Of a DNA stretch of 50,841 bases, positions 1-50,841 are shown piece after piece. Below the pieces are notes generated by a model. The model was not told where the DNA came from, searched no databases, and was given only the letters and a program-made list of their open reading frames with translations. This stretch comes from Thermodesulfovibrionales bacterium. Its GTDB lineage: Bacteria > Nitrospirota > Thermodesulfovibrionia > Thermodesulfovibrionales > CALJEL01. The stretch spans positions 33,061 to 83,901 of the forward strand of contig JAOACK010000002.1 in the NCBI GenBank assembly GCA_026417875.1, in the 5' to 3' direction. Each line of letters opens with the position of its first letter. Position 1 is the first letter of the stretch. Made by a program: the position numbers and the translations under genes.

Positions 1-1394
1 ATACTTGCAGCGGAAATATAAATCTCACCTGATTTTTTTCTGTTTATAAACTCGCCCTTCCAGGGAAGCCCGCTCAATATGGTCTGCCAGAGACTTCTGT
101 AGAATTCACTATCATGAAGTCCGCTCTTAAGGATATTAGGATTTTTTCCCAGAGCTTCAGCCTTTGAATAACCTGTTACGGTCTCAAATGCACGGTTGAC
201 ATAGACTATGTTACCATCCCTGTCTGTAATAACAATCATATCAAAGGCACTGTCTATAATACTTTTAAACCTCTTCATCTCTTCAATCACCTGTTCTCTC
301 TGAAGACCTATGGCTATGTCTGCTGTTATTGCCTTAAGAATAGCCTCGTCTTCCTCCGTGAATTCACCATACTGTTTGTTTGCAAAATAAAGTGCTCCGA
401 GAGGTCTGCCCTCTGCTGAAAATACTGGATAACCGATAAAGGAAGTTATCTCTGGATGGTCGTCAGGGAGCTTGCCGGAAAAGGCAGGATGATTTTTAAT
501 ATCACTGATCCTTACAGGTGTCATGCTTAGCTGCATGAATTTAAGAATCCCTTTACCTTCGGGCATGATTGAGGGTTTTATTTCAACACCTGATACAATA
601 AGGTCAGAGAATTTACCGTGCTGGTCATATATTGCAAGGGCAGCATGCTGGGCATCAAGAATCTCCCTTGAATATTCAAGTATATTTTTAAGAACGCTTT
701 TAATTTCAGAAATGGTATTTAATTCAACAGCAATTTTATGAAGTATGATATATTTCTCTGACCTCTTTTCTAACTCTTCTATAGCCTTATTAATGGCACT
801 GCCAAGATGATCCAGCTCCCTTATTCCGGTTACCCTCAAATTTATACCCTTTTTTAAATCACTTATAAGGCCGTTTATGGGCCTGAGAAGGTTTGATCTG
901 AGAATTATGGATGTGAGAATAATTATAAGCAGACCGCCACCTATTAATGCCTCCCTGATAAGAGATAGAGATTTGAGTCCAGGGATATCCTTTTCGTCTA
1001 TCAGCACATAGATGGTCGTCTTTGCCGAAGTTCTTTTTAGTGCATAGTATTTAGAACTATCATGTTTTAATTCTGTGACTTCTCCTTCATGAATTTCCTG
1101 GCCTTTTATTTTTTCCAGGAGTCTGCTATCAATATTAAATATTATTGATAGCTTTTCAGAAAATATGGCAAAAGGAAGTGTTTCAGGAAATTCCTTTTCA
1201 AAAAAATGGATCTCTTGAGAAGAGGTCGTTAACAATTCAAGCTCAATGCTTTCTGCCAGAAGCCTTTTCTGTGCATATTCTTTTATAAATCCTGCAGTAA
1301 TTTTTTCGGTTATTATAACTGTCAGGAAGAGAGCTAAGATGATAACAGTTAGAAGAGGAAATATTATCTGTAGCTGAAGACTTCTCTGTCTCAT
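1..1394 (-). CDS. Membrane sensor protein with GAF and PAS domains (partial, C-terminus off the window)
   Basis: The frame is open from an ATG at 1394 down to base 1, giving at least 464 residues without a stop. A membrane segment lies at about residues 9-30, followed by an extracytoplasmic stretch of roughly 110 residues and a second membrane segment at about 143-165. After a HAMP-like linker comes a GAF-type domain (about 220-370), then a PAS domain from about 375 with the typical SIIDSAFDMIVITDRDGNIV start and a VTGYSKAEALGKNP segment. The output domain (kinase, GGDEF or other) lies beyond the edge, so the protein may be a histidine kinase or a diguanylate cyclase. It is divergent from the TPR gene. 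No good Shine-Dalgarno precedes the ATG. The domain reading is firm; the ligand is unknown. Confidence 0.85.
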   Translation of the reverse strand, partial: MRQRSLQLQIIFPLLTVIILALFLTVIITEKITAGFIKEYAQKRLLAESIELELLTTSSQEIHFFEKEFPETLPFAIFSEKLSIIFNIDSRLLEKIKGQEIHEGEVTELKHDSSKYYALKRTSAKTTIYVLIDEKDIPGLKSLSLIREALIGGGLLIIILTSIILRSNLLRPINGLISDLKKGINLRVTGIRELDHLGSAINKAIEELEKRSEKYIILHKIAVELNTISEIKSVLKNILEYSREILDAQHAALAIYDQHGKFSDLIVSGVEIKPSIMPEGKGILKFMQLSMTPVRISDIKNHPAFSGKLPDDHPEITSFIGYPVFSAEGRPLGALYFANKQYGEFTEEDEAILKAITADIAIGLQREQVIEEMKRFKSIIDSAFDMIVITDRDGNIVYVNRAFETVTGYSKAEALGKNPNILKSGLHDSEFYRSLWQTILSGLPWKGEFINRKKSGEIYISAAS

Positions 1395-1544
1395 CACTTC
1401 ATAGGATACATAAAGTTATGAATCTTAGGCAAGTGAATTAGTGACTCTGAAAATCTGGCTGTAAGACCAGCCAGGATGATAGTAAGATTTTATGGGCATA
1501 AAAATTTACACGCCAGGAGCGGGGTTCTACGTGATCTCTGAAAG

Positions 1545-1574
1545 TTGACAATTAATATAAAGAATTCCTATACT
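1545..1574 (+). promoter_or_regulatory. Sigma70-type promoter of the TPR-dppDF operon
   Basis: A consensus -35 TTGACA (1545-1550) is followed after 18 bp by TATACT (1569-1574). The predicted transcription start falls at about 1580-1582, which is the ATG of the TPR gene, so the message would be leaderless. No Shine-Dalgarno is visible. A small hairpin (CTGGCT/AGCCAG) lies further upstream, at about 1460-1480. Confidence 0.75.
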
Positions 1575-1581
1575 TATTTTC

Positions 1582-2292
1582 ATGGCAGGCTTGAGTGAAG
1601 AGATTTATAGAAAGGGATTAGAGTTATTTGAAGAGGGAAAATATCTTGAAGCAGAACCCTATCTGAGAGAGGTTATTCGCCAGAATCCTAGATATGCTGA
1701 TGTCCAGAACAAGCTCGGTGTAATAGCAAGTATGAAGGGTGACCTGAGGAAAGCAGTTGAATATTTTGAGGCTGCCCTAGAGCTCAATCCCTTTTATACA
1801 GAGGCACTACTTAATCTTGCTGTAACTTACAATGAATTGGGAGAATTTCAGAAGGCCCAGGAGGCTTTCCAGAATGCCAGACAGCTTGTAATAAGTGGCA
1901 AAAAAAACATAGATCCCTATCTGGCAGGAAAGCTAGCCAATGAGCATTTTAAGCTTGGCAATCTATATTTTGATATGGACCTTTATGAAGATGCTATAGA
2001 TGAATACAGGAAGGCCCTTGAGCTGCGACCCAATCTTCCCGATGTAAGGGTCAAGCTTGGTATGGCATTGAGGGCAATAGGAAAGATAGGCCTTGCTATT
2101 CAGGAATTCACACAGGCAAAGGAAATAAATCCTAACTTCGTACAGGCGTGGATTCAGCTTGGAATTACTTATTATATGCAGGGTCATGCAGGACTTGCAG
2201 TGGAGGAATGGAAAAAAGCACTTGAGATAAATCCTGAGCTAAAAGAGGTCAGGACCTATCTTTCACTCCTGAAAGCAAAAGATATTTCATGA
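1582..2292 (+). CDS. TPR-repeat protein
   Basis: The 236-residue protein consists almost entirely of tetratricopeptide repeats, about six 34-residue units with the usual A/G, Y and P pattern (for example AVEYFEAALELNPFYTEALL). It has no signal peptide, so it is probably a cytoplasmic scaffold; the partner is unknown. The ATG at 1582 lies 7 nt after a strong -10 box and has no ribosome binding site, which suggests a leaderless start. The stop overlaps the start of the next gene (ATGA), so the ABC ATPase is translationally coupled to it. The TPR assignment is firm; any functional link to the transporter is inference. Confidence 0.88.
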   Translation: MAGLSEEIYRKGLELFEEGKYLEAEPYLREVIRQNPRYADVQNKLGVIASMKGDLRKAVEYFEAALELNPFYTEALLNLAVTYNELGEFQKAQEAFQNARQLVISGKKNIDPYLAGKLANEHFKLGNLYFDMDLYEDAIDEYRKALELRPNLPDVRVKLGMALRAIGKIGLAIQEFTQAKEINPNFVQAWIQLGITYYMQGHAGLAVEEWKKALEINPELKEVRTYLSLLKAKDIS

Positions 2293-3275
2293 ATTTCAGC
2301 CAAGCTGCCCCAAGCCTTACAAGAGTTAATGTTAAAGAAAATCTACTCTTTATTAAAGACCTCTCCATTTATCACTTAAATAAATTAAAGGTGATTGACT
2401 CTCTTAACCTTTTAATAAAAAGAGCAGAGACATTCTGCCTGGTGGGAGAGAGCGGAAGTGGAAAGACCATGACAGCCCTTGCAATTATGAGACTCCTTCC
2501 AGAGGGGATGTCCTGTTCAGGAAGGATAATCTATAAAGACAGGGATCTCCTGACCCTTTCGCAGGAAGAGATGAGGAGACTGAGAGGCAAGGAAATTGCC
2601 ATGATCTTTCAGGAACCAATGACCTCGCTCAATCCTGTACTTACAATAGGCTACCAGGTCTCAGAGATGCTTGTAACTCATATGGGTCTTTCAAAGAAAG
2701 AGGCATTAAAGGAATCAGTAAAACTTTTAAAAAAAGTAAATATACCTTCACCTGAAGAAAGACTAAGATCCTATCCCCATCAGCTCTCTGGCGGATTAAG
2801 GCAGAGGGTTATGATTGCTATGGCAATTGCCTGCAGACCAGAGCTTCTAATAGCAGATGAACCAACAACTGCCCTTGATGTCACAATCCAGGCACAGATA
2901 CTTGACCTTCTTGACATGCTGAAGGAGGAGTATGGACTGACAGTGCTTTTAATAACCCATGACCTTGGAATAGTGAGGCAGCATTCAGATAGGGTTGGTG
3001 TGATGTATGCAGGCTCCCTCATGGAAATTGCTGAAACTGAGAGGTTATTTAACTCGCCTCTTCATCCTTACACAATTGGTCTTATACGGTCACTTCCTGA
3101 AATAAAAGGGATGGATTTGAAACCAATACCAGGCTCCATACCCACAATAAGAGAATTACCAGAAGGCTGCAGATTTCAGGATAGATGTGAAAGAGTTATT
3201 CAGGAATGTAGAGAAGCTGAGCCAGAACTAAGAGAGATTGAGAAAGGGCATTTTGTAAGATGTCTCAGGGTGTAA
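2289..3275 (+). CDS. dppD: Oligopeptide/dipeptide-type ABC transporter ATPase (DppD/OppD-like)
   Basis: This is an ATPase subunit of the peptide/nickel uptake (Opp/Dpp) family. It has Walker A GESGSGKT at residues 53-60, Q-loop FQEP, signature LSGG at about 164, Walker B ADEP at about 187 and the H-loop histidine in LITHDLG. The C-terminal oligopeptide extension is present, with LHPYTIGLIRSLP and a Cys pair (CRFQDRC). At 328 residues the length is normal. It would couple ATP hydrolysis to import through DppB/DppC-type permeases, but neither a permease nor a binding protein is encoded in the window, so the substrate cannot be inferred. It overlaps the TPR gene by 4 bp and the next ATPase by 16 bp. 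Confidence 0.9.
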   Translation: MNFSQAAPSLTRVNVKENLLFIKDLSIYHLNKLKVIDSLNLLIKRAETFCLVGESGSGKTMTALAIMRLLPEGMSCSGRIIYKDRDLLTLSQEEMRRLRGKEIAMIFQEPMTSLNPVLTIGYQVSEMLVTHMGLSKKEALKESVKLLKKVNIPSPEERLRSYPHQLSGGLRQRVMIAMAIACRPELLIADEPTTALDVTIQAQILDLLDMLKEEYGLTVLLITHDLGIVRQHSDRVGVMYAGSLMEIAETERLFNSPLHPYTIGLIRSLPEIKGMDLKPIPGSIPTIRELPEGCRFQDRCERVIQECREAEPELREIEKGHFVRCLRV

Positions 3276-4207
3276 AAATTATAGAAGCAATAGAACTAAA
3301 GAAATACTTCAAGATTCATAATGGTCTTCTGAAGGCAGTTGACGGGGTCAATCTTTATCTTGAGAAAGGTAAAACGGTTGCTCTTGTTGGAGAGAGCGGC
3401 TGCGGAAAATCAACTCTTGCAAGGCTCGTTGTTAGGCTTATTGAACCAAGCTCTGGAAAGGTACTCTTTAAAGGTAGGGACATATTCAGCCTTAAGGGAG
3501 AAGAGCTCAGGATGTTCAGGCGTGCTGTACAGTATATATTCCAGGATCCCTATGCCTCTCTTAACCCAAGGATGAATATCCTCAGCACACTTTCAGAGCC
3601 TCTCAAGATTCACAGACTTGTAGAGAAAAGGGAGATTAAAGAAAGGGTTGCGGCTCTGTTAAGGTCTGTGGGATTGAACCCCGAGGATATGCATAAATAT
3701 CCTCATGAATTCAGCGGCGGTCAGCGCCAGAGAATATGCATAGCAAGGGCGCTGAGCGTCAATCCTGAATTAATCGTTGCCGATGAGCCTCTATCAAGTC
3801 TCGATGTGTCTGTACAGGCACAGATACTTAATCTTCTTGGTGACCTGAGGAGAGATCAGGATCTTTCCTTTCTTTTCATAAGTCATGACCTCAGGGTTGT
3901 GCACTATTTCAGTGACTATGTTATGGTGATGTATCTTGGAAAAATCGTGGAGGAGGCTCCAGCAGAGGTGCTTTTCTCAAAACCGCTCCATCCCTATACA
4001 GAGATGCTTCTTGATTCCATCCCATCGATAACTAAACCTAAGACAAAGAAGGGTCCTTTAAGGATAGATGATATACCAAGTCCGGTTAATGTTCCTTCGG
4101 GTTGCCCCTTTCACCCAAGATGTCCGAAAAGATTTGAGCCATGTGATAGAATTGTACCCGAGCTTAAAGAGAAGGATGGCTCAAAGGTGGCCTGCCATCT
4201 TTATTAG
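3260..4207 (+). CDS. dppF: Oligopeptide/dipeptide-type ABC transporter ATPase (DppF/OppF-like)
   Basis: This is the second ATPase of an Opp/Dpp-type heterodimer. Walker A GESGCGKS lies at residues 44-51, signature FSGGQRQR at about 152 and Walker B VADEP at about 173. The H-loop is FISHDL and the C-terminal LHPYTEMLLDSIPS plus Cys-rich FHPRCPKRFEPC segment is present. The 315-residue length is typical. The ATG lies inside the end of dppD (16-bp overlap), so the two are translated together. The gene is followed by a convergent tRNA rather than by permease genes. This leaves the ATPase pair apparently orphaned here, with its membrane partners probably elsewhere on the chromosome. Confidence 0.9.
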   Translation: MSQGVKIIEAIELKKYFKIHNGLLKAVDGVNLYLEKGKTVALVGESGCGKSTLARLVVRLIEPSSGKVLFKGRDIFSLKGEELRMFRRAVQYIFQDPYASLNPRMNILSTLSEPLKIHRLVEKREIKERVAALLRSVGLNPEDMHKYPHEFSGGQRQRICIARALSVNPELIVADEPLSSLDVSVQAQILNLLGDLRRDQDLSFLFISHDLRVVHYFSDYVMVMYLGKIVEEAPAEVLFSKPLHPYTEMLLDSIPSITKPKTKKGPLRIDDIPSPVNVPSGCPFHPRCPKRFEPCDRIVPELKEKDGSKVACHLY

Positions 4208-4355
4208 AGTTAAATGCCATCTTATTCCAGAACTTTTACAACGAAGCTTTTTGCTTTCTTAAATTTTATTACTTTTTTGTCCAGCCAGCGGGTTCAAATT
4301 CAAAATATCTATACAAATAATACTTTCTTGAAATCTAAGTTCCTTAAATCTCAAA

Positions 4356-4441
4356 TGGTGCCGGTGGAGGGATTTGAACCCACATGCCCCGAGGGGCGGG
4401 GGATTTTGAGTCCCCTGCGTCTGCCATTCCGCCACACCGGC
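4356..4441 (-). tRNA. tRNA-Leu (anticodon CAA)
   Basis: Read on the minus strand, the 86-nt sequence folds as a class II tRNA. The acceptor stem is GCCGGTG/CACCGGC, the anticodon stem GGGGA/TCCCC holds the loop CTCAAAA (anticodon CAA, reads UUG), and the long variable arm is GCCCCTCGGGGC. The T-loop is GGTTCAAATCC. The 3' CCA is encoded at 4356-4358. It lies downstream of the PilZ and DUF6485 genes on the same strand and may share their transcript; no clear separate promoter is seen. No duplicated tRNA end that would mark an integrated element was found nearby. Confidence 0.96.
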
Positions 4442-4468
4442 TCTAAGAATTGGCATTAGAAATTAGAG

Positions 4469-4663
4469 TTATTTAAAGTTTTTGATGAAGTTTCTTATAC
4501 TTCTGTCGTAGGTCTTTTCTATATGCGGTGAAAAGAAACAGGCGGGAAGCTCACCATTCTGCCTGTGATAATGCAGGCAATCACAGCACCTGAATTTTTT
4601 TGAGCAGGGTTCATAAGAGCAGGTACAGTATTTTTTATTCCTCTCAATCTTTGGACAATCCAT
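4469..4663 (-). CDS. Small Cys-rich DUF6485-type protein
   Basis: This protein of about 64 residues begins [15 protein letters not shown] and carries at least eight cysteines, including CCDC followed by [15 protein letters not shown] and the ending [11 protein letters not shown]. The pattern matches the uncharacterised DUF6485 family as I recall it. The cysteines suggest a metal or Fe-S site, but no function is known. I chose the ATG at 4663 because the family starts at MDCP; a start at 4693 is possible in frame. The gene overlaps the end of the PilZ gene by 20 bp, so the two are probably co-translated. Confidence 0.72.
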
Positions 4664-4931
4664 TGATTCTTCCCTTTCTAAGTATTCCTGCAATATAATG
4701 GAAATTATCTTGCTTGATCCATCTCACCAGACCTATTTCATTATCATTAATTATGAGCACATGTCCTGGCTCAAGAGGAAAATCTGTTACAACGCAGAGA
4801 CCACCTTCGCTTTTATTTATAATCCTTCCAGATGCCTCTACCCTTCTTGTCTCAAGGAACTCATGGATATTCAGAGAAAAGGTGATTTCCTCTGAAAGAA
4901 CTATCCTTGGATATCTTCTCTTCTCAATCAT
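4644..4931 (-). CDS. PilZ-domain protein
   Basis: This 95-residue single-domain protein has the PilZ c-di-GMP binding signature: an N-terminal RRYPR (RxxxR type) at about residues 4-9 and the NKSEGG motif (D/NxSxxG type) at about 39-44. Both motifs are intact, so c-di-GMP binding is plausible. The effector target (motility, surface polysaccharide) cannot be told from the context. The start at 4931 lies 7 nt below an extended -10 box (TGATATAAT on the minus strand) with no Shine-Dalgarno. DUF6485 overlaps its 3' end. It is divergent from tgt. Confidence 0.82.
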
Positions 4932-4938
4932 TTAAGTT

Positions 4939-4947
4939 ATTATATCA
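4939..4947 (-). promoter_or_regulatory. Extended -10 promoter of the PilZ gene
   Basis: On the minus strand the sequence reads TGA-TATAAT, with the hexamer at 4944-4939, ending 7 nt before the ATG at 4931. The expected start of transcription is at or within 1-2 nt of the ATG. No convincing -35 box was found, as is usual for TGn promoters. Confidence 0.6.
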
Positions 4948-4977
4948 TAAAAAATAAATTATTCAGTCGAATTAAAT

Positions 4978-4983
4978 TATAAT
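4978..4983 (+). promoter_or_regulatory. -10 box of tgt
   Basis: TATAAT ends 8 nt before the ATG of tgt at 4992, and no Shine-Dalgarno is seen between them. The -35 region is poor. The spacing fits a leaderless or nearly leaderless transcript divergent from the PilZ gene; the two -10 boxes are about 35 bp apart. Confidence 0.5.
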
Positions 4984-4985
4984 AA

Positions 4986-6990
<2,005 letters not shown>

Positions 6991-7034
6991 AAATAAAAAT
7001 GAGGCCCTCATGTTCTGCCTTGTGAACAGAGGGC
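6991..7034 (-). terminator. Rho-independent terminator for the minus-strand operon
   Basis: A hairpin has arms GCCCTC-A-TGTTC (7004-7015) and GAACAGAGGGC (7024-7034), with one bulge and an 8-nt loop. Read on the minus strand it is followed by a T-rich run (ATTTTTATTT, 6991-7000). It would end transcripts from the HAD gene, converging with the CDF gene. Confidence 0.6.
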
Positions 7035-7124
7035 GTGATTCCTGGATATGAAAAGTTTGATGTTGCAATAATTAAAGAACAATATTAAAACAGCAGTATG
7101 AGAATGTAGGAATATTTTAAATTG

Positions 7125-7808
7125 TTAAAAAGGATTTTTAGACCGCAGAAACTTAAGAACTTCATCTACATTGCTCATATCCTCAAAGACCACATCAGCA
7201 CCTGCCTTTTTTAAAGACTCAGGTTTATAAGGACCTGTGGCAACAGCTATACATCTTGCACCATAGGGTTTTGAACAGTATACATCTCTCGGGGTATCTC
7301 CGATAACAATACAATCCTCAGGCGAAAAGGTCCTTCCTGTGAGGAGCCTGAATCTTTGTATTGCAATCGGTAGAAGCCTGTTCCTGTCTTCATCATCACT
7401 TCCAAAGGCACCGGAAGGGAAATATCTGTTCAGTCCAAAGGGCTCGAGCTTTATCCTTGCACCCTGCTCAAGATTTCCTGTGAGAAGCCCAAGGTGTATT
7501 CCTTCAATCTCAGAAAGCCTTTCAAGAAGCTCCTTAATGCCGGGTTTTAGATGCTTCCATGGATTATTGATTTCCCTTCTTAGATTTTTAAGATAGGTCT
7601 CAATTATTACCGGAAGATTTCCGTCAAAAGAGATGCCGTGTTTCAATAATCCCTCTTTCATTATCTGAATATCAGTCTTTCCAGCCATGGAGATATCTCT
7701 AAAGGCATTCTCAATCGAGAAAAGCGCCCTGAACGTCAAGTCAAGAGACCTCGTTCCAGCCTCACCTGAATCAATGAGGGTACCATCTATGTCAAAAAGA
7801 ATGAGCAT
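7125..7808 (-). CDS. HAD-superfamily phosphatase (phosphoglycolate phosphatase-like)
   Basis: This is a 227-residue HAD hydrolase. Motif I is FDIDGTLIDSG at residues 4-14 with the nucleophile and acid/base aspartates, motif II is LLTGN with its threonine at about 114, and motifs III/IV are around the IVIGDTPRDV segment at about 168-177. A four-helix cap lies between motifs I and II (about 16-85), as in Gph/PGMB-type enzymes. Phosphoglycolate or another small phosphate ester is the likely substrate, but specificity cannot be read here. The start ATG at 7808 lies 5 nt below a TATAAT on the minus strand, so it may be leaderless, although it could also be read through from the EamA gene 39 bp upstream. 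Confidence 0.86.
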   Translation of the reverse strand: MLILFDIDGTLIDSGEAGTRSLDLTFRALFSIENAFRDISMAGKTDIQIMKEGLLKHGISFDGNLPVIIETYLKNLRREINNPWKHLKPGIKELLERLSEIEGIHLGLLTGNLEQGARIKLEPFGLNRYFPSGAFGSDDEDRNRLLPIAIQRFRLLTGRTFSPEDCIVIGDTPRDVYCSKPYGARCIAVATGPYKPESLKKAGADVVFEDMSNVDEVLKFLRSKNPF

Positions 7809-7813
7809 TATTA

Positions 7814-7819
7814 ATTATA
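7814..7819 (-). promoter_or_regulatory. -10 box of the HAD phosphatase gene
   Basis: TATAAT on the minus strand ends 5 nt before the ATG at 7808. No Shine-Dalgarno is present. This is one of the repeated cases of a -10 box lying next to the start codon. Confidence 0.45.
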
Positions 7820-7847
7820 CAAAGTTTCTCTTCTTGAGAGCCACCTA

Positions 7848-8726
7848 TTACTCTCCGCTGTTTACGAGAATCACAAATCCTGCAAGCATAAGGACTGTAC
7901 CTGTTAGTCTTTCTCTGAAATTTCTTTCATTGAAAAAGATATGGCCGTAGATAACCCCTATTAGCAGGCTGAGTCTTTTTACAGAGATCATGTAAGAGAC
8001 CTTTGTAAGGTCAAGGCTCATCATGTGAAATATTATCATTAGACCATAAAAGAGGCCGGGAAGAAAAAGCCTTTTATAATTTCCTTCAAGAAAGAATCTT
8101 TTTATACTCTTTCTGCCAAGCCATAGACTGACTGGAGCAGTTAATATGACTAGCATAGTAAAATAGGTAATTCCAAAAAAAAGTGCTGAAGAATGCTCAA
8201 CTGCCAACTTTCCAAGAGATGATGTTATGCTGTAAATAAAGGCAACTGCTATCATCAGCAGTGAGCCCTTCTCCTTGCCGATTGCTCTGAAGGGTTCAAG
8301 GAATCCTAACCTGGCAGCCGAGATGTTTAAGACATATCCGCCTGCTACAATAAGTATTATTCCTGATGCTGCAAGGTTTGAGACTTTCTCTCCGGCAATT
8401 ATTCTTGCTGAAATTATAAGAAATAGCGGAGTTAGACTCAGAAAGGGAAGGGTAAGGCCAAGAGGAGAGCTTTTCAGTGCCTTGATATAAAGAAACACGG
8501 TTATTATCTCAAGGGGAAGGGAAAGGCAAAAGGCATAAATAAATGTTCTGTCTATTTCCGGTATCTCGATAAAAAACCAGATAAAGCCGAGTAAAGGAAG
8601 GGTAAAAAGCAGTCTTGTCCAGGCAACAAGATATTCATCCTGATCCTGAACAGCCCTTTTTGTGAGTGCGTCCGAGGTAGCAAGTGAAAAAGCCGCACCA
8701 AGGGCAAGAATAACCCAGAGAGGCAT
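7848..8726 (-). CDS. EamA/DMT-family transporter
   Basis: This is a 292-residue integral membrane protein with about ten hydrophobic helices arranged as two EamA halves. The first half begins WVILALGAAFSLATSDALTK and the second begins at about 152 with GSLLMIAVAFIYSITSSLGK. The family exports or imports small metabolites, and the substrate is not predictable here. The C-terminal half ends with RLTGTVLMLAGFVILV, as is usual. It starts immediately after the stop of the flavin reductase gene with no gap and is likely co-transcribed with it. Confidence 0.88.
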   Translation of the reverse strand: MPLWVILALGAAFSLATSDALTKRAVQDQDEYLVAWTRLLFTLPLLGFIWFFIEIPEIDRTFIYAFCLSLPLEIITVFLYIKALKSSPLGLTLPFLSLTPLFLIISARIIAGEKVSNLAASGIILIVAGGYVLNISAARLGFLEPFRAIGKEKGSLLMIAVAFIYSITSSLGKLAVEHSSALFFGITYFTMLVILTAPVSLWLGRKSIKRFFLEGNYKRLFLPGLFYGLMIIFHMMSLDLTKVSYMISVKRLSLLIGVIYGHIFFNERNFRERLTGTVLMLAGFVILVNSGE

Positions 8727-9299
8727 TTATTTTTTTATATCCTTACCTGCTTGAAATGCCTTTCCAAGAAACTTTCCGGTACCATAATAGAGCCTTGTCT
8801 CCGGTACAAAGAAGAAGGGTTTTATCTTTTCAATGTCAGGCCTTTTATTTTCATCAAGTTTATCTTCATCAACCTTTACATCAAGAATTTCACCTATAAA
8901 CTGGGTATGAAGACCTATCTCTACTACATGATTTACCCTGCATTCAAGTATCACAGGAAACTCCTTTACATAGGGTGCATCAACATGCTCTGCCCTCTCT
9001 GGTGTAAGGCCTGTGACTTTGAATTTATCTTCCTGCCTTCCTGAGACAATGCCAAAATAATCAGCCTCCTTCAGCTGTGCTTCAGAGGGTATGCTTACAG
9101 TAAAGACCCTCTTCTCCATAAGGTTTTCATAAGTGTAAGTGGCCTTTCTGACTGAGACAGCAACCGAGGGCGGCTGGCTACAGCAGATTCCTCCCCATGC
9201 AACTATCATTACATTTGGTTTTCCTTCTTTGTCATAAGTGCCAACTGCAAGCACCGGTGTTGGAAATAATATAGGTTTTGCACCGATAGATCTCTTCAT
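8727..9299 (-). CDS. Flavin reductase-like FMN-binding protein (flavoredoxin type)
   Basis: The 190-residue protein has the flavin-reductase-like split-barrel fold: PTPVLAVGTYDKEGKPNVM at the N-terminus, a GGICCSQPPSVAVSVR segment around residues 56-71, and ENLMEKRVFTVSIPS. This matches flavoredoxin and related FMN proteins of anaerobes. It probably binds FMN and takes part in electron transfer or flavin reduction; the partner is unknown. It lies 11 bp below kdsD and directly abuts the EamA gene, in one minus-strand run with bioA at the head. Confidence 0.85.
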   Translation of the reverse strand: MKRSIGAKPILFPTPVLAVGTYDKEGKPNVMIVAWGGICCSQPPSVAVSVRKATYTYENLMEKRVFTVSIPSEAQLKEADYFGIVSGRQEDKFKVTGLTPERAEHVDAPYVKEFPVILECRVNHVVEIGLHTQFIGEILDVKVDEDKLDENKRPDIEKIKPFFFVPETRLYYGTGKFLGKAFQAGKDIKK

Positions 9300-9310
9300 A
9301 AAGCCTCCTG

Positions 9311-10279
9311 TTATGCAATGCCTTTTTTAAGGATATCATGAATATGAATTATTCCCTCAATCCTTCCTTCTTTATCAGGAACTATCAGGGATGTTATTGA
9401 CTTTTCCTCCATAATTGCCAGTGCCCTTGCAGCAAGCTCTTCTGCAGAAATGGTCTTGGGATTCCTTGTCATAACCTCTTCTGCCTTCATATCAAAGAAG
9501 GCCTTTCCGTGTTTCTGAATGCCCCTCCTTAAATCTCCATCAGTAATTATGCCAAGAACCCTCTTATCTCCATCAACAACCGCTGTAACACCGAGCCTTT
9601 TCGAGGATATCTCCATTATTGCATCAGTCATTAATGTATCAGGCGCTACAATTGGTATGGAATCTCCTGTATGCATTAGATCCTTCACCCTTATTAATAG
9701 TCTTTTTCCCAAACTTCCACCAGGATGATACATTGCAAAGTCCTCTTCTTTAAAGCCTCTTTTTATCAGGAGTGCAACTGCCAGTGCATCGCCCATTGCC
9801 AGTGTAGCAGTTGTTGAGGCTGTTGGTACGATTCCAAGAGGACAGGCCTCTTCTTTTACTGTTACATCAAGAGTTACATCTGCCTGCTGGGCAAGGGTTG
9901 AACCATTGTTTCCGGTTATGGCTATTAGTTTTACGTTGAATCTCTTTAAAAAGGGAATGAGCCTTATTACCTCTTCTGTTTCTCCGCTGTTGGAGATTGC
10001 AATAACCACATCTTCTGAGGTGACCATGCCCAGGTCTCCATGGCTTGCCTCTGCTGGATGCATGAAGAAGGCAGGTGTGCCTGTTGAGGCAAGAGTGGCA
10101 GCAATCTTTTTTCCTATAAGACCTGATTTACCCATCCCTGTTACAACAACCCTTCCATTAGAATTAAGGATTATCTCAACAGCCTTTTCAAAGGAAGAGT
10201 TAAGCCTTTCAATCAGGCCATAGATGGCATGTGCCTCGATCCTGAGTACTCTTTTTGCTGTTTCAAGTATCTCGCTCAT
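9311..10279 (-). CDS. kdsD: Arabinose-5-phosphate isomerase (KdsD/KpsF)
   Basis: This enzyme interconverts ribulose 5-phosphate and arabinose 5-phosphate, the first step to Kdo in LPS. The 322-residue protein has a SIS domain (about 30-170) with VVVTGMGKSGLIGKKIA, the conserved HPAEASHGDLGM segment and ISNSGETEE. Two CBS domains follow at about 205-258 and 270-322. All family motifs appear intact. It fits the other LPS genes in the window (an LpxL-type acyltransferase and lptD). It lies 36 bp below bioA on the same strand with no clear promoter of its own. Confidence 0.95.
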   Translation of the reverse strand: MSEILETAKRVLRIEAHAIYGLIERLNSSFEKAVEIILNSNGRVVVTGMGKSGLIGKKIAATLASTGTPAFFMHPAEASHGDLGMVTSEDVVIAISNSGETEEVIRLIPFLKRFNVKLIAITGNNGSTLAQQADVTLDVTVKEEACPLGIVPTASTTATLAMGDALAVALLIKRGFKEEDFAMYHPGGSLGKRLLIRVKDLMHTGDSIPIVAPDTLMTDAIMEISSKRLGVTAVVDGDKRVLGIITDGDLRRGIQKHGKAFFDMKAEEVMTRNPKTISAEELAARALAIMEEKSITSLIVPDKEGRIEGIIHIHDILKKGIA

Positions 10280-10315
10280 TTTAAGCTTGGTGATTTAAAA
10301 ATTTTTAACTTGCTG

Positions 10316-11683
10316 TCAGACATTCCTCATAACTGTATTAATTGAATCCTCAATTATATCAAGAAACTTTTCAAGATTCTCCATGCTTATGCTCAGTGGT
10401 GGCATTATTACTATTATATTGCCAAGGGGTCTTATGAAAAGTCCTCTTTTAAGTGCTTCGTAGGCCACCTTCCATCCTGTTCTGTCAATATATCCAAAGG
10501 ACTCCTTTGTCTTTCTGTCTCTTACAAGTTCTATTCCTGCCATAAAACCACACTGCCGGATATCTCCTATATTTTCATGTTCTCTCAATTTGTTAAATCT
10601 TTCTTTAAGAAATTCTATCTTTGGCTGAAGATGCTCCAGGACCCTATCTTTTTCAAAGATATCAAGAGAGGCAAGCGCAGCAGCGCATCCGAGCTGATTA
10701 CCCGTATAGGAGTGTCCATGAAAAAAGGTCTTTGCCTCTTCAAATCTTCCAAGAAAGGCATTGAATATCTCTTCGGTAGAGATGGTTGCAGCCAGCGGAA
10801 GATATCCACCTGTTATTCCCTTTGAAAGGCACATAATATCAGGAATAACTTCTTCATGCTCTACAGCAAACATCCTACCAGTCCTTCCAAAGCCGGTTGC
10901 CACCTCATCAGCAATCATGAGTATATTGTATTTACTGCATAGCTCTCTCACACCTTTAAGATAACCTGGTGGCTGAGTTATCATACCTCCTGCTGCCTGA
11001 ATGAGGGGCTCGATTATAAGAGCAGCTATCTCTTCGTGATGTTTTGATAGTATATCTTCGAGGACTGAGAGGCATTCCATCCTGCATTCCGGATAGGTCT
11101 TTTCAAGCTCGCATCTGTAACAGTAGGTTGAAGGTGCCCTGTATGTTTTAAAGAGAAGGGGCTTGAAGGTGCTGTGAAAGATATCTATACCTCCAACACT
11201 TACAGCTCCAAGGGTATCACCATGATAGGCATTGTTGAGACATAAGAATGCGGTTTTGCCTTTTTCTCCCCTGTGAATCCAGTACTGAAAGGCCATCTTT
11301 AATGCAACCTCAACAGAGGTTGAACCATTGTCTGAGTAGAAGACCTTTTTTAATCCCTCAGGTACAAGCTTTATAAGTCTTTCTGCTAGAAGTATTGAAG
11401 GTACATTCGCCATCCCAAGCAGGGTAGAGTGGGCGATTAGGTCAAGCTGTGCCTTGATGGCATCATTTATCTCCTTTCTTTTATGTCCATGGATATTTAC
11501 CCATAGAGAGGAGACACCATCAAGATACCACCTGCCCTTTACATCCTTTATAAAACAATCCCTTCCCTCAACAATAATCACAGGCTCCCTCTCCATCCAT
11601 TCCTTCATCTGTGTAAAGGGATGCCAGAGGTATAGTCGGTCAAGTTCAATAAGTCTGTTTATTTCATCTGCCTGTGAGCTCAA
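10316..11683 (-). CDS. bioA: Adenosylmethionine--8-amino-7-oxononanoate aminotransferase
   Basis: BioA makes 7,8-diaminopelargonate in biotin synthesis, using SAM as amino donor and PLP as cofactor. At 455 residues it has WHPFTQMKEW at the N-terminus, the YHGDTLGA segment, the IIEPLIQAAGGM segment, the cofactor aspartate in IADEVATGFGRTG and the PLP lysine in CLSKGITGG (about K286). The start is TTG at 11683, supported by a strong AAGGAGG 5 nt upstream on the minus strand. No other bio gene is in the window, and no BirA-type palindrome was seen upstream. It heads the minus-strand run bioA-kdsD-flavin reductase-EamA-HAD. Confidence 0.95.
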   Translation of the reverse strand: MSSQADEINRLIELDRLYLWHPFTQMKEWMEREPVIIVEGRDCFIKDVKGRWYLDGVSSLWVNIHGHKRKEINDAIKAQLDLIAHSTLLGMANVPSILLAERLIKLVPEGLKKVFYSDNGSTSVEVALKMAFQYWIHRGEKGKTAFLCLNNAYHGDTLGAVSVGGIDIFHSTFKPLLFKTYRAPSTYCYRCELEKTYPECRMECLSVLEDILSKHHEEIAALIIEPLIQAAGGMITQPPGYLKGVRELCSKYNILMIADEVATGFGRTGRMFAVEHEEVIPDIMCLSKGITGGYLPLAATISTEEIFNAFLGRFEEAKTFFHGHSYTGNQLGCAAALASLDIFEKDRVLEHLQPKIEFLKERFNKLREHENIGDIRQCGFMAGIELVRDRKTKESFGYIDRTGWKVAYEALKRGLFIRPLGNIIVIMPPLSISMENLEKFLDIIEDSINTVMRNV

Positions 11684-11770
11684 GAAAACCTCCTTAATTT
11701 AGCCCTAAAGCTTGTCTTTGAAAGGTAATTTATTATATGATTGATTCAGTCTCTAAAACAAGGAGGTTCA

Positions 11771-14185
11771 ATGATGAAGTTACCCCTTAAACCTGAAGAT
11801 TTATACAGATGCTGTGATCCAAAGATATTTGATTTTGAGACCACTGAAGAGCTCATACCTGTGGAAGGACCCCTTGGTCAGGAAAGGGCTATTAATGCTA
11901 TTGATTTTGGTCTGAGTCTCGAAAATACAGGATTTAATATCTTTGTACTTGGTGAACACGGAACAGGAAAGCTTACAAGTGTAAGAGAATTGATCAATAA
12001 AAAGGCAGAAAAGGAGCCTGTCCCACCAGACTGGTGTTATGTGTATAATTTTAAAAATCCCGATGTTCCATTAGCCCTTTCATTTCCACCTGGCAGGGCA
12101 GTTCAGTTCCAGAAGGACATGGCTGATCTTATAAAAACCCTTAGGGTTGAGATACCAAAGGTGTTTGAATCAAAGGAATATGATAAACAGAGAAGTCGTA
12201 TTATAGAGGAATTTCAGAAGAAACAGAAGGAGCTTTTCACTAACATCGAGGAGGAGGCAGCATCAAATGGTTTTGCCATACGAAAATCTGTCTCCGGACT
12301 ACTGATTGTCCCTGTAAAAAAGACAGGAGAGGCCCTTACAGAGGAAGAATTTGAGGCCCTTGATGAAAAAACAAAAAAGAGGATAGAAGAGATTGGAAGG
12401 ACTCTTCAGGAAAAACTTGATGATGTTGTAAGGACTGTTAAGGAAGCCGAGAAACTTCTAAAAGAGATGCTCCAGAAGCTTGAAAGGACTGCTGCCCTCG
12501 GTGCGGTGGGCCATCTCATAGACGAGATAAAGGAGAAATATAAGGATAACGAAAAGGTCCTTTCCTATCTTGAGAATGTTAAGGAAGATATCCTTGATCA
12601 TCTTGATGATTTCAAGACACAGGAAGAACAGGCTCCTCCCCTTCCATTCATGAGGATTCCAAAGGCAGAACCTGTTTTCACAAGATATGAGGTTAATGTA
12701 ATTGTAGACAACAGCTCCCAGAAAGGAGCTCCCTGTGTCTTCGAGCATAACCCGACATATTACAATCTCTTTGGAAGGATAGAGCACAAGTTTCAGTATG
12801 GAATTGCTGTAACAGATTTTTCCATGATAAAGGCAGGTTCACTGCACAAGGCAAACGGAGGTTATATTGTAATCCATGCCCTTGACCTTTTGAGAAACCT
12901 CTTTTCCTATGATGCCCTGAAGAGGGCAATAAGAAACAAAGAGATAAAGATTGAAGACATCTGGGAACAGTACAGACTGATCTCAACCACTACTCTTAAA
13001 CCCGAAGCAATACCACTAAATGTTAAGGTGATACTAATAGGTCATCCATTCCTATATTACATTCTTTACAGCTACGATGATGAATTCAAGGAACTCTTTA
13101 AGGTAAAGGCAGATTTTGACTCAAGGATGCCCAGGAATGATGAGACAATTAAAAAATATGCCATGTTTATAGCATCAAGGACAAAGGCTGAAAACCTGCT
13201 TCCTTTTGACAGAAGTGGTGTTGCCAGTGTTGTTGAATATGGCTCAAGACTTGCAGGCCACCAGGAAAAACTCTCTGCCCTCTTCGGTCATATAGCCGAT
13301 ATAGTTAGAGAGGCAAGCTTCTGGGCAAAGAAGTTTGGAAGTTCAGTTGTAAAAGCAGAGCATGTAGAAAAAGCTATTGAGGAAAGGAGATTCAGACATA
13401 ACAGGATAGAAGAAAGACTAAGAGAGGCTGTTCTTGAAGATACCATAATTGTCGAGACCTCCGGTCAGAAGATAGGGCAGGTTAATGGTCTTGCTGTAAT
13501 TGACCTGGGAGATTACACATTCGGCAAACCCTCAAGGATAACCGCAAGGACCTACACTGGCAAGGCAGGAGTTGTGAACATAGAACGCGAGACAAAGATG
13601 AGCGGAAGGATTCATGAAAAGGCCATCCTTATTTTAACCAACTACCTCGGAAGTAAATATGCCATTAAAAAACCCATAAGCCTGTCAGCCTCCATAACCT
13701 TTGAGCAGCTTTATGAGATGATAGAAGGTGACAGTGCAACATGTGCAGAATTCTATGCCCTCATCAGCAGTATATCAGGCATCCCTTTAAAACAGTCCAT
13801 AGCTGTTACAGGTTCAATGGATCAGAATGGAGAGGTACAGCCCATTGGTGGAGTTAATGAAAAAATAGAGGGATTTTTTGATGTCTGTAAAGAAAGGGGT
13901 CTTGACGGCTCTCATGGTGTGATAATACCTAGAAGAAACCTCAAGCACCTCATGCTAAGAAAAGATGTAGTCGAAGCAGTAAGACAAGGAAAGTTCTTCA
14001 TCTATCCCATCGACAGGGTGGAAGAGGGACTGGAAATACTCACAGGCATGCCAGCTGGTGAACTGAGAGAGGATGGTACATATCCTGAAGGTACGGTAAA
14101 CTATCTGGTTATGAAAAGACTTACCGAGATCTCAGAGGCACTGAAAGAGAAAAAAGAAGAAAAAGAGACAAAGAATAACACCTGA
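11771..14185 (+). CDS. Lon-like ATP-dependent protease (S16, AAA-type, COG1067 family)
   Basis: The protein of about 804 residues has a Walker A-like GEHGTGK at about 61-67, a long charged coiled-coil insertion (about 110-270), the remainder of the AAA domain, and a C-terminal S16 Lon protease domain. The catalytic serine lies in EGDSATC (about 653) and the lysine in GGVNEKIEGF (about 697). It lacks the classical Lon N-terminal domain, as in the LonB/YcbZ-type branch. It should degrade misfolded or regulatory cytosolic proteins. The frame extends to a TTG at 11741, but AGGAGG at 11761-11766 sets the start at ATG 11771 or the adjacent ATG 11774. It is divergent from bioA. Confidence 0.9.
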   Translation: MMKLPLKPEDLYRCCDPKIFDFETTEELIPVEGPLGQERAINAIDFGLSLENTGFNIFVLGEHGTGKLTSVRELINKKAEKEPVPPDWCYVYNFKNPDVPLALSFPPGRAVQFQKDMADLIKTLRVEIPKVFESKEYDKQRSRIIEEFQKKQKELFTNIEEEAASNGFAIRKSVSGLLIVPVKKTGEALTEEEFEALDEKTKKRIEEIGRTLQEKLDDVVRTVKEAEKLLKEMLQKLERTAALGAVGHLIDEIKEKYKDNEKVLSYLENVKEDILDHLDDFKTQEEQAPPLPFMRIPKAEPVFTRYEVNVIVDNSSQKGAPCVFEHNPTYYNLFGRIEHKFQYGIAVTDFSMIKAGSLHKANGGYIVIHALDLLRNLFSYDALKRAIRNKEIKIEDIWEQYRLISTTTLKPEAIPLNVKVILIGHPFLYYILYSYDDEFKELFKVKADFDSRMPRNDETIKKYAMFIASRTKAENLLPFDRSGVASVVEYGSRLAGHQEKLSALFGHIADIVREASFWAKKFGSSVVKAEHVEKAIEERRFRHNRIEERLREAVLEDTIIVETSGQKIGQVNGLAVIDLGDYTFGKPSRITARTYTGKAGVVNIERETKMSGRIHEKAILILTNYLGSKYAIKKPISLSASITFEQLYEMIEGDSATCAEFYALISSISGIPLKQSIAVTGSMDQNGEVQPIGGVNEKIEGFFDVCKERGLDGSHGVIIPRRNLKHLMLRKDVVEAVRQGKFFIYPIDRVEEGLEILTGMPAGELREDGTYPEGTVNYLVMKRLTEISEALKEKKEEKETKNNT

Positions 14186-14242
14186 TGCCTGATGGTCCTC
14201 AATGAGGAGTTTATTGGCTGATCACTGAGATCGCATCATTTT

Positions 14243-14248
14243 TATAAT
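14243..14248 (+). promoter_or_regulatory. -10 box of the acyltransferase gene
   Basis: TATAAT ends 5 nt before the ATG at 14254, with no Shine-Dalgarno between, consistent with a leaderless message. The -35 region is weak. Confidence 0.45.
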
Positions 14249-14253
14249 TTTTT

Positions 14254-15126
14254 ATGATATCTCAACTTATTGATTATATAGTGCCGGCCCTTTTCAGATT
14301 TTTTGTTCTGGTCATAACAGCCCTTCCAGAAAGATTTACTCTCAAGACCGGTGAATTTCTTGGTAGACTTTTATACTATTTCTGGATTCCCAGAAGAAAG
14401 ATAGCGATAGAGGCAGTAAAGAAAACCTCATTGATGGTGAAACTCAAGACAAACCTTTCTCCGCATTCAATAGTAAAAAAGAGCTTCATTAACCTTGGAA
14501 GATCCTTTATAGAAATCATCAGACTCTATGGAGGAGACAGGAGCATTCTCAAGAGAGTAAAATTAAAAGGCATTGAGAATTTTGATAGAGCAAAGGCAGA
14601 AGGAAAAGGGATAATCTTTCTTACAGGTCATTGCGGTAACTGGGAGCTAATGGCACTGGCATTCGGAAACACTGTAGAACCGATAGGTGTTGTAGCAAGA
14701 CCGCTTAATAGCAGACAACTCAATAAACTCATTGAAAAAATAAGATGCAAGTTTGGCAACCACGTTATATATAAAAAAGGCGCTGTAAGAGAGATACTTA
14801 AATTTTTAAGAGAAAACAGGGCAGTGGGTATATTGATGGATCAGAGTGTTCTGAGGCAGGAAGGCATATTAATAGATTTTCTTGGAAGGCCAGCCTGGAC
14901 ATCAAGAACTCCAGCCATGATAGCAAAAAAGACAGGTGCAAAGGTGCTTCCAGCCTTTATAAAGAGAGATGGCGAATGGCATATTATTGAAATAGGGAAA
15001 GAGGTCCAATTAAAAGGTGATGAATTAGAGGATACAAAAAAACTCTCCTCCTATATTGAGACCTATATTATGGAACATCCAACAGAATGGCTCTGGATAC
15101 ACAGGAGGTGGAAGGAGAGGAGTTGA
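14254..15126 (+). CDS. Lysophospholipid/lipid A acyltransferase (LpxL/HtrB family)
   Basis: This is a 290-residue LpxL/HtrB/MsbB-type enzyme that adds a secondary acyl chain to lipid A precursors, or a related glycolipid, at the inner membrane. A hydrophobic anchor is at about 8-25. The catalytic H(x4)E motif HCGNWE lies at about residues 126-131, followed by the usual VVARPLN segment, a GILMDQ segment and FLGRPAWTS. Length and motifs are normal for the family. Which of the secondary chains it adds cannot be told. It starts 68 bp after the Lon-like gene; downstream is the non-coding island with the CRISPR array. Confidence 0.9.
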   Translation: MISQLIDYIVPALFRFFVLVITALPERFTLKTGEFLGRLLYYFWIPRRKIAIEAVKKTSLMVKLKTNLSPHSIVKKSFINLGRSFIEIIRLYGGDRSILKRVKLKGIENFDRAKAEGKGIIFLTGHCGNWELMALAFGNTVEPIGVVARPLNSRQLNKLIEKIRCKFGNHVIYKKGAVREILKFLRENRAVGILMDQSVLRQEGILIDFLGRPAWTSRTPAMIAKKTGAKVLPAFIKRDGEWHIIEIGKEVQLKGDELEDTKKLSSYIETYIMEHPTEWLWIHRRWKERS

Positions 15127-15270
15127 AAAAAATATCTTTATAAGAGTAGTTTTTTAAGCCTTAAGCAGTAGGCATGCTTAATGAGTTAAAGACACTACCA
15201 GGATAAGACAGTCTGAAGAAATTTTCCTTCATCTAAAATTAAAACCTATTAATGGCAATACCTTAATCCT

Positions 15271-15301
15271 AAAAATAGGGACAATCCCTATTTTTGCAAT
15301 C
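15271..15301. repeat. 31-bp hairpin direct repeat, left copy
   Basis: This 31-bp sequence recurs without mismatch at 15711-15741. Within it, AAAAATAGGG and CCCTATTTTT form a perfect 10-bp stem with a 5-nt ACAAT loop, followed by GCAATC. This is the form of REP-like elements linked to RAYT/IS200-type transposases. No transposase is in the window. Confidence 0.9.
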
Positions 15302-15330
15302 GAAGATAACCTAACACTATTTCGGGGGCA

Positions 15331-15360
15331 CGTGGGGGAAATCAGTAGATTTCCCCCACG
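15331..15360. repeat. Perfect 13-bp hairpin beside the CRISPR array
   Basis: CGTGGGGGAAATC (15331-15343) and GATTTCCCCCACG (15348-15360) pair perfectly around the loop AGTA. It lies 24 bp beyond the degenerate end of the array. It could stop or protect the array transcript (minus strand), but no T-tract follows on either strand. Confidence 0.8.
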
Positions 15361-15384
15361 CTGTAAAACCTTCCAAGCAGGCAC

Positions 15385-15553
15385 TTCAAGTTTCCTGCCT
15401 GGCAGGAATGTCCGAAGACCTATTGTTAAACCCCTGCAGTTAGGGCTTTGCGTTTCAGTTCCTGCCTGGCAGGAATGTCCGAAGACAAATCTACATCGTC
15501 TATATAAGAAGTCTATTAGTTTCAGTTCCTGCCTGGCAGGAATGTCCGAAGAC
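15385..15553 (-). CRISPR. Minimal CRISPR array (3 repeats, 2 spacers), no cas genes nearby
   Basis: Three repeat copies of 35 nt lie at 15385-15419, 15452-15486 and 15519-15553, with an exact 67-bp period and two unrelated 32-nt spacers (15420-15451, 15487-15518). On the minus strand the repeat starts GTCTTCGGACATTCC and ends GGAACTGAAAC. The GAAAC end is typical of CRISPR repeats and sets the direction. A palindrome, TTCCTGC/GCAGGAA, lies at its centre. The left copy is degenerate only at the end corresponding to GAAAC, as expected of the terminal, leader-distal repeat. The leader should therefore lie to the right (15554-15710), which is AT-rich. No cas gene is present within the window. Confidence 0.78.
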
Positions 15554-15603
15554 AGCAGGCTTTGTAACTCTTTGTTTTCAAAGAACTTTTTATACCTAAT
15601 TTC

Positions 15604-15656
15604 GGAAACCTCCCCACCTTCTAAAGGTTACTAACATGTTACTAACAGAGGTTTCC
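15604..15656. repeat. Inverted repeat enclosing a tandem repeat in the presumed CRISPR leader
   Basis: GGAAACCTC (15604-15612) and GAGGTTTCC (15648-15656) are perfect inverted copies; with flanking TTC/GAA the match extends further with one extra base. Between them GTTACTAACA occurs twice (15627-15636 and 15638-15647). This lies upstream of the first repeat in the inferred direction of array transcription. Its role is unknown. Confidence 0.75.
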
Positions 15657-15710
15657 TGAATTTCAAAAAAATCATATTATAAAAGCACTTCTGCTGTCAA
15701 TAGCCTATCA

Positions 15711-15741
15711 AAAAATAGGGACAATCCCTATTTTTGCAATC
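15711..15741. repeat. 31-bp hairpin direct repeat, right copy
   Basis: It is identical to 15271-15301 and in the same orientation, so the two copies bracket a 409-bp segment holding the CRISPR array, the 13-bp hairpin and the leader-side repeats. It ends 38 bp before the -10 box of mltG. Confidence 0.9.
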
Positions 15742-15778
15742 CTGTTTCAGTTTGCTATAAATGATTAAAATCTGTCAT

Positions 15779-15784
15779 TATAAT
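15779..15784 (+). promoter_or_regulatory. -10 box of mltG
   Basis: TATAAT ends 4 nt before the ATG at 15789 and no Shine-Dalgarno precedes it. A leaderless start is implied, or else the true start is further inside the gene. No good -35 box was seen. Confidence 0.45.
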
Positions 15785-15788
15785 AGTA

Positions 15789-16868
15789 ATGAGAAAAGAT
15801 TTCTTTCTTATTTTTTCAGGGATTCTGCTCATTGTTTTTGTTTATCTGAGCTTTCAATTATTCGTTCCTGTAAGGAGGGAACCTGAAAAACTTGAGATTC
15901 TCATTCCCAAGGGAATGACATTCCGAGAGGCTGTAAATCTCCTGTATGAAAAAAGGCTCATCAGGGACCGGAATCTCTTTATAATCCTGGGAAGGCTCAC
16001 AGGCCTGCACAGGTCCCTTAGATATGGTTATTATGAATTTCTTGGAGGGGTGAGTCCTGCCTCTGTTTTCAGAAAACTCCTCAGAGGAGAAATAGAGGAA
16101 TACGAGATAAAATTCATTGAAGGTCAGACACTTGCTGAACTTGCTGAGGTACTGGAAGAAAAAGGCATAGTTGATAAAGACAGGTTTTTCAATCTGGTCA
16201 GGGACAGGTCACTTTTAAAAGAACTGTCAGTGGATGCTCCTTCACTTGAGGGATATCTCTATCCGACCACCTACAGGATTCCAAAGGGTACAGATGTTAT
16301 TGATATCCTAAAATTCATGGTCAATACCATGAGAAAGATGATAAATCCCTATATTGAAAAGGCAGAAGAGATGGGGCTCAGCGAGAACGAGCTTCTCACC
16401 CTCGCCTCTATAATAGAAAAAGAGGCAAGGGTGGATTATGAAAGACCGCTTATTTCTGCAGTTTATCACAATAGATTAAAAAGAAAGATGAAACTTCAGG
16501 CAGATCCTACTGCAGTTTATGAACTCAGGGGTACTAAAAAACTTGTTACAAGGAAGGATCTTTTACGGAAATCCATTTACAATACCTATATGCATAAAGG
16601 CCTTCCGCCAGGCCCAATCGCAGCACCAGGACTTAAATCTATTGTAGCTGCAGTGAATCCTGCTCAGGTGCCCTATCTTTATTTTGTTTCAAATAACGAT
16701 GGCACCCATTATTTTTCTGAGAGATTTGATGAACACAGACAGGCTGTTCAGGAATATATAAAGAAAAAAAGGTTGGCAAGACAGAGGTCTGAAGATATAA
16801 GGAACCAAAAAAGAGAAAATGAAAATACCTACCAGTCACAGAGGGATACTAAACCTCTTTTGAGATAA
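15789..16868 (+). CDS. mltG: Endolytic murein transglycosylase MltG (YceG-like)
   Basis: MltG cleaves nascent glycan strands at the outer face of the inner membrane and is thought to end strand elongation. The 359-residue protein has an N-terminal membrane anchor (about 5-25) and a LysM-like subdomain (LEILIPKGMTFREAVNLL). The catalytic glutamate is in ASIIEKEA at about residue 213. The conserved QADPTAVYEL, GLPPGPIAAPG and NDGTHYFSERFDEH segments follow. A lysine/arginine-rich tail of about 25 residues follows the domain. The gene overlaps ispG by 1 bp (TAATG). Confidence 0.95.
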   Translation: MRKDFFLIFSGILLIVFVYLSFQLFVPVRREPEKLEILIPKGMTFREAVNLLYEKRLIRDRNLFIILGRLTGLHRSLRYGYYEFLGGVSPASVFRKLLRGEIEEYEIKFIEGQTLAELAEVLEEKGIVDKDRFFNLVRDRSLLKELSVDAPSLEGYLYPTTYRIPKGTDVIDILKFMVNTMRKMINPYIEKAEEMGLSENELLTLASIIEKEARVDYERPLISAVYHNRLKRKMKLQADPTAVYELRGTKKLVTRKDLLRKSIYNTYMHKGLPPGPIAAPGLKSIVAAVNPAQVPYLYFVSNNDGTHYFSERFDEHRQAVQEYIKKKRLARQRSEDIRNQKRENENTYQSQRDTKPLLR

Positions 16869-17932
16869 TGATGATTAAGAGGAGAAAAACCAGAAGAATC
16901 TATGTTGGAAATGTCCCTGTTGGAGATGATGCACCTATATCAGTGCAGTCAATGACAAAAACAGACACAAGGGATGTTCAATCTACCATCTCTCAGATTA
17001 AGGAGCTTTCTTCTGCTGGTGCTGATATTATCAGGCTTGCTGTTCCCGATATGGAGGCTGCAAGAGCACTCGGCAGGATAAGAGCAGAGAGCCCAGTACC
17101 CCTTATTGCTGATATCCATTTTGACTACAGACTTGCAATTGAGTCAATAAAGCAGGGAATAGATGGGTTAAGAATAAATCCAGGAAATATCGGTGCAAAG
17201 TGGAAGATCAAAGAGGTTGTTAAAGCTGCTTCTGAAAGGCGCATACCTATTCGTATCGGAGTAAATGCAGGAAGCCTTGAAAGAGATATTCTTGAGAAAT
17301 ACGGCCATCCTGTAGCAGAGGCACTTGTTGAGAGTGCAAGGAGAAATATTGAGCTCCTTGAAGAGCTTGATTACAGGGAAATAAAGGTTTCTCTCAAATC
17401 CTCAGGTGTTATGGAGACCGTAAAGGCATACAGGCTATTTTCTGAGAGATTCGATTATCCCCTTCATGTGGGAATCTCAGAGGCAGGCCCACCACCCCAG
17501 GGAATTGTGAAAAGTTCTATAGGTATAGGCATTCTCCTTAGCGAAGGCATAGGAGACACCATAAGGGTCTCTCTTACAGCTTCTCCTATTCTTGAGGTTG
17601 TGGTAGCAAAATCAATCCTTAGGTCTCTTGGATTAAGAACAGAAGGACCTGATATAATCTCCTGTCCTACCTGTGGTAGATGTTCCATAGATATAATTAA
17701 ACTGGCAAATGATGTTTCAGCTCGCCTGTCTTCTATAAAGGAAAGTATTACTGTTGCTGTTATGGGCTGTCCTGTCAATGGACCTGGAGAGGCAAGGGAG
17801 GCAGATTTTGGTATAGCGGGTGGCAGGGGAAGGGGTGTGATTTTTAAAAAAGGAAAGGTGGTGAAAGAAGTCCGGGAAGAAGAGATTGTGGACAGTCTTA
17901 TTGAACTTATAGAGGAGGATTTAAAAAGCTAA
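16868..17932 (+). CDS. ispG: 4-hydroxy-3-methylbut-2-enyl diphosphate synthase (flavodoxin/ferredoxin)
   Basis: IspG (GcpE) makes HMBPP in the MEP pathway of isoprenoid synthesis, using a [4Fe-4S] cluster. The 354-residue protein is the short bacterial type. It has VSVQSMTKTDTRDV-like residues at the N-terminus (ISVQSMTKTDTRD), DIHFDYRLA, LRINPGNIG and VKSS-type segments. Cluster cysteines are in CPTCGRC (about 264-270) and MGCPVNGPGE (about 298). The gene begins in the stop codon of mltG; two adjacent ATGs (16868, 16871) are possible starts. PanC follows after 4 bp, so mltG-ispG-panC form one operon. Confidence 0.96.
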   Translation: MMIKRRKTRRIYVGNVPVGDDAPISVQSMTKTDTRDVQSTISQIKELSSAGADIIRLAVPDMEAARALGRIRAESPVPLIADIHFDYRLAIESIKQGIDGLRINPGNIGAKWKIKEVVKAASERRIPIRIGVNAGSLERDILEKYGHPVAEALVESARRNIELLEELDYREIKVSLKSSGVMETVKAYRLFSERFDYPLHVGISEAGPPPQGIVKSSIGIGILLSEGIGDTIRVSLTASPILEVVVAKSILRSLGLRTEGPDIISCPTCGRCSIDIIKLANDVSARLSSIKESITVAVMGCPVNGPGEAREADFGIAGGRGRGVIFKKGKVVKEVREEEIVDSLIELIEEDLKS

Positions 17933-17936
17933 TATC

Positions 17937-18803
17937 ATGCCGGAGATGAGAATTATTACAGGCATAAAGGAGATGCAGGAATGCACCAGGGATCTTATCA
18001 TGAAGGGTAAGGACATAGGTTTTGTTCCCACAATGGGAGCCCTCCACGAGGGCCATATGAGTTTAGTAAGGCAGGCAAAAAGGGAAAATGATATTGTAGT
18101 TGTAAGCGTATTTGTGAATCCCCTTCAGTTCGGGCCAAATGAAGATTTTGCCCGCTATCCTAGGGACCTTGAGGGTGATAGCGAAAAACTCAAAAAAGAA
18201 TCAGTTGACATCCTCTTTAATCCAGATACAAAGGAGATGTATCCAGAGGGTTACAGAACCCATGTGGAGGTTCATGGTATTTCAGATAAACTCTGCGGTG
18301 CCTTCAGACCAGGCCATTTCAGGGGAGTTGCCACAGTGGTAACAAAGCTTTTCAATATCGTCAAACCTAAGAGGGCCTATTTCGGGCTGAAGGATTATCA
18401 GCAGACTGTAATTATAAAAAAGATGGTCAGGGATTTGAATATGGATGTGGAGATAATAACCTGTCCTACTGTGAGGGAGCCTGATGGACTTGCTATGAGT
18501 TCAAGAAATCTCTATCTAAAGCCCGATGAAAGAAGAGCGGCAACTGTAATATACAGAACCCTTATTGAGGCTTCACAGCTGGTAAAAGAATTAAAGCCTC
18601 CGGAAGAGGTCCAGCGGCTAATGTTTGAGCGACTTAAAGGCGAGCCTCTTGTAAGTTCAATAGACTATGCCGGTCTCTATGACCCCGAGACTCTTGAGGA
18701 GATAAAAGATTATTCCATGAAAAAGGAGATATTAATAGCAATAGCTTTGAGGATAGGCCAGACAAGATTAATTGACAATATCCTTATTTCACAATCTCAA
18801 TGA
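17937..18803 (+). CDS. panC: Pantothenate synthetase
   Basis: PanC joins pantoate and beta-alanine with ATP to form pantothenate on the route to CoA. The 288-residue protein has the PTMGALHEGH (HxGH) nucleotide motif at about 31-40, NPLQFGPNEDFARYPR, FRGVATVVTKLFNI, the FGLKDYQQ segment, and the KMSKS-like region around DGLAMSSRNLYL. Start choice is ATG 17937 (MPEMRII); a start at MRII three codons on is equally possible. The 3' end overlaps the convergent outer-membrane protein gene by 15 bp. Confidence 0.96.
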   Translation: MPEMRIITGIKEMQECTRDLIMKGKDIGFVPTMGALHEGHMSLVRQAKRENDIVVVSVFVNPLQFGPNEDFARYPRDLEGDSEKLKKESVDILFNPDTKEMYPEGYRTHVEVHGISDKLCGAFRPGHFRGVATVVTKLFNIVKPKRAYFGLKDYQQTVIIKKMVRDLNMDVEIITCPTVREPDGLAMSSRNLYLKPDERRAATVIYRTLIEASQLVKELKPPEEVQRLMFERLKGEPLVSSIDYAGLYDPETLEEIKDYSMKKEILIAIALRIGQTRLIDNILISQSQ

Positions 18804-19697
18804 TAAATTAATTGCGAAAAAAGGCGAGGAATCATAATTTTCAGAAAGGATCTCTCTGCCCTCTCTATCTTCGAGAGTCAATCTTCCTGCAAGCATCAGG
18901 CCACTGTAAAGATTGAATTCTGCTTTAGAGGTTTTTGAAGAGATTCTCAGCCATACAGGCAAAGCCCTGTCCTCTCCGATACCACCATTAACCGGTCCAT
19001 CTTCATCAAGACGAAATCTTTTAGATTGATATCCTGCTCCTGTACCAAGTGTGAATCTGTTAAATTTATAGGACAGCTCTATACCTGCCGGTCCTGCTGG
19101 TCCTGTTTGTTGAGAATTTGCTATTCTTAATCGATCTGTTATTCTCCAGTTAATAATCATAACAGGGAATATGGATATTTTTTCTGGTTTGCTGAATATA
19201 CCGGCACCAAGGCCAAGGGTGAGTGATGGAGAGAAACGGTAGGATGTCCATGTAATAGCTCCGTATTCAAGAGATTCTGAAAGCTCAGCACCTGTTTCTG
19301 CTGATATGCCAGAGTATGGTGAAACAAAGACCTTAAATCCATCAGCAGGCTCAATGATAAAGCTTACGGACAACTTTACTGAATGGATATCACCCCAGGG
19401 ATCTTCAATCAGGCCCTTCATTCTGCCTGAAAAGGAGTAAGAACTGTATTCATAATTTAGACCAAATCCAGCAGTCAGCCTCTCGTTTATCCTTCTATTC
19501 CAGTCTATCCCTGATTCCATGCTCTGAAGATTAAATCTGCTTCTATCTGAAATATTAGAATTCAATCTGTATAAATACAGAAAGTTTACTGACAGGCCAT
19601 CCTTCCTATTTTCAATATTCCTTGGCTCGCTCTCTGCTGAAGTTATTGATCCTGCAAAGATCATTAATAACAGAACGATAAATTTAATGATTATCAT
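18789..19697 (-). CDS. Putative outer-membrane beta-barrel protein
   Basis: I do not recognise a named family. The 302-residue protein has an N-terminal signal peptide (residues 1-23, ending around ITSAESEP). Its body consists of short alternating-polarity strands rich in Tyr, Ser, Gly and Arg, separated by turns, and it ends with INLSLRL. This is the look of an outer-membrane barrel of about 12-14 strands. It follows the DUF523/DUF1722 gene with a 34-bp gap and an AAAGGAG 11 nt before the ATG. The 3' end converges with panC. The barrel call is an inference from pattern. Confidence 0.6.
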   Translation of the reverse strand: MIIIKFIVLLLMIFAGSITSAESEPRNIENRKDGLSVNFLYLYRLNSNISDRSRFNLQSMESGIDWNRRINERLTAGFGLNYEYSSYSFSGRMKGLIEDPWGDIHSVKLSVSFIIEPADGFKVFVSPYSGISAETGAELSESLEYGAITWTSYRFSPSLTLGLGAGIFSKPEKISIFPVMIINWRITDRLRIANSQQTGPAGPAGIELSYKFNRFTLGTGAGYQSKRFRLDEDGPVNGGIGEDRALPVWLRISSKTSKAEFNLYSGLMLAGRLTLEDREGREILSENYDSSPFFAINLSLRL

Positions 19698-19731
19698 CTA
19701 ACAAGCTACTCCTTTCTTTGTTACAAAACTT

Positions 19732-20679
19732 TTACACATGGTTTCTGAGCATTAGTTCAACAGGATGGGGGTTGAGATAGTACTGCCTGGAAAGGTATTC
19801 TATGTTGAATTTGCGTACATAATGTCTTATGAGCGTTATAGGAACTACGAGTGGTATATAACCTTTATGATAATTTTCAATGATTTCAAGAAGTTCCTCT
19901 TTTTCATCCTTGTTCAGCAGTTTCCTGAAATATCCCATTATATGGAGAAGCACATTAGTATTCTTTTTTACAGTAGCGATTAACCTAAGACACTCCATAA
20001 GGTTAGAAATATATTCTGATTTTATATTCTCTAGATTTCCCTTTTTATGAGATGCCAGAAGATTACCAAGAATTTTATAATGTTTAGGGCTGTGGGCAAG
20101 AATAAGAAATTTGTGATCTCTATGAAATTCAATAATTTCCTTTATCTTTGAACCTGTCTTTTTGAGATCCTGCCACCTTTTATAGACAAATATTCTCTCT
20201 ATGAAATTTTCTCTTAAAACAGGATTGTTCAACCTGCCATCGTCCTCAACCGGAATAAGAGGGAACCTTCTGATAAAGGCTGCAGCAAATAGACCTATAC
20301 CAGTGCGAGAAGGAATGCCTGATGGTCCGTAAACTCTAACGTTCCGCAGTCCTGAGCTTGGAGAATTACTTTTAAAAACAAATCCACAGAGTTCTTCTTT
20401 TTCAAGTTCGTCAAGTTTGCTCTTTATCCATCTCCTCATTCCGTCTGTATGGTCAATGCCTGTTCTGGATTCAATAAGTCTCGGATTATCAGGACTACCG
20501 TAGAGCCGCAGCGACTGTCTGGGGACGGGCAGGCCATATTCTACCTCGGGACATACTGGCACCCATTCAACAAATCTGCCGAGGGTATATTTCAGAAAAT
20601 GATTGAGTTTATGGCTGCCATCATAGCGTACCCTTTCTCCCAGAAGACAGCTGCTTATGCCGATTTTTATGCCCTTCAT
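19732..20679 (-). CDS. DUF523-DUF1722 fusion protein (TudS-like domain plus YbgA-like domain)
   Basis: The N-terminal half (about 1-150) is DUF523, related to the Fe-S thiouracil desulfurase TudS: ISSCLLGERVRYDG, VPVCPEVEYGLPVPR and KSNSPSSGL. The C-terminal half (about 190-310) is DUF1722, the domain of E. coli YbgA, which is encoded next to the photolyase gene there. Here too the gene sits in a photolyase operon, which supports a light- or UV-linked role, although no activity is established for the fusion. Two cysteines (C10, C43) are present. The third expected cluster cysteine in SPSCG reads serine here. The gene overlaps the SRPBCC gene by 4 bp. Confidence 0.85.
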   Translation of the reverse strand: MKGIKIGISSCLLGERVRYDGSHKLNHFLKYTLGRFVEWVPVCPEVEYGLPVPRQSLRLYGSPDNPRLIESRTGIDHTDGMRRWIKSKLDELEKEELCGFVFKSNSPSSGLRNVRVYGPSGIPSRTGIGLFAAAFIRRFPLIPVEDDGRLNNPVLRENFIERIFVYKRWQDLKKTGSKIKEIIEFHRDHKFLILAHSPKHYKILGNLLASHKKGNLENIKSEYISNLMECLRLIATVKKNTNVLLHIMGYFRKLLNKDEKEELLEIIENYHKGYIPLVVPITLIRHYVRKFNIEYLSRQYYLNPHPVELMLRNHV

Positions 20680-21110
20680 TGAATTTTTTGCTCTGCAGAT
20701 CTCTTTAATTCATTCAAAAATTTTAAAGTAACATTTTGAAGTATTTTTTTTATTAAAAGCTCTGAAATCAGAGGAATGAAAATGCCTGAAATTTTTTCCC
20801 TGCTTATGACCTTTGTTGCTGATCCATATTCTTCAAACAAAAACTCATGCCTGGCACTTACCCAAAATTTGGAACCTTTCCATACAATCCTCTTCATGGG
20901 CTCAATCGCCTCAACAAAGGGTTTCATTGAAACGGGAATAGTGAAGGCTCTTAAACAGAAACTGAATGATTTGCCCTCCTCGATTCTTTTGCTTTCTGAG
21001 AAAGCATATTGAACTATACTGGTCCAGTCATTCCAGCATGTAAGATCAGTGAAGGTGCTCCAGACCTTACGGATATCAGCATTTATCTCAATTGATGCTT
21101 CAATTATCAT
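20676..21110 (-). CDS. SRPBCC-family (polyketide cyclase/START-like) protein
   Basis: The 144-residue protein begins MIIEASIEINADIRKVWSTF and continues TDLTCWNDWTSIV, the standard start of the SRPBCC helix-grip fold, which binds hydrophobic ligands in a central pocket. A long C-terminal helix (about 118-144) is present. There are no catalytic residues to point to. It shares 1 bp with the SDR gene upstream and 4 bp with the DUF523/DUF1722 gene downstream, so it is part of the photolyase operon. The ligand is unknown; a lipid or flavin-related compound is possible but speculative. Confidence 0.8.
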   Translation of the reverse strand: MIIEASIEINADIRKVWSTFTDLTCWNDWTSIVQYAFSESKRIEEGKSFSFCLRAFTIPVSMKPFVEAIEPMKRIVWKGSKFWVSARHEFLFEEYGSATKVISREKISGIFIPLISELLIKKILQNVTLKFLNELKRSAEQKIQ

Positions 21111-22078
21111 CAGAGGCTCTTTGCTCCCGGGCCTTCCTTCTCCTCTGAAAGGGCGATCCTTACAGCTTCTTTAAAAGGAGTTTTCTTAATTGATACAAAT
21201 TTATCAATTTCATTATCCCTGCATATGACCTCGTTTTTAAGCCCCTCTATCAGAGGGTGGGCAATTCCCGATGGCACAGGCGTAACAAGATCTACCCAGT
21301 AAGCTGAAAGAAGAGGAGTCAGAAAAGGTACCGTGAATATCAATCTCCGCGGAAGACCTCGAACCTCTGCGTATTGATGAATCATTTCCCTGTAAGTGAG
21401 AATATCCGGACCTCCGATGTCAAATGAATATCCTGCTGTAGCGGAATTAAGAAGGCAGCCGACAAGATAGGCTAGGACATCCCTTATTGCAATGGGTTGG
21501 ATCTTAGTGTCTATCCATTTAGGACAGACCATTACAGGAAGCCTCTCAACCAGATAGCGTAGCATCTCAAAGGATGCACTTCCAGCTCCTATTATTATGG
21601 CTGCCCTTAATATTGTAGCTCTGGGTTTTCCTGAACTGAGAATTTCTCCAACCTCTGCCCTGCTTCTTAGGTGCTCCGATAGATTATCTCCCATCTCACC
21701 GAGACCGCCAAGATAAATGACCCTTCTTAGGGATAAATTGTTTGCAGCACCTATAAAGTTTCTGGCGGCTATCTTGTCCTTAATGGCGAATTCTCTGTTT
21801 ATAAATATACTTTTACCGCCCATAGAATGAACTAAATAATAAGCTGTATGAATACCTTCAAGGGCCTTATCAATGCCCCTGCCTGAAACAAGGTCACCCT
21901 GAAAGATCTCTATATCACCCTTGAGGGATGAGAAAATAGAGGCCTTTGATTTTTCCCGTACAAAGAGTCTCAATCTTACATTTTGTTTAAGGAGTTCAGG
22001 AATCAGTCTGCTTCCCACAAACCCTGTAGCTCCCAAAATTAATACACGGTCATCAGGTGAAAGTGATAGATAATTCAT
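21110..22078 (-). CDS. NAD(P)-dependent epimerase/SDR-like protein (COG0702 type)
   Basis: This is a Rossmann-fold protein of the atypical SDR group, with the dinucleotide motif LGATGFVGSRL near the N-terminus, FQGDL, a YYLVHSMGG segment and LRAAIIIG. It resembles YbjT/NmrA-like proteins often found beside SRPBCC and photolyase genes. The usual SDR catalytic tyrosine motif is not obvious, so it may bind cofactor without classical catalysis. The frame extends to 22093, but GGAGGG 6 nt upstream and the TAATG junction with the photolyase stop favour the ATG at 22078. It is translationally coupled to the photolyase. Confidence 0.82.
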   Translation of the reverse strand: MNYLSLSPDDRVLILGATGFVGSRLIPELLKQNVRLRLFVREKSKASIFSSLKGDIEIFQGDLVSGRGIDKALEGIHTAYYLVHSMGGKSIFINREFAIKDKIAARNFIGAANNLSLRRVIYLGGLGEMGDNLSEHLRSRAEVGEILSSGKPRATILRAAIIIGAGSASFEMLRYLVERLPVMVCPKWIDTKIQPIAIRDVLAYLVGCLLNSATAGYSFDIGGPDILTYREMIHQYAEVRGLPRRLIFTVPFLTPLLSAYWVDLVTPVPSGIAHPLIEGLKNEVICRDNEIDKFVSIKKTPFKEAVRIALSEEKEGPGAKSL

Positions 22079-23433
22079 TATCCCTCCAGCCATCTCTTTA
22101 TATATTCATCGACATCGAATTTATTTCTACATCCATTATAGCTCATATATCTTATCTTCCCAAAGATCTTTCTCTCAGGCCAGGGTCTGTCATGAACTCC
22201 ACCTATGCTCCAGGCTATTGCTGTAAAGCCATTGGGATCATATCCATCAATTTCATATTTGTCATTAAGATAGATTGCAAATTCCAAAGCCTGTTCAGGT
22301 GATTCTGTCCATTCAAGGATCTTTTTTGCCCAGTACATCCTCATGTAGCCATGCATCTTACCTGTTTTTATCATCTGTAACTGAGCAGCATTCCATAAAG
22401 GATCATGGGTGGCTGCCCGTTCAAAATCATTAAGGTCATAGAGATAAAGCCTCTTGTCATTTCTATGCTTGTTTAATGTCTGTTTTGCCCATTCAGGAAA
22501 TCCATTAAAATTATCGTATTCTTTATTGTAGAAGCAAAAATTTTCTGCAAGCTCTCTTCTAATTATCAATTCTTCAAGGAAGGCCTCCTTTGATTTTTTA
22601 TCAGAATCTATTTTAATAACCTCCAGTGCGACTCTCTGAGCAGAAATTTGCCCGAAATGCAGGTAGGGTGATAGGTTAGATTGGAAATTATATACAGGAT
22701 TATTTCGCATCTCTGCATATCTTTTAAGCTTACTTTCTAAAAAATCTTTTAATTTTTCCATGCCTGAGTTGCTTCCAGGTTTTAGCCAAGAAATAATCGT
22801 TAATTCATTACCCTGTTCAAACTTCTTAAGTAACCCCTCCCAGTCAATACTCTGAATACTTCCTCTTAAAGTGAAGGGATGTCTTACGAGGGATGGAATA
22901 TCACTTAGAAATTCCGGCAGAAGTCTCTTTATCTTTGGTCTAATGGTATATGCAGCGTATTCCTGTTTAGGGGAAACAATCCAGGGAGGTATTATATTAT
23001 GAGCATCAACTTCATAAAGGGGTATATTTATTTTTTGAGCTACAGATTCTCTTAATCTTCTTGCATCTTTTAATGGATCAAAGTCTGTTATGACTATGCC
23101 TATATCATGTTCCTTTATGAAAGAGGGTATCGTGAATTCAGGATTTCCCTGGATTAGAAAAAATGGTATGTTATGCTCATGAAGGTCCTGTTCCACTTCC
23201 TGAAGACCACGAAGCATAAATATAAAATGCCGGTTTGACCTGCGGGGATAATAATTAAAAAAACAAAATAAAACAACAAGGGGAACCTTCCTTTCGATAG
23301 CTATTTTCTGTGCATAAAGGAGTGCCCAGTTATCACGGACCCTCTGATCTCTGTTCATCCAGTAAAGAACCGGTCCCTCTTTTGCCGGTCCTTCTTTAAG
23401 AGGCCTTACCCTTTTATAATTGATGATATGCAT
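22078..23433 (-). CDS. phr: Class II deoxyribodipyrimidine photolyase
   Basis: This enzyme repairs cyclobutane pyrimidine dimers in DNA with blue light and reduced FAD. The class II hallmark YWMNRDQRVRDNWALLYAQ is at about residues 25-43. The FAD and DNA binding region has MYWAKKILEW, the segment DGYDPNGFTAIAWSIGG at about 390 and DRPWPERKIFGKIRYM. The 451-residue length is normal. It heads the operon with the SDR, SRPBCC and DUF523/DUF1722 genes, and is divergent from the lipocalin gene. A minus-strand TATAAT lies 9 nt upstream of the ATG, with no Shine-Dalgarno. Confidence 0.95.
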   Translation of the reverse strand: MHIINYKRVRPLKEGPAKEGPVLYWMNRDQRVRDNWALLYAQKIAIERKVPLVVLFCFFNYYPRRSNRHFIFMLRGLQEVEQDLHEHNIPFFLIQGNPEFTIPSFIKEHDIGIVITDFDPLKDARRLRESVAQKINIPLYEVDAHNIIPPWIVSPKQEYAAYTIRPKIKRLLPEFLSDIPSLVRHPFTLRGSIQSIDWEGLLKKFEQGNELTIISWLKPGSNSGMEKLKDFLESKLKRYAEMRNNPVYNFQSNLSPYLHFGQISAQRVALEVIKIDSDKKSKEAFLEELIIRRELAENFCFYNKEYDNFNGFPEWAKQTLNKHRNDKRLYLYDLNDFERAATHDPLWNAAQLQMIKTGKMHGYMRMYWAKKILEWTESPEQALEFAIYLNDKYEIDGYDPNGFTAIAWSIGGVHDRPWPERKIFGKIRYMSYNGCRNKFDVDEYIKRWLEG

Positions 23434-23442
23434 GATTAGAAA

Positions 23443-23448
23443 ATTATA
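23443..23448 (-). promoter_or_regulatory. -10 box of the photolyase operon
   Basis: TATAAT on the minus strand (23448 to 23443) ends 9 nt before the ATG at 23433. Together with the opposite promoter at 23484-23492 it makes a compact divergent control region of about 70 bp. Confidence 0.5.
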
Positions 23449-23483
23449 AATATTTTTATTCTAAAATAATACATGTGCAGGTG

Positions 23484-23492
23484 TGTTATAAT
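23484..23492 (+). promoter_or_regulatory. Extended -10 promoter of the lipocalin gene
   Basis: TGT-TATAAT (hexamer 23487-23492) lies 9 nt before the ATG at 23502. The near-repeats ATACATGTG and ATACAAATGTG flank it and could be an operator. The box lies inside the longest possible reading frame, which argues against the upstream ATG at 23475. Confidence 0.55.
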
Positions 23493-23501
23493 ACAAATGT
23501 G

Positions 23502-24044
23502 ATGAGGATGAATAAAACTAAAGAGCTTCTTTTAATTGCATCCATAATGTTTTTACAGGCATGCTCTACAGCTACGAAAAATCCTTTGCCTCCTCTTGAG
23601 GTTGTTCCTTTTGTAGACCTTACAAGGTATACAGGAGTCTGGTATGAAATCAGCAGGTATCCTCATCCCTTTCAGGAAGGATGCGTTGGTAGCAGAGCAA
23701 CATACACACTCAGAAAAGATGGAAAAATTGATGTAATCAACGAATGCTATGACGGATCATTCAGCGGAAAGTTAAGAAGAGTTAAGGGTACTGCCAAGGT
23801 TATTGATAAAAGCACTAATGCCAGGCTGAAGGTATCTTTTTTCTGGCCCTTTTATGGAGATTACTGGATAATTGACCTCGGCAAGAATTATGAATATGCT
23901 GTTGTAGGACATCCAACAAGAAAATACCTGTGGATACTTAGCAGAGAGAAGACCATGGACGAAAAACTCTACAGTGAAATACTTCAAAGGCTTGAAGCAA
24001 AGGGCTACGACACAACAAAACTTATAAAAACTTTACAGGAGTAA
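23502..24044 (+). CDS. blc: Outer-membrane lipoprotein lipocalin (Blc family)
   Basis: Blc binds lysophospholipids or fatty acids at the outer membrane and is usually stress-induced. The protein has a lipoprotein signal with lipobox LQAC. The lipocalin signature follows: TRYTGVWYEISRYPHPF, then GCVGSRATYTLRKDG, VINECYDG, GTAKV and GDYWIIDL, ending in a conserved ILSREKTMDEKLY. The frame can extend to 23475, but that would place the promoter within it; MRMNKTK at 23502 or MNKTK at 23508 starts a normal signal peptide. FMN-binding protein follows 3 bp later. Placement opposite the photolyase suggests a shared stress response (inference). Confidence 0.93.
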   Translation: MRMNKTKELLLIASIMFLQACSTATKNPLPPLEVVPFVDLTRYTGVWYEISRYPHPFQEGCVGSRATYTLRKDGKIDVINECYDGSFSGKLRRVKGTAKVIDKSTNARLKVSFFWPFYGDYWIIDLGKNYEYAVVGHPTRKYLWILSREKTMDEKLYSEILQRLEAKGYDTTKLIKTLQE

Positions 24045-24047
24045 ACA

Positions 24048-24449
24048 ATGACACTAAAAGAGTATTTTGAAAACATTACTGGAACGGGAATATTATCATC
24101 GGCAGACAGAAGCGGCAAAGTCACAATCGCAATTTACTCAGTCCCTAGAGTCATGGATGACGGGACTGTCTGTTTTATCATGCGAGAAAGGCTGACCTAC
24201 AAAAATCTTCTTGAAAATCCCCATGCGGCATTCATGTTCATTGAAGATGGTGCAAGCTACAGAGGTATCAGATTATTCCTGACCAAAGTTAGAGAAGACC
24301 ATAATGAAGAATTGATTAAAAAAATGACTCGCAGATATCTTACTCCTGAGGAAGATGAGGCGAAGGGTCCAAAACATTTAGTAATATTCAGAGTAGATAA
24401 GATCCTTCCACTTATAGGAGATGGTGATACAGGTATAAGAGCTATATGA
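24048..24449 (+). CDS. Pyridoxamine 5'-phosphate oxidase-like FMN-binding protein
   Basis: The 133-residue protein begins with a split-barrel pattern (GTGILSSADRSGKVTIAIYS) and continues CFIMRERLTYKNLLENPHAAFMFIE, typical of the small PNPOx-like flavin-binding group rather than of true PdxH. It probably binds FMN or F420-type cofactors; no substrate can be named. It is 3 bp after blc and must share its transcript. A possible AT-rich terminator follows at 24563-24596. Confidence 0.8.
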   Translation: MTLKEYFENITGTGILSSADRSGKVTIAIYSVPRVMDDGTVCFIMRERLTYKNLLENPHAAFMFIEDGASYRGIRLFLTKVREDHNEELIKKMTRRYLTPEEDEAKGPKHLVIFRVDKILPLIGDGDTGIRAI

Positions 24450-24562
24450 ATGACTTGTAATTTTTAAGCAATTTTTATTCCTTAATTAAAAGACTCGGCA
24501 TTAGAGCAAGCTTTCAATACTGTTTTCATCGTGAAGGTAAAAGTGCAGTAGAGATTACAGCC

Positions 24563-24596
24563 TCTCTTTTTCTCAAAAAGTATAAAAGAGATTTTT
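24563..24596 (+). terminator. Possible terminator before tolQ
   Basis: TCTCTTTT (24563-24570) pairs with AAAAGAGA (24584-24591) around a 13-nt loop and is followed by TTTTT. The stem is AT-rich and so weak, but its place between the blc unit and tolQ is right. Confidence 0.4.
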
Positions 24597-24616
24597 CCTG
24601 ATACAGGAATAAAAAA

Positions 24617-24625
24617 TGTTATAAT
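24617..24625 (+). promoter_or_regulatory. Extended -10 promoter of the tol-pal operon
   Basis: TGT-TATAAT (hexamer 24620-24625) ends 8 nt before the ATG of tolQ at 24634. No Shine-Dalgarno lies between them, so the operon probably starts as a leaderless message. Confidence 0.55.
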
Positions 24626-24633
24626 AATGAACC

Positions 24634-25302
24634 ATGAAACATACAGTAATAGGTCTTATACTCGGTGCAACTCCTGTTGTGAAGGCAGTGATGCTTATCC
24701 TTTTTATTTTCTCTATACTATCATGGTTCATTATATTTTATAAATTTAAATATTTCAGGCAGGCAAAGAAAGAAAATGAGGAATTCATAAAGGCATTTAT
24801 GAAGAAAGGTGAACCCCTCCAGCTTTTTCAGCTTTCAAGAAAGCTCAGGGTTAGTCCAATAGCTGGTGTTTTCAGGAATGTCTTCAATGAAGAAGGATAT
24901 GCCTCTAAAACAGAACTTGAACGCAATATAAAAAGATATGAAGCCCTCGAGATAGCAAGACTTGAGCAGTATCTCAATTTTCTTGCCACTGCTGGCTCTA
25001 CATCTCCTTTTATAGGACTATTTGGTACTGTATGGGGTATAATGCATTCCTTTATGGGAATTGGTGCTCAGGGTTCTGCAAGTCTTGCAGTGGTTGCACC
25101 GGGTATTGCGGAGGCACTTATCGCTACAGCCCTTGGCCTTCTTGTAGCTATACCTGCTGTTATTGCCTACAATTACTATCTCAGCATGGCAAGAAAACTT
25201 ACCATAGAGATGGAGGATTTTTCAGAAGAGATACTTGAATTATTATCCAATATTTCTACAGAGTCACAAATGCCAGGTCATAAGTCACGTGGATCTCTTT
25301 GA
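24634..25302 (+). CDS. tolQ: Tol-Pal system proton channel subunit TolQ
   Basis: TolQ forms with TolR the inner-membrane motor that drives outer-membrane constriction at division. The 222-residue protein has a first membrane helix at about 15-37 and two further helices at about 115-140 and 150-180. It has the MotA/TolQ/ExbB signature region with TAGSTSPFIGLFGTVWGI and GIAEALIATALGLLVAIPA. It begins the operon tolQ-tolR-tolA-tolB-pal-cpoB. Because both Tol and Ton systems use this family, the assignment to Tol rests on the neighbours TolB and Pal. Confidence 0.95.
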   Translation: MKHTVIGLILGATPVVKAVMLILFIFSILSWFIIFYKFKYFRQAKKENEEFIKAFMKKGEPLQLFQLSRKLRVSPIAGVFRNVFNEEGYASKTELERNIKRYEALEIARLEQYLNFLATAGSTSPFIGLFGTVWGIMHSFMGIGAQGSASLAVVAPGIAEALIATALGLLVAIPAVIAYNYYLSMARKLTIEMEDFSEEILELLSNISTESQMPGHKSRGSL

Positions 25303-25335
25303 TTTTTGGCCTGTCATATATACTTAGAGGTTAGT

Positions 25336-25740
25336 ATGGCATATCTCAGAAGAAACAGAGAAAGAGAGGTAATGTCTGAGATAAATGTAACGCCTTTTGT
25401 GGATGTGATGCTCGTGCTCCTTGTGATATTCATGGTTACTGCACCCCTGATGCAGCAAGGCATAGATGTGGCCCTTCCGAAGGCAAAAGGTAAAGAGCTT
25501 CCTCCTGAGGAGAGATTAGTAGTCACAGTAAACTCTGATGGAAAAATATATCTGAATGATGTGCCTGTTAATCTCTCTTCACTCAAAGAGAAGCTTTCTC
25601 TTTTATCAAAAAAGAATCCAGAGGTCTTTCTGAGAGCAGACAGATCTGTGTCTTATGGCTTTGTGGCCGAGCTAATGGCAGAGATAAGGGATGCCGGCAT
25701 AGAGAAAATTGGCCTTATAACGGAACCCAAGAGGGAGTAA
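25336..25740 (+). CDS. tolR: Tol-Pal system protein TolR
   Basis: The protein of about 134 residues has one N-terminal membrane helix carrying the proton-path aspartate (INVTPFVDVMLVLLVIFMV, about 16-34), followed by a periplasmic ExbD/TolR domain (KAKGKELPPEERLVVTVNSD and RADRSVSYGFVAELM). The frame runs back to a TTG at 25306, but GAGG 5 nt before ATG 25336 and the family start MAYLRRNRE favour that ATG. The stop codon shares a base with the next ATG (TAATG). Confidence 0.94.
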   Translation: MAYLRRNREREVMSEINVTPFVDVMLVLLVIFMVTAPLMQQGIDVALPKAKGKELPPEERLVVTVNSDGKIYLNDVPVNLSSLKEKLSLLSKKNPEVFLRADRSVSYGFVAELMAEIRDAGIEKIGLITEPKRE

Positions 25741-26489
25741 TGACCGTACTTCCTCTGGACTCCAGGGTCAGGATTAAAAAATATAGAACTTCTGTTGCCT
25801 TTGAAGCTAGCCTCAGGCTGATGAGTTTCGCCTTTTCATTTTTTCTTCACCTGTTCATTGCAGGGATGATTTTACTTTTTCAGAGTAAGACTCTAATTAA
25901 AGAAAGGGAAAGATTCATAACTGTGAGCATCCTTAAAGGTTCACAGGTTTTCAGTCCTGAGTCAGGGATAAAAGGCGAGTTACAGGGAAGGGCAAGCCCA
26001 TCAGCTATAAATGATTCTGAAAAAGGGAAGACCGAATCACTGGCCCAAGACATAGCTGATCAGATTGTAGAGGAAAGACTCCATGCCATTAGGGCAAAAA
26101 AACGTATAGAAAAAATAGCAAGACTCAGGACAGTAATCACTCAAGAGGGAAATCAGTCAGAATACAGAGGTCAGAAATCAGAGTCTAAAGAAAGGGCAGA
26201 GTCAAGAAATAATCTTACAGTTGCGAGCTCTCAATCTTCCCTCTCGGAATATACTGCAATAATCGCAAAGATTATCAGGACAAACTGGCATTATCCTGAA
26301 ATTGCAAGGAAAGGTCTGACGGGAACAGTAATAATCTATGTTGGCAGGGATGGTGTTATAAAAACAATTGATTTTAAGACATCTGGCGATAGGTTGTTTG
26401 ATTACTCTTTAAAAAATGCCTTACAGAGGTCTTCCCCCCTTCCTCCGCCACCTGAAGAACTGGAAATTGAATTGAGGTTTACAAGATGA
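25740..26489 (+). CDS. tolA: TolA/TonB-like energy transducer
   Basis: The 249-residue protein has a cytoplasmic N-terminus, one membrane helix at about 30-52 (FAFSFFLHLFIAGMILLF), a charged coiled-coil-prone linker of about 100 residues, and a C-terminal TonB/TolA-type domain. That domain is seen in RTNWHYPEIARKGLTGTVII and the PLPPPPEEL segment. Gene order (after TolR, before TolB) indicates that it acts as TolA, linking the TolQR motor to Pal/TolB, even though the C-terminal domain looks TonB-like. It overlaps both neighbours by 1-4 bp. Confidence 0.85.
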   Translation: MTVLPLDSRVRIKKYRTSVAFEASLRLMSFAFSFFLHLFIAGMILLFQSKTLIKERERFITVSILKGSQVFSPESGIKGELQGRASPSAINDSEKGKTESLAQDIADQIVEERLHAIRAKKRIEKIARLRTVITQEGNQSEYRGQKSESKERAESRNNLTVASSQSSLSEYTAIIAKIIRTNWHYPEIARKGLTGTVIIYVGRDGVIKTIDFKTSGDRLFDYSLKNALQRSSPLPPPPEELEIELRFTR

Positions 26490-27763
26490 GACCTTTTATC
26501 AAACTCTTCAAAACATTCCTTTTGATCGGGATCTTTTCTGTTATCCCTCTGAGTGGTAAGGCTCATGGAAGACTCTTTATAGAGCTGAGCGAACCAAATC
26601 CAAGGCCTCTTCTCCTTGGAATACAGGTTTACAGTGAAGATTCTTCATTAAAAAAAGAGAGCAGGGAATTATATTCTATTATAGCTAATGATCTTGTTTA
26701 TACCGGTCTTTTTTCATCCATAGATGAAAGACTCTTTCTTGAGCCTTCCCAGGCATTTTTTAAACCAGAGAACTGGAAACCTCTTGGTGCAGATGCGGTG
26801 GTAAAGGTAAGAATTTCACTCACAGATAAGATTCTTAAGGCAGTACTGTCTCTTTATGATGTCCATGAGGGACTACAGATAATGAAGAAGGAATATTCAG
26901 GGGAAATAACCCTTCTCAGGTCTCTCGGTCATGCAATCGCAAGGGATGTATATAAAAAATTCACAGACAGGGATCCTCCTTTTGAGGCAAAGATACTCTA
27001 TGTAGGAATGGTTGATGGTAAGAAGTCTCTTTTTGTTATGGACTGGGACGGAGCAAGGCTCAGAAGGCTGGGTATCACTGCAGAGACCATTATCTCTCCA
27101 TGCTGGTTTGAGGAAGAGAGATTGCTTGCCTATACAATGCGAGAAGGAAAAAAATGGAGTATAAAGGTTGTTGATTTTAATTCCATGATGCAAAAAACGG
27201 TTTTTGAATCTCAGAGCCTTGCTATAGCAGGAGATTTCCTTGATAGAAAAACCCTCTTGCTCACCCATACAGAGTCTGATAATCAGGATATATTTATTCT
27301 GGATACCGAGACAGGAAAGACAAAAAAACTGATTACCGGATACGGTATAGATATCGATCCTGCTATTTCTCCTAGAAAGGATAAGCTACTTTTTGTTTCG
27401 GACAGGAGTGGTTCACCACAGATTTACATAGCAGAGCTTTCTGGCTATAATATTAAAAGATTAACCTACAGGGGTAATTACAACACATCAGCAAGATGGT
27501 CACCTTCCGGTGACTCCTTTATATATGTTGGCACAGTGAACGGAAAGAATCAGATTTTTTTACAGAGATTTGACAGCAGTGAGCCAGTTCAGCTTACTGA
27601 TAGAGGGAATAATGAAGAACCCTCTTTTTCTCCTGATGGAAGATACATTACCTTTTCATCAGATAGAGACGGGACATGGAAAATATATATAATGAGGCTT
27701 GATGGCTCTGGCCAGAAAGCGCTGAGCACGGGCTATGGAATGAGCCCTGTATGGATTAAATAA
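26486..27763 (+). CDS. tolB: Tol-Pal system translocation protein TolB
   Basis: This is a 425-residue periplasmic protein with a signal peptide at about 1-26 (FLLIGIFSVIPLSGKAHG). An N-terminal domain (about 30-165) is followed by a beta-propeller of WD40-like repeats: ILYVGMVDGKKSLFVMDWDG, DPAISPRKDKLLFVSDRSG, SARWSPSGDSFIYVG and EPSFSPDGRYITFSSDRDG. TolB cycles between TolA and Pal. The ATG overlaps the end of tolA by 4 bp (ATGA). Pal follows 15 bp later behind an AGGAGG site. Confidence 0.95.
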   Translation: MRPFIKLFKTFLLIGIFSVIPLSGKAHGRLFIELSEPNPRPLLLGIQVYSEDSSLKKESRELYSIIANDLVYTGLFSSIDERLFLEPSQAFFKPENWKPLGADAVVKVRISLTDKILKAVLSLYDVHEGLQIMKKEYSGEITLLRSLGHAIARDVYKKFTDRDPPFEAKILYVGMVDGKKSLFVMDWDGARLRRLGITAETIISPCWFEEERLLAYTMREGKKWSIKVVDFNSMMQKTVFESQSLAIAGDFLDRKTLLLTHTESDNQDIFILDTETGKTKKLITGYGIDIDPAISPRKDKLLFVSDRSGSPQIYIAELSGYNIKRLTYRGNYNTSARWSPSGDSFIYVGTVNGKNQIFLQRFDSSEPVQLTDRGNNEEPSFSPDGRYITFSSDRDGTWKIYIMRLDGSGQKALSTGYGMSPVWIK

Positions 27764-27778
27764 CAGGAGGTGTGAGAA

Positions 27779-28381
27779 ATGCATAATTCGAGATTTTATG
27801 GAAGTAAAATAACAATCTACAGTAGCCTGTTTGTCATTCTGTTAACCCCTTTTGTTATGAGCAGCTGTGCTCCTAGAAAGGTTGTTCAGAAGGAGGCCGA
27901 GACAGCTCCTCAGGTTGAAAGAAAGCCAGAGGCAGCACAGCCTGAAGCTGAAAAGATAAAAGCTCCAGGTCCAGAGGTTATTACAGAAAAACCTGTCACT
28001 GAGGAAGTCCAGGTGGCTAAAAAAGAAGAGAAAGCCATAGCAAAGAAGACAGAGTTTCCTGATATATATTTTGATTTTGATAAATATGATATAAGGCCAG
28101 ATGCAAAACCTGTTCTTGAAAAACTCGCCTCATGGCTCAAATCAAACCCAAAAGCAAAGGTCCTTATAGAAGGGCATTGTGATGAGAGGGGTACGAATCA
28201 ATATAACTTAGCTCTTGGCGAGAGAAGGGCTAATGCAGCAAAGAATTATTTAATGGCTCTTGGTATCTCATCTTCGAGGATAGAAACAGTCACCTATGGA
28301 GAAGAGAGACCGCTCTGCAGAGAGCAGACGGAGGAATGCTGGCAGCTAAACAGGAGGGCCCACTTTGTTATATATGAATAA
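27779..28381 (+). CDS. pal: Peptidoglycan-associated lipoprotein Pal
   Basis: The 200-residue outer-membrane lipoprotein has a lipobox ending MSSC at about residue 29. A Pro/Glu/Lys-rich linker (about 35-85) is followed by an OmpA-like domain with IYFDFDKYDIRPDA, LIEGHCDERGTNQYN and LGERRANAAKNYL, containing the diaminopimelate-binding aspartate and arginine. An internal Cys pair (CREQTEEC) lies near the end. It tethers the outer membrane to the cell wall. Strong AGGAGG precedes the ATG. Its end overlaps the start of cpoB. Confidence 0.96.
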   Translation: MHNSRFYGSKITIYSSLFVILLTPFVMSSCAPRKVVQKEAETAPQVERKPEAAQPEAEKIKAPGPEVITEKPVTEEVQVAKKEEKAIAKKTEFPDIYFDFDKYDIRPDAKPVLEKLASWLKSNPKAKVLIEGHCDERGTNQYNLALGERRANAAKNYLMALGISSSRIETVTYGEERPLCREQTEECWQLNRRAHFVIYE

Positions 28382-29414
28382 AGATAATGTCCAATTTTCA
28401 GAATATCCTTCAGTCATGGTTAGGATCAAGTATTTCATAAAAAAAACCATCCGCCTCATGGCTGCTGCTCTTTTTCTCTGCTGTACTGGACTCAACACCA
28501 GCTGTGTTACGGTAACAAGTGATTATGATACACTTAAATCCGATGTTAATATGCTCAAAAGAGATCTCTATGAGATGAAAGTAGCCCTTGCAGATTTAAA
28601 GAAAAATCTTGACGAAATTCAGACTGTTGTCAGGGCAGGTGGTACAGAACAGACTAAGGCACTGACAGAATCACAGATTGCGTTATTGAATAAACTCAAT
28701 TCACTCACAGCAGAGCTTGCAGAAATAAGGGCAAGGTTTGAAGAGCAGAGACATTTTTCGGATAAATTTCTTTCAGAATCACGGCAATCCAATGAGAGGC
28801 TGCAGGCAAGATTGGAAGGGCTGGAGTTAATCACAAAGGACCTACAGAGGAAAATAGATACGCTGGAGACTCAGGCAAGGTCAATAAAATCAGAGATATC
28901 GCCACAACCACCTTCCGGTACAACTATTCCGAAAACAGAGCCTGAAAGGTCTCAAACCTCACAAACACAGCTTGCGGCTCCTCCACCACAACCTGCACCT
29001 CCAGCTGAGACTGAAAAAAGAGGCAGTGATGAGCCAAAGATCCTTTATGACAGGGCAAGAGAGTTATTTAAGGATAAAAAATATGCAGAGGCAAGGTCAC
29101 TCTTTGAGGAGTTTATCAAGAAGTATCCTGATTACAGGCTAGCAGGAAACTCGAGGTTCTGGATAGCAGAGACCTATTATGCAGAAAAGAATTATGAAGA
29201 TGCCATACTGAATTACGAGAAGGTTATCCGGGATTATCCCTCAAATGAGAAGGTGCCAGCAGCCTATCTTAAACAGGCCTATTCATTTATAGAACTGGGT
29301 GACAAAAAGACTGCAAAGGTAATCCTTGAAAGATTAATTGAAAAGTATCCGGCTTCTGAGGAGGCAAAGGCTGCAAGGGATAAATTAAAGGAACTTAAAG
29401 GGAAGCCAAGATAA
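28374..29414 (+). CDS. cpoB: Cell division coordinator CpoB (YbgF) with TPR/Sel-type repeats
   Basis: After an N-terminal hydrophobic export signal (about residues 20-40 from this start, near AAALFLCC), the protein has a long coiled coil (about 55-165). A Pro/Gln-rich linker and C-terminal TPRs follow, with LYDRARELFKDKKYAEARSL and SRFWIAETYYAEKNYEDAIL. This is the YbgF/CpoB layout, which coordinates Tol with peptidoglycan synthesis at division. The start is uncertain: TTG 28365, ATG 28374 (inside the end of pal) or ATG 28416, the last giving a cleaner signal peptide. A cysteine in LNTSC may be lipidated, but the lipobox is imperfect. Confidence 0.87.
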   Translation: MNKDNVQFSEYPSVMVRIKYFIKKTIRLMAAALFLCCTGLNTSCVTVTSDYDTLKSDVNMLKRDLYEMKVALADLKKNLDEIQTVVRAGGTEQTKALTESQIALLNKLNSLTAELAEIRARFEEQRHFSDKFLSESRQSNERLQARLEGLELITKDLQRKIDTLETQARSIKSEISPQPPSGTTIPKTEPERSQTSQTQLAAPPPQPAPPAETEKRGSDEPKILYDRARELFKDKKYAEARSLFEEFIKKYPDYRLAGNSRFWIAETYYAEKNYEDAILNYEKVIRDYPSNEKVPAAYLKQAYSFIELGDKKTAKVILERLIEKYPASEEAKAARDKLKELKGKPR

Positions 29415-29421
29415 AAACCGA

Positions 29422-30408
29422 ATGCTTCAGGACCGATCAGGAAGGCGTATTGACTACCTGAGGATATCTGTAACTGACCGCTGCAATCTCAGGTGTATCT
29501 ATTGTATGCCTTCTGAGGGTGAACGGTTAATTGAATATAAAGAAATCCTTAGGTATGAAGAGATTATAAGAATAGTAAGAATTGCCTCCATTCTTGGTGT
29601 AAAAAAGATAAGACTCACAGGTGGAGAACCCTTAAGAAGAAGGGATATTGCCTATCTTGTAAAGGGCATATCAGCAATAGAAGGAATTAATGAGATAGGA
29701 CTCACAACCAATGGAGTCCTTCTGAAAAGGCATGTCTACTTCTTAAAAGAGGCAGGGCTTAATAGGATTAATGTAAGTCTTGATTCCCTTGATTCATTAA
29801 AATACAGGGAGATAACAGGTGGTGGAGACATTGAGAAGGTTCTTGAAGGTATCGAGCTTGCAGAAAGTTCAGGGCTTTCACCCATAAGCATAAACATGGT
29901 TCCAGTCAGAGGTATTAATGATGACGAAATAGAGGCCTTTGCAAGGCTGACTTTAGAAAAACCCTGGAGAGTAAGGTTCATAGAATTAATGCCAATAGGC
30001 GTAAGAGATTTCTGGAGGCCTGAGAGATATGTTTCAGAAGATGAGATAAGAAGAAGGGTAGAGACCCTTGGAAGGCTTGAGCCAGCTGGTTTAAATTCAG
30101 GTGGTCCTGCAAGATACTGGAGACTCCCCGGGGCAAGAGGAGTTATAGGATTTATAAGTGCTCTTAGCAATCATTTCTGTGGTGAATGCAATCGCCTTAG
30201 GATAACATCTGATGGAAAGATAAGGCCCTGCCTTTTTTCAGAAACCGAGATAGACCTTAAACCAGTCTTAAGGGGCAGCTCAGATGACAGGGAACTGATG
30301 AGGCTTATTAGCATAGCTATAGACTGTAAACCTTCAGGTCATGGATTGAGGCCTGATTTAAGGTCCTTTGATGTTCTATCAAGACCCATGTCAAAAATTG
30401 GAGGGTAA
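29422..30408 (+). CDS. moaA: GTP 3',8-cyclase MoaA
   Basis: This radical SAM enzyme makes 3',8-cyclo-GTP, the first step of molybdopterin synthesis. The 328-residue protein has the SAM cluster motif CNLRCIYCMP (CxxxCxxC) at about 16-25 and LTGGEP at about 72. The C-terminal second cluster cysteines are in FCGECNRLRITSDGKIRPC, and the GG end required for activity (KIGG) is present. It starts 7 bp after cpoB, so the Tol and Mo cofactor genes share a transcript. No Moco riboswitch can fit in this gap. MoaC follows. Confidence 0.97.
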   Translation: MLQDRSGRRIDYLRISVTDRCNLRCIYCMPSEGERLIEYKEILRYEEIIRIVRIASILGVKKIRLTGGEPLRRRDIAYLVKGISAIEGINEIGLTTNGVLLKRHVYFLKEAGLNRINVSLDSLDSLKYREITGGGDIEKVLEGIELAESSGLSPISINMVPVRGINDDEIEAFARLTLEKPWRVRFIELMPIGVRDFWRPERYVSEDEIRRRVETLGRLEPAGLNSGGPARYWRLPGARGVIGFISALSNHFCGECNRLRITSDGKIRPCLFSETEIDLKPVLRGSSDDRELMRLISIAIDCKPSGHGLRPDLRSFDVLSRPMSKIGG

Positions 30409-30418
30409 ACGAGGAAAG

Positions 30419-30901
30419 ATGAAACTGACACATGTGGATGACAAAGGCAATGCCCGGATGGGAGATGTATCTGGGAAGGAGGTTACCCTTCGGGAGGCTC
30501 GTGCCACAGCAAGGATAAAACTCAGTTCAGAGACCATAGCGTTGCTTTTAGATAAGGCTATTCCCAAAGGAGATGTTCTTACTGTTGCAAAGATTGCAGG
30601 CATAATGGCTGCAAAGAAGACCCATGAACTTATACCTATGTGCCATCCATTAAATATCTCTCATGTTGATATCGAGTTTAATATCCTTAAAGAGAGCTCT
30701 GAGATAGAAATAGAGAGCATTGTAAAGGTAGAGGCAAGGACGGGCGTTGAAATGGAAGCGCTATGTGCGGCAGCTACAGCAGCCCTTACAATCTATGATA
30801 TGTGTAAGGCAGTGGACAGGGAGATGGTGATCACTGATATAATGCTTATTGAAAAAAAAGGTGGAAGAAGCGGAGAATACAAGAGAGGAGATAAAAGATG
30901 A
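30419..30901 (+). CDS. moaC: Cyclic pyranopterin monophosphate synthase MoaC
   Basis: MoaC converts 3',8-cyclo-GTP to cyclic pyranopterin monophosphate, the second step after MoaA. The 160-residue protein has MCHPLNISHVDIEF, VEARTGVEMEALCAAATAAL and the YDMCKAVDREM active-site segment, ending KKGGRSG. The open frame extends back into moaA (30368), but GAGG 7 nt before ATG 30419 and the family start KLTHVDDKGNARMGDVSGK set the start. The stop overlaps the CBS gene by 4 bp (ATGA). Confidence 0.97.
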   Translation: MKLTHVDDKGNARMGDVSGKEVTLREARATARIKLSSETIALLLDKAIPKGDVLTVAKIAGIMAAKKTHELIPMCHPLNISHVDIEFNILKESSEIEIESIVKVEARTGVEMEALCAAATAALTIYDMCKAVDREMVITDIMLIEKKGGRSGEYKRGDKR

Positions 30902-31356
30902 TTACTGCAAAGGATATAATGACAAGGAATGTTATAACTGTAAAGCCAGAGACATCTATTGAGGAGCTTGCAAGGATACTCATAGAAAATAAAATAAGTG
31001 GTGCTCCTGTTGTTGATGACAGCGGGAATCTTGTGGGTATAGTAACAGAGAATGACCTCATAAACCAGAACAAGAGACTTCATATACCAACTGTAATAAG
31101 GCTCTTTGATGCCTTTATAATGCTTGAAAGGCCTAAGAAAATTGAAGAGGAAATCAAAAGAATTACTGCTACCAGGGTCTGGGATATATGCACAAAGAAT
31201 GTGATGACAGTTAATGAAGATGCTACCATTCAGGAAATCGCAACATTAATGTCAGAGAAGAAGATACATCTTATACCGGTAATGAGGGATAAAAAAGTCA
31301 TTGGCATAATAGGAAAGGCAGATATCATTAAGGCAATGACAAAACAGGAGAATTAA
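30898..31356 (+). CDS. Two-CBS-domain protein
   Basis: The 152-residue protein consists of two CBS domains: about 1-60 (DIMTRNVITVKPETSIEELA, GAPVVDDSGNLVGIVTENDL) and about 95-150 (NVMTVNEDATIQEIATLM, HLIPVMRDKKVIGIIGKAD). Such stand-alone pairs bind adenine nucleotides (AMP, ATP, SAM) and regulate partners. No partner is evident, although it overlaps moaC by 4 bp and the patatin gene by 1 bp and is clearly co-translated with them. Confidence 0.9.
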   Translation: MITAKDIMTRNVITVKPETSIEELARILIENKISGAPVVDDSGNLVGIVTENDLINQNKRLHIPTVIRLFDAFIMLERPKKIEEEIKRITATRVWDICTKNVMTVNEDATIQEIATLMSEKKIHLIPVMRDKKVIGIIGKADIIKAMTKQEN

Positions 31357-32309
31357 TGTCATCAGGGGTAGCCCTTGTTTTGAGCGGTGGAGGTGCAAAG
31401 GGTGCGTTTCAGTTTGGTGCCATACAGTACATAGAAGAACATTACAAAAAAAAGAATCCCACCTTTAACTATTCCATAATAGCAGGTGTATCTGTTGGAG
31501 CCCTGAATGGCACAATGCTTGCGATGGAAAAATATGAACTCCTCAAAGAGATATGGAATACCATCTCTTCAGAAAAGGTTTACAGAGGCTCCTTAAACTG
31601 GCTGGCTGCAATCAGGGTACTCTTTGGTTCAAGGTCAGTCCTCAGTAACAAACCTCTCTATGAACTAATTAAAAAACATGTTTCTCTCAGAGACATAAAG
31701 TCAGATAGATACGACCTGAGAATCGGTTCTGTCTCACTATACAGTGGTGAATACAGGGCATTCAGGCCTCAGGATTTTGAAAATGATGATGAGTTCAGAA
31801 AGGTCCTCCTATCATCAACAGCAATCCCGGTTATATGGAAACCAGTCAATGAGATAAGACTTAAGAATGGCAGTCTGTTTAGAGACGCGATTGATGGAGG
31901 AATAAGGAACATAAGTCCACTTGGAGATGTTATTGATAGTGATCCTGAAGAGGTGATAATAATAAACTGCAGTGCCTATTCTCTGAGATTGAAGGAAGAC
32001 CCTAAGGCATCAAAGAATATATTTAAAATTGCAAAAAGGGCTTTGGTGGAAATTGCAATTGATGAAATATTCAATTCTGACATTAGTGAGTTTCTCAGAA
32101 TCAACAGGCTTGTTGAGCAGGCAGAAAAACAGAACTGCCAGCTGCTCAAACCAGATGGAAGACCTTACAGGTCTTTCAGGACTGTGCTCATCCAGCCAGA
32201 TGGTGATCTCGGAGACACACTTGATTTTTCAGAAAGAGTGATAAAGGAAAGGATAGAAAAGGGTTTCCAAGTAGCCACAAAGGCCTTTGAGACAAACCAC
32301 AGCATTTAA
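31356..32309 (+). CDS. Patatin-like phospholipase
   Basis: The 317-residue protein has the three patatin elements: an oxyanion glycine-rich loop [12 protein letters not shown] at about 9-20, the nucleophile serine in [10 protein letters not shown] (GxSxG, about 44-53), and the aspartate of the catalytic dyad in [13 protein letters not shown] at about 175. No signal peptide is seen, so it probably acts on phospholipids or acylglycerols from the cytoplasm. It is the last gene of the tol-moa run, sharing 1 bp with the CBS gene. The stop overlaps the antiporter stub on the opposite strand. Confidence 0.9.
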
Positions 32310-32464
32310 GTCATTAAAGTATTATTAATAAATCTGGTTAGGGTTATTTTTTCTCTGAATATCAAGAGGGCAGGAATACCGAGCCTGTCTGATGCTTTGC
32401 TCGCAACAATGCTAAATAGTAAAAGTATTGCAGCACCCGCAAGTATATACTCAATGGAAATCAT
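32306..32464 (-). pseudogene. N-terminal stub of a K+/H+ antiporter (NhaP2/CvrA type)
   Basis: The short minus-strand frame (52 codons, ATG at 32464) starts with [20 protein letters not shown] and continues [16 protein letters not shown]. This is the first membrane helix and the conserved SRLGIPALL region of NhaP2/CvrA-type cation/proton antiporters as I recall them. After about residue 36 the similarity stops abruptly (REKITLTRF...) and the frame ends inside the patatin stop region; the remaining few hundred residues of the antiporter are absent. It is therefore a deletion remnant. It lies just downstream of the kinase relic on the same strand. The family call comes from memory and covers a short stretch only. 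Confidence 0.55.
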
Positions 32465-32588
32465 GGCTCAGCCATATAAAAGATACTATTTAAACCTGAC
32501 CGTACAAAAATTTACAGCAATCTCAGAAATTCTTTATTTAATATTATCATAGATTATGTTTTATTACTTCCCTATTTTATTATCGATC

Positions 32589-32999
32589 TTAAAAATGTCC
32601 AAGACGCAAAAAGCATTTAAGGGGCAGAAAAAAGGCGATACCCTTTGCTCCACAAAGTTCGGACATCAATCTGCTTCCAGAAGCATCCTTCTATTAAAGT
32701 GTTTCTTTATCCATACCAGAGCCATTGTCTTTAATCGTTATAATCAGACGATTTTTCTTGGATGTCACAGTAATCTTTACATCCTGTCCTCTGTCCGAGG
32801 CTTCTATAGGATTATTGAAAAGATTTACAAGAGCCCATAATTTATGGTGCCAGAAAGGATTGGTATGTAGTATAGCTATTCAAGTAACGGGAAATATTTT
32901 CCGAGGTATAAGGAGATGAACAAGAGTGAGAAGGGTTAGAAATGTTATGATAGCGATTATATGGTATTTTCTATTAGGCATTAAGATTTCCTTATTCAT
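32589..32999 (-). pseudogene. Decayed sensor histidine kinase
   Basis: Read on the minus strand, an ATG overlapping the psiE stop opens a frame with one membrane helix (IIAIITFLTLLTLVHLLI). It meets an in-frame TGA at 32882-32880 and then continues in the same frame into a kinase ATPase domain: N-box NLFNNPIEAS and G1 box IKDNGSGMDKE, ending at TAA (32696-32694). In another frame a C-terminal piece KGIAFFLPLK ends at 32589, matching the last strand of such domains. The His-containing dimerisation region and the G2/GTGLGL segment are missing. Two internal deletions plus stops make this a pseudogene. Confidence 0.65.
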
Positions 33000-33412
33000 T
33001 ACCCTTTTCCATTCCATTTATATTTTATAAGATAGTACCCTGCTGCAAGTGCAAATATGATAACGCCGATTCCTATCAGCGTAAGGCTGGGCAACTCTTT
33101 TACATCAAGGATAATGACCTTTCTGGCAATAGCTATAATCGCAACTGCCATAACTACCTGAACATGGTCAACGCCCTCAATAAGATATGTCTTCATTATT
33201 GTCTCGAGCAATTCTATTCCTATTATAACAAGCATAAACAGACCGAATATATCAAGCAGCTCATTGATATCAAGCAAAAATAGTGGAGGTGTAAGGGTAT
33301 CTTTTATAATGAGCCAACCAAGTTCTACAGTAGATAAAAGTAAAACCATAGCCATCATGACTGTAAGAGATATTATGATTGTTTTTTTAAATTTCCTCAG
33401 ATATTCAAACAT
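32999..33412 (-). CDS. psiE: PsiE-family membrane protein
   Basis: The 137-residue protein has four predicted membrane helices (about 10-32, 45-70, 82-100, 108-130) and matches the phosphate-starvation-inducible PsiE family: DINELLDIFGLFMLVIIGIE, ETIMKTYL, and the segment VVMAVAIIAIARKVIILD. Its function is not known in any organism in detail. A GGAGA site lies 9 nt before the ATG. The stop codon overlaps the start of the kinase relic (TAATG), so the two were once an operon. The gene itself appears intact. Confidence 0.85.
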   Translation of the reverse strand: MFEYLRKFKKTIIISLTVMMAMVLLLSTVELGWLIIKDTLTPPLFLLDINELLDIFGLFMLVIIGIELLETIMKTYLIEGVDHVQVVMAVAIIAIARKVIILDVKELPSLTLIGIGVIIFALAAGYYLIKYKWNGKG

Positions 33413-33690
33413 AAATTATCTCCTCTTTACTTTAATCCGATTGATCAACCTACAGTAAGTATAGCTTTAGAAGATTTTATTTGCAACACTTTTCTAAGTT
33501 CCCAGGATATTATTTTTCATATTTTCGTCTAACATAAATCAAAATGTGTAATATCTTCTTTTTAGGGCAAAATATGGAAACATTTTTAAAATATAGAAGG
33601 AGATTTGTATATAAACTTAAAGGATTGTAATGCACTCCTAAAAAAGCCCTCAAAAAGCAATTCCTTCATAAGGATTAGCAAGAATTACTC
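33413..33690. other. Non-coding stretch between psiE and the multicopper oxidase promoter
   Basis: The sequence is AT-rich without a convincing gene on either strand. It holds the Shine-Dalgarno of psiE (33413-33425 region) and a short hairpin (TCCTT/AAGGA around 33662-33674). I saw no further repeats or RNA-like structure. Confidence 0.5.
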
Positions 33691-33719
33691 TATACAGCCT
33701 ATCTTAAGGGTGATATAAT
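33691..33719 (+). promoter_or_regulatory. Promoter of the multicopper oxidase gene
   Basis: TATACA (33691-33696), a 17-bp spacer and TATAAT (33714-33719) with a TG extension (33711-33712) form a good sigma70-type promoter. Predicted start is about 33726. This gives a leader of about 150 nt containing a G-run (33750-33756 region) before the AAGGAG and ATG at 33877. Confidence 0.65.
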
Positions 33720-33876
33720 TAAACTATTGAGAGTTAAATAATCTTGTTTCGGGGGGGTGGGATTTGAAGAGTTTAAAAAGAATCCAGGGAATATTACCAA
33801 GAATCTGAGAAGGCTTAACAGAAAGGTCATGGCAGACAGCCATGAAAATTTGCTTAAGAGACAGAAGGAGATCAGT

Positions 33877-36200
33877 ATGAATAGAATTGTATTTTCAATC
33901 TTGATAGTCTTTAGCTTGATTATGGGGGCTCATGCTGCTCAATCTCCACAGATTCCTTTACCAGGAAGTGCGATTCCTCAGTTTATGGAACCCTTGCCAA
34001 CACTCGGCATTCCACCCTGGAATGGAACAATCGCCACTGTGTTCGGAAATCAACCATTAACGATCAGGATGTGTGAGTTTGATGCAAATATCCTACCTGC
34101 TGGAACAATAATTCCGGGTCAGAAACCAAAGACCAAGGTCTGGGGTTATCTTGTTGATCCTGTTGGAAACTCTACATGTGCCCAGCTCATTAATCTCTAT
34201 AAGAATCCATTAACAGGGGCAATTGATACCTATATTGGTCCTGTGATTGTCAATCAGCGGGTTTTAAATCCGCCGGGTCTTTCAACAGATATAACTTGGA
34301 TAAACGACCTCGGAAGTGCACTTACCACAGAGGTTCTTGCATATAAATATTCAACCGACCAGACCCTCCACTGGGCAGACCCTTTCAGGCTTAATTGTCC
34401 AATGACACTAATGGGAATGTATCCAGTATTCGGTGACCCCTGTTCTCAGAATTATCAAGGACCTGTACCCGCTGTTACCCATCTTCACGGAGGTGAGGTG
34501 CCTCCGGAGATTGATGGAGGACCGGATTCATGGTTTACAAGTGATGGCATGTATTTTGGCTCAAAGTATTACACATTTGGAAAGGACCTGGGAATAAGTG
34601 GAAACTTCTCTCTGTATAAATATCCAAATGTACAGGAAGCAGCACCCCTGTGGTTTCATGACCACACTCTTGGCGCCACAAGGCTGAATGTATATATGGG
34701 TCTGGCAGGTGCCTATTATATCCATGACCCTTCTCAGAACCTTCCACCGAATCTTCAGCCCCTTAATGAGGTTGTGCCCCTCGTAATACAGGACAGAATG
34801 TTTGATACTACTGGTCAGCTATTCTTCCCAGCTGATAGTGCCGGTGGAATACCTGGAGTGTGAATCCCGAGCATCCTTACTGGGTACCAGAGTTTGTTGG
34901 AGATGTGATTGTTGTTAATGGAAAGGCATGGCCTTATCTGAATGTCCAGCCAAAAAGGTATAGATTCCTTATACTCAATGGCTCAAATGCAAGAACCTAT
35001 GAGCTCTTTCTTGTGAATCCTGCTACAAAGACCATGGGACCTCCAATGTGGGTAATAGCAACTGATGGAGGTTATCTAGATGCTCCTGTAAAGGTAGATC
35101 CAAATCTCGGGCAGAAACTTGTCATTCAGCCCGGAGAAAGATATGAGGTGATAATTGATTTTGCCGGCTATTCAAATACGACACTCATAATGAGAAACAC
35201 TGGAAGAACTCCCTATCCAAAGGGTGCTCCTCCGAATGGAAACACCCTTGGAAGGATAATCCAGTTCAGGGTTGGTCCTGGACCGGTTGTGGATAACAGC
35301 TACAACCCTGCAACCGGAATTCCTCTCAGAACAGGTACTCAGGTGATTCAGCGTCTTGCAAACCCGTTAACAGGAACAGTGGCCCCAGGTGTTATTGTGA
35401 ATAAGATAAGGCAGCTAACACTCAATGAGGTCATGGGAATGCCAATGTGTGTACAGGACCCTGTAACGGGTCTTCAGACCTGTTATCCTGGTGGTCCTCT
35501 TGAGGTATTACTCAATAATACAAAATGGTCAGGTTATGTACACGGTGAAAAACCAAGGAGTGATTTTGTTCCCGTAACTGTTGGCGGAGAGACACTTTAT
35601 TATTCAGAGATTCCTAAAGAGGGTGATACAGAGATATGGGAGATTGTTAATCTTACAGCAGATGCCCATCCAATACATCTTCATCTTGTACAATTCCAGA
35701 TTCTTAACAGGCAGAATTTCAATCTTGGCAATTACCTTAAGGTTTACAACGCTGCTTTTGGTACAAATCCAGCAAATCCGTTGCCACCAAGGTGTATGCC
35801 AGGAATGTTCTGCCCTGCCTACGGACCTCCTCTTGATTACAACACAGGAAATCTACGTGCACTCGGCGGAAATCCTGATATAACACCCTATCTGCAGGGT
35901 AAGGTTATTCCTCCCATGCCATGGGAGGCTGGATGGAAGGATACTGTAATAGCCTATCCAGGTCAGGTTCTCAGAATCATAGTGAGATTTGCACCAGCAG
36001 ACAAACCCGTGAGTACGCCAGCTGCTAACCTCTACTATCCCTTTGATCCCAGTGGAAATAACTTTGAATATAACTATGTCTGGCACTGCCACATTGTTGA
36101 CCATGAAGACAATGAGATGATGAGACCTGATGTTATAAGTCTAAATCCCCTTGCACCTGCACCATTTTTAAGACCACTGAGAAGAGGCTGGGAATATTAA
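33877..36200 (+). pseudogene. Multicopper oxidase (CotA/laccase-like), interrupted by a frameshift
   Basis: The gene encodes a secreted three-cupredoxin copper oxidase but is split. The first part (33877-34863) has a signal peptide (SILIVFSLIMGAHA) and copper motifs THLHGG (about 34477) and WFHDHTLG (about 34651). It ends at TGA 34861-34863 after GGIPGV. The second part continues in the -1 frame from a GTG at 34860 (NPEHPYWVPEF, VVNGKAWPYL) and carries HPIHLHL and HCHIVDHEDNEMM. All four copper clusters survive across the two parts, so only the frame is broken; one missing base (for example giving GVWNPEHP) or a TG duplication would explain it. The start is set by AAGGAG at 33865-33870; a GTG start at 33757 is also open. 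Confidence 0.85.
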
Positions 36201-36204
36201 TCTT

Positions 36205-36229
36205 AGAGGGCGGGTTTTGCCCGCCCTCT
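36205..36229 (+). terminator. GC-rich hairpin after the multicopper oxidase
   Basis: AGAGGGCGGG (36205-36214) and CCCGCCCTCT (36220-36229) pair perfectly around TTTTG. It lies 4 nt after the gene. The following T-run is short, so it is a strong hairpin but not an ideal intrinsic terminator. It also lies beyond the end of the convergent folK. Confidence 0.65.
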
Positions 36230-36345
36230 TTGAAGATGTGTGCTTTTCTATTCATTTGTGTAAGAACTGGAATTTGCTACCCGAATAACTACGTCTTTGC
36301 TATCAATTTAAACTGTCTCACAGTCACCCAGATGTAGCGAGTTTT

Positions 36346-36807
36346 TTATCTACCGCATAAAGAAACTAATTCCCTTATCCTTTTTTTCAGAATTGGATGC
36401 TCAAGGTCTGGTGCAATCTCTGAAAGGGGTTTGAGGACAAAAGACCTTTCCTGAATATAGGGATGGGGAATCTTGAGCTCAGGTGATTTAAGAATGAGAT
36501 CATTGTAAAAAAGTATATCAAGATCAATTATCCTTGGTCCCCATTTTATTGTCTCAACCCTTCCCATGATGCATTCAATTGACTTAAGTTCGCTGAGTAA
36601 TTCCTCAGGTTTCAGGTCTGTTTCTGCTTCAATTACCATATTAATGAACAATGGCTGGTCAGTGACTCCCCAGGGTTCTGTCTCATAGAGTGATGATCTT
36701 TTTAAGACCCTTATGCCTCTACCCTCCATGAGCCTTATAGCCCTAAGGCAATTTTCTTCTCTATTCCCAAGGTTAGAACCAATTCCAATATAAACAATCA
36801 CAGACAT
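36346..36807 (-). CDS. folK: 2-amino-4-hydroxy-6-hydroxymethyldihydropteridine pyrophosphokinase
   Basis: FolK transfers pyrophosphate from ATP to 6-hydroxymethyl-7,8-dihydropterin in folate synthesis. The 153-residue protein has YIGIGSNLGNREENC at about 6-20, SSLYETEPWG at about 39-48, the FINMVIEAET segment, and the catalytic WGPRIIDLDILFY at about 90-102 followed by IPHPYIQERSFVL. Length and residues are normal. A minus-strand TATAAT lies 9 nt above the ATG without a Shine-Dalgarno. It is divergent from polA. Confidence 0.96.
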   Translation of the reverse strand: MSVIVYIGIGSNLGNREENCLRAIRLMEGRGIRVLKRSSLYETEPWGVTDQPLFINMVIEAETDLKPEELLSELKSIECIMGRVETIKWGPRIIDLDILFYNDLILKSPELKIPHPYIQERSFVLKPLSEIAPDLEHPILKKRIRELVSLCGR

Positions 36808-36816
36808 ACTGTATGT

Positions 36817-36822
36817 ATTATA
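36817..36822 (-). promoter_or_regulatory. -10 box of folK
   Basis: TATAAT on the minus strand ends 9 nt before the folK ATG at 36807. The -35 region is weak. The predicted start of transcription is within 2-3 nt of the ATG. Confidence 0.5.
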
Positions 36823-36853
36823 ATAAAAGCATTATTCCCATAGTACTGCTATT

Positions 36854-36874
36854 AATCAGTTAGCTTAACTGATT
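36854..36874. repeat. Palindrome between folK and polA
   Basis: AATCAGTTA (36854-36862) and TAACTGATT (36866-36874) are perfect inverted copies with a 3-nt centre (GCT). The element ends 9 nt before the polA ATG and lies upstream of the folK -10 box, the usual place for an operator. No T-tract follows, so a terminator is unlikely. Confidence 0.6.
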
Positions 36875-36883
36875 CAGAATGGT

Positions 36884-39442
36884 ATGACAGTATATCTCAT
36901 AGATGGCAGTTCCTATATCTACAGGGCTTATTTTGCAATAAAGGGCCTATCAACATCAAAAGGGCTTCCCACAAATGCAATCTATGGCTTCACAAATATG
37001 CTTCTTAAGATTATCAATGAAAATAAACCTGAAGGCATTGCTGTTGTTTTTGACAGACCTGAGCCAACAAGGAGACACAGAGCCTTTGAGGAGTATAAGG
37101 CACAGAGGCCAAAGGCACCTGATGACCTGACCGTTCAGATACCCTATATAAGAAGGATTGTGGAGGCCTTTGGAATAAGGGCTATAGAAATTCCAGGTTA
37201 CGAGGCAGATGATATAATTGCCACAATGGCAGAACAACTCAGTAAAGAGGGTCATGAAGTATATATTGTTAGCGGTGACAAGGATATCCTCCAGATAGTT
37301 AATGAGAGGATAAAGATGTTTGATCCCATGAAGAATATAATCTATGACAGTAAGACTGTTCAGGAGAAATATGGACTGCCACCTCATAGAATACCTGAGC
37401 TTATGGCACTGGCTGGTGATAGTATTGATAATATACCCGGAATAAAAGGGATTGGCGAGAAGAGTGGTCTTGAAATTCTTGCCTATGGAAAGCTCGAAGA
37501 TATAATGGAAAATCCAGGATTAATAAAAAAGGAAAGATTAAGAAGGGCTGTTAGCGAGAACCTTGAAATATTAAGACTCAGCTATAACCTTGCAAAAATA
37601 GACAGGGATGTCCCTGTGAAGATAACCACAGATGACCTGAAGAGGAAAGAACCTCTCTGGAATGAACTTCTACAGATATTCAGGGAGTGTGAATTCTCAA
37701 GCCTTCTGAAATTGCTTCCAGTAACTCTCAAAGTTAAGACCAGAATAATTAAAGGACCTGATGAACTGATAAAATTACTTGGTGAGAAGGGATTTGCCTA
37801 TGATATCCTGCTAAGGGACGGCAAATGCACTGGTGTCTCCTTTATCCCTATCTACTCATCAACTCAGGAGGTCTTCTTTTTTCCTGTAAACATGCCAGAT
37901 GACCTAAGGGCCCTCAGGCCCCTATTTACTTCTGAAGAATGTGTCAAGATAAGCCATGATGTAAAGAGGGATATAATATTCCTTCTTGAGCATCGCATAG
38001 AGCTCAAGGGAATAATTGAAGATATTCAGATAGTCTCCTATCTTTTAAATCCCTTAAGAGCCAATCATGATCTTGATGAGCTAACAATAGAGTATCTTGG
38101 AATGAAAAAGTTAAGTATGGACGAGATAACTTCTGATCCAGTAAATCTATCTTCCCAGAATGCCTTTGTAAAAGTGAGACTTTATGAGGTTCTGAGCAAA
38201 AGGCTTGCTGAAGAAGGTCTGGAGAGACTTTACAGGGAAATAGAGATTCCCCTTACCAGGGTTCTTGCTGATATGGAGAGGACAGGTATAAAGATAGATA
38301 TTTCAATACTGAGGGACCTTTCAAAGGAACTTGAAGGTGTTCTTGAATCATTGAGGTCAAGGATATATTTTCTTGCAGGTGAGGAGTTTAATATAAACTC
38401 ACCTAAACAGTTGTCTACCATACTCTTTGAGAGACTGGGACTTAAACCAAAAAAGAGGACAAAGACAGGTTATTCTACAGAATTGAGTGTCCTTGAAGAA
38501 CTGGCAGTCCAGCATGAACTTCCAAGAGAGATACTCAACTATAGGAGTCTCTTTAAACTAAAATCCACCTATGTTGATGCTCTACCGGAACTTGTAAACC
38601 CAGAAACTGGCAGGCTCCATACTTCCTTTAACCAGACTGTTACTGCAACTGGAAGACTCTCAAGCAGTGAGCCCAATCTCCAGAACATACCTGTTCGGGG
38701 TACCTGGGCAGAGAGGATAAGGCAGGCATTTATTGCAGAAGAAGGTTTTATGATCCTTGCTGCTGATTATTCCCAGATTGAATTGAGGATACTTGCCCAT
38801 ATGAGCAGAGATGAGAAATTCTTGAGGGCATTCAGGGAAGGTATTGATATTCATAATGCCACTGCTTCTGAATTATTTGGAGTGGAGCCATACAGAGTCA
38901 GCTCCGAGCAGAGAAGGATAGCAAAGATAGTAAACTTTGGCATAATCTATGGAATGACAGCTTTTGGTTTGAGCGAGACACTGGGCATTGATAAGGAAGA
39001 GGCTCAGAATTACATTGACCAGTTTTTCATAAGGCACCCATCCATAAAGGAATTCGCACTTTCTCTCATAAAAAAGGCAGAGGAGAGGGGATATGCTGAG
39101 ACCCTTTTTGGAAGGAAGAGGCCTATACCTGAGCTTAAAAGCAGAAACGGTGCAATTCGTGCACTTGGAGAAAGGCTTGCCGTAAATTCTCCAATCCAGG
39201 GAACAGCCTCTGACATTATAAAACTCGCTATGATAAAAATATGGAATCTCATCAGAGCTAGGGGTTTTAGAACAAGGATGCTTCTTCAGATACACGATGA
39301 GCTGCTCTTTGAGGTTCCAGAGGACGAAATTCCTGAGGTAAAGGAGATGGTAAAAAAAGAGATGGAGACTGTTGTAAAACTTGAAGTTCCTGTTTCTGTA
39401 AATATCTCCACTGGAAAGAACTGGGCAGAGGCAGGATCATAA
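36884..39442 (+). CDS. polA: DNA polymerase I
   Basis: Pol I fills gaps and removes RNA primers. The 852-residue protein has a 5' nuclease domain (about 1-280; VYLIDGSSYIYRAYF, YEADDIIATMA, LAGDSIDNIPGIKGIGEK) and a 3'-5' exonuclease-like domain (about 290-460). The polymerase domain has motif A DYSQIELRILAH (about 627), motif B RRIAKIVNFGIIYGM (about 678) and motif C QIHDELLFE (about 803). In the exonuclease domain the DxE of motif I is replaced (AYDILLRDG), while other aspartates remain (HDVKRD, NHDLDEL), so proofreading is probably lost. No Shine-Dalgarno is evident. The start lies 9 nt after a palindrome. Confidence 0.96.
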   Translation: MTVYLIDGSSYIYRAYFAIKGLSTSKGLPTNAIYGFTNMLLKIINENKPEGIAVVFDRPEPTRRHRAFEEYKAQRPKAPDDLTVQIPYIRRIVEAFGIRAIEIPGYEADDIIATMAEQLSKEGHEVYIVSGDKDILQIVNERIKMFDPMKNIIYDSKTVQEKYGLPPHRIPELMALAGDSIDNIPGIKGIGEKSGLEILAYGKLEDIMENPGLIKKERLRRAVSENLEILRLSYNLAKIDRDVPVKITTDDLKRKEPLWNELLQIFRECEFSSLLKLLPVTLKVKTRIIKGPDELIKLLGEKGFAYDILLRDGKCTGVSFIPIYSSTQEVFFFPVNMPDDLRALRPLFTSEECVKISHDVKRDIIFLLEHRIELKGIIEDIQIVSYLLNPLRANHDLDELTIEYLGMKKLSMDEITSDPVNLSSQNAFVKVRLYEVLSKRLAEEGLERLYREIEIPLTRVLADMERTGIKIDISILRDLSKELEGVLESLRSRIYFLAGEEFNINSPKQLSTILFERLGLKPKKRTKTGYSTELSVLEELAVQHELPREILNYRSLFKLKSTYVDALPELVNPETGRLHTSFNQTVTATGRLSSSEPNLQNIPVRGTWAERIRQAFIAEEGFMILAADYSQIELRILAHMSRDEKFLRAFREGIDIHNATASELFGVEPYRVSSEQRRIAKIVNFGIIYGMTAFGLSETLGIDKEEAQNYIDQFFIRHPSIKEFALSLIKKAEERGYAETLFGRKRPIPELKSRNGAIRALGERLAVNSPIQGTASDIIKLAMIKIWNLIRARGFRTRMLLQIHDELLFEVPEDEIPEVKEMVKKEMETVVKLEVPVSVNISTGKNWAEAGS

Positions 39443-39493
39443 AATCTTGAATCTTTTATACTGAATTTTGTATCCTTTGTAAGAGGGGGATAT

Positions 39494-40192
39494 ATGACAA
39501 AGAAAGAACTTCTACAGAAAAAGGTTGCAGAGTTGAGGTCCATGGCCAAGGAACTCGGGCTTTCTCTACCAAGAACAGCAAAGAAGGAAGATTTAGCTTT
39601 AGCTATAAGCAAGGCACTGAGATTAAAAACACTGAGAAAAAAGGAACCGCTGAAATCAAAGGCACCAAAGGCAAAGGTGGAGAAGGCTCCAAAAAGAAAG
39701 AAAAAAATAAAAATCCCTGAAAAGGAAGCAGTACCTTCTCCTGGGGTCGAGCTTAAGCCAGTATCAGTAGAGGAAGAAAGACCTGCTGATATTTTTCCAT
39801 ATAAACCGGTTATAACAAAGGATCTTCTCGGACTTGTTCCTGTTGATACCCAACATTTTTATCTCTACTGGGAGATAAGCAGAGATACATTCATTAGAGT
39901 TTCTGCTGAGGGAAAGTTTGTTATAAGGATCTATGACATTTCAGGTGACAGGGATATATCACAGGCTCCCTTCTTTGAGCTATACGCTATGAAGGAAACA
40001 GGTGGTTTTCATGTTGATATGGGAAGACCGGGTGATTTCTGTGCTGAGATGGGTATTTTTGACAAAGGCAGATTCATTCCTCTACTAAGGTCCAATATTA
40101 TTAAACTTCCAAGAATTCCCCATCACAGAGAATTACCAGAAGCTGTTAGAATCACCTTCCCATCAGGGATAGTTCATCCAACAAGTCTTTGA
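39494..40192 (+). CDS. DUF4912 protein with an N-terminal SAP/Rho-N-like motif
   Basis: The 232-residue protein starts with a short helical region (KKVAELRSMAKELGLSLPRTAKK is split by a SAP/Rho-N-type pattern, about 8-40). A Lys/Pro-rich linker (about 45-85) follows, then a DUF4912 domain (about 105-232) with YLYWEIS and VIRIYDISGD. The family's function is unknown; the basic N-terminus suggests nucleic-acid binding, which is an inference. An AGAGGGGG site precedes the ATG. It lies 51 bp after polA, and its 3' end overlaps the convergent siroheme gene by 41 bp. Confidence 0.8.
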   Translation: MTKKELLQKKVAELRSMAKELGLSLPRTAKKEDLALAISKALRLKTLRKKEPLKSKAPKAKVEKAPKRKKKIKIPEKEAVPSPGVELKPVSVEEERPADIFPYKPVITKDLLGLVPVDTQHFYLYWEISRDTFIRVSAEGKFVIRIYDISGDRDISQAPFFELYAMKETGGFHVDMGRPGDFCAEMGIFDKGRFIPLLRSNIIKLPRIPHHRELPEAVRITFPSGIVHPTSL

Positions 40193-40772
40193 TAATGGAC
40201 TCTGCCCTTTTTTCTCGCAGCGCTTTCAGGATATGCCTGGAGCTGAATCTGGAGATTATCCTTTTTCTTTTTGCCAAAGGAAGGTCCAGTAGTTTTTTCC
40301 TGTTCTTTTTAAGCAATTGAAGATACCTGCCAAACTCTTTGGTGTATAATTTTTCCATCTCCTTTCTTATAGCCTTTGCCATGGCAGGAGAAGCACCAGA
40401 GGTTGATATGGCAATAATGAGAGGACCTCTCCTTATAACTGATGGAACAATAAAATTACATAACTCAGGTTCATCGACAACATTTAAAAGGCCTCTGAAA
40501 TTTCTGGCAATGCTTTCATGTACTTCCTTTGATGAACTGGCTGCTATAACAAGAAAGGCCTTCTTGAGATCTCCCTTTTTGTAAGGTCTTTTGATGAGTT
40601 TAATCTTACCTGACCTTACAAGTTTTTCAATGCCTTCTGTCACCTCAGGACTTATTACAGTTACGGATGCTCCTGCTTTAAGAAGTGAGTTGATCTTTCT
40701 CTGAGCAACCTTTCCTCCTCCAATTACAACACATTCTTTGCCCTTGAGATTTATAAAAACTGGATAATACAT
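40152..40772 (-). CDS. Precorrin-2 dehydrogenase/sirohydrochlorin ferrochelatase-like (CysG N-terminal type)
   Basis: The 206-residue protein matches the N-terminal module of CysG (Met8-like). It has an NAD-binding CVVIGGGKVAQRKINSLL segment at about 14-31, VTVISPEV, LVIAASS, LLNVVDEPELCNFIVPS and the ISTSGASPAMAKAIRKE segment with a conserved serine region. It would oxidise precorrin-2 to sirohydrochlorin, and possibly insert iron, for siroheme or heme d1/alternative heme synthesis. No other tetrapyrrole gene is in the window. It lies 8 bp after bamD and converges with the DUF4912 gene. Confidence 0.9.
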   Translation of the reverse strand: MYYPVFINLKGKECVVIGGGKVAQRKINSLLKAGASVTVISPEVTEGIEKLVRSGKIKLIKRPYKKGDLKKAFLVIAASSSKEVHESIARNFRGLLNVVDEPELCNFIVPSVIRRGPLIIAISTSGASPAMAKAIRKEMEKLYTKEFGRYLQLLKKNRKKLLDLPLAKRKRIISRFSSRHILKALREKRAESIIKDLLDELSLMGR

Positions 40773-40780
40773 GCATCTGG

Positions 40781-41548
40781 CTATTGTTTACTACCTACCT
40801 TTTCTAATTTGGCATACTCTTTTTTGGCTTTTATGGCTTCCTTTGAATCAGGATATTTCTGAAGGAGATAGTGGTAGGTGCTTTCTGCCTTATCTTTTTC
40901 TTCTAAAGCCCTGTAGGTTTTCCAGAGAAGATAGAGAACCTCTGGCATGTCCCTGAAATCAGGATAGTTTCTAATCAATCCCTCCAATCTTCCCCTTGCA
41001 GCCCTGAAGGAGTCTTTCTTAAAATAAAATTTTCCTACCATCAGTTCATAAGCAGCTATCACCTCCCTGCACTTTTCAATTCTTATATCAACTATATCCC
41101 TATAGGGATTTCTTGGATAGAGTATTTTTAATCTTTCAAATTCCTCCAGGGCCTTCTTTGCTGCACCTGCGCCCCTTTCAGGTCCCTTCACATCCTGAAA
41201 ATAAAGACTGGCAATCTGGTACTGGGCATAGGGAGCATGGGGATGTTCTGGAAATTCTCTGAGAAATTTTCTGTATTCCTCAATGGCAAGTTCTATCTCT
41301 TCTTCCTTTATGTAAGATTCTGCCATTTTGAGCTGAGCCTTTGGTGCATAATTCATTGTTCTATCCCTGTTCTTTACCTCAAGGAGGAGATTCCTTGCTT
41401 CCTGGAATTCTCCACGCTCGATATGTTTTTCTGCCCTTTCAATCCACTTTTCCGGCTCAAAGGGCTCTTCTTTTTTCTGCACAGATGCGCAGGCAAATGG
41501 TAGTAGAGTAATACAAAGAAGCAGGGTATATTGTAAAAAAATTTTCAT
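40781..41548 (-). CDS. bamD: Outer-membrane assembly lipoprotein BamD
   Basis: The 255-residue lipoprotein has a signal peptide with a lipobox ending LPFAC at about residue 20. A series of about five TPR-type repeats follows (AEKHIERGEFQEARNLLLEV, QLKMAESYIKEEEIELAIEEY, YAQYQIASLYF). This is the BamD layout of the BAM complex, which inserts outer-membrane proteins. A YfiO-like length is kept. The ATG is 5 nt below an extended -10 box on the minus strand, with no Shine-Dalgarno, suggesting a leaderless message. The siroheme gene follows in the same transcript. Confidence 0.9.
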   Translation of the reverse strand: MKIFLQYTLLLCITLLPFACASVQKKEEPFEPEKWIERAEKHIERGEFQEARNLLLEVKNRDRTMNYAPKAQLKMAESYIKEEEIELAIEEYRKFLREFPEHPHAPYAQYQIASLYFQDVKGPERGAGAAKKALEEFERLKILYPRNPYRDIVDIRIEKCREVIAAYELMVGKFYFKKDSFRAARGRLEGLIRNYPDFRDMPEVLYLLWKTYRALEEKDKAESTYHYLLQKYPDSKEAIKAKKEYAKLEKVGSKQ

Positions 41549-41553
41549 CTTAA

Positions 41554-41562
41554 ATTATATCA
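41554..41562 (-). promoter_or_regulatory. Extended -10 promoter of bamD
   Basis: TGA-TATAAT on the minus strand (hexamer 41559 to 41554) ends 5 nt before the ATG at 41548. Transcription would begin at or next to the start codon. Confidence 0.6.
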
Positions 41563-41746
41563 CAGAAAGGCATCCGCTTTCTTTAAAGATTTTTTTAAAA
41601 AAAGCTCATTGGCCTTCTTGTTTCTTGACCGGACGACAGAGCAGAAATATCTCGATGCAATCGCAAAAACAGTCTTTTTTATTTAAATGCCTTTGATTCG
41701 GCTTTCACACTTCTGAGTTATTTTCAGCGTCCAAACCCTTTACATG

Positions 41747-41775
41747 TTGCACAAGCTAGCATTTTATGCTAAATT
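41747..41775 (+). promoter_or_regulatory. Promoter of the TusA-like/PstS-like pair
   Basis: TTGCAC (41747-41752), a 17-bp spacer and TAAATT (41770-41775) with a TGc extension form a moderate promoter. It is followed by AGGAGG at 41784-41789, 5 nt before the ATG at 41795, so unlike several neighbours this gene has a normal leader. Confidence 0.5.
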
Positions 41776-41794
41776 AAAGAGAAAGGAGGAGACA

Positions 41795-42091
41795 ATGAAA
41801 AAAACCATCATTAGCGCTGTCTTATTTATTCAGTTAATCCTTGCCTCTCATGGCCTTTCTGCGGAGGAAAAGAAAATTAATTTTGTTGGTGAGGATATAT
41901 GTCCAAACAGCGCGGGTGCTATTCTAAGGGATGAACTGGCGGGCCTTAATACTGGGGATATTCTTATAATTGTGATTGAGAAGGACAGAAAGGAGATTGT
42001 TCAGACTGCTATAAAACTGGAAAAACTCCCGGTTACTTCTGAGGAAAGGGATGAAAAGAATATAACGACCTTTATTTTAAAAAAGAAATAA
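41795..42091 (+). CDS. Secreted TusA/SirA-like protein
   Basis: The 98-residue protein has a signal peptide (residues 1-24, KTIISAVLFIQLILASHGLS). A domain patterned like TusA (UPF0033) follows: the Cys-Pro of DICPNSAG takes the place of the CPxP site, then LNTGDILIIVIEKD, an amphipathic helix and a final ITTFILKKK strand. In the cytoplasm TusA carries persulfide sulfur; an exported version is unusual and its role is unknown. AGGAGG sets the start; an upstream ATG at 41744 would destroy the signal peptide. The PstS-like gene follows after 14 bp. Confidence 0.6.
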   Translation: MKKTIISAVLFIQLILASHGLSAEEKKINFVGEDICPNSAGAILRDELAGLNTGDILIIVIEKDRKEIVQTAIKLEKLPVTSEERDEKNITTFILKKK

Positions 42092-42105
42092 TTAAGGAGA
42101 GCGGG

Positions 42106-42882
42106 ATGATAATATCTGTAATTTTACTCTTATTGATTCTTCCTGTAACATCCTTTGCAGTTGATATAAAGTATGCTGGATGCGTAACAATACAGGAAAA
42201 TCTTCTAAAGGAAGTAAAGTCAATATATGAACAGAAAACAGGTAACAGGATAGGACTTTCAGGAGGCGGAGCTGGAGCTGGCATCAGGGGAGTACTTTCA
42301 GGACTTGTTGATATCGGTGGTGTGTCAAGACCATTAAAAACCGAAGAGATAAGGCAGGGGCTGGTTGCCTATACCGTTGGGTATACTGCAGTGGCTGTAG
42401 TTGTTCACAGGGATATAAAGATTAGTAATCTAACAATGAAACAGCTCAGGGATATCCTTTCAGGAAAGATCGGAAACTGGAAAGAAATCGGCGGGCCTGA
42501 TATGCCTGTAAGGGTTGTAATACCATCGAAAGGTTATGCAAGCAGAGATGAATGCGAAAGGATCGTTATGGAAAACCAAAGATTCGCTGACAATGCCATT
42601 ATTACACCCGAACAGACAATTTCTGAAACAGTGGACACTACACCCGGTTCAATAGGAATAGTTGATATCTCAATGCTTGACACAAAAAGGGTCAGTGTCG
42701 TTAAGCTAGAAGGGTTACTGCCTGATAAGACAAACATAAAAAGTGGAAAATATAAACTTATAATTCCAATAAATCTTGTTACAAAAGGAGAGGCAACTGG
42801 AGTACTTAAAGATTTTATAGATTTTATTCTCTCACCGGAAGGCCAGGCACTGGTAGAAAGAAAATTTATAGGAATTAAATAA
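42106..42882 (+). CDS. Phosphate-type ABC transporter substrate-binding protein (PstS-like)
   Basis: The 258-residue protein has a signal peptide (residues 1-18, ending TSFA) and the short PBP-like fold of the PstS superfamily. Recognisable segments are GLSGGGAGAGIRGVLSGLVD, IGGVSRPLKTEE, LTMKQLRDILSGKIGNWKEIGG, a Ser/Gly-rich ligand region SKGYASRDE, and FIDFILSPEGQALV. It should bind an oxyanion such as phosphate in the periplasm. No permease or ATPase is adjacent, so it may feed a distant transporter or act as a sensor. An AAGGAGA site precedes the ATG. It is 14 bp after the TusA-like gene. Confidence 0.85.
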   Translation: MIISVILLLLILPVTSFAVDIKYAGCVTIQENLLKEVKSIYEQKTGNRIGLSGGGAGAGIRGVLSGLVDIGGVSRPLKTEEIRQGLVAYTVGYTAVAVVVHRDIKISNLTMKQLRDILSGKIGNWKEIGGPDMPVRVVIPSKGYASRDECERIVMENQRFADNAIITPEQTISETVDTTPGSIGIVDISMLDTKRVSVVKLEGLLPDKTNIKSGKYKLIIPINLVTKGEATGVLKDFIDFILSPEGQALVERKFIGIK

Positions 42883-43058
42883 AAAGTTTCATCATAAGAT
42901 TGGATTCTTACATTATCGATAGAAATTTAAATGTACGCCTTCTGAATAGAAACATCTTGCCCATTATTTATGGCATAATATAAGTCATAATTCAAATTTG
43001 CTATGAGCTGCTCAACCAGGGATCGCTTCAATCACTAAATGTAAGGTGAAAAGAAGAG

Positions 43059-43883
43059 TTGACTTCGCTGATAAAAAGTAAATTTCTTAGTCTCAGGGCA
43101 AAGGGCAAAAAGGCCTTTATTCCCTATATTATGGCCGGTTACCCTTCAGCTCATGATACGCTGAGATATTTTTCTCTTCTTGAGCAATTAGGTGCTGACA
43201 TAGTGGAGCTAGGAGTTCCCTTCACAGACCCTCTTGCAGATGGACCAGTGATTCAGGCAGCCTCAGAAGAAGCCCTAAAAAGGGGTATTAATCTGACACG
43301 AGTCCTCGCTATGGTAGAGGAAATAAGAAAGACCTCATCTCTTCCGATTGTTCTCATGACCTACTACAACCCTGTGTTCAAATACGGAGAGGAGGCTTTT
43401 GTAAGGGATGCTGTTAAAGCTGGAGTAAATGGTGTAATAATTCCAGACCTCCCTCCTGATGAAGCAATCAGTCTTAGAAGACTTTCAAGGCAAGCAGGAC
43501 TTGATACAATCTTCCTTGCAGCACCAACATCTACAGATGAAAGATTAAGATTAATAGCCCGTGCATCAACTGGTTTCATCTACTATGTATCCCTGACAGG
43601 TATAACAGGTGCAAGGCTTCATCTCGACGGCTCCCAGAAGGCGGTCATTGACAGGATAAGGAGCTTTTCAAAGACTCCCGTTGCCACAGGATTTGGTGTA
43701 TCAACACCAGAGGAGGCAGCCAGGGTAGCAGAGTTCTCTGATGGAGTGATAATTGGAAGTGCAATCGTAAAGAGATTGCTTTCAGATGACCGAGAACTAA
43801 GAGAATATATTAGCAGCCTAGCAGATGCCATTCATGATGGAAAGGTAGAAGCTATACTTTCTACAGATACAGGACTGCAATAA
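43059..43883 (+). CDS. trpA: Tryptophan synthase alpha subunit
   Basis: TrpA cleaves indole-3-glycerol phosphate and passes indole to TrpB. The 274-residue protein has FIPYIMAGYPS at about 21-31, the catalytic glutamate and aspartate in VELGVPFTDPLADGP (about 50-64), the PVLMTYYNP-like segment, VIIPDLPPDE and the phosphate loop GFGVSTPEEA and GVIIGSAIV. The start is a TTG at 43059 with AAGGTG 11 nt upstream; no better ATG exists. A possible -10 (TGG-CATAAT, 42971-42979) lies further upstream. No trpB or other trp gene is in the window. It shares 1 bp with the MBL gene. Confidence 0.95.
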   Translation: MTSLIKSKFLSLRAKGKKAFIPYIMAGYPSAHDTLRYFSLLEQLGADIVELGVPFTDPLADGPVIQAASEEALKRGINLTRVLAMVEEIRKTSSLPIVLMTYYNPVFKYGEEAFVRDAVKAGVNGVIIPDLPPDEAISLRRLSRQAGLDTIFLAAPTSTDERLRLIARASTGFIYYVSLTGITGARLHLDGSQKAVIDRIRSFSKTPVATGFGVSTPEEAARVAEFSDGVIIGSAIVKRLLSDDRELREYISSLADAIHDGKVEAILSTDTGLQ

Positions 43884-44650
43884 TGAAAATAAGAGTTCTT
43901 GGAGCATCAGGCGCTGAATTTCCAGGACATAATCCTCCTGCATACCTTATAAACAACTTTCTTCTTCTTGATGCTGGAACACTGGGAGCAGTGCTCAAGG
44001 AAGAGGAGCAGTGGAAGATAAGATATATACTTCTAAGCCATGCTCATCTTGACCACATAAGGGCAATACCCTTTCTTGCAGATAATATAATCATAAAAAA
44101 TAAAAGACACTCCATAACAGTAATGGCAACAAGACAGGTCCTTGTTCAGCTCAAAAGGCATCTTCTTAATGGCAGCATCTGGCCTGATTTTACTACACTT
44201 GGAAAGAAAGGACCTGTCCTGAGGCTCAGAGAATTAAAACCTGAGAAGGAGATAAAGATAAAATCTCTGAGCATAATTCCTGTGCCTGTGAATCATTCCG
44301 TGCCTGCCTCGGGGTTTATAATAAAGGAGATAAAAAAAGACAGAGAATCTGTCTTGGTCTATACAGGTGATACAGGTCCAACGGACAGGCTCTGGAGTTA
44401 TTCTGAAGGTGCAGATCTTCTCATCTCGGAGGTTTCCTTTCCTAACAGGCTTGGCAGACTTGCTCAGGAGACAGGCCATCTCACTCCTAGTTTACTTAAA
44501 AAAGAATTAAAAAAAATTAAGACACTTCCAGAGATGATACTCATAACCCATCCAAAACCCCAGTATGTTGGTATAATACAGAAGGAATTAAGGGATTTAA
44601 AGATTAAAGGTCTCAGATTATTAAGAGAAGGAGAGGAGATAGAGATCTGA
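43883..44650 (+). CDS. Metallo-beta-lactamase fold hydrolase (cyclic-nucleotide phosphodiesterase class II-like)
   Basis: The 255-residue protein has the zinc motif LSHAHLDHI (HxHxDH, about 51-59). Additional MBL ligands are NHSVPASG (about 137), TGDTGPTD (about 154) and an ITHPKP segment near the end. The opening [20 protein letters not shown] resembles class II 3',5'-cyclic-nucleotide phosphodiesterases. Substrate could be cAMP or another phosphodiester. It is translationally coupled on both sides (1-bp overlaps with trpA and accD). Confidence 0.85.
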
Positions 44651-45501
44651 TGGCATGGTTTAAAAAGCCAAAAGAAATTTCAAAGGAAAAAAAGGTCAGA
44701 ATACCTGAAGGTCTCTGGGTAAAATGTGAGAACTGCAAGGAGATAGTTTACAGGAAAGAGGTAGAGAAAAATCTTCAGGTATGTCCGAAGTGCGATTATC
44801 ATTTCAGGATCAGTGCTGTTGAGAGACTCAATTTACTTCTTGACCCCAATACCTTTGAAGAGATGGATGCAAATCTTTTGCCAGCAGACCCGCTTGGATT
44901 TAATGACAGCAATAAATCCTATCCAGAAAAGCTCCGGGAATACCAGAGTAAAACAAAACTGAAAGAGGCTGTCATTACAGGAGAGGGCCTGATAAAAGGT
45001 CATCCTGTGATAGTAGCGGCAATGGATTTCTCCTTTTTCGGTGGAAGCATGGGATCTGTTGTTGGAGAAAAGATTGCCAGGGCTGCAGAGAGGGCTATTG
45101 CAAAAAAACAACCTTTTATTGCCATCACAGCCTCAGGAGGTGCAAGGATGCAGGAAGGGATGTTCTCTCTCATGCAGATGGCGAAGGTTTCCCAGGCAAT
45201 TTCAAGGTTAAAAGAAGAAGGTGTCCTCTATATTACCATTCTCTGTGATCCAACCTTCGGAGGAGTAACAGCAAGCTTTGCCATGCTTGGAGATATAATT
45301 ATTGCTGAACCCAAAACCCTGATAGGATTTGCAGGTCCAAGGGTTATTGAGCAGACCACCAAACAACCCCTGCCAGAGGATTTTCAAAGAGCAGAATTTT
45401 TATTGAGCCACGGTTTCGTGGATATGGTGGTGGAAAGAAAAGATCTTAAAAAAACCGTTGCCCTTCTTATTGAATTATTCATGGCTAATTCAACCCGATA
45501 G
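44650..45501 (+). CDS. accD: Acetyl-CoA carboxylase carboxyltransferase subunit beta
   Basis: AccD and AccA transfer CO2 from carboxybiotin to acetyl-CoA, the committed step of fatty acid synthesis. The 283-residue protein has the N-terminal zinc ribbon [11 protein letters not shown] ... [10 protein letters not shown] (CxxC...CxxC, about 24-50). The crotonase-like core follows, with [28 protein letters not shown] and [14 protein letters not shown]. The ATG overlaps the MBL stop by 1 bp. FolC follows after 53 bp. AccA is not in the window. Confidence 0.97.
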
Positions 45502-45554
45502 ATAGAGGCAGCGGACACAGTTTTTTATTAATTCAATTCTTTCACGGTTTACAG

Positions 45555-46919
45555 ATGTCATACGAGAAAGCCATAAATTATCTCTACAGTCTCCAGAAAT
45601 ACGGGTTGAAATTTGGTCTGAAAAACACAGAGGCCCTTCTCGAGGCCCTCGGCAGACCTGAAAGGGACTATCTGACCATCCACGTGGCTGGAACAAATGG
45701 TAAGGGTTCAACCTCTGCCATGATAGCAACTCTGCTTGCTGGCACAGGTTTAAAAACAGGCCTTTTTACATCTCCCCACATGGTGAGGTTTACAGAGAGA
45801 ATCAAGATCTATCATTCTCCTGATAGCCTGCCTGAAGAGATACCTGAAGAAGAGGTGGTAAGACTTACAGAATTCATCCGCCAGAGGATCCCGGTGGATT
45901 CGACACCTACCTTTTTTGAATTCGTCACAGCACTGGCATTTAAATATTTTTCTGAGAAAAAGGTTGATATAGCTGTAATTGAAGTAGGAATGGGAGGAAG
46001 GCTTGATGCAACAAATGTTATTACTCCCTCTGTATCAGTTATAACAAAGATAGGGTTTGACCATAAAGAATTTCTCGGTGAGACTTTGGGAGATATTGCA
46101 CGGGAAAAGGCAGGTATAATCAAGAAGACCGTTCCAGTTGTCTCTTCAGAACAGTTCAAAGAGGCCCTTGCTGTTATAAAGGAAAAAGCTGTTGAAATAA
46201 AAAGCCCCCTTTATATTTATGGACAGCATTTTAAGGGAATCTTAAGGGAAATGACTCCAGAGGGTTTACTCTTTGATTATGAAGATGAAAGGATTTATCT
46301 TAAAAATCTCTTCACGCCCCTTACAGGAATTCATCAGCTCGAAAATGCCTCTGTTGCTATAAAAACTTTCCTCTTATTCATGGAACAATATAGATCTGAA
46401 GTTTTATCCTCAGGCATCACTGATTACTTCTATGGTATTAAAAAAACTATCTGGCCCGGAAGGCTTGAGCTTGTGGTAAGGCAAGGCATTCATTATCTTC
46501 TTGATGGAGCTCACAATCCTCAGGCAGCAGAAAGTCTGGCAGAATCAATCAAAAACCTTTACAGAAAATTCTACAAAAGAATCATACTTATAATCGGCAT
46601 AATGGCTGATAAAGATGTGGAAGGCATTATTAAACCTCTCACAGAGATTGCAGACTCAATAATTACTACACAGCCTGATTACCATAGGGCTATGGCAGCA
46701 GAAAGATTAAAAAGAATAATAGAAAAGCATAGTAAAAAGGCAGAAAGTTACAGCTCTATAATGAGGGCTATAGAGGCAGCCCGCAACCTTTACAGAGAAG
46801 GAGACCTTATAGTAATCACTGGTTCTTTTTATACACTTGGAGAAGCTAAGGTTGTTCTTGGAGAAAAAGAGAGATTGAGAACACTTAGAGAAAATCTTCA
46901 GTGCATAGAGCAACAGTAA
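45555..46919 (+). CDS. folC: Dihydrofolate synthase/folylpolyglutamate synthase
   Basis: FolC adds glutamate to dihydropteroate and folates. The 454-residue Mur-ligase-type protein has the P-loop VAGTNGKGSTSAMIA at about 45-59, TSPHMVRFTERI, the IEVGMGGRLDATNVI segment (about 141-155), the carbamylated lysine region DIAREKAGIIK, and C-terminal LLDGAHNPQAAE. With folK it provides part of the folate pathway in the window. The end overlaps lptD by 19 bp. No good Shine-Dalgarno precedes the ATG. Confidence 0.95.
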   Translation: MSYEKAINYLYSLQKYGLKFGLKNTEALLEALGRPERDYLTIHVAGTNGKGSTSAMIATLLAGTGLKTGLFTSPHMVRFTERIKIYHSPDSLPEEIPEEEVVRLTEFIRQRIPVDSTPTFFEFVTALAFKYFSEKKVDIAVIEVGMGGRLDATNVITPSVSVITKIGFDHKEFLGETLGDIAREKAGIIKKTVPVVSSEQFKEALAVIKEKAVEIKSPLYIYGQHFKGILREMTPEGLLFDYEDERIYLKNLFTPLTGIHQLENASVAIKTFLLFMEQYRSEVLSSGITDYFYGIKKTIWPGRLELVVRQGIHYLLDGAHNPQAAESLAESIKNLYRKFYKRIILIIGIMADKDVEGIIKPLTEIADSIITTQPDYHRAMAAERLKRIIEKHSKKAESYSSIMRAIEAARNLYREGDLIVITGSFYTLGEAKVVLGEKERLRTLRENLQCIEQQ

Positions 46920-49000
46920 AACTCAGAGGGAAGGGAGATTGCAGGAAAGGTGGTAGAGCCATACTGTCAGTCCTGATCTTCTTTATCTTGCTGTTTTTTA
47001 CAAAAAGAGGCCTTTCGGTAACACTGCAAGAAAATGAAAAAATAAATCTCACTTATTCTCCATACTCAATAGAGATATCAGCCCGGGAACTTTCAGAAAA
47101 AAAAGGAATATATTCTCTTAAAGGAGATGTAAAAATCAAAAAAAGCAATGAAGACGGAGAAAGTCTTATACAGTCAGAGGAGGTTATATATAACTCTCTT
47201 ACTCAGGAGGCAGAACTTAAGGAAAATGTTTATTATGAAGACAGCTCCATGACCATAAAAGCAGAGAGGGCAAGACTGAACCTGAAAGAAAAGACAGGTA
47301 TTCTTTATAATGCAGAGATAGTCTTTAAAAAAGAGTTTTTCAGATTAATCACACCTGAGGTTCAGAAACTCTCTGAAGACCATTTTATCTTTAAAAGGGC
47401 TACATTTACTACCTGTGAGGGTCTTGTGCCTGACTGGTGCATAAAAGGAAGAGATGTTGACTTTATCCGTGGCAACCGAGTGAGTGCAAAGGATGCCACC
47501 TTTAATATAAAAGGGATTCCTGTTTTTTACACGCCCTATATCTGGGCTCCAGCTCTTACAGAAAGAAAAACAGGTTTTTTAATCCCTTCAATTTCTTACA
47601 ATAACAGGCTCGGCCTTGAGCTTAAGCTGCCCTTTTACATCGTCCTCGGTGAAAATGCCGACACAACTTTGCTGCTTGATCTCTACACTGAAAGGGGGAT
47701 CGGCAAGGCTGCTGAGTTCAGATACAGGGGATTACCTGGTAATTATCTGGACCTAATGACTTATCATATAAGAGATTCAAGGCTTGAGAAGGATTTTTAT
47801 GAAATTTTCCTGAAGCAGAATCTAGAGACCTCTTTCCTGAATGATGACCTTACTGAAGCAGGGCCGTTTTTCAGGGAATTTATCTCAGTGCATACAGTAA
47901 ATGAAGGATTTTTTGAAACCTACAATCCCTTCAGAGAGGTCAGATTAACAAGGTTTTTGAGTTCAGCAGGAGAAATTAGTTATCTTTTCAAGGGCAGAAA
48001 TATAAACCCTGCTATCAGATTATTCATTGAAGCAGGATACTGGCAGGACCTTCAGGGCAATACATCCATCGTAAGCCAGAAGCTTCCAGAAGCAGGCATA
48101 AGCCTCTATCCATCAGGAAGAGATAATTTTTACTACTGGCTTGAAGCCAGGGCTGGAAATTTCTTCAGAGAAGAGGGAATCAGAGGCCAGAGACTCTGGT
48201 TCATGCCAGGAATCAGGTATTCTACAGGCAAAGAATTTGTTCTCACCCAGTCTCTGAGTCTGAGGGGTTCTTATTACTGGCTCCATGCTCCTTCAGGTTT
48301 TCAGAATAATGACAATACCTTTTTTATATCCGAGATAATTTATGCTCCCCAATTAAGCACAAGAATTGAAAAGGACTATGATTCTTTTCAGCATATCATA
48401 GAATCATCTATTGGATATTTAAGAAAGGAGAAGCTCACTGATAAAAAAGACCTTTTAGTAACAGAATTCTTAACCGAAGACTTTTTTGATTACAGGGATA
48501 TCATGGAGAGGACATCAAGAGTAGAATTAGAGATTCTAAACAGGTTCAGGTTTAAAGACGGAGAAAAAAGTGAATTAATAATAAAATTCTCTCAGCCTTA
48601 TGATACCTTCAGAGAAAGGGTCCTTCCTCTTAATGGTGAGGCATCGCTCAGGATTAAGAATTTCCATTCAGCACTCCTTACAGAATATGATCCCGAGATT
48701 GAATCTTTAAAGACCTTTACCCTGAAGGCCGGGCTGGACCTCGGAAGACTCAGGGCCTCAGTAGCAGAGAGATTTTCACAGGGTCTTGATCTCTTTTTTC
48801 TAAACAGCAACATTTTCTATGATATTTCCCGCTCTATCTCTCTAAATTCCACGGTCTGGTATGACCTGAAAGGTGAAGGATTAAGAAATCTCCTTCTGGG
48901 TGCTTCATGGAAAAGGCAGTGCTGGACCCTGAATATTAGATACATAAAAACACCAGAAGATTATTCTCTTCTTGCTGGTCTTGAACTCACGGGATTATGA
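46901..49000 (+). CDS. lptD: LPS-assembly protein LptD
   Basis: LptD is the outer-membrane barrel that inserts LPS into the outer leaflet, with LptE. The 699-residue protein has a hydrophobic signal at about 25-45, an N-terminal OstA/LptA-like jellyroll (about 55-190; GIYSLKGDVKI, EVIYNSLTQEAEL) and a large barrel with the conserved APALTERKTGFLIPSISYNN at about 222-241. Cysteines are at TFTTCEG and VPDWCIKG, which could form the plug-related disulfides. The start is GTG at 46901, inside the end of folC. The last strand ends GLELTGL. Confidence 0.93.
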   Translation: MHRATVKLRGKGDCRKGGRAILSVLIFFILLFFTKRGLSVTLQENEKINLTYSPYSIEISARELSEKKGIYSLKGDVKIKKSNEDGESLIQSEEVIYNSLTQEAELKENVYYEDSSMTIKAERARLNLKEKTGILYNAEIVFKKEFFRLITPEVQKLSEDHFIFKRATFTTCEGLVPDWCIKGRDVDFIRGNRVSAKDATFNIKGIPVFYTPYIWAPALTERKTGFLIPSISYNNRLGLELKLPFYIVLGENADTTLLLDLYTERGIGKAAEFRYRGLPGNYLDLMTYHIRDSRLEKDFYEIFLKQNLETSFLNDDLTEAGPFFREFISVHTVNEGFFETYNPFREVRLTRFLSSAGEISYLFKGRNINPAIRLFIEAGYWQDLQGNTSIVSQKLPEAGISLYPSGRDNFYYWLEARAGNFFREEGIRGQRLWFMPGIRYSTGKEFVLTQSLSLRGSYYWLHAPSGFQNNDNTFFISEIIYAPQLSTRIEKDYDSFQHIIESSIGYLRKEKLTDKKDLLVTEFLTEDFFDYRDIMERTSRVELEILNRFRFKDGEKSELIIKFSQPYDTFRERVLPLNGEASLRIKNFHSALLTEYDPEIESLKTFTLKAGLDLGRLRASVAERFSQGLDLFFLNSNIFYDISRSISLNSTVWYDLKGEGLRNLLLGASWKRQCWTLNIRYIKTPEDYSLLAGLELTGL

Positions 49001-49006
49001 AAATAT

Positions 49007-49561
49007 TTAAGCATGAAAAAATTCCTTTGCAAGCTCTACAAGTGCGTAAACCTTAAGATCCACATAATCTCCCCTTGCACGCGCCTCATCGAGCCTTTCC
49101 CTTACCTCAACTAAGGGTATCTCCACAACCTCTAGTTCCTCTAATGGTTCAAGTTTTGGCTCACCTGTTTTCATTAGACTGGTAGCAAGATAACAGGCAA
49201 GTTTCTCTGAAGAGATACCACTTGAGGCTGGAAATGTTCCAAGATGAATCAGTTTTTCAGCCTCATATCCTGTTTCTTCCTTTAATTCCCTCCTTGCAAC
49301 AATCTCAAGGGATTCATTCCTATCATTGAGACCTGCTGGAAATTCGATAACCCAGGCATCAAGAGGTGCCCTCCAGTGCCTTACAAAGATAAAGATCTTC
49401 TCTGAATCAGTTTCCCTCACAGGAACTACAACCACCATACCCCTTGCATTCACACGCTCAACTATCTCCCAGGCAAATGGAATACCTGATGGAGTCAGGC
49501 CTGTAAGCTCAGCAAGTCTGAGGAATCTGCCCTCATGAAGAATCCTCTTGTTTGTACCCAT
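49007..49561 (-). CDS. NUDIX hydrolase (ADP-ribose pyrophosphatase-like)
   Basis: The 184-residue protein has a NUDIX box from about residue 77 (G-LNDRN-E ... RRELKEETGY) that fits the GX5EX7REUXEEXGU pattern, preceded by VIEFPAG. The layout resembles ADP-ribose/ADP-sugar pyrophosphatases (NudF type), where FPAG and an SSGISSEKL segment are usual. It would cleave nucleoside diphosphate sugars. It is the last gene of a minus-strand run below pyrC and the AbiEii-like pair, with a 1-bp gap, and it converges with lptD with 6 bp between them. Confidence 0.92.
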   Translation of the reverse strand: MGTNKRILHEGRFLRLAELTGLTPSGIPFAWEIVERVNARGMVVVVPVRETDSEKIFIFVRHWRAPLDAWVIEFPAGLNDRNESLEIVARRELKEETGYEAEKLIHLGTFPASSGISSEKLACYLATSLMKTGEPKLEPLEELEVVEIPLVEVRERLDEARARGDYVDLKVYALVELAKEFFHA

Positions 49562-49562
49562 C

Positions 49563-50201
49563 TTAACCTCTAAATCTCAAAAATGCCCTTTCAAAGGAGG
49601 AGATATTTTTTATAAAAAAATTTTTAACCTCATCCCATGGAGGTGCATCTCCAAGAAGCACTGGTTCAGGACTCCTTTCAGCATCTTCAAAATATACCAG
49701 ACCCTTAAGAAGGTGAAGATAGTTTACCTTCTCGCTGAATTTTTTGTGAATAAGTTCTACAGTCTCTTCTATTCCAAGAATTCTCACTCCAGAATAGAAA
49801 TCATAGAAATCCTTTTTTTGACCTCTATCAGCAATAGTTCTTATCTTTTCTATAACTATATCTCTCCAGTCTGCCACCTCTATAGAATTAAAGGGAATAA
49901 CTGGAAAAAGAAGAGGTTCTGAATAATAAATAAATGTGGCCTTTACATCATCAAGTATACAGTGAAGGGTTAATGCGCTCCTTATTTCGCCTTCAACTGA
50001 AAACCCTTTTATCCTCAAAAGGCTTGAAAGTTCTTCCGGGAAAAAGTTCTGAGAAGTAAAAAAATCCATATCAAAGGATTTTCTGTGTCCTATCTGGAGA
50101 GCAAGACCGGTGCCACCAGCAAGGTAAAAAGAGAAATCTTTAAGGATACCGAGTCGCTCCGTGAGGGACAGTATTTTATCATCTATAACCTCAATTCTCA
50201 T
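49563..50201 (-). CDS. AbiEii/AbiGii-type nucleotidyltransferase (toxin-like)
   Basis: The 212-residue protein has the AbiEii core: FYLAGGTGLALQIGHRKSFD with the GG motif and MDFF (D-x-D type acid pair) at about 26-48. A region WRDIVIEKIRTIADRG ending KKDFYDFY at about 112-135 follows, where the family has its conserved Lys and Asp residues. AbiEii toxins are tRNA or NTP-modifying enzymes of type IV-like toxin-antitoxin systems; many chromosomal relatives are uncharacterised. It overlaps the small upstream gene by 11 bp, which is the normal arrangement of a two-gene unit. Confidence 0.8.
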   Translation of the reverse strand: MRIEVIDDKILSLTERLGILKDFSFYLAGGTGLALQIGHRKSFDMDFFTSQNFFPEELSSLLRIKGFSVEGEIRSALTLHCILDDVKATFIYYSEPLLFPVIPFNSIEVADWRDIVIEKIRTIADRGQKKDFYDFYSGVRILGIEETVELIHKKFSEKVNYLHLLKGLVYFEDAERSPEPVLLGDAPPWDEVKNFFIKNISSFERAFLRFRG

Positions 50202-50433
50202 AAAAGAGTTTTAAAAAATTTATTGTCCTCTTTGATAAAGCCCTGCTTGTTTTTATTACATAACTTATCTTTTCGGGAAGAAAATTCTTTCTCATCCATT
50301 CAAAATCCTCAATATCTCCGTATTCAGCTATCCTCTCAATTATAAAATACCAGTCTATTTCTGGATTCAGCCTTTCTATGTCTACATCCCAGAAGAGGGT
50401 CTTCTTAAACCTGACCGTGCTCATATATCTCAC
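50191..50433 (-). CDS. Small DUF6922-like protein, putative antitoxin partner
   Basis: This 80-residue protein carries [34 protein letters not shown] and a C-terminal [15 protein letters not shown]. The LFWDVD start and the YGD-x-EDW/F-type motif match small proteins usually encoded just before AbiEii-like nucleotidyltransferases, and I take it to be the DUF6922 type. Antitoxin function is inferred from position only. Two starts are possible (50433 or 50424). It overlaps the end of pyrC by 29 bp and the nucleotidyltransferase by 11 bp. Confidence 0.65.
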
Positions 50434-50841
50434 CCTTGCAGATTGTCATTACCACTATTCCTTTGAGTGTCCAGCCATCAAAGGGGGTGTTCTTTCCAAG
50501 GGATATGAATTTCTCAGCCTCGACCCTGAATTCTTTTTCAATGTCGACAATAGCAATATCTGCTGGCATTCCGGGCTTTAATGTACCCTTGGGTATATTA
50601 AGTATTCTTGCTGGATTCAGGGAAAGCTTGTTGACTAAATCCTTCAGTGTTAAATGGCCATCATGGACTAACCTTAGACTCAGTGAAAAAGCAGTTTCAA
50701 GTCCTGAGATTCCTGAAGGCGCCCTGTCAAATTCCTGAAGTTTTTCATCCCTGTGATGGGGTGCATGATCTGTTGCAATCACATCAATTGTACCATCTCT
50801 GAGACCTTCTATAATTGCCTCTATATCCTCTGCTGTCCTTA
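50405..50841 (-). CDS. pyrC: Dihydroorotase (partial, N-terminus off the window)
   Basis: The C-terminal part of a class I amidohydrolase-type dihydroorotase, which closes carbamoyl-aspartate to dihydroorotate in pyrimidine synthesis. The frame runs unbroken to base 50841. It has the metal and catalytic aspartate motif [15 protein letters not shown], the substrate region [31 protein letters not shown] and a C-terminal [10 protein letters not shown] strand. About 145 codons are visible of an expected 420-430. Its last 29 bp overlap the putative antitoxin gene, so the whole minus-strand run may be one operon. Confidence 0.93.

Follow-up and report, generated by a model that had tools for sequence, protein, structure and literature searches.

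Identical stem-loops on both sides of a short CRISPR array in a Thermodesulfovibrionales bacterium: a rare repeat of putative terminator function

Organisation of the locus

The window, a 50,841-nt stretch of a Thermodesulfovibrionales genome, contains a short CRISPR array in the interval between the lpxL and mltG genes, with one copy of a 31-bp hairpin at either side. Its features, with positions counted from the first letter of the window, are as follows.

14254–15126, plus strand: lpxL-type lipid A acyltransferase (PF03279), flanking gene
15271–15301, plus strand: hairpin copy 1, AAAAATAGGGA-CAA-TCCCTATTTTT followed by GCAATC, bidirectional terminator-like, at the distal end of the array's trailer
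15302–15391, minus strand: trailer, from copy 1 to the terminal repeat, about 74–75% identical to the trailer in the sister species G001
15331–15360, no strand assigned: perfect 13-bp GC-rich hairpin, CGTGGGGGAAATC...GATTTCCCCCACG, whose G001 counterpart is one member of a dispersed family numbering at least 30
15385–15419, minus strand: degenerate CRISPR repeat at the distal end of the array (81% over 36 nt), with an exact 28-nt core at 15392–15419
15420–15451, minus strand: 32-nt spacer 1, without an exact 24-mer match in IMG/VR
15452–15486, minus strand: CRISPR repeat, its minus-strand end being the tag-like ACTGAAAC
15487–15518, minus strand: 32-nt spacer 2, likewise without an exact 24-mer match in IMG/VR
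15519–15553, minus strand: leader-proximal CRISPR repeat, from the repeat search
15554–15700, minus strand: leader, kept in G001 (78% across 177 bp that take in the core of one repeat)
15711–15741, plus strand: hairpin copy 2, the same as copy 1, about 10 bp upstream of the minus-strand leader promoter
15789–16868, plus strand: mltG/YceG (PF02618), flanking gene

Read on the minus strand, the order is promoter-like site, leader, repeat, spacer, repeat, spacer, degenerate distal repeat, GC-rich hairpin and hairpin copy 1. The promoter-like sequence, TTGACA-18-TATGAT at 15700–15671, is directed into the array and matches at 11 of 12 positions, the joint best of 45 in 20 kb. Three repeats of 35/36 nt, two unique 32-nt spacers and a leader are what is expected of a CRISPR array. 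The repeat reads TGTCTTCGGACATTCCTGCCAGGCAGGAACTGAAAC on this strand, and its end, ACTGAAAC, resembles known crRNA 5′ tags. The sole ORF inside the hairpin pair (15332–15634) crosses the repeats and is not credible, which bears out an initial annotation of this DNA that had described the enclosed segment as an array, a strong hairpin and a leader with no coding gene. Neither the protospacers nor the CRISPR repeat had exact matches in IMG/VR, phage records showed no similarity to the region, and Rfam returned nothing above gathering score, the top entry being a chance microRNA match.

The neighbours of the array are lpxL and mltG, with no cas genes beside it. Cas1, Cas2, Cas6 and Csm5 are encoded on contig C72 of this genome, adjoining a different repeat, GTAGGAAAGAAGACCTCATTTAAAAGGGATTGCGAC, and we therefore regard the array as standing apart from the cas genes. 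In its promoter-bearing leader, 35/36-nt repeats, 32-nt spacers and degenerate distal repeat, it resembles a small orphan CRISPR array; it differs in that its repeat is unlike that of the genome's type III-A locus, and in that the sister species has its distal repeat and trailer as a dispersed unit. The C72 locus (L072, 2–6866) comprises Csm5, a CARF nuclease, Cas6, two Cas1–Cas2 pairs, the second with a diverged Cas1, and the array with the GTAGGAAAGAAGACCTCATTTAAAAGGGATTGCGAC repeat; a similar locus is present on contig C107 of the sister.

An exact pair from a four-copy family

By repeat search, the two hairpins are direct repeats with 100% identity over 31 bp, 440 bp from start to start and with 409 bp between them, just as the initial annotation had stated. 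Its description of the fold, a 10-bp stem with an ACAAT loop, needs correction: an extra A–T pair closes, giving an 11-bp stem and a CAA loop, and the GCAATC tail stands as described. The predicted folding energy is about −11 to −13 kcal/mol, with z-scores of −2.7 to −5.0. Chance origin of the pair was rejected, since the 21-bp hairpin core had no match in 100 dinucleotide shuffles of the window, and since, the two hairpins and the CRISPR repeats aside, no exact repeat of 18 bp or longer exists in its 50.8 kb.

Pattern and BLAST searches of both strands of the 2.0-Mb genome, on which our genome-wide statements rest, found four copies of the 31-bp hairpin, all exact, and none at one to three mismatches. 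Copy 3 (C2:29300) lies 19 kb upstream and is followed, within about 8 bp, by GGCAGGAATGTCCGAAGAC, which is the CRISPR repeat's final ~20 bp; the AATCCT that precedes it also precedes copy 1. Copy 4, on contig C20, lies 3 nt past the stop codon of a gene annotated by eye as precorrin-methylase-like, which is where a terminator belongs and so fits such a role. Remnants of one repeated element end (TTTTACACAGAAAATTTTACATTACC) adjoin copies 3 and 4 (L001, about 1675–1750, and L004) and occur also at L075 1–75. This element end, probably of an insertion sequence, has about 15 copies in the sister, several of them at contig ends.

Outside this genome the hairpin is rare. The search of relatives that the initial annotation had proposed found no copy in sister species G001, where one look-alike with three mismatches lies in another context. 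Sixty order relatives gave weak look-alikes, nearly all with three mismatches and one or two per genome, and a reversed-pattern control matched in several genomes too; no HUH-type transposase recognisable by motif adjoined them. One exact match to a 25-mer of the hairpin was found among about 85,000 species genomes, a set in which this genome and those closest to it may be missing. It belongs to an unrelated proteobacterium and sits between the 3′ ends of two genes read as convergent, which is where a stem-loop with the form of a bidirectional terminator would be expected. The 21-bp form is absent from IMG/VR.

With a stable 11-bp stem and a run of T5–T6, the hairpin has the parts of an intrinsic terminator, and with only three G–C pairs, the rest being A–T, it is a weak one by energy. 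It was missing from the output of the terminator scan, probably because its T run is paired within the stem. Its A5-stem-loop-stem-T5 layout and its location near gene ends liken it to bidirectional intrinsic terminators; the low stem GC content sets it apart from these, as does the identity between copies, which is not expected of ordinary terminators.

The array block in a sister species

G001 is the one genome in our same-genus comparison, which thus covers two species. In it, a leader (78%), one repeat and a trailer (about 75%) lie at the termini of contigs C56 and C3; the two contigs share a 141-bp overlap without mismatch (C56:1–141 is the reverse complement of C3:1–141). Because the block spans this contig junction, its exact layout in G001 is a reconstruction. 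The break in the assembly falls within the lone CRISPR repeat and may reflect spacers present at this point in other cells of the population.

By gene names assigned by eye, the G001 block is flanked by aroA on one side and by an MNT/HEPN-like pair and cmk on the other. The same genes are adjacent in the present genome, where the site is empty, with 16 bp from the end of aroA to the point where similarity to C3 restarts. The block is thus found at lpxL–mltG here and at aroA–HEPN–cmk in G001, and the two sites are therefore non-orthologous. In the lpxL–mltG region, where the initial annotation had proposed to look for a clean empty site across strains, the sister's gap has no leader or array, but it is filled by a different, repeat-rich insert. 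This insert (C26:16400–17850; L045) includes a small coiled-coil-like ORF, and parts of it recur (94% over 218 bp) beside a trailer copy on C53 (L050). The right hairpin, copy 2, has no counterpart in G001, being missing from its leader; in the present genome it ends about 10 bp before similarity to the sister's mltG upstream region restarts (about 15751).

The trailer-end slot itself is occupied in both species, by AAAAATAGGGACAATCCCTATTTTT here versus AAAAACCTGCACCTCGTAGGTGCAGGTTTTT in G001, two palindromes with a common A5-stem-T5 plan and unrelated stems. In the sense of array transcription, the G001 palindrome, hereafter hairpin A, has seven Ts after it. That the slot is kept although its sequence differs fits a terminator or REP role. 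A second trailer palindrome (CACGGGGGTGAAG...) is present at least 30 times in G001.

The G001 trailer with its repeat core occurs at C56/C3, on C96 (with an insert of roughly 185 bp), on C20 (80%) and on C53 (without hairpin A). The copies on C96, C20 and C53 have no leader, and their similarity stops at or near the repeat boundary. The hairpin CACGGGG(G)TGAAGCTTGTCTTCACCCC(C)GTG is dispersed in the sister in at least 30 copies (for example C26:17287–17323 and C53:15757–15787); one diverged relative was found in the present genome.

Comparison with REP and RAYT elements

REP elements usually number more than 100 copies, and RAYT genes have been reported to be flanked by inverted REPs (PMC2817692), while TIRYT elements end in a GGGGWSAS motif (PMC3733652). 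In G001, hairpin A lies on both sides of an intact 224-aa RAYT (C63:7170–7844): one copy is at about 7148 and another at about 7842, and there are more at about 7972 and 8006. The protein scores 65.1 bits against NCBIfam REP_Tyr_transpos, below the curated cut-off of 80, and exceeds the cut-off for Pfam Y1_Tnp. The one Y1_Tnp/RAYT-like gene found in the present genome (L054 5950–6633) is frameshifted, the sister's 224-aa protein splitting over two frames in tblastn. A related CACCTCGCAGGTG palindrome lies upstream of it, and no AAAAATAGGG hairpin was found around it. A link between the 31-bp hairpin and this gene was accordingly rejected. A porin-like gene adjoins the RAYT in both species.

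The initial annotation had proposed a REP-type hairpin moved by a RAYT or IS200-type transposase. The hairpin is REP-like in form, and it shares with REP/RAYT REPtrons (PMC2817692, PMC3733652) the character of a short intergenic palindrome present in several identical copies near gene 3′ ends; the sister's equivalent hairpin, on both sides of an intact RAYT, adds to the likeness. It differs in having four copies at up to three mismatches in 2.0 Mb, neither a GTAG nor a CGTC tag beside the palindrome in the flanks of any of the four, and no cognate RAYT in this genome, where a RAYT or IS200 gene with the hairpin in its own flanks was looked for and none was found. Judged by PMC2817692 and PMC3733652, the 31-bp hairpin therefore does not qualify as a REP moved by a RAYT, since it flanks no RAYT, is low in copy number and lacks a tag; the sister's hairpin A does show the flanking arrangement. 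With TIRYT terminal repeats (PMC3733652) it shares a GGGACA core and AT-rich flanks, and it differs from them by two mismatches to the 8-base GGGGWSAS (AGGGACAA) and by the lack of a transposase gene found beside any copy.

Interpretation of the hairpin pair

The best overall explanation, which we hold to be reasonably probable, is that the hairpin is a rare, recently duplicated, species-specific stem-loop repeat and a putative terminator, and that the pair did not serve as recognition ends that moved the block. The family is REP-like by form, and its A5-stem-T5 plan would suit a bidirectional intrinsic terminator. From the promoter at 15700–15671 the array would be transcribed leftwards, and the transcript would end at copy 1, which as the distal end of the CRISPR trailer could also stop read-through from lpxL. 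Copy 2 would be an additional copy that separates the leader promoter from mltG and may insulate the two transcription units. The block of leader, array and trailer appears to have changed place between the two species, and the identical pair may be the local result of repeat spread. A historical link between REP-like elements and the array, as a trailer or terminator module and not as matched ends, is supported, because the block is non-orthologous, a RAYT-flanking palindrome occupies the sister's left slot, and copy 3 is fused to a piece of CRISPR repeat.

That the hairpins are instead the ends of a non-autonomous element of RAYT/IS200 or TIRYT type, carrying the array and moved in trans by a transposase, we consider rather unlikely. 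An exact pair set tightly around a block whose location differs between species is what such an element would look like, and copy 3, fused to a CRISPR-repeat end and sharing AATCCT with copy 1, resembles an internally deleted second unit; the loop side GGGACA recalls the TIRYT motif GGGGWSAS (PMC3733652), and a genome of the same order has AAAAATGGGAAGTGTCCCTATTTTTGCAAT. Against this, the hairpins are direct, unlike the inverted REPs reported to flank RAYTs (PMC2817692), no target duplication was seen, and the one Y1 transposase gene detected in this genome has a frameshift and no such hairpin. The same ends were not found at the other location: because the sister's unit is without both copies, the pair is not supported as the ends of a moved unit. 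The initial annotation, which had offered such an element as one reading and two REP insertions that flank the array by chance as the other, is partly supported: the changed location of the block speaks for a weaker form of the first reading, and the four-copy family, a sister block without the hairpins and the lack of a hairpin-flanked RAYT in this genome speak against a transposon-like bracket. It had also allowed that scattered single copies, together with a relative having the array and neither hairpin, would make the bracket coincidental; this is largely the picture obtained, and it weakens the bracket reading.

Ectopic homologous recombination between dispersed REP-like repeats, with no transposase acting and with the hairpins marking crossover points, is an improbable route for the block. 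In its favour, dispersed palindromic repeats, some of them present dozens of times, surround the sister site, and both genomes have copies of hairpins and pieces of the trailer at several loci; yet an identity of 31 bp is short for recombination, the present genome is poor in such repeats, and no reciprocal junctions were identified. Ordinary terminators at both array ends, with no history of mobility and with the array lost at one site and kept at the other in each species, would account for the form and position of the hairpins, but we give this very little credence: 31 identical bases in the pair and four exact copies, none decayed, indicate recent duplication, and the aroA–HEPN interval measures only 16 bp here.

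Compared with the explanation we favour, of a rare repeat with putative terminator function, a broader proposal is quite doubtful, namely that the distal CRISPR repeat, trailer hairpin and REP end form one small mobile module, moved by a REP transposase and seeding single repeats, some of which would become arrays. This reading draws on the four sister copies (one without the REP end, three leaderless, and all with an end near the repeat boundary) and on the internally deleted copy here.

As far as literature searches showed, the movement and origin of short CRISPR arrays without neighbouring cas genes are poorly documented, and nothing specific was found on arrays bracketed by REPs. The two sister species share a leader and trailer at different loci, and a trailer with its terminal CRISPR repeat is dispersed. 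At the trailer-end slot, one species has a palindrome linked to a RAYT and the other an unrelated hairpin of four copies, which connects REP elements with CRISPR trailers.
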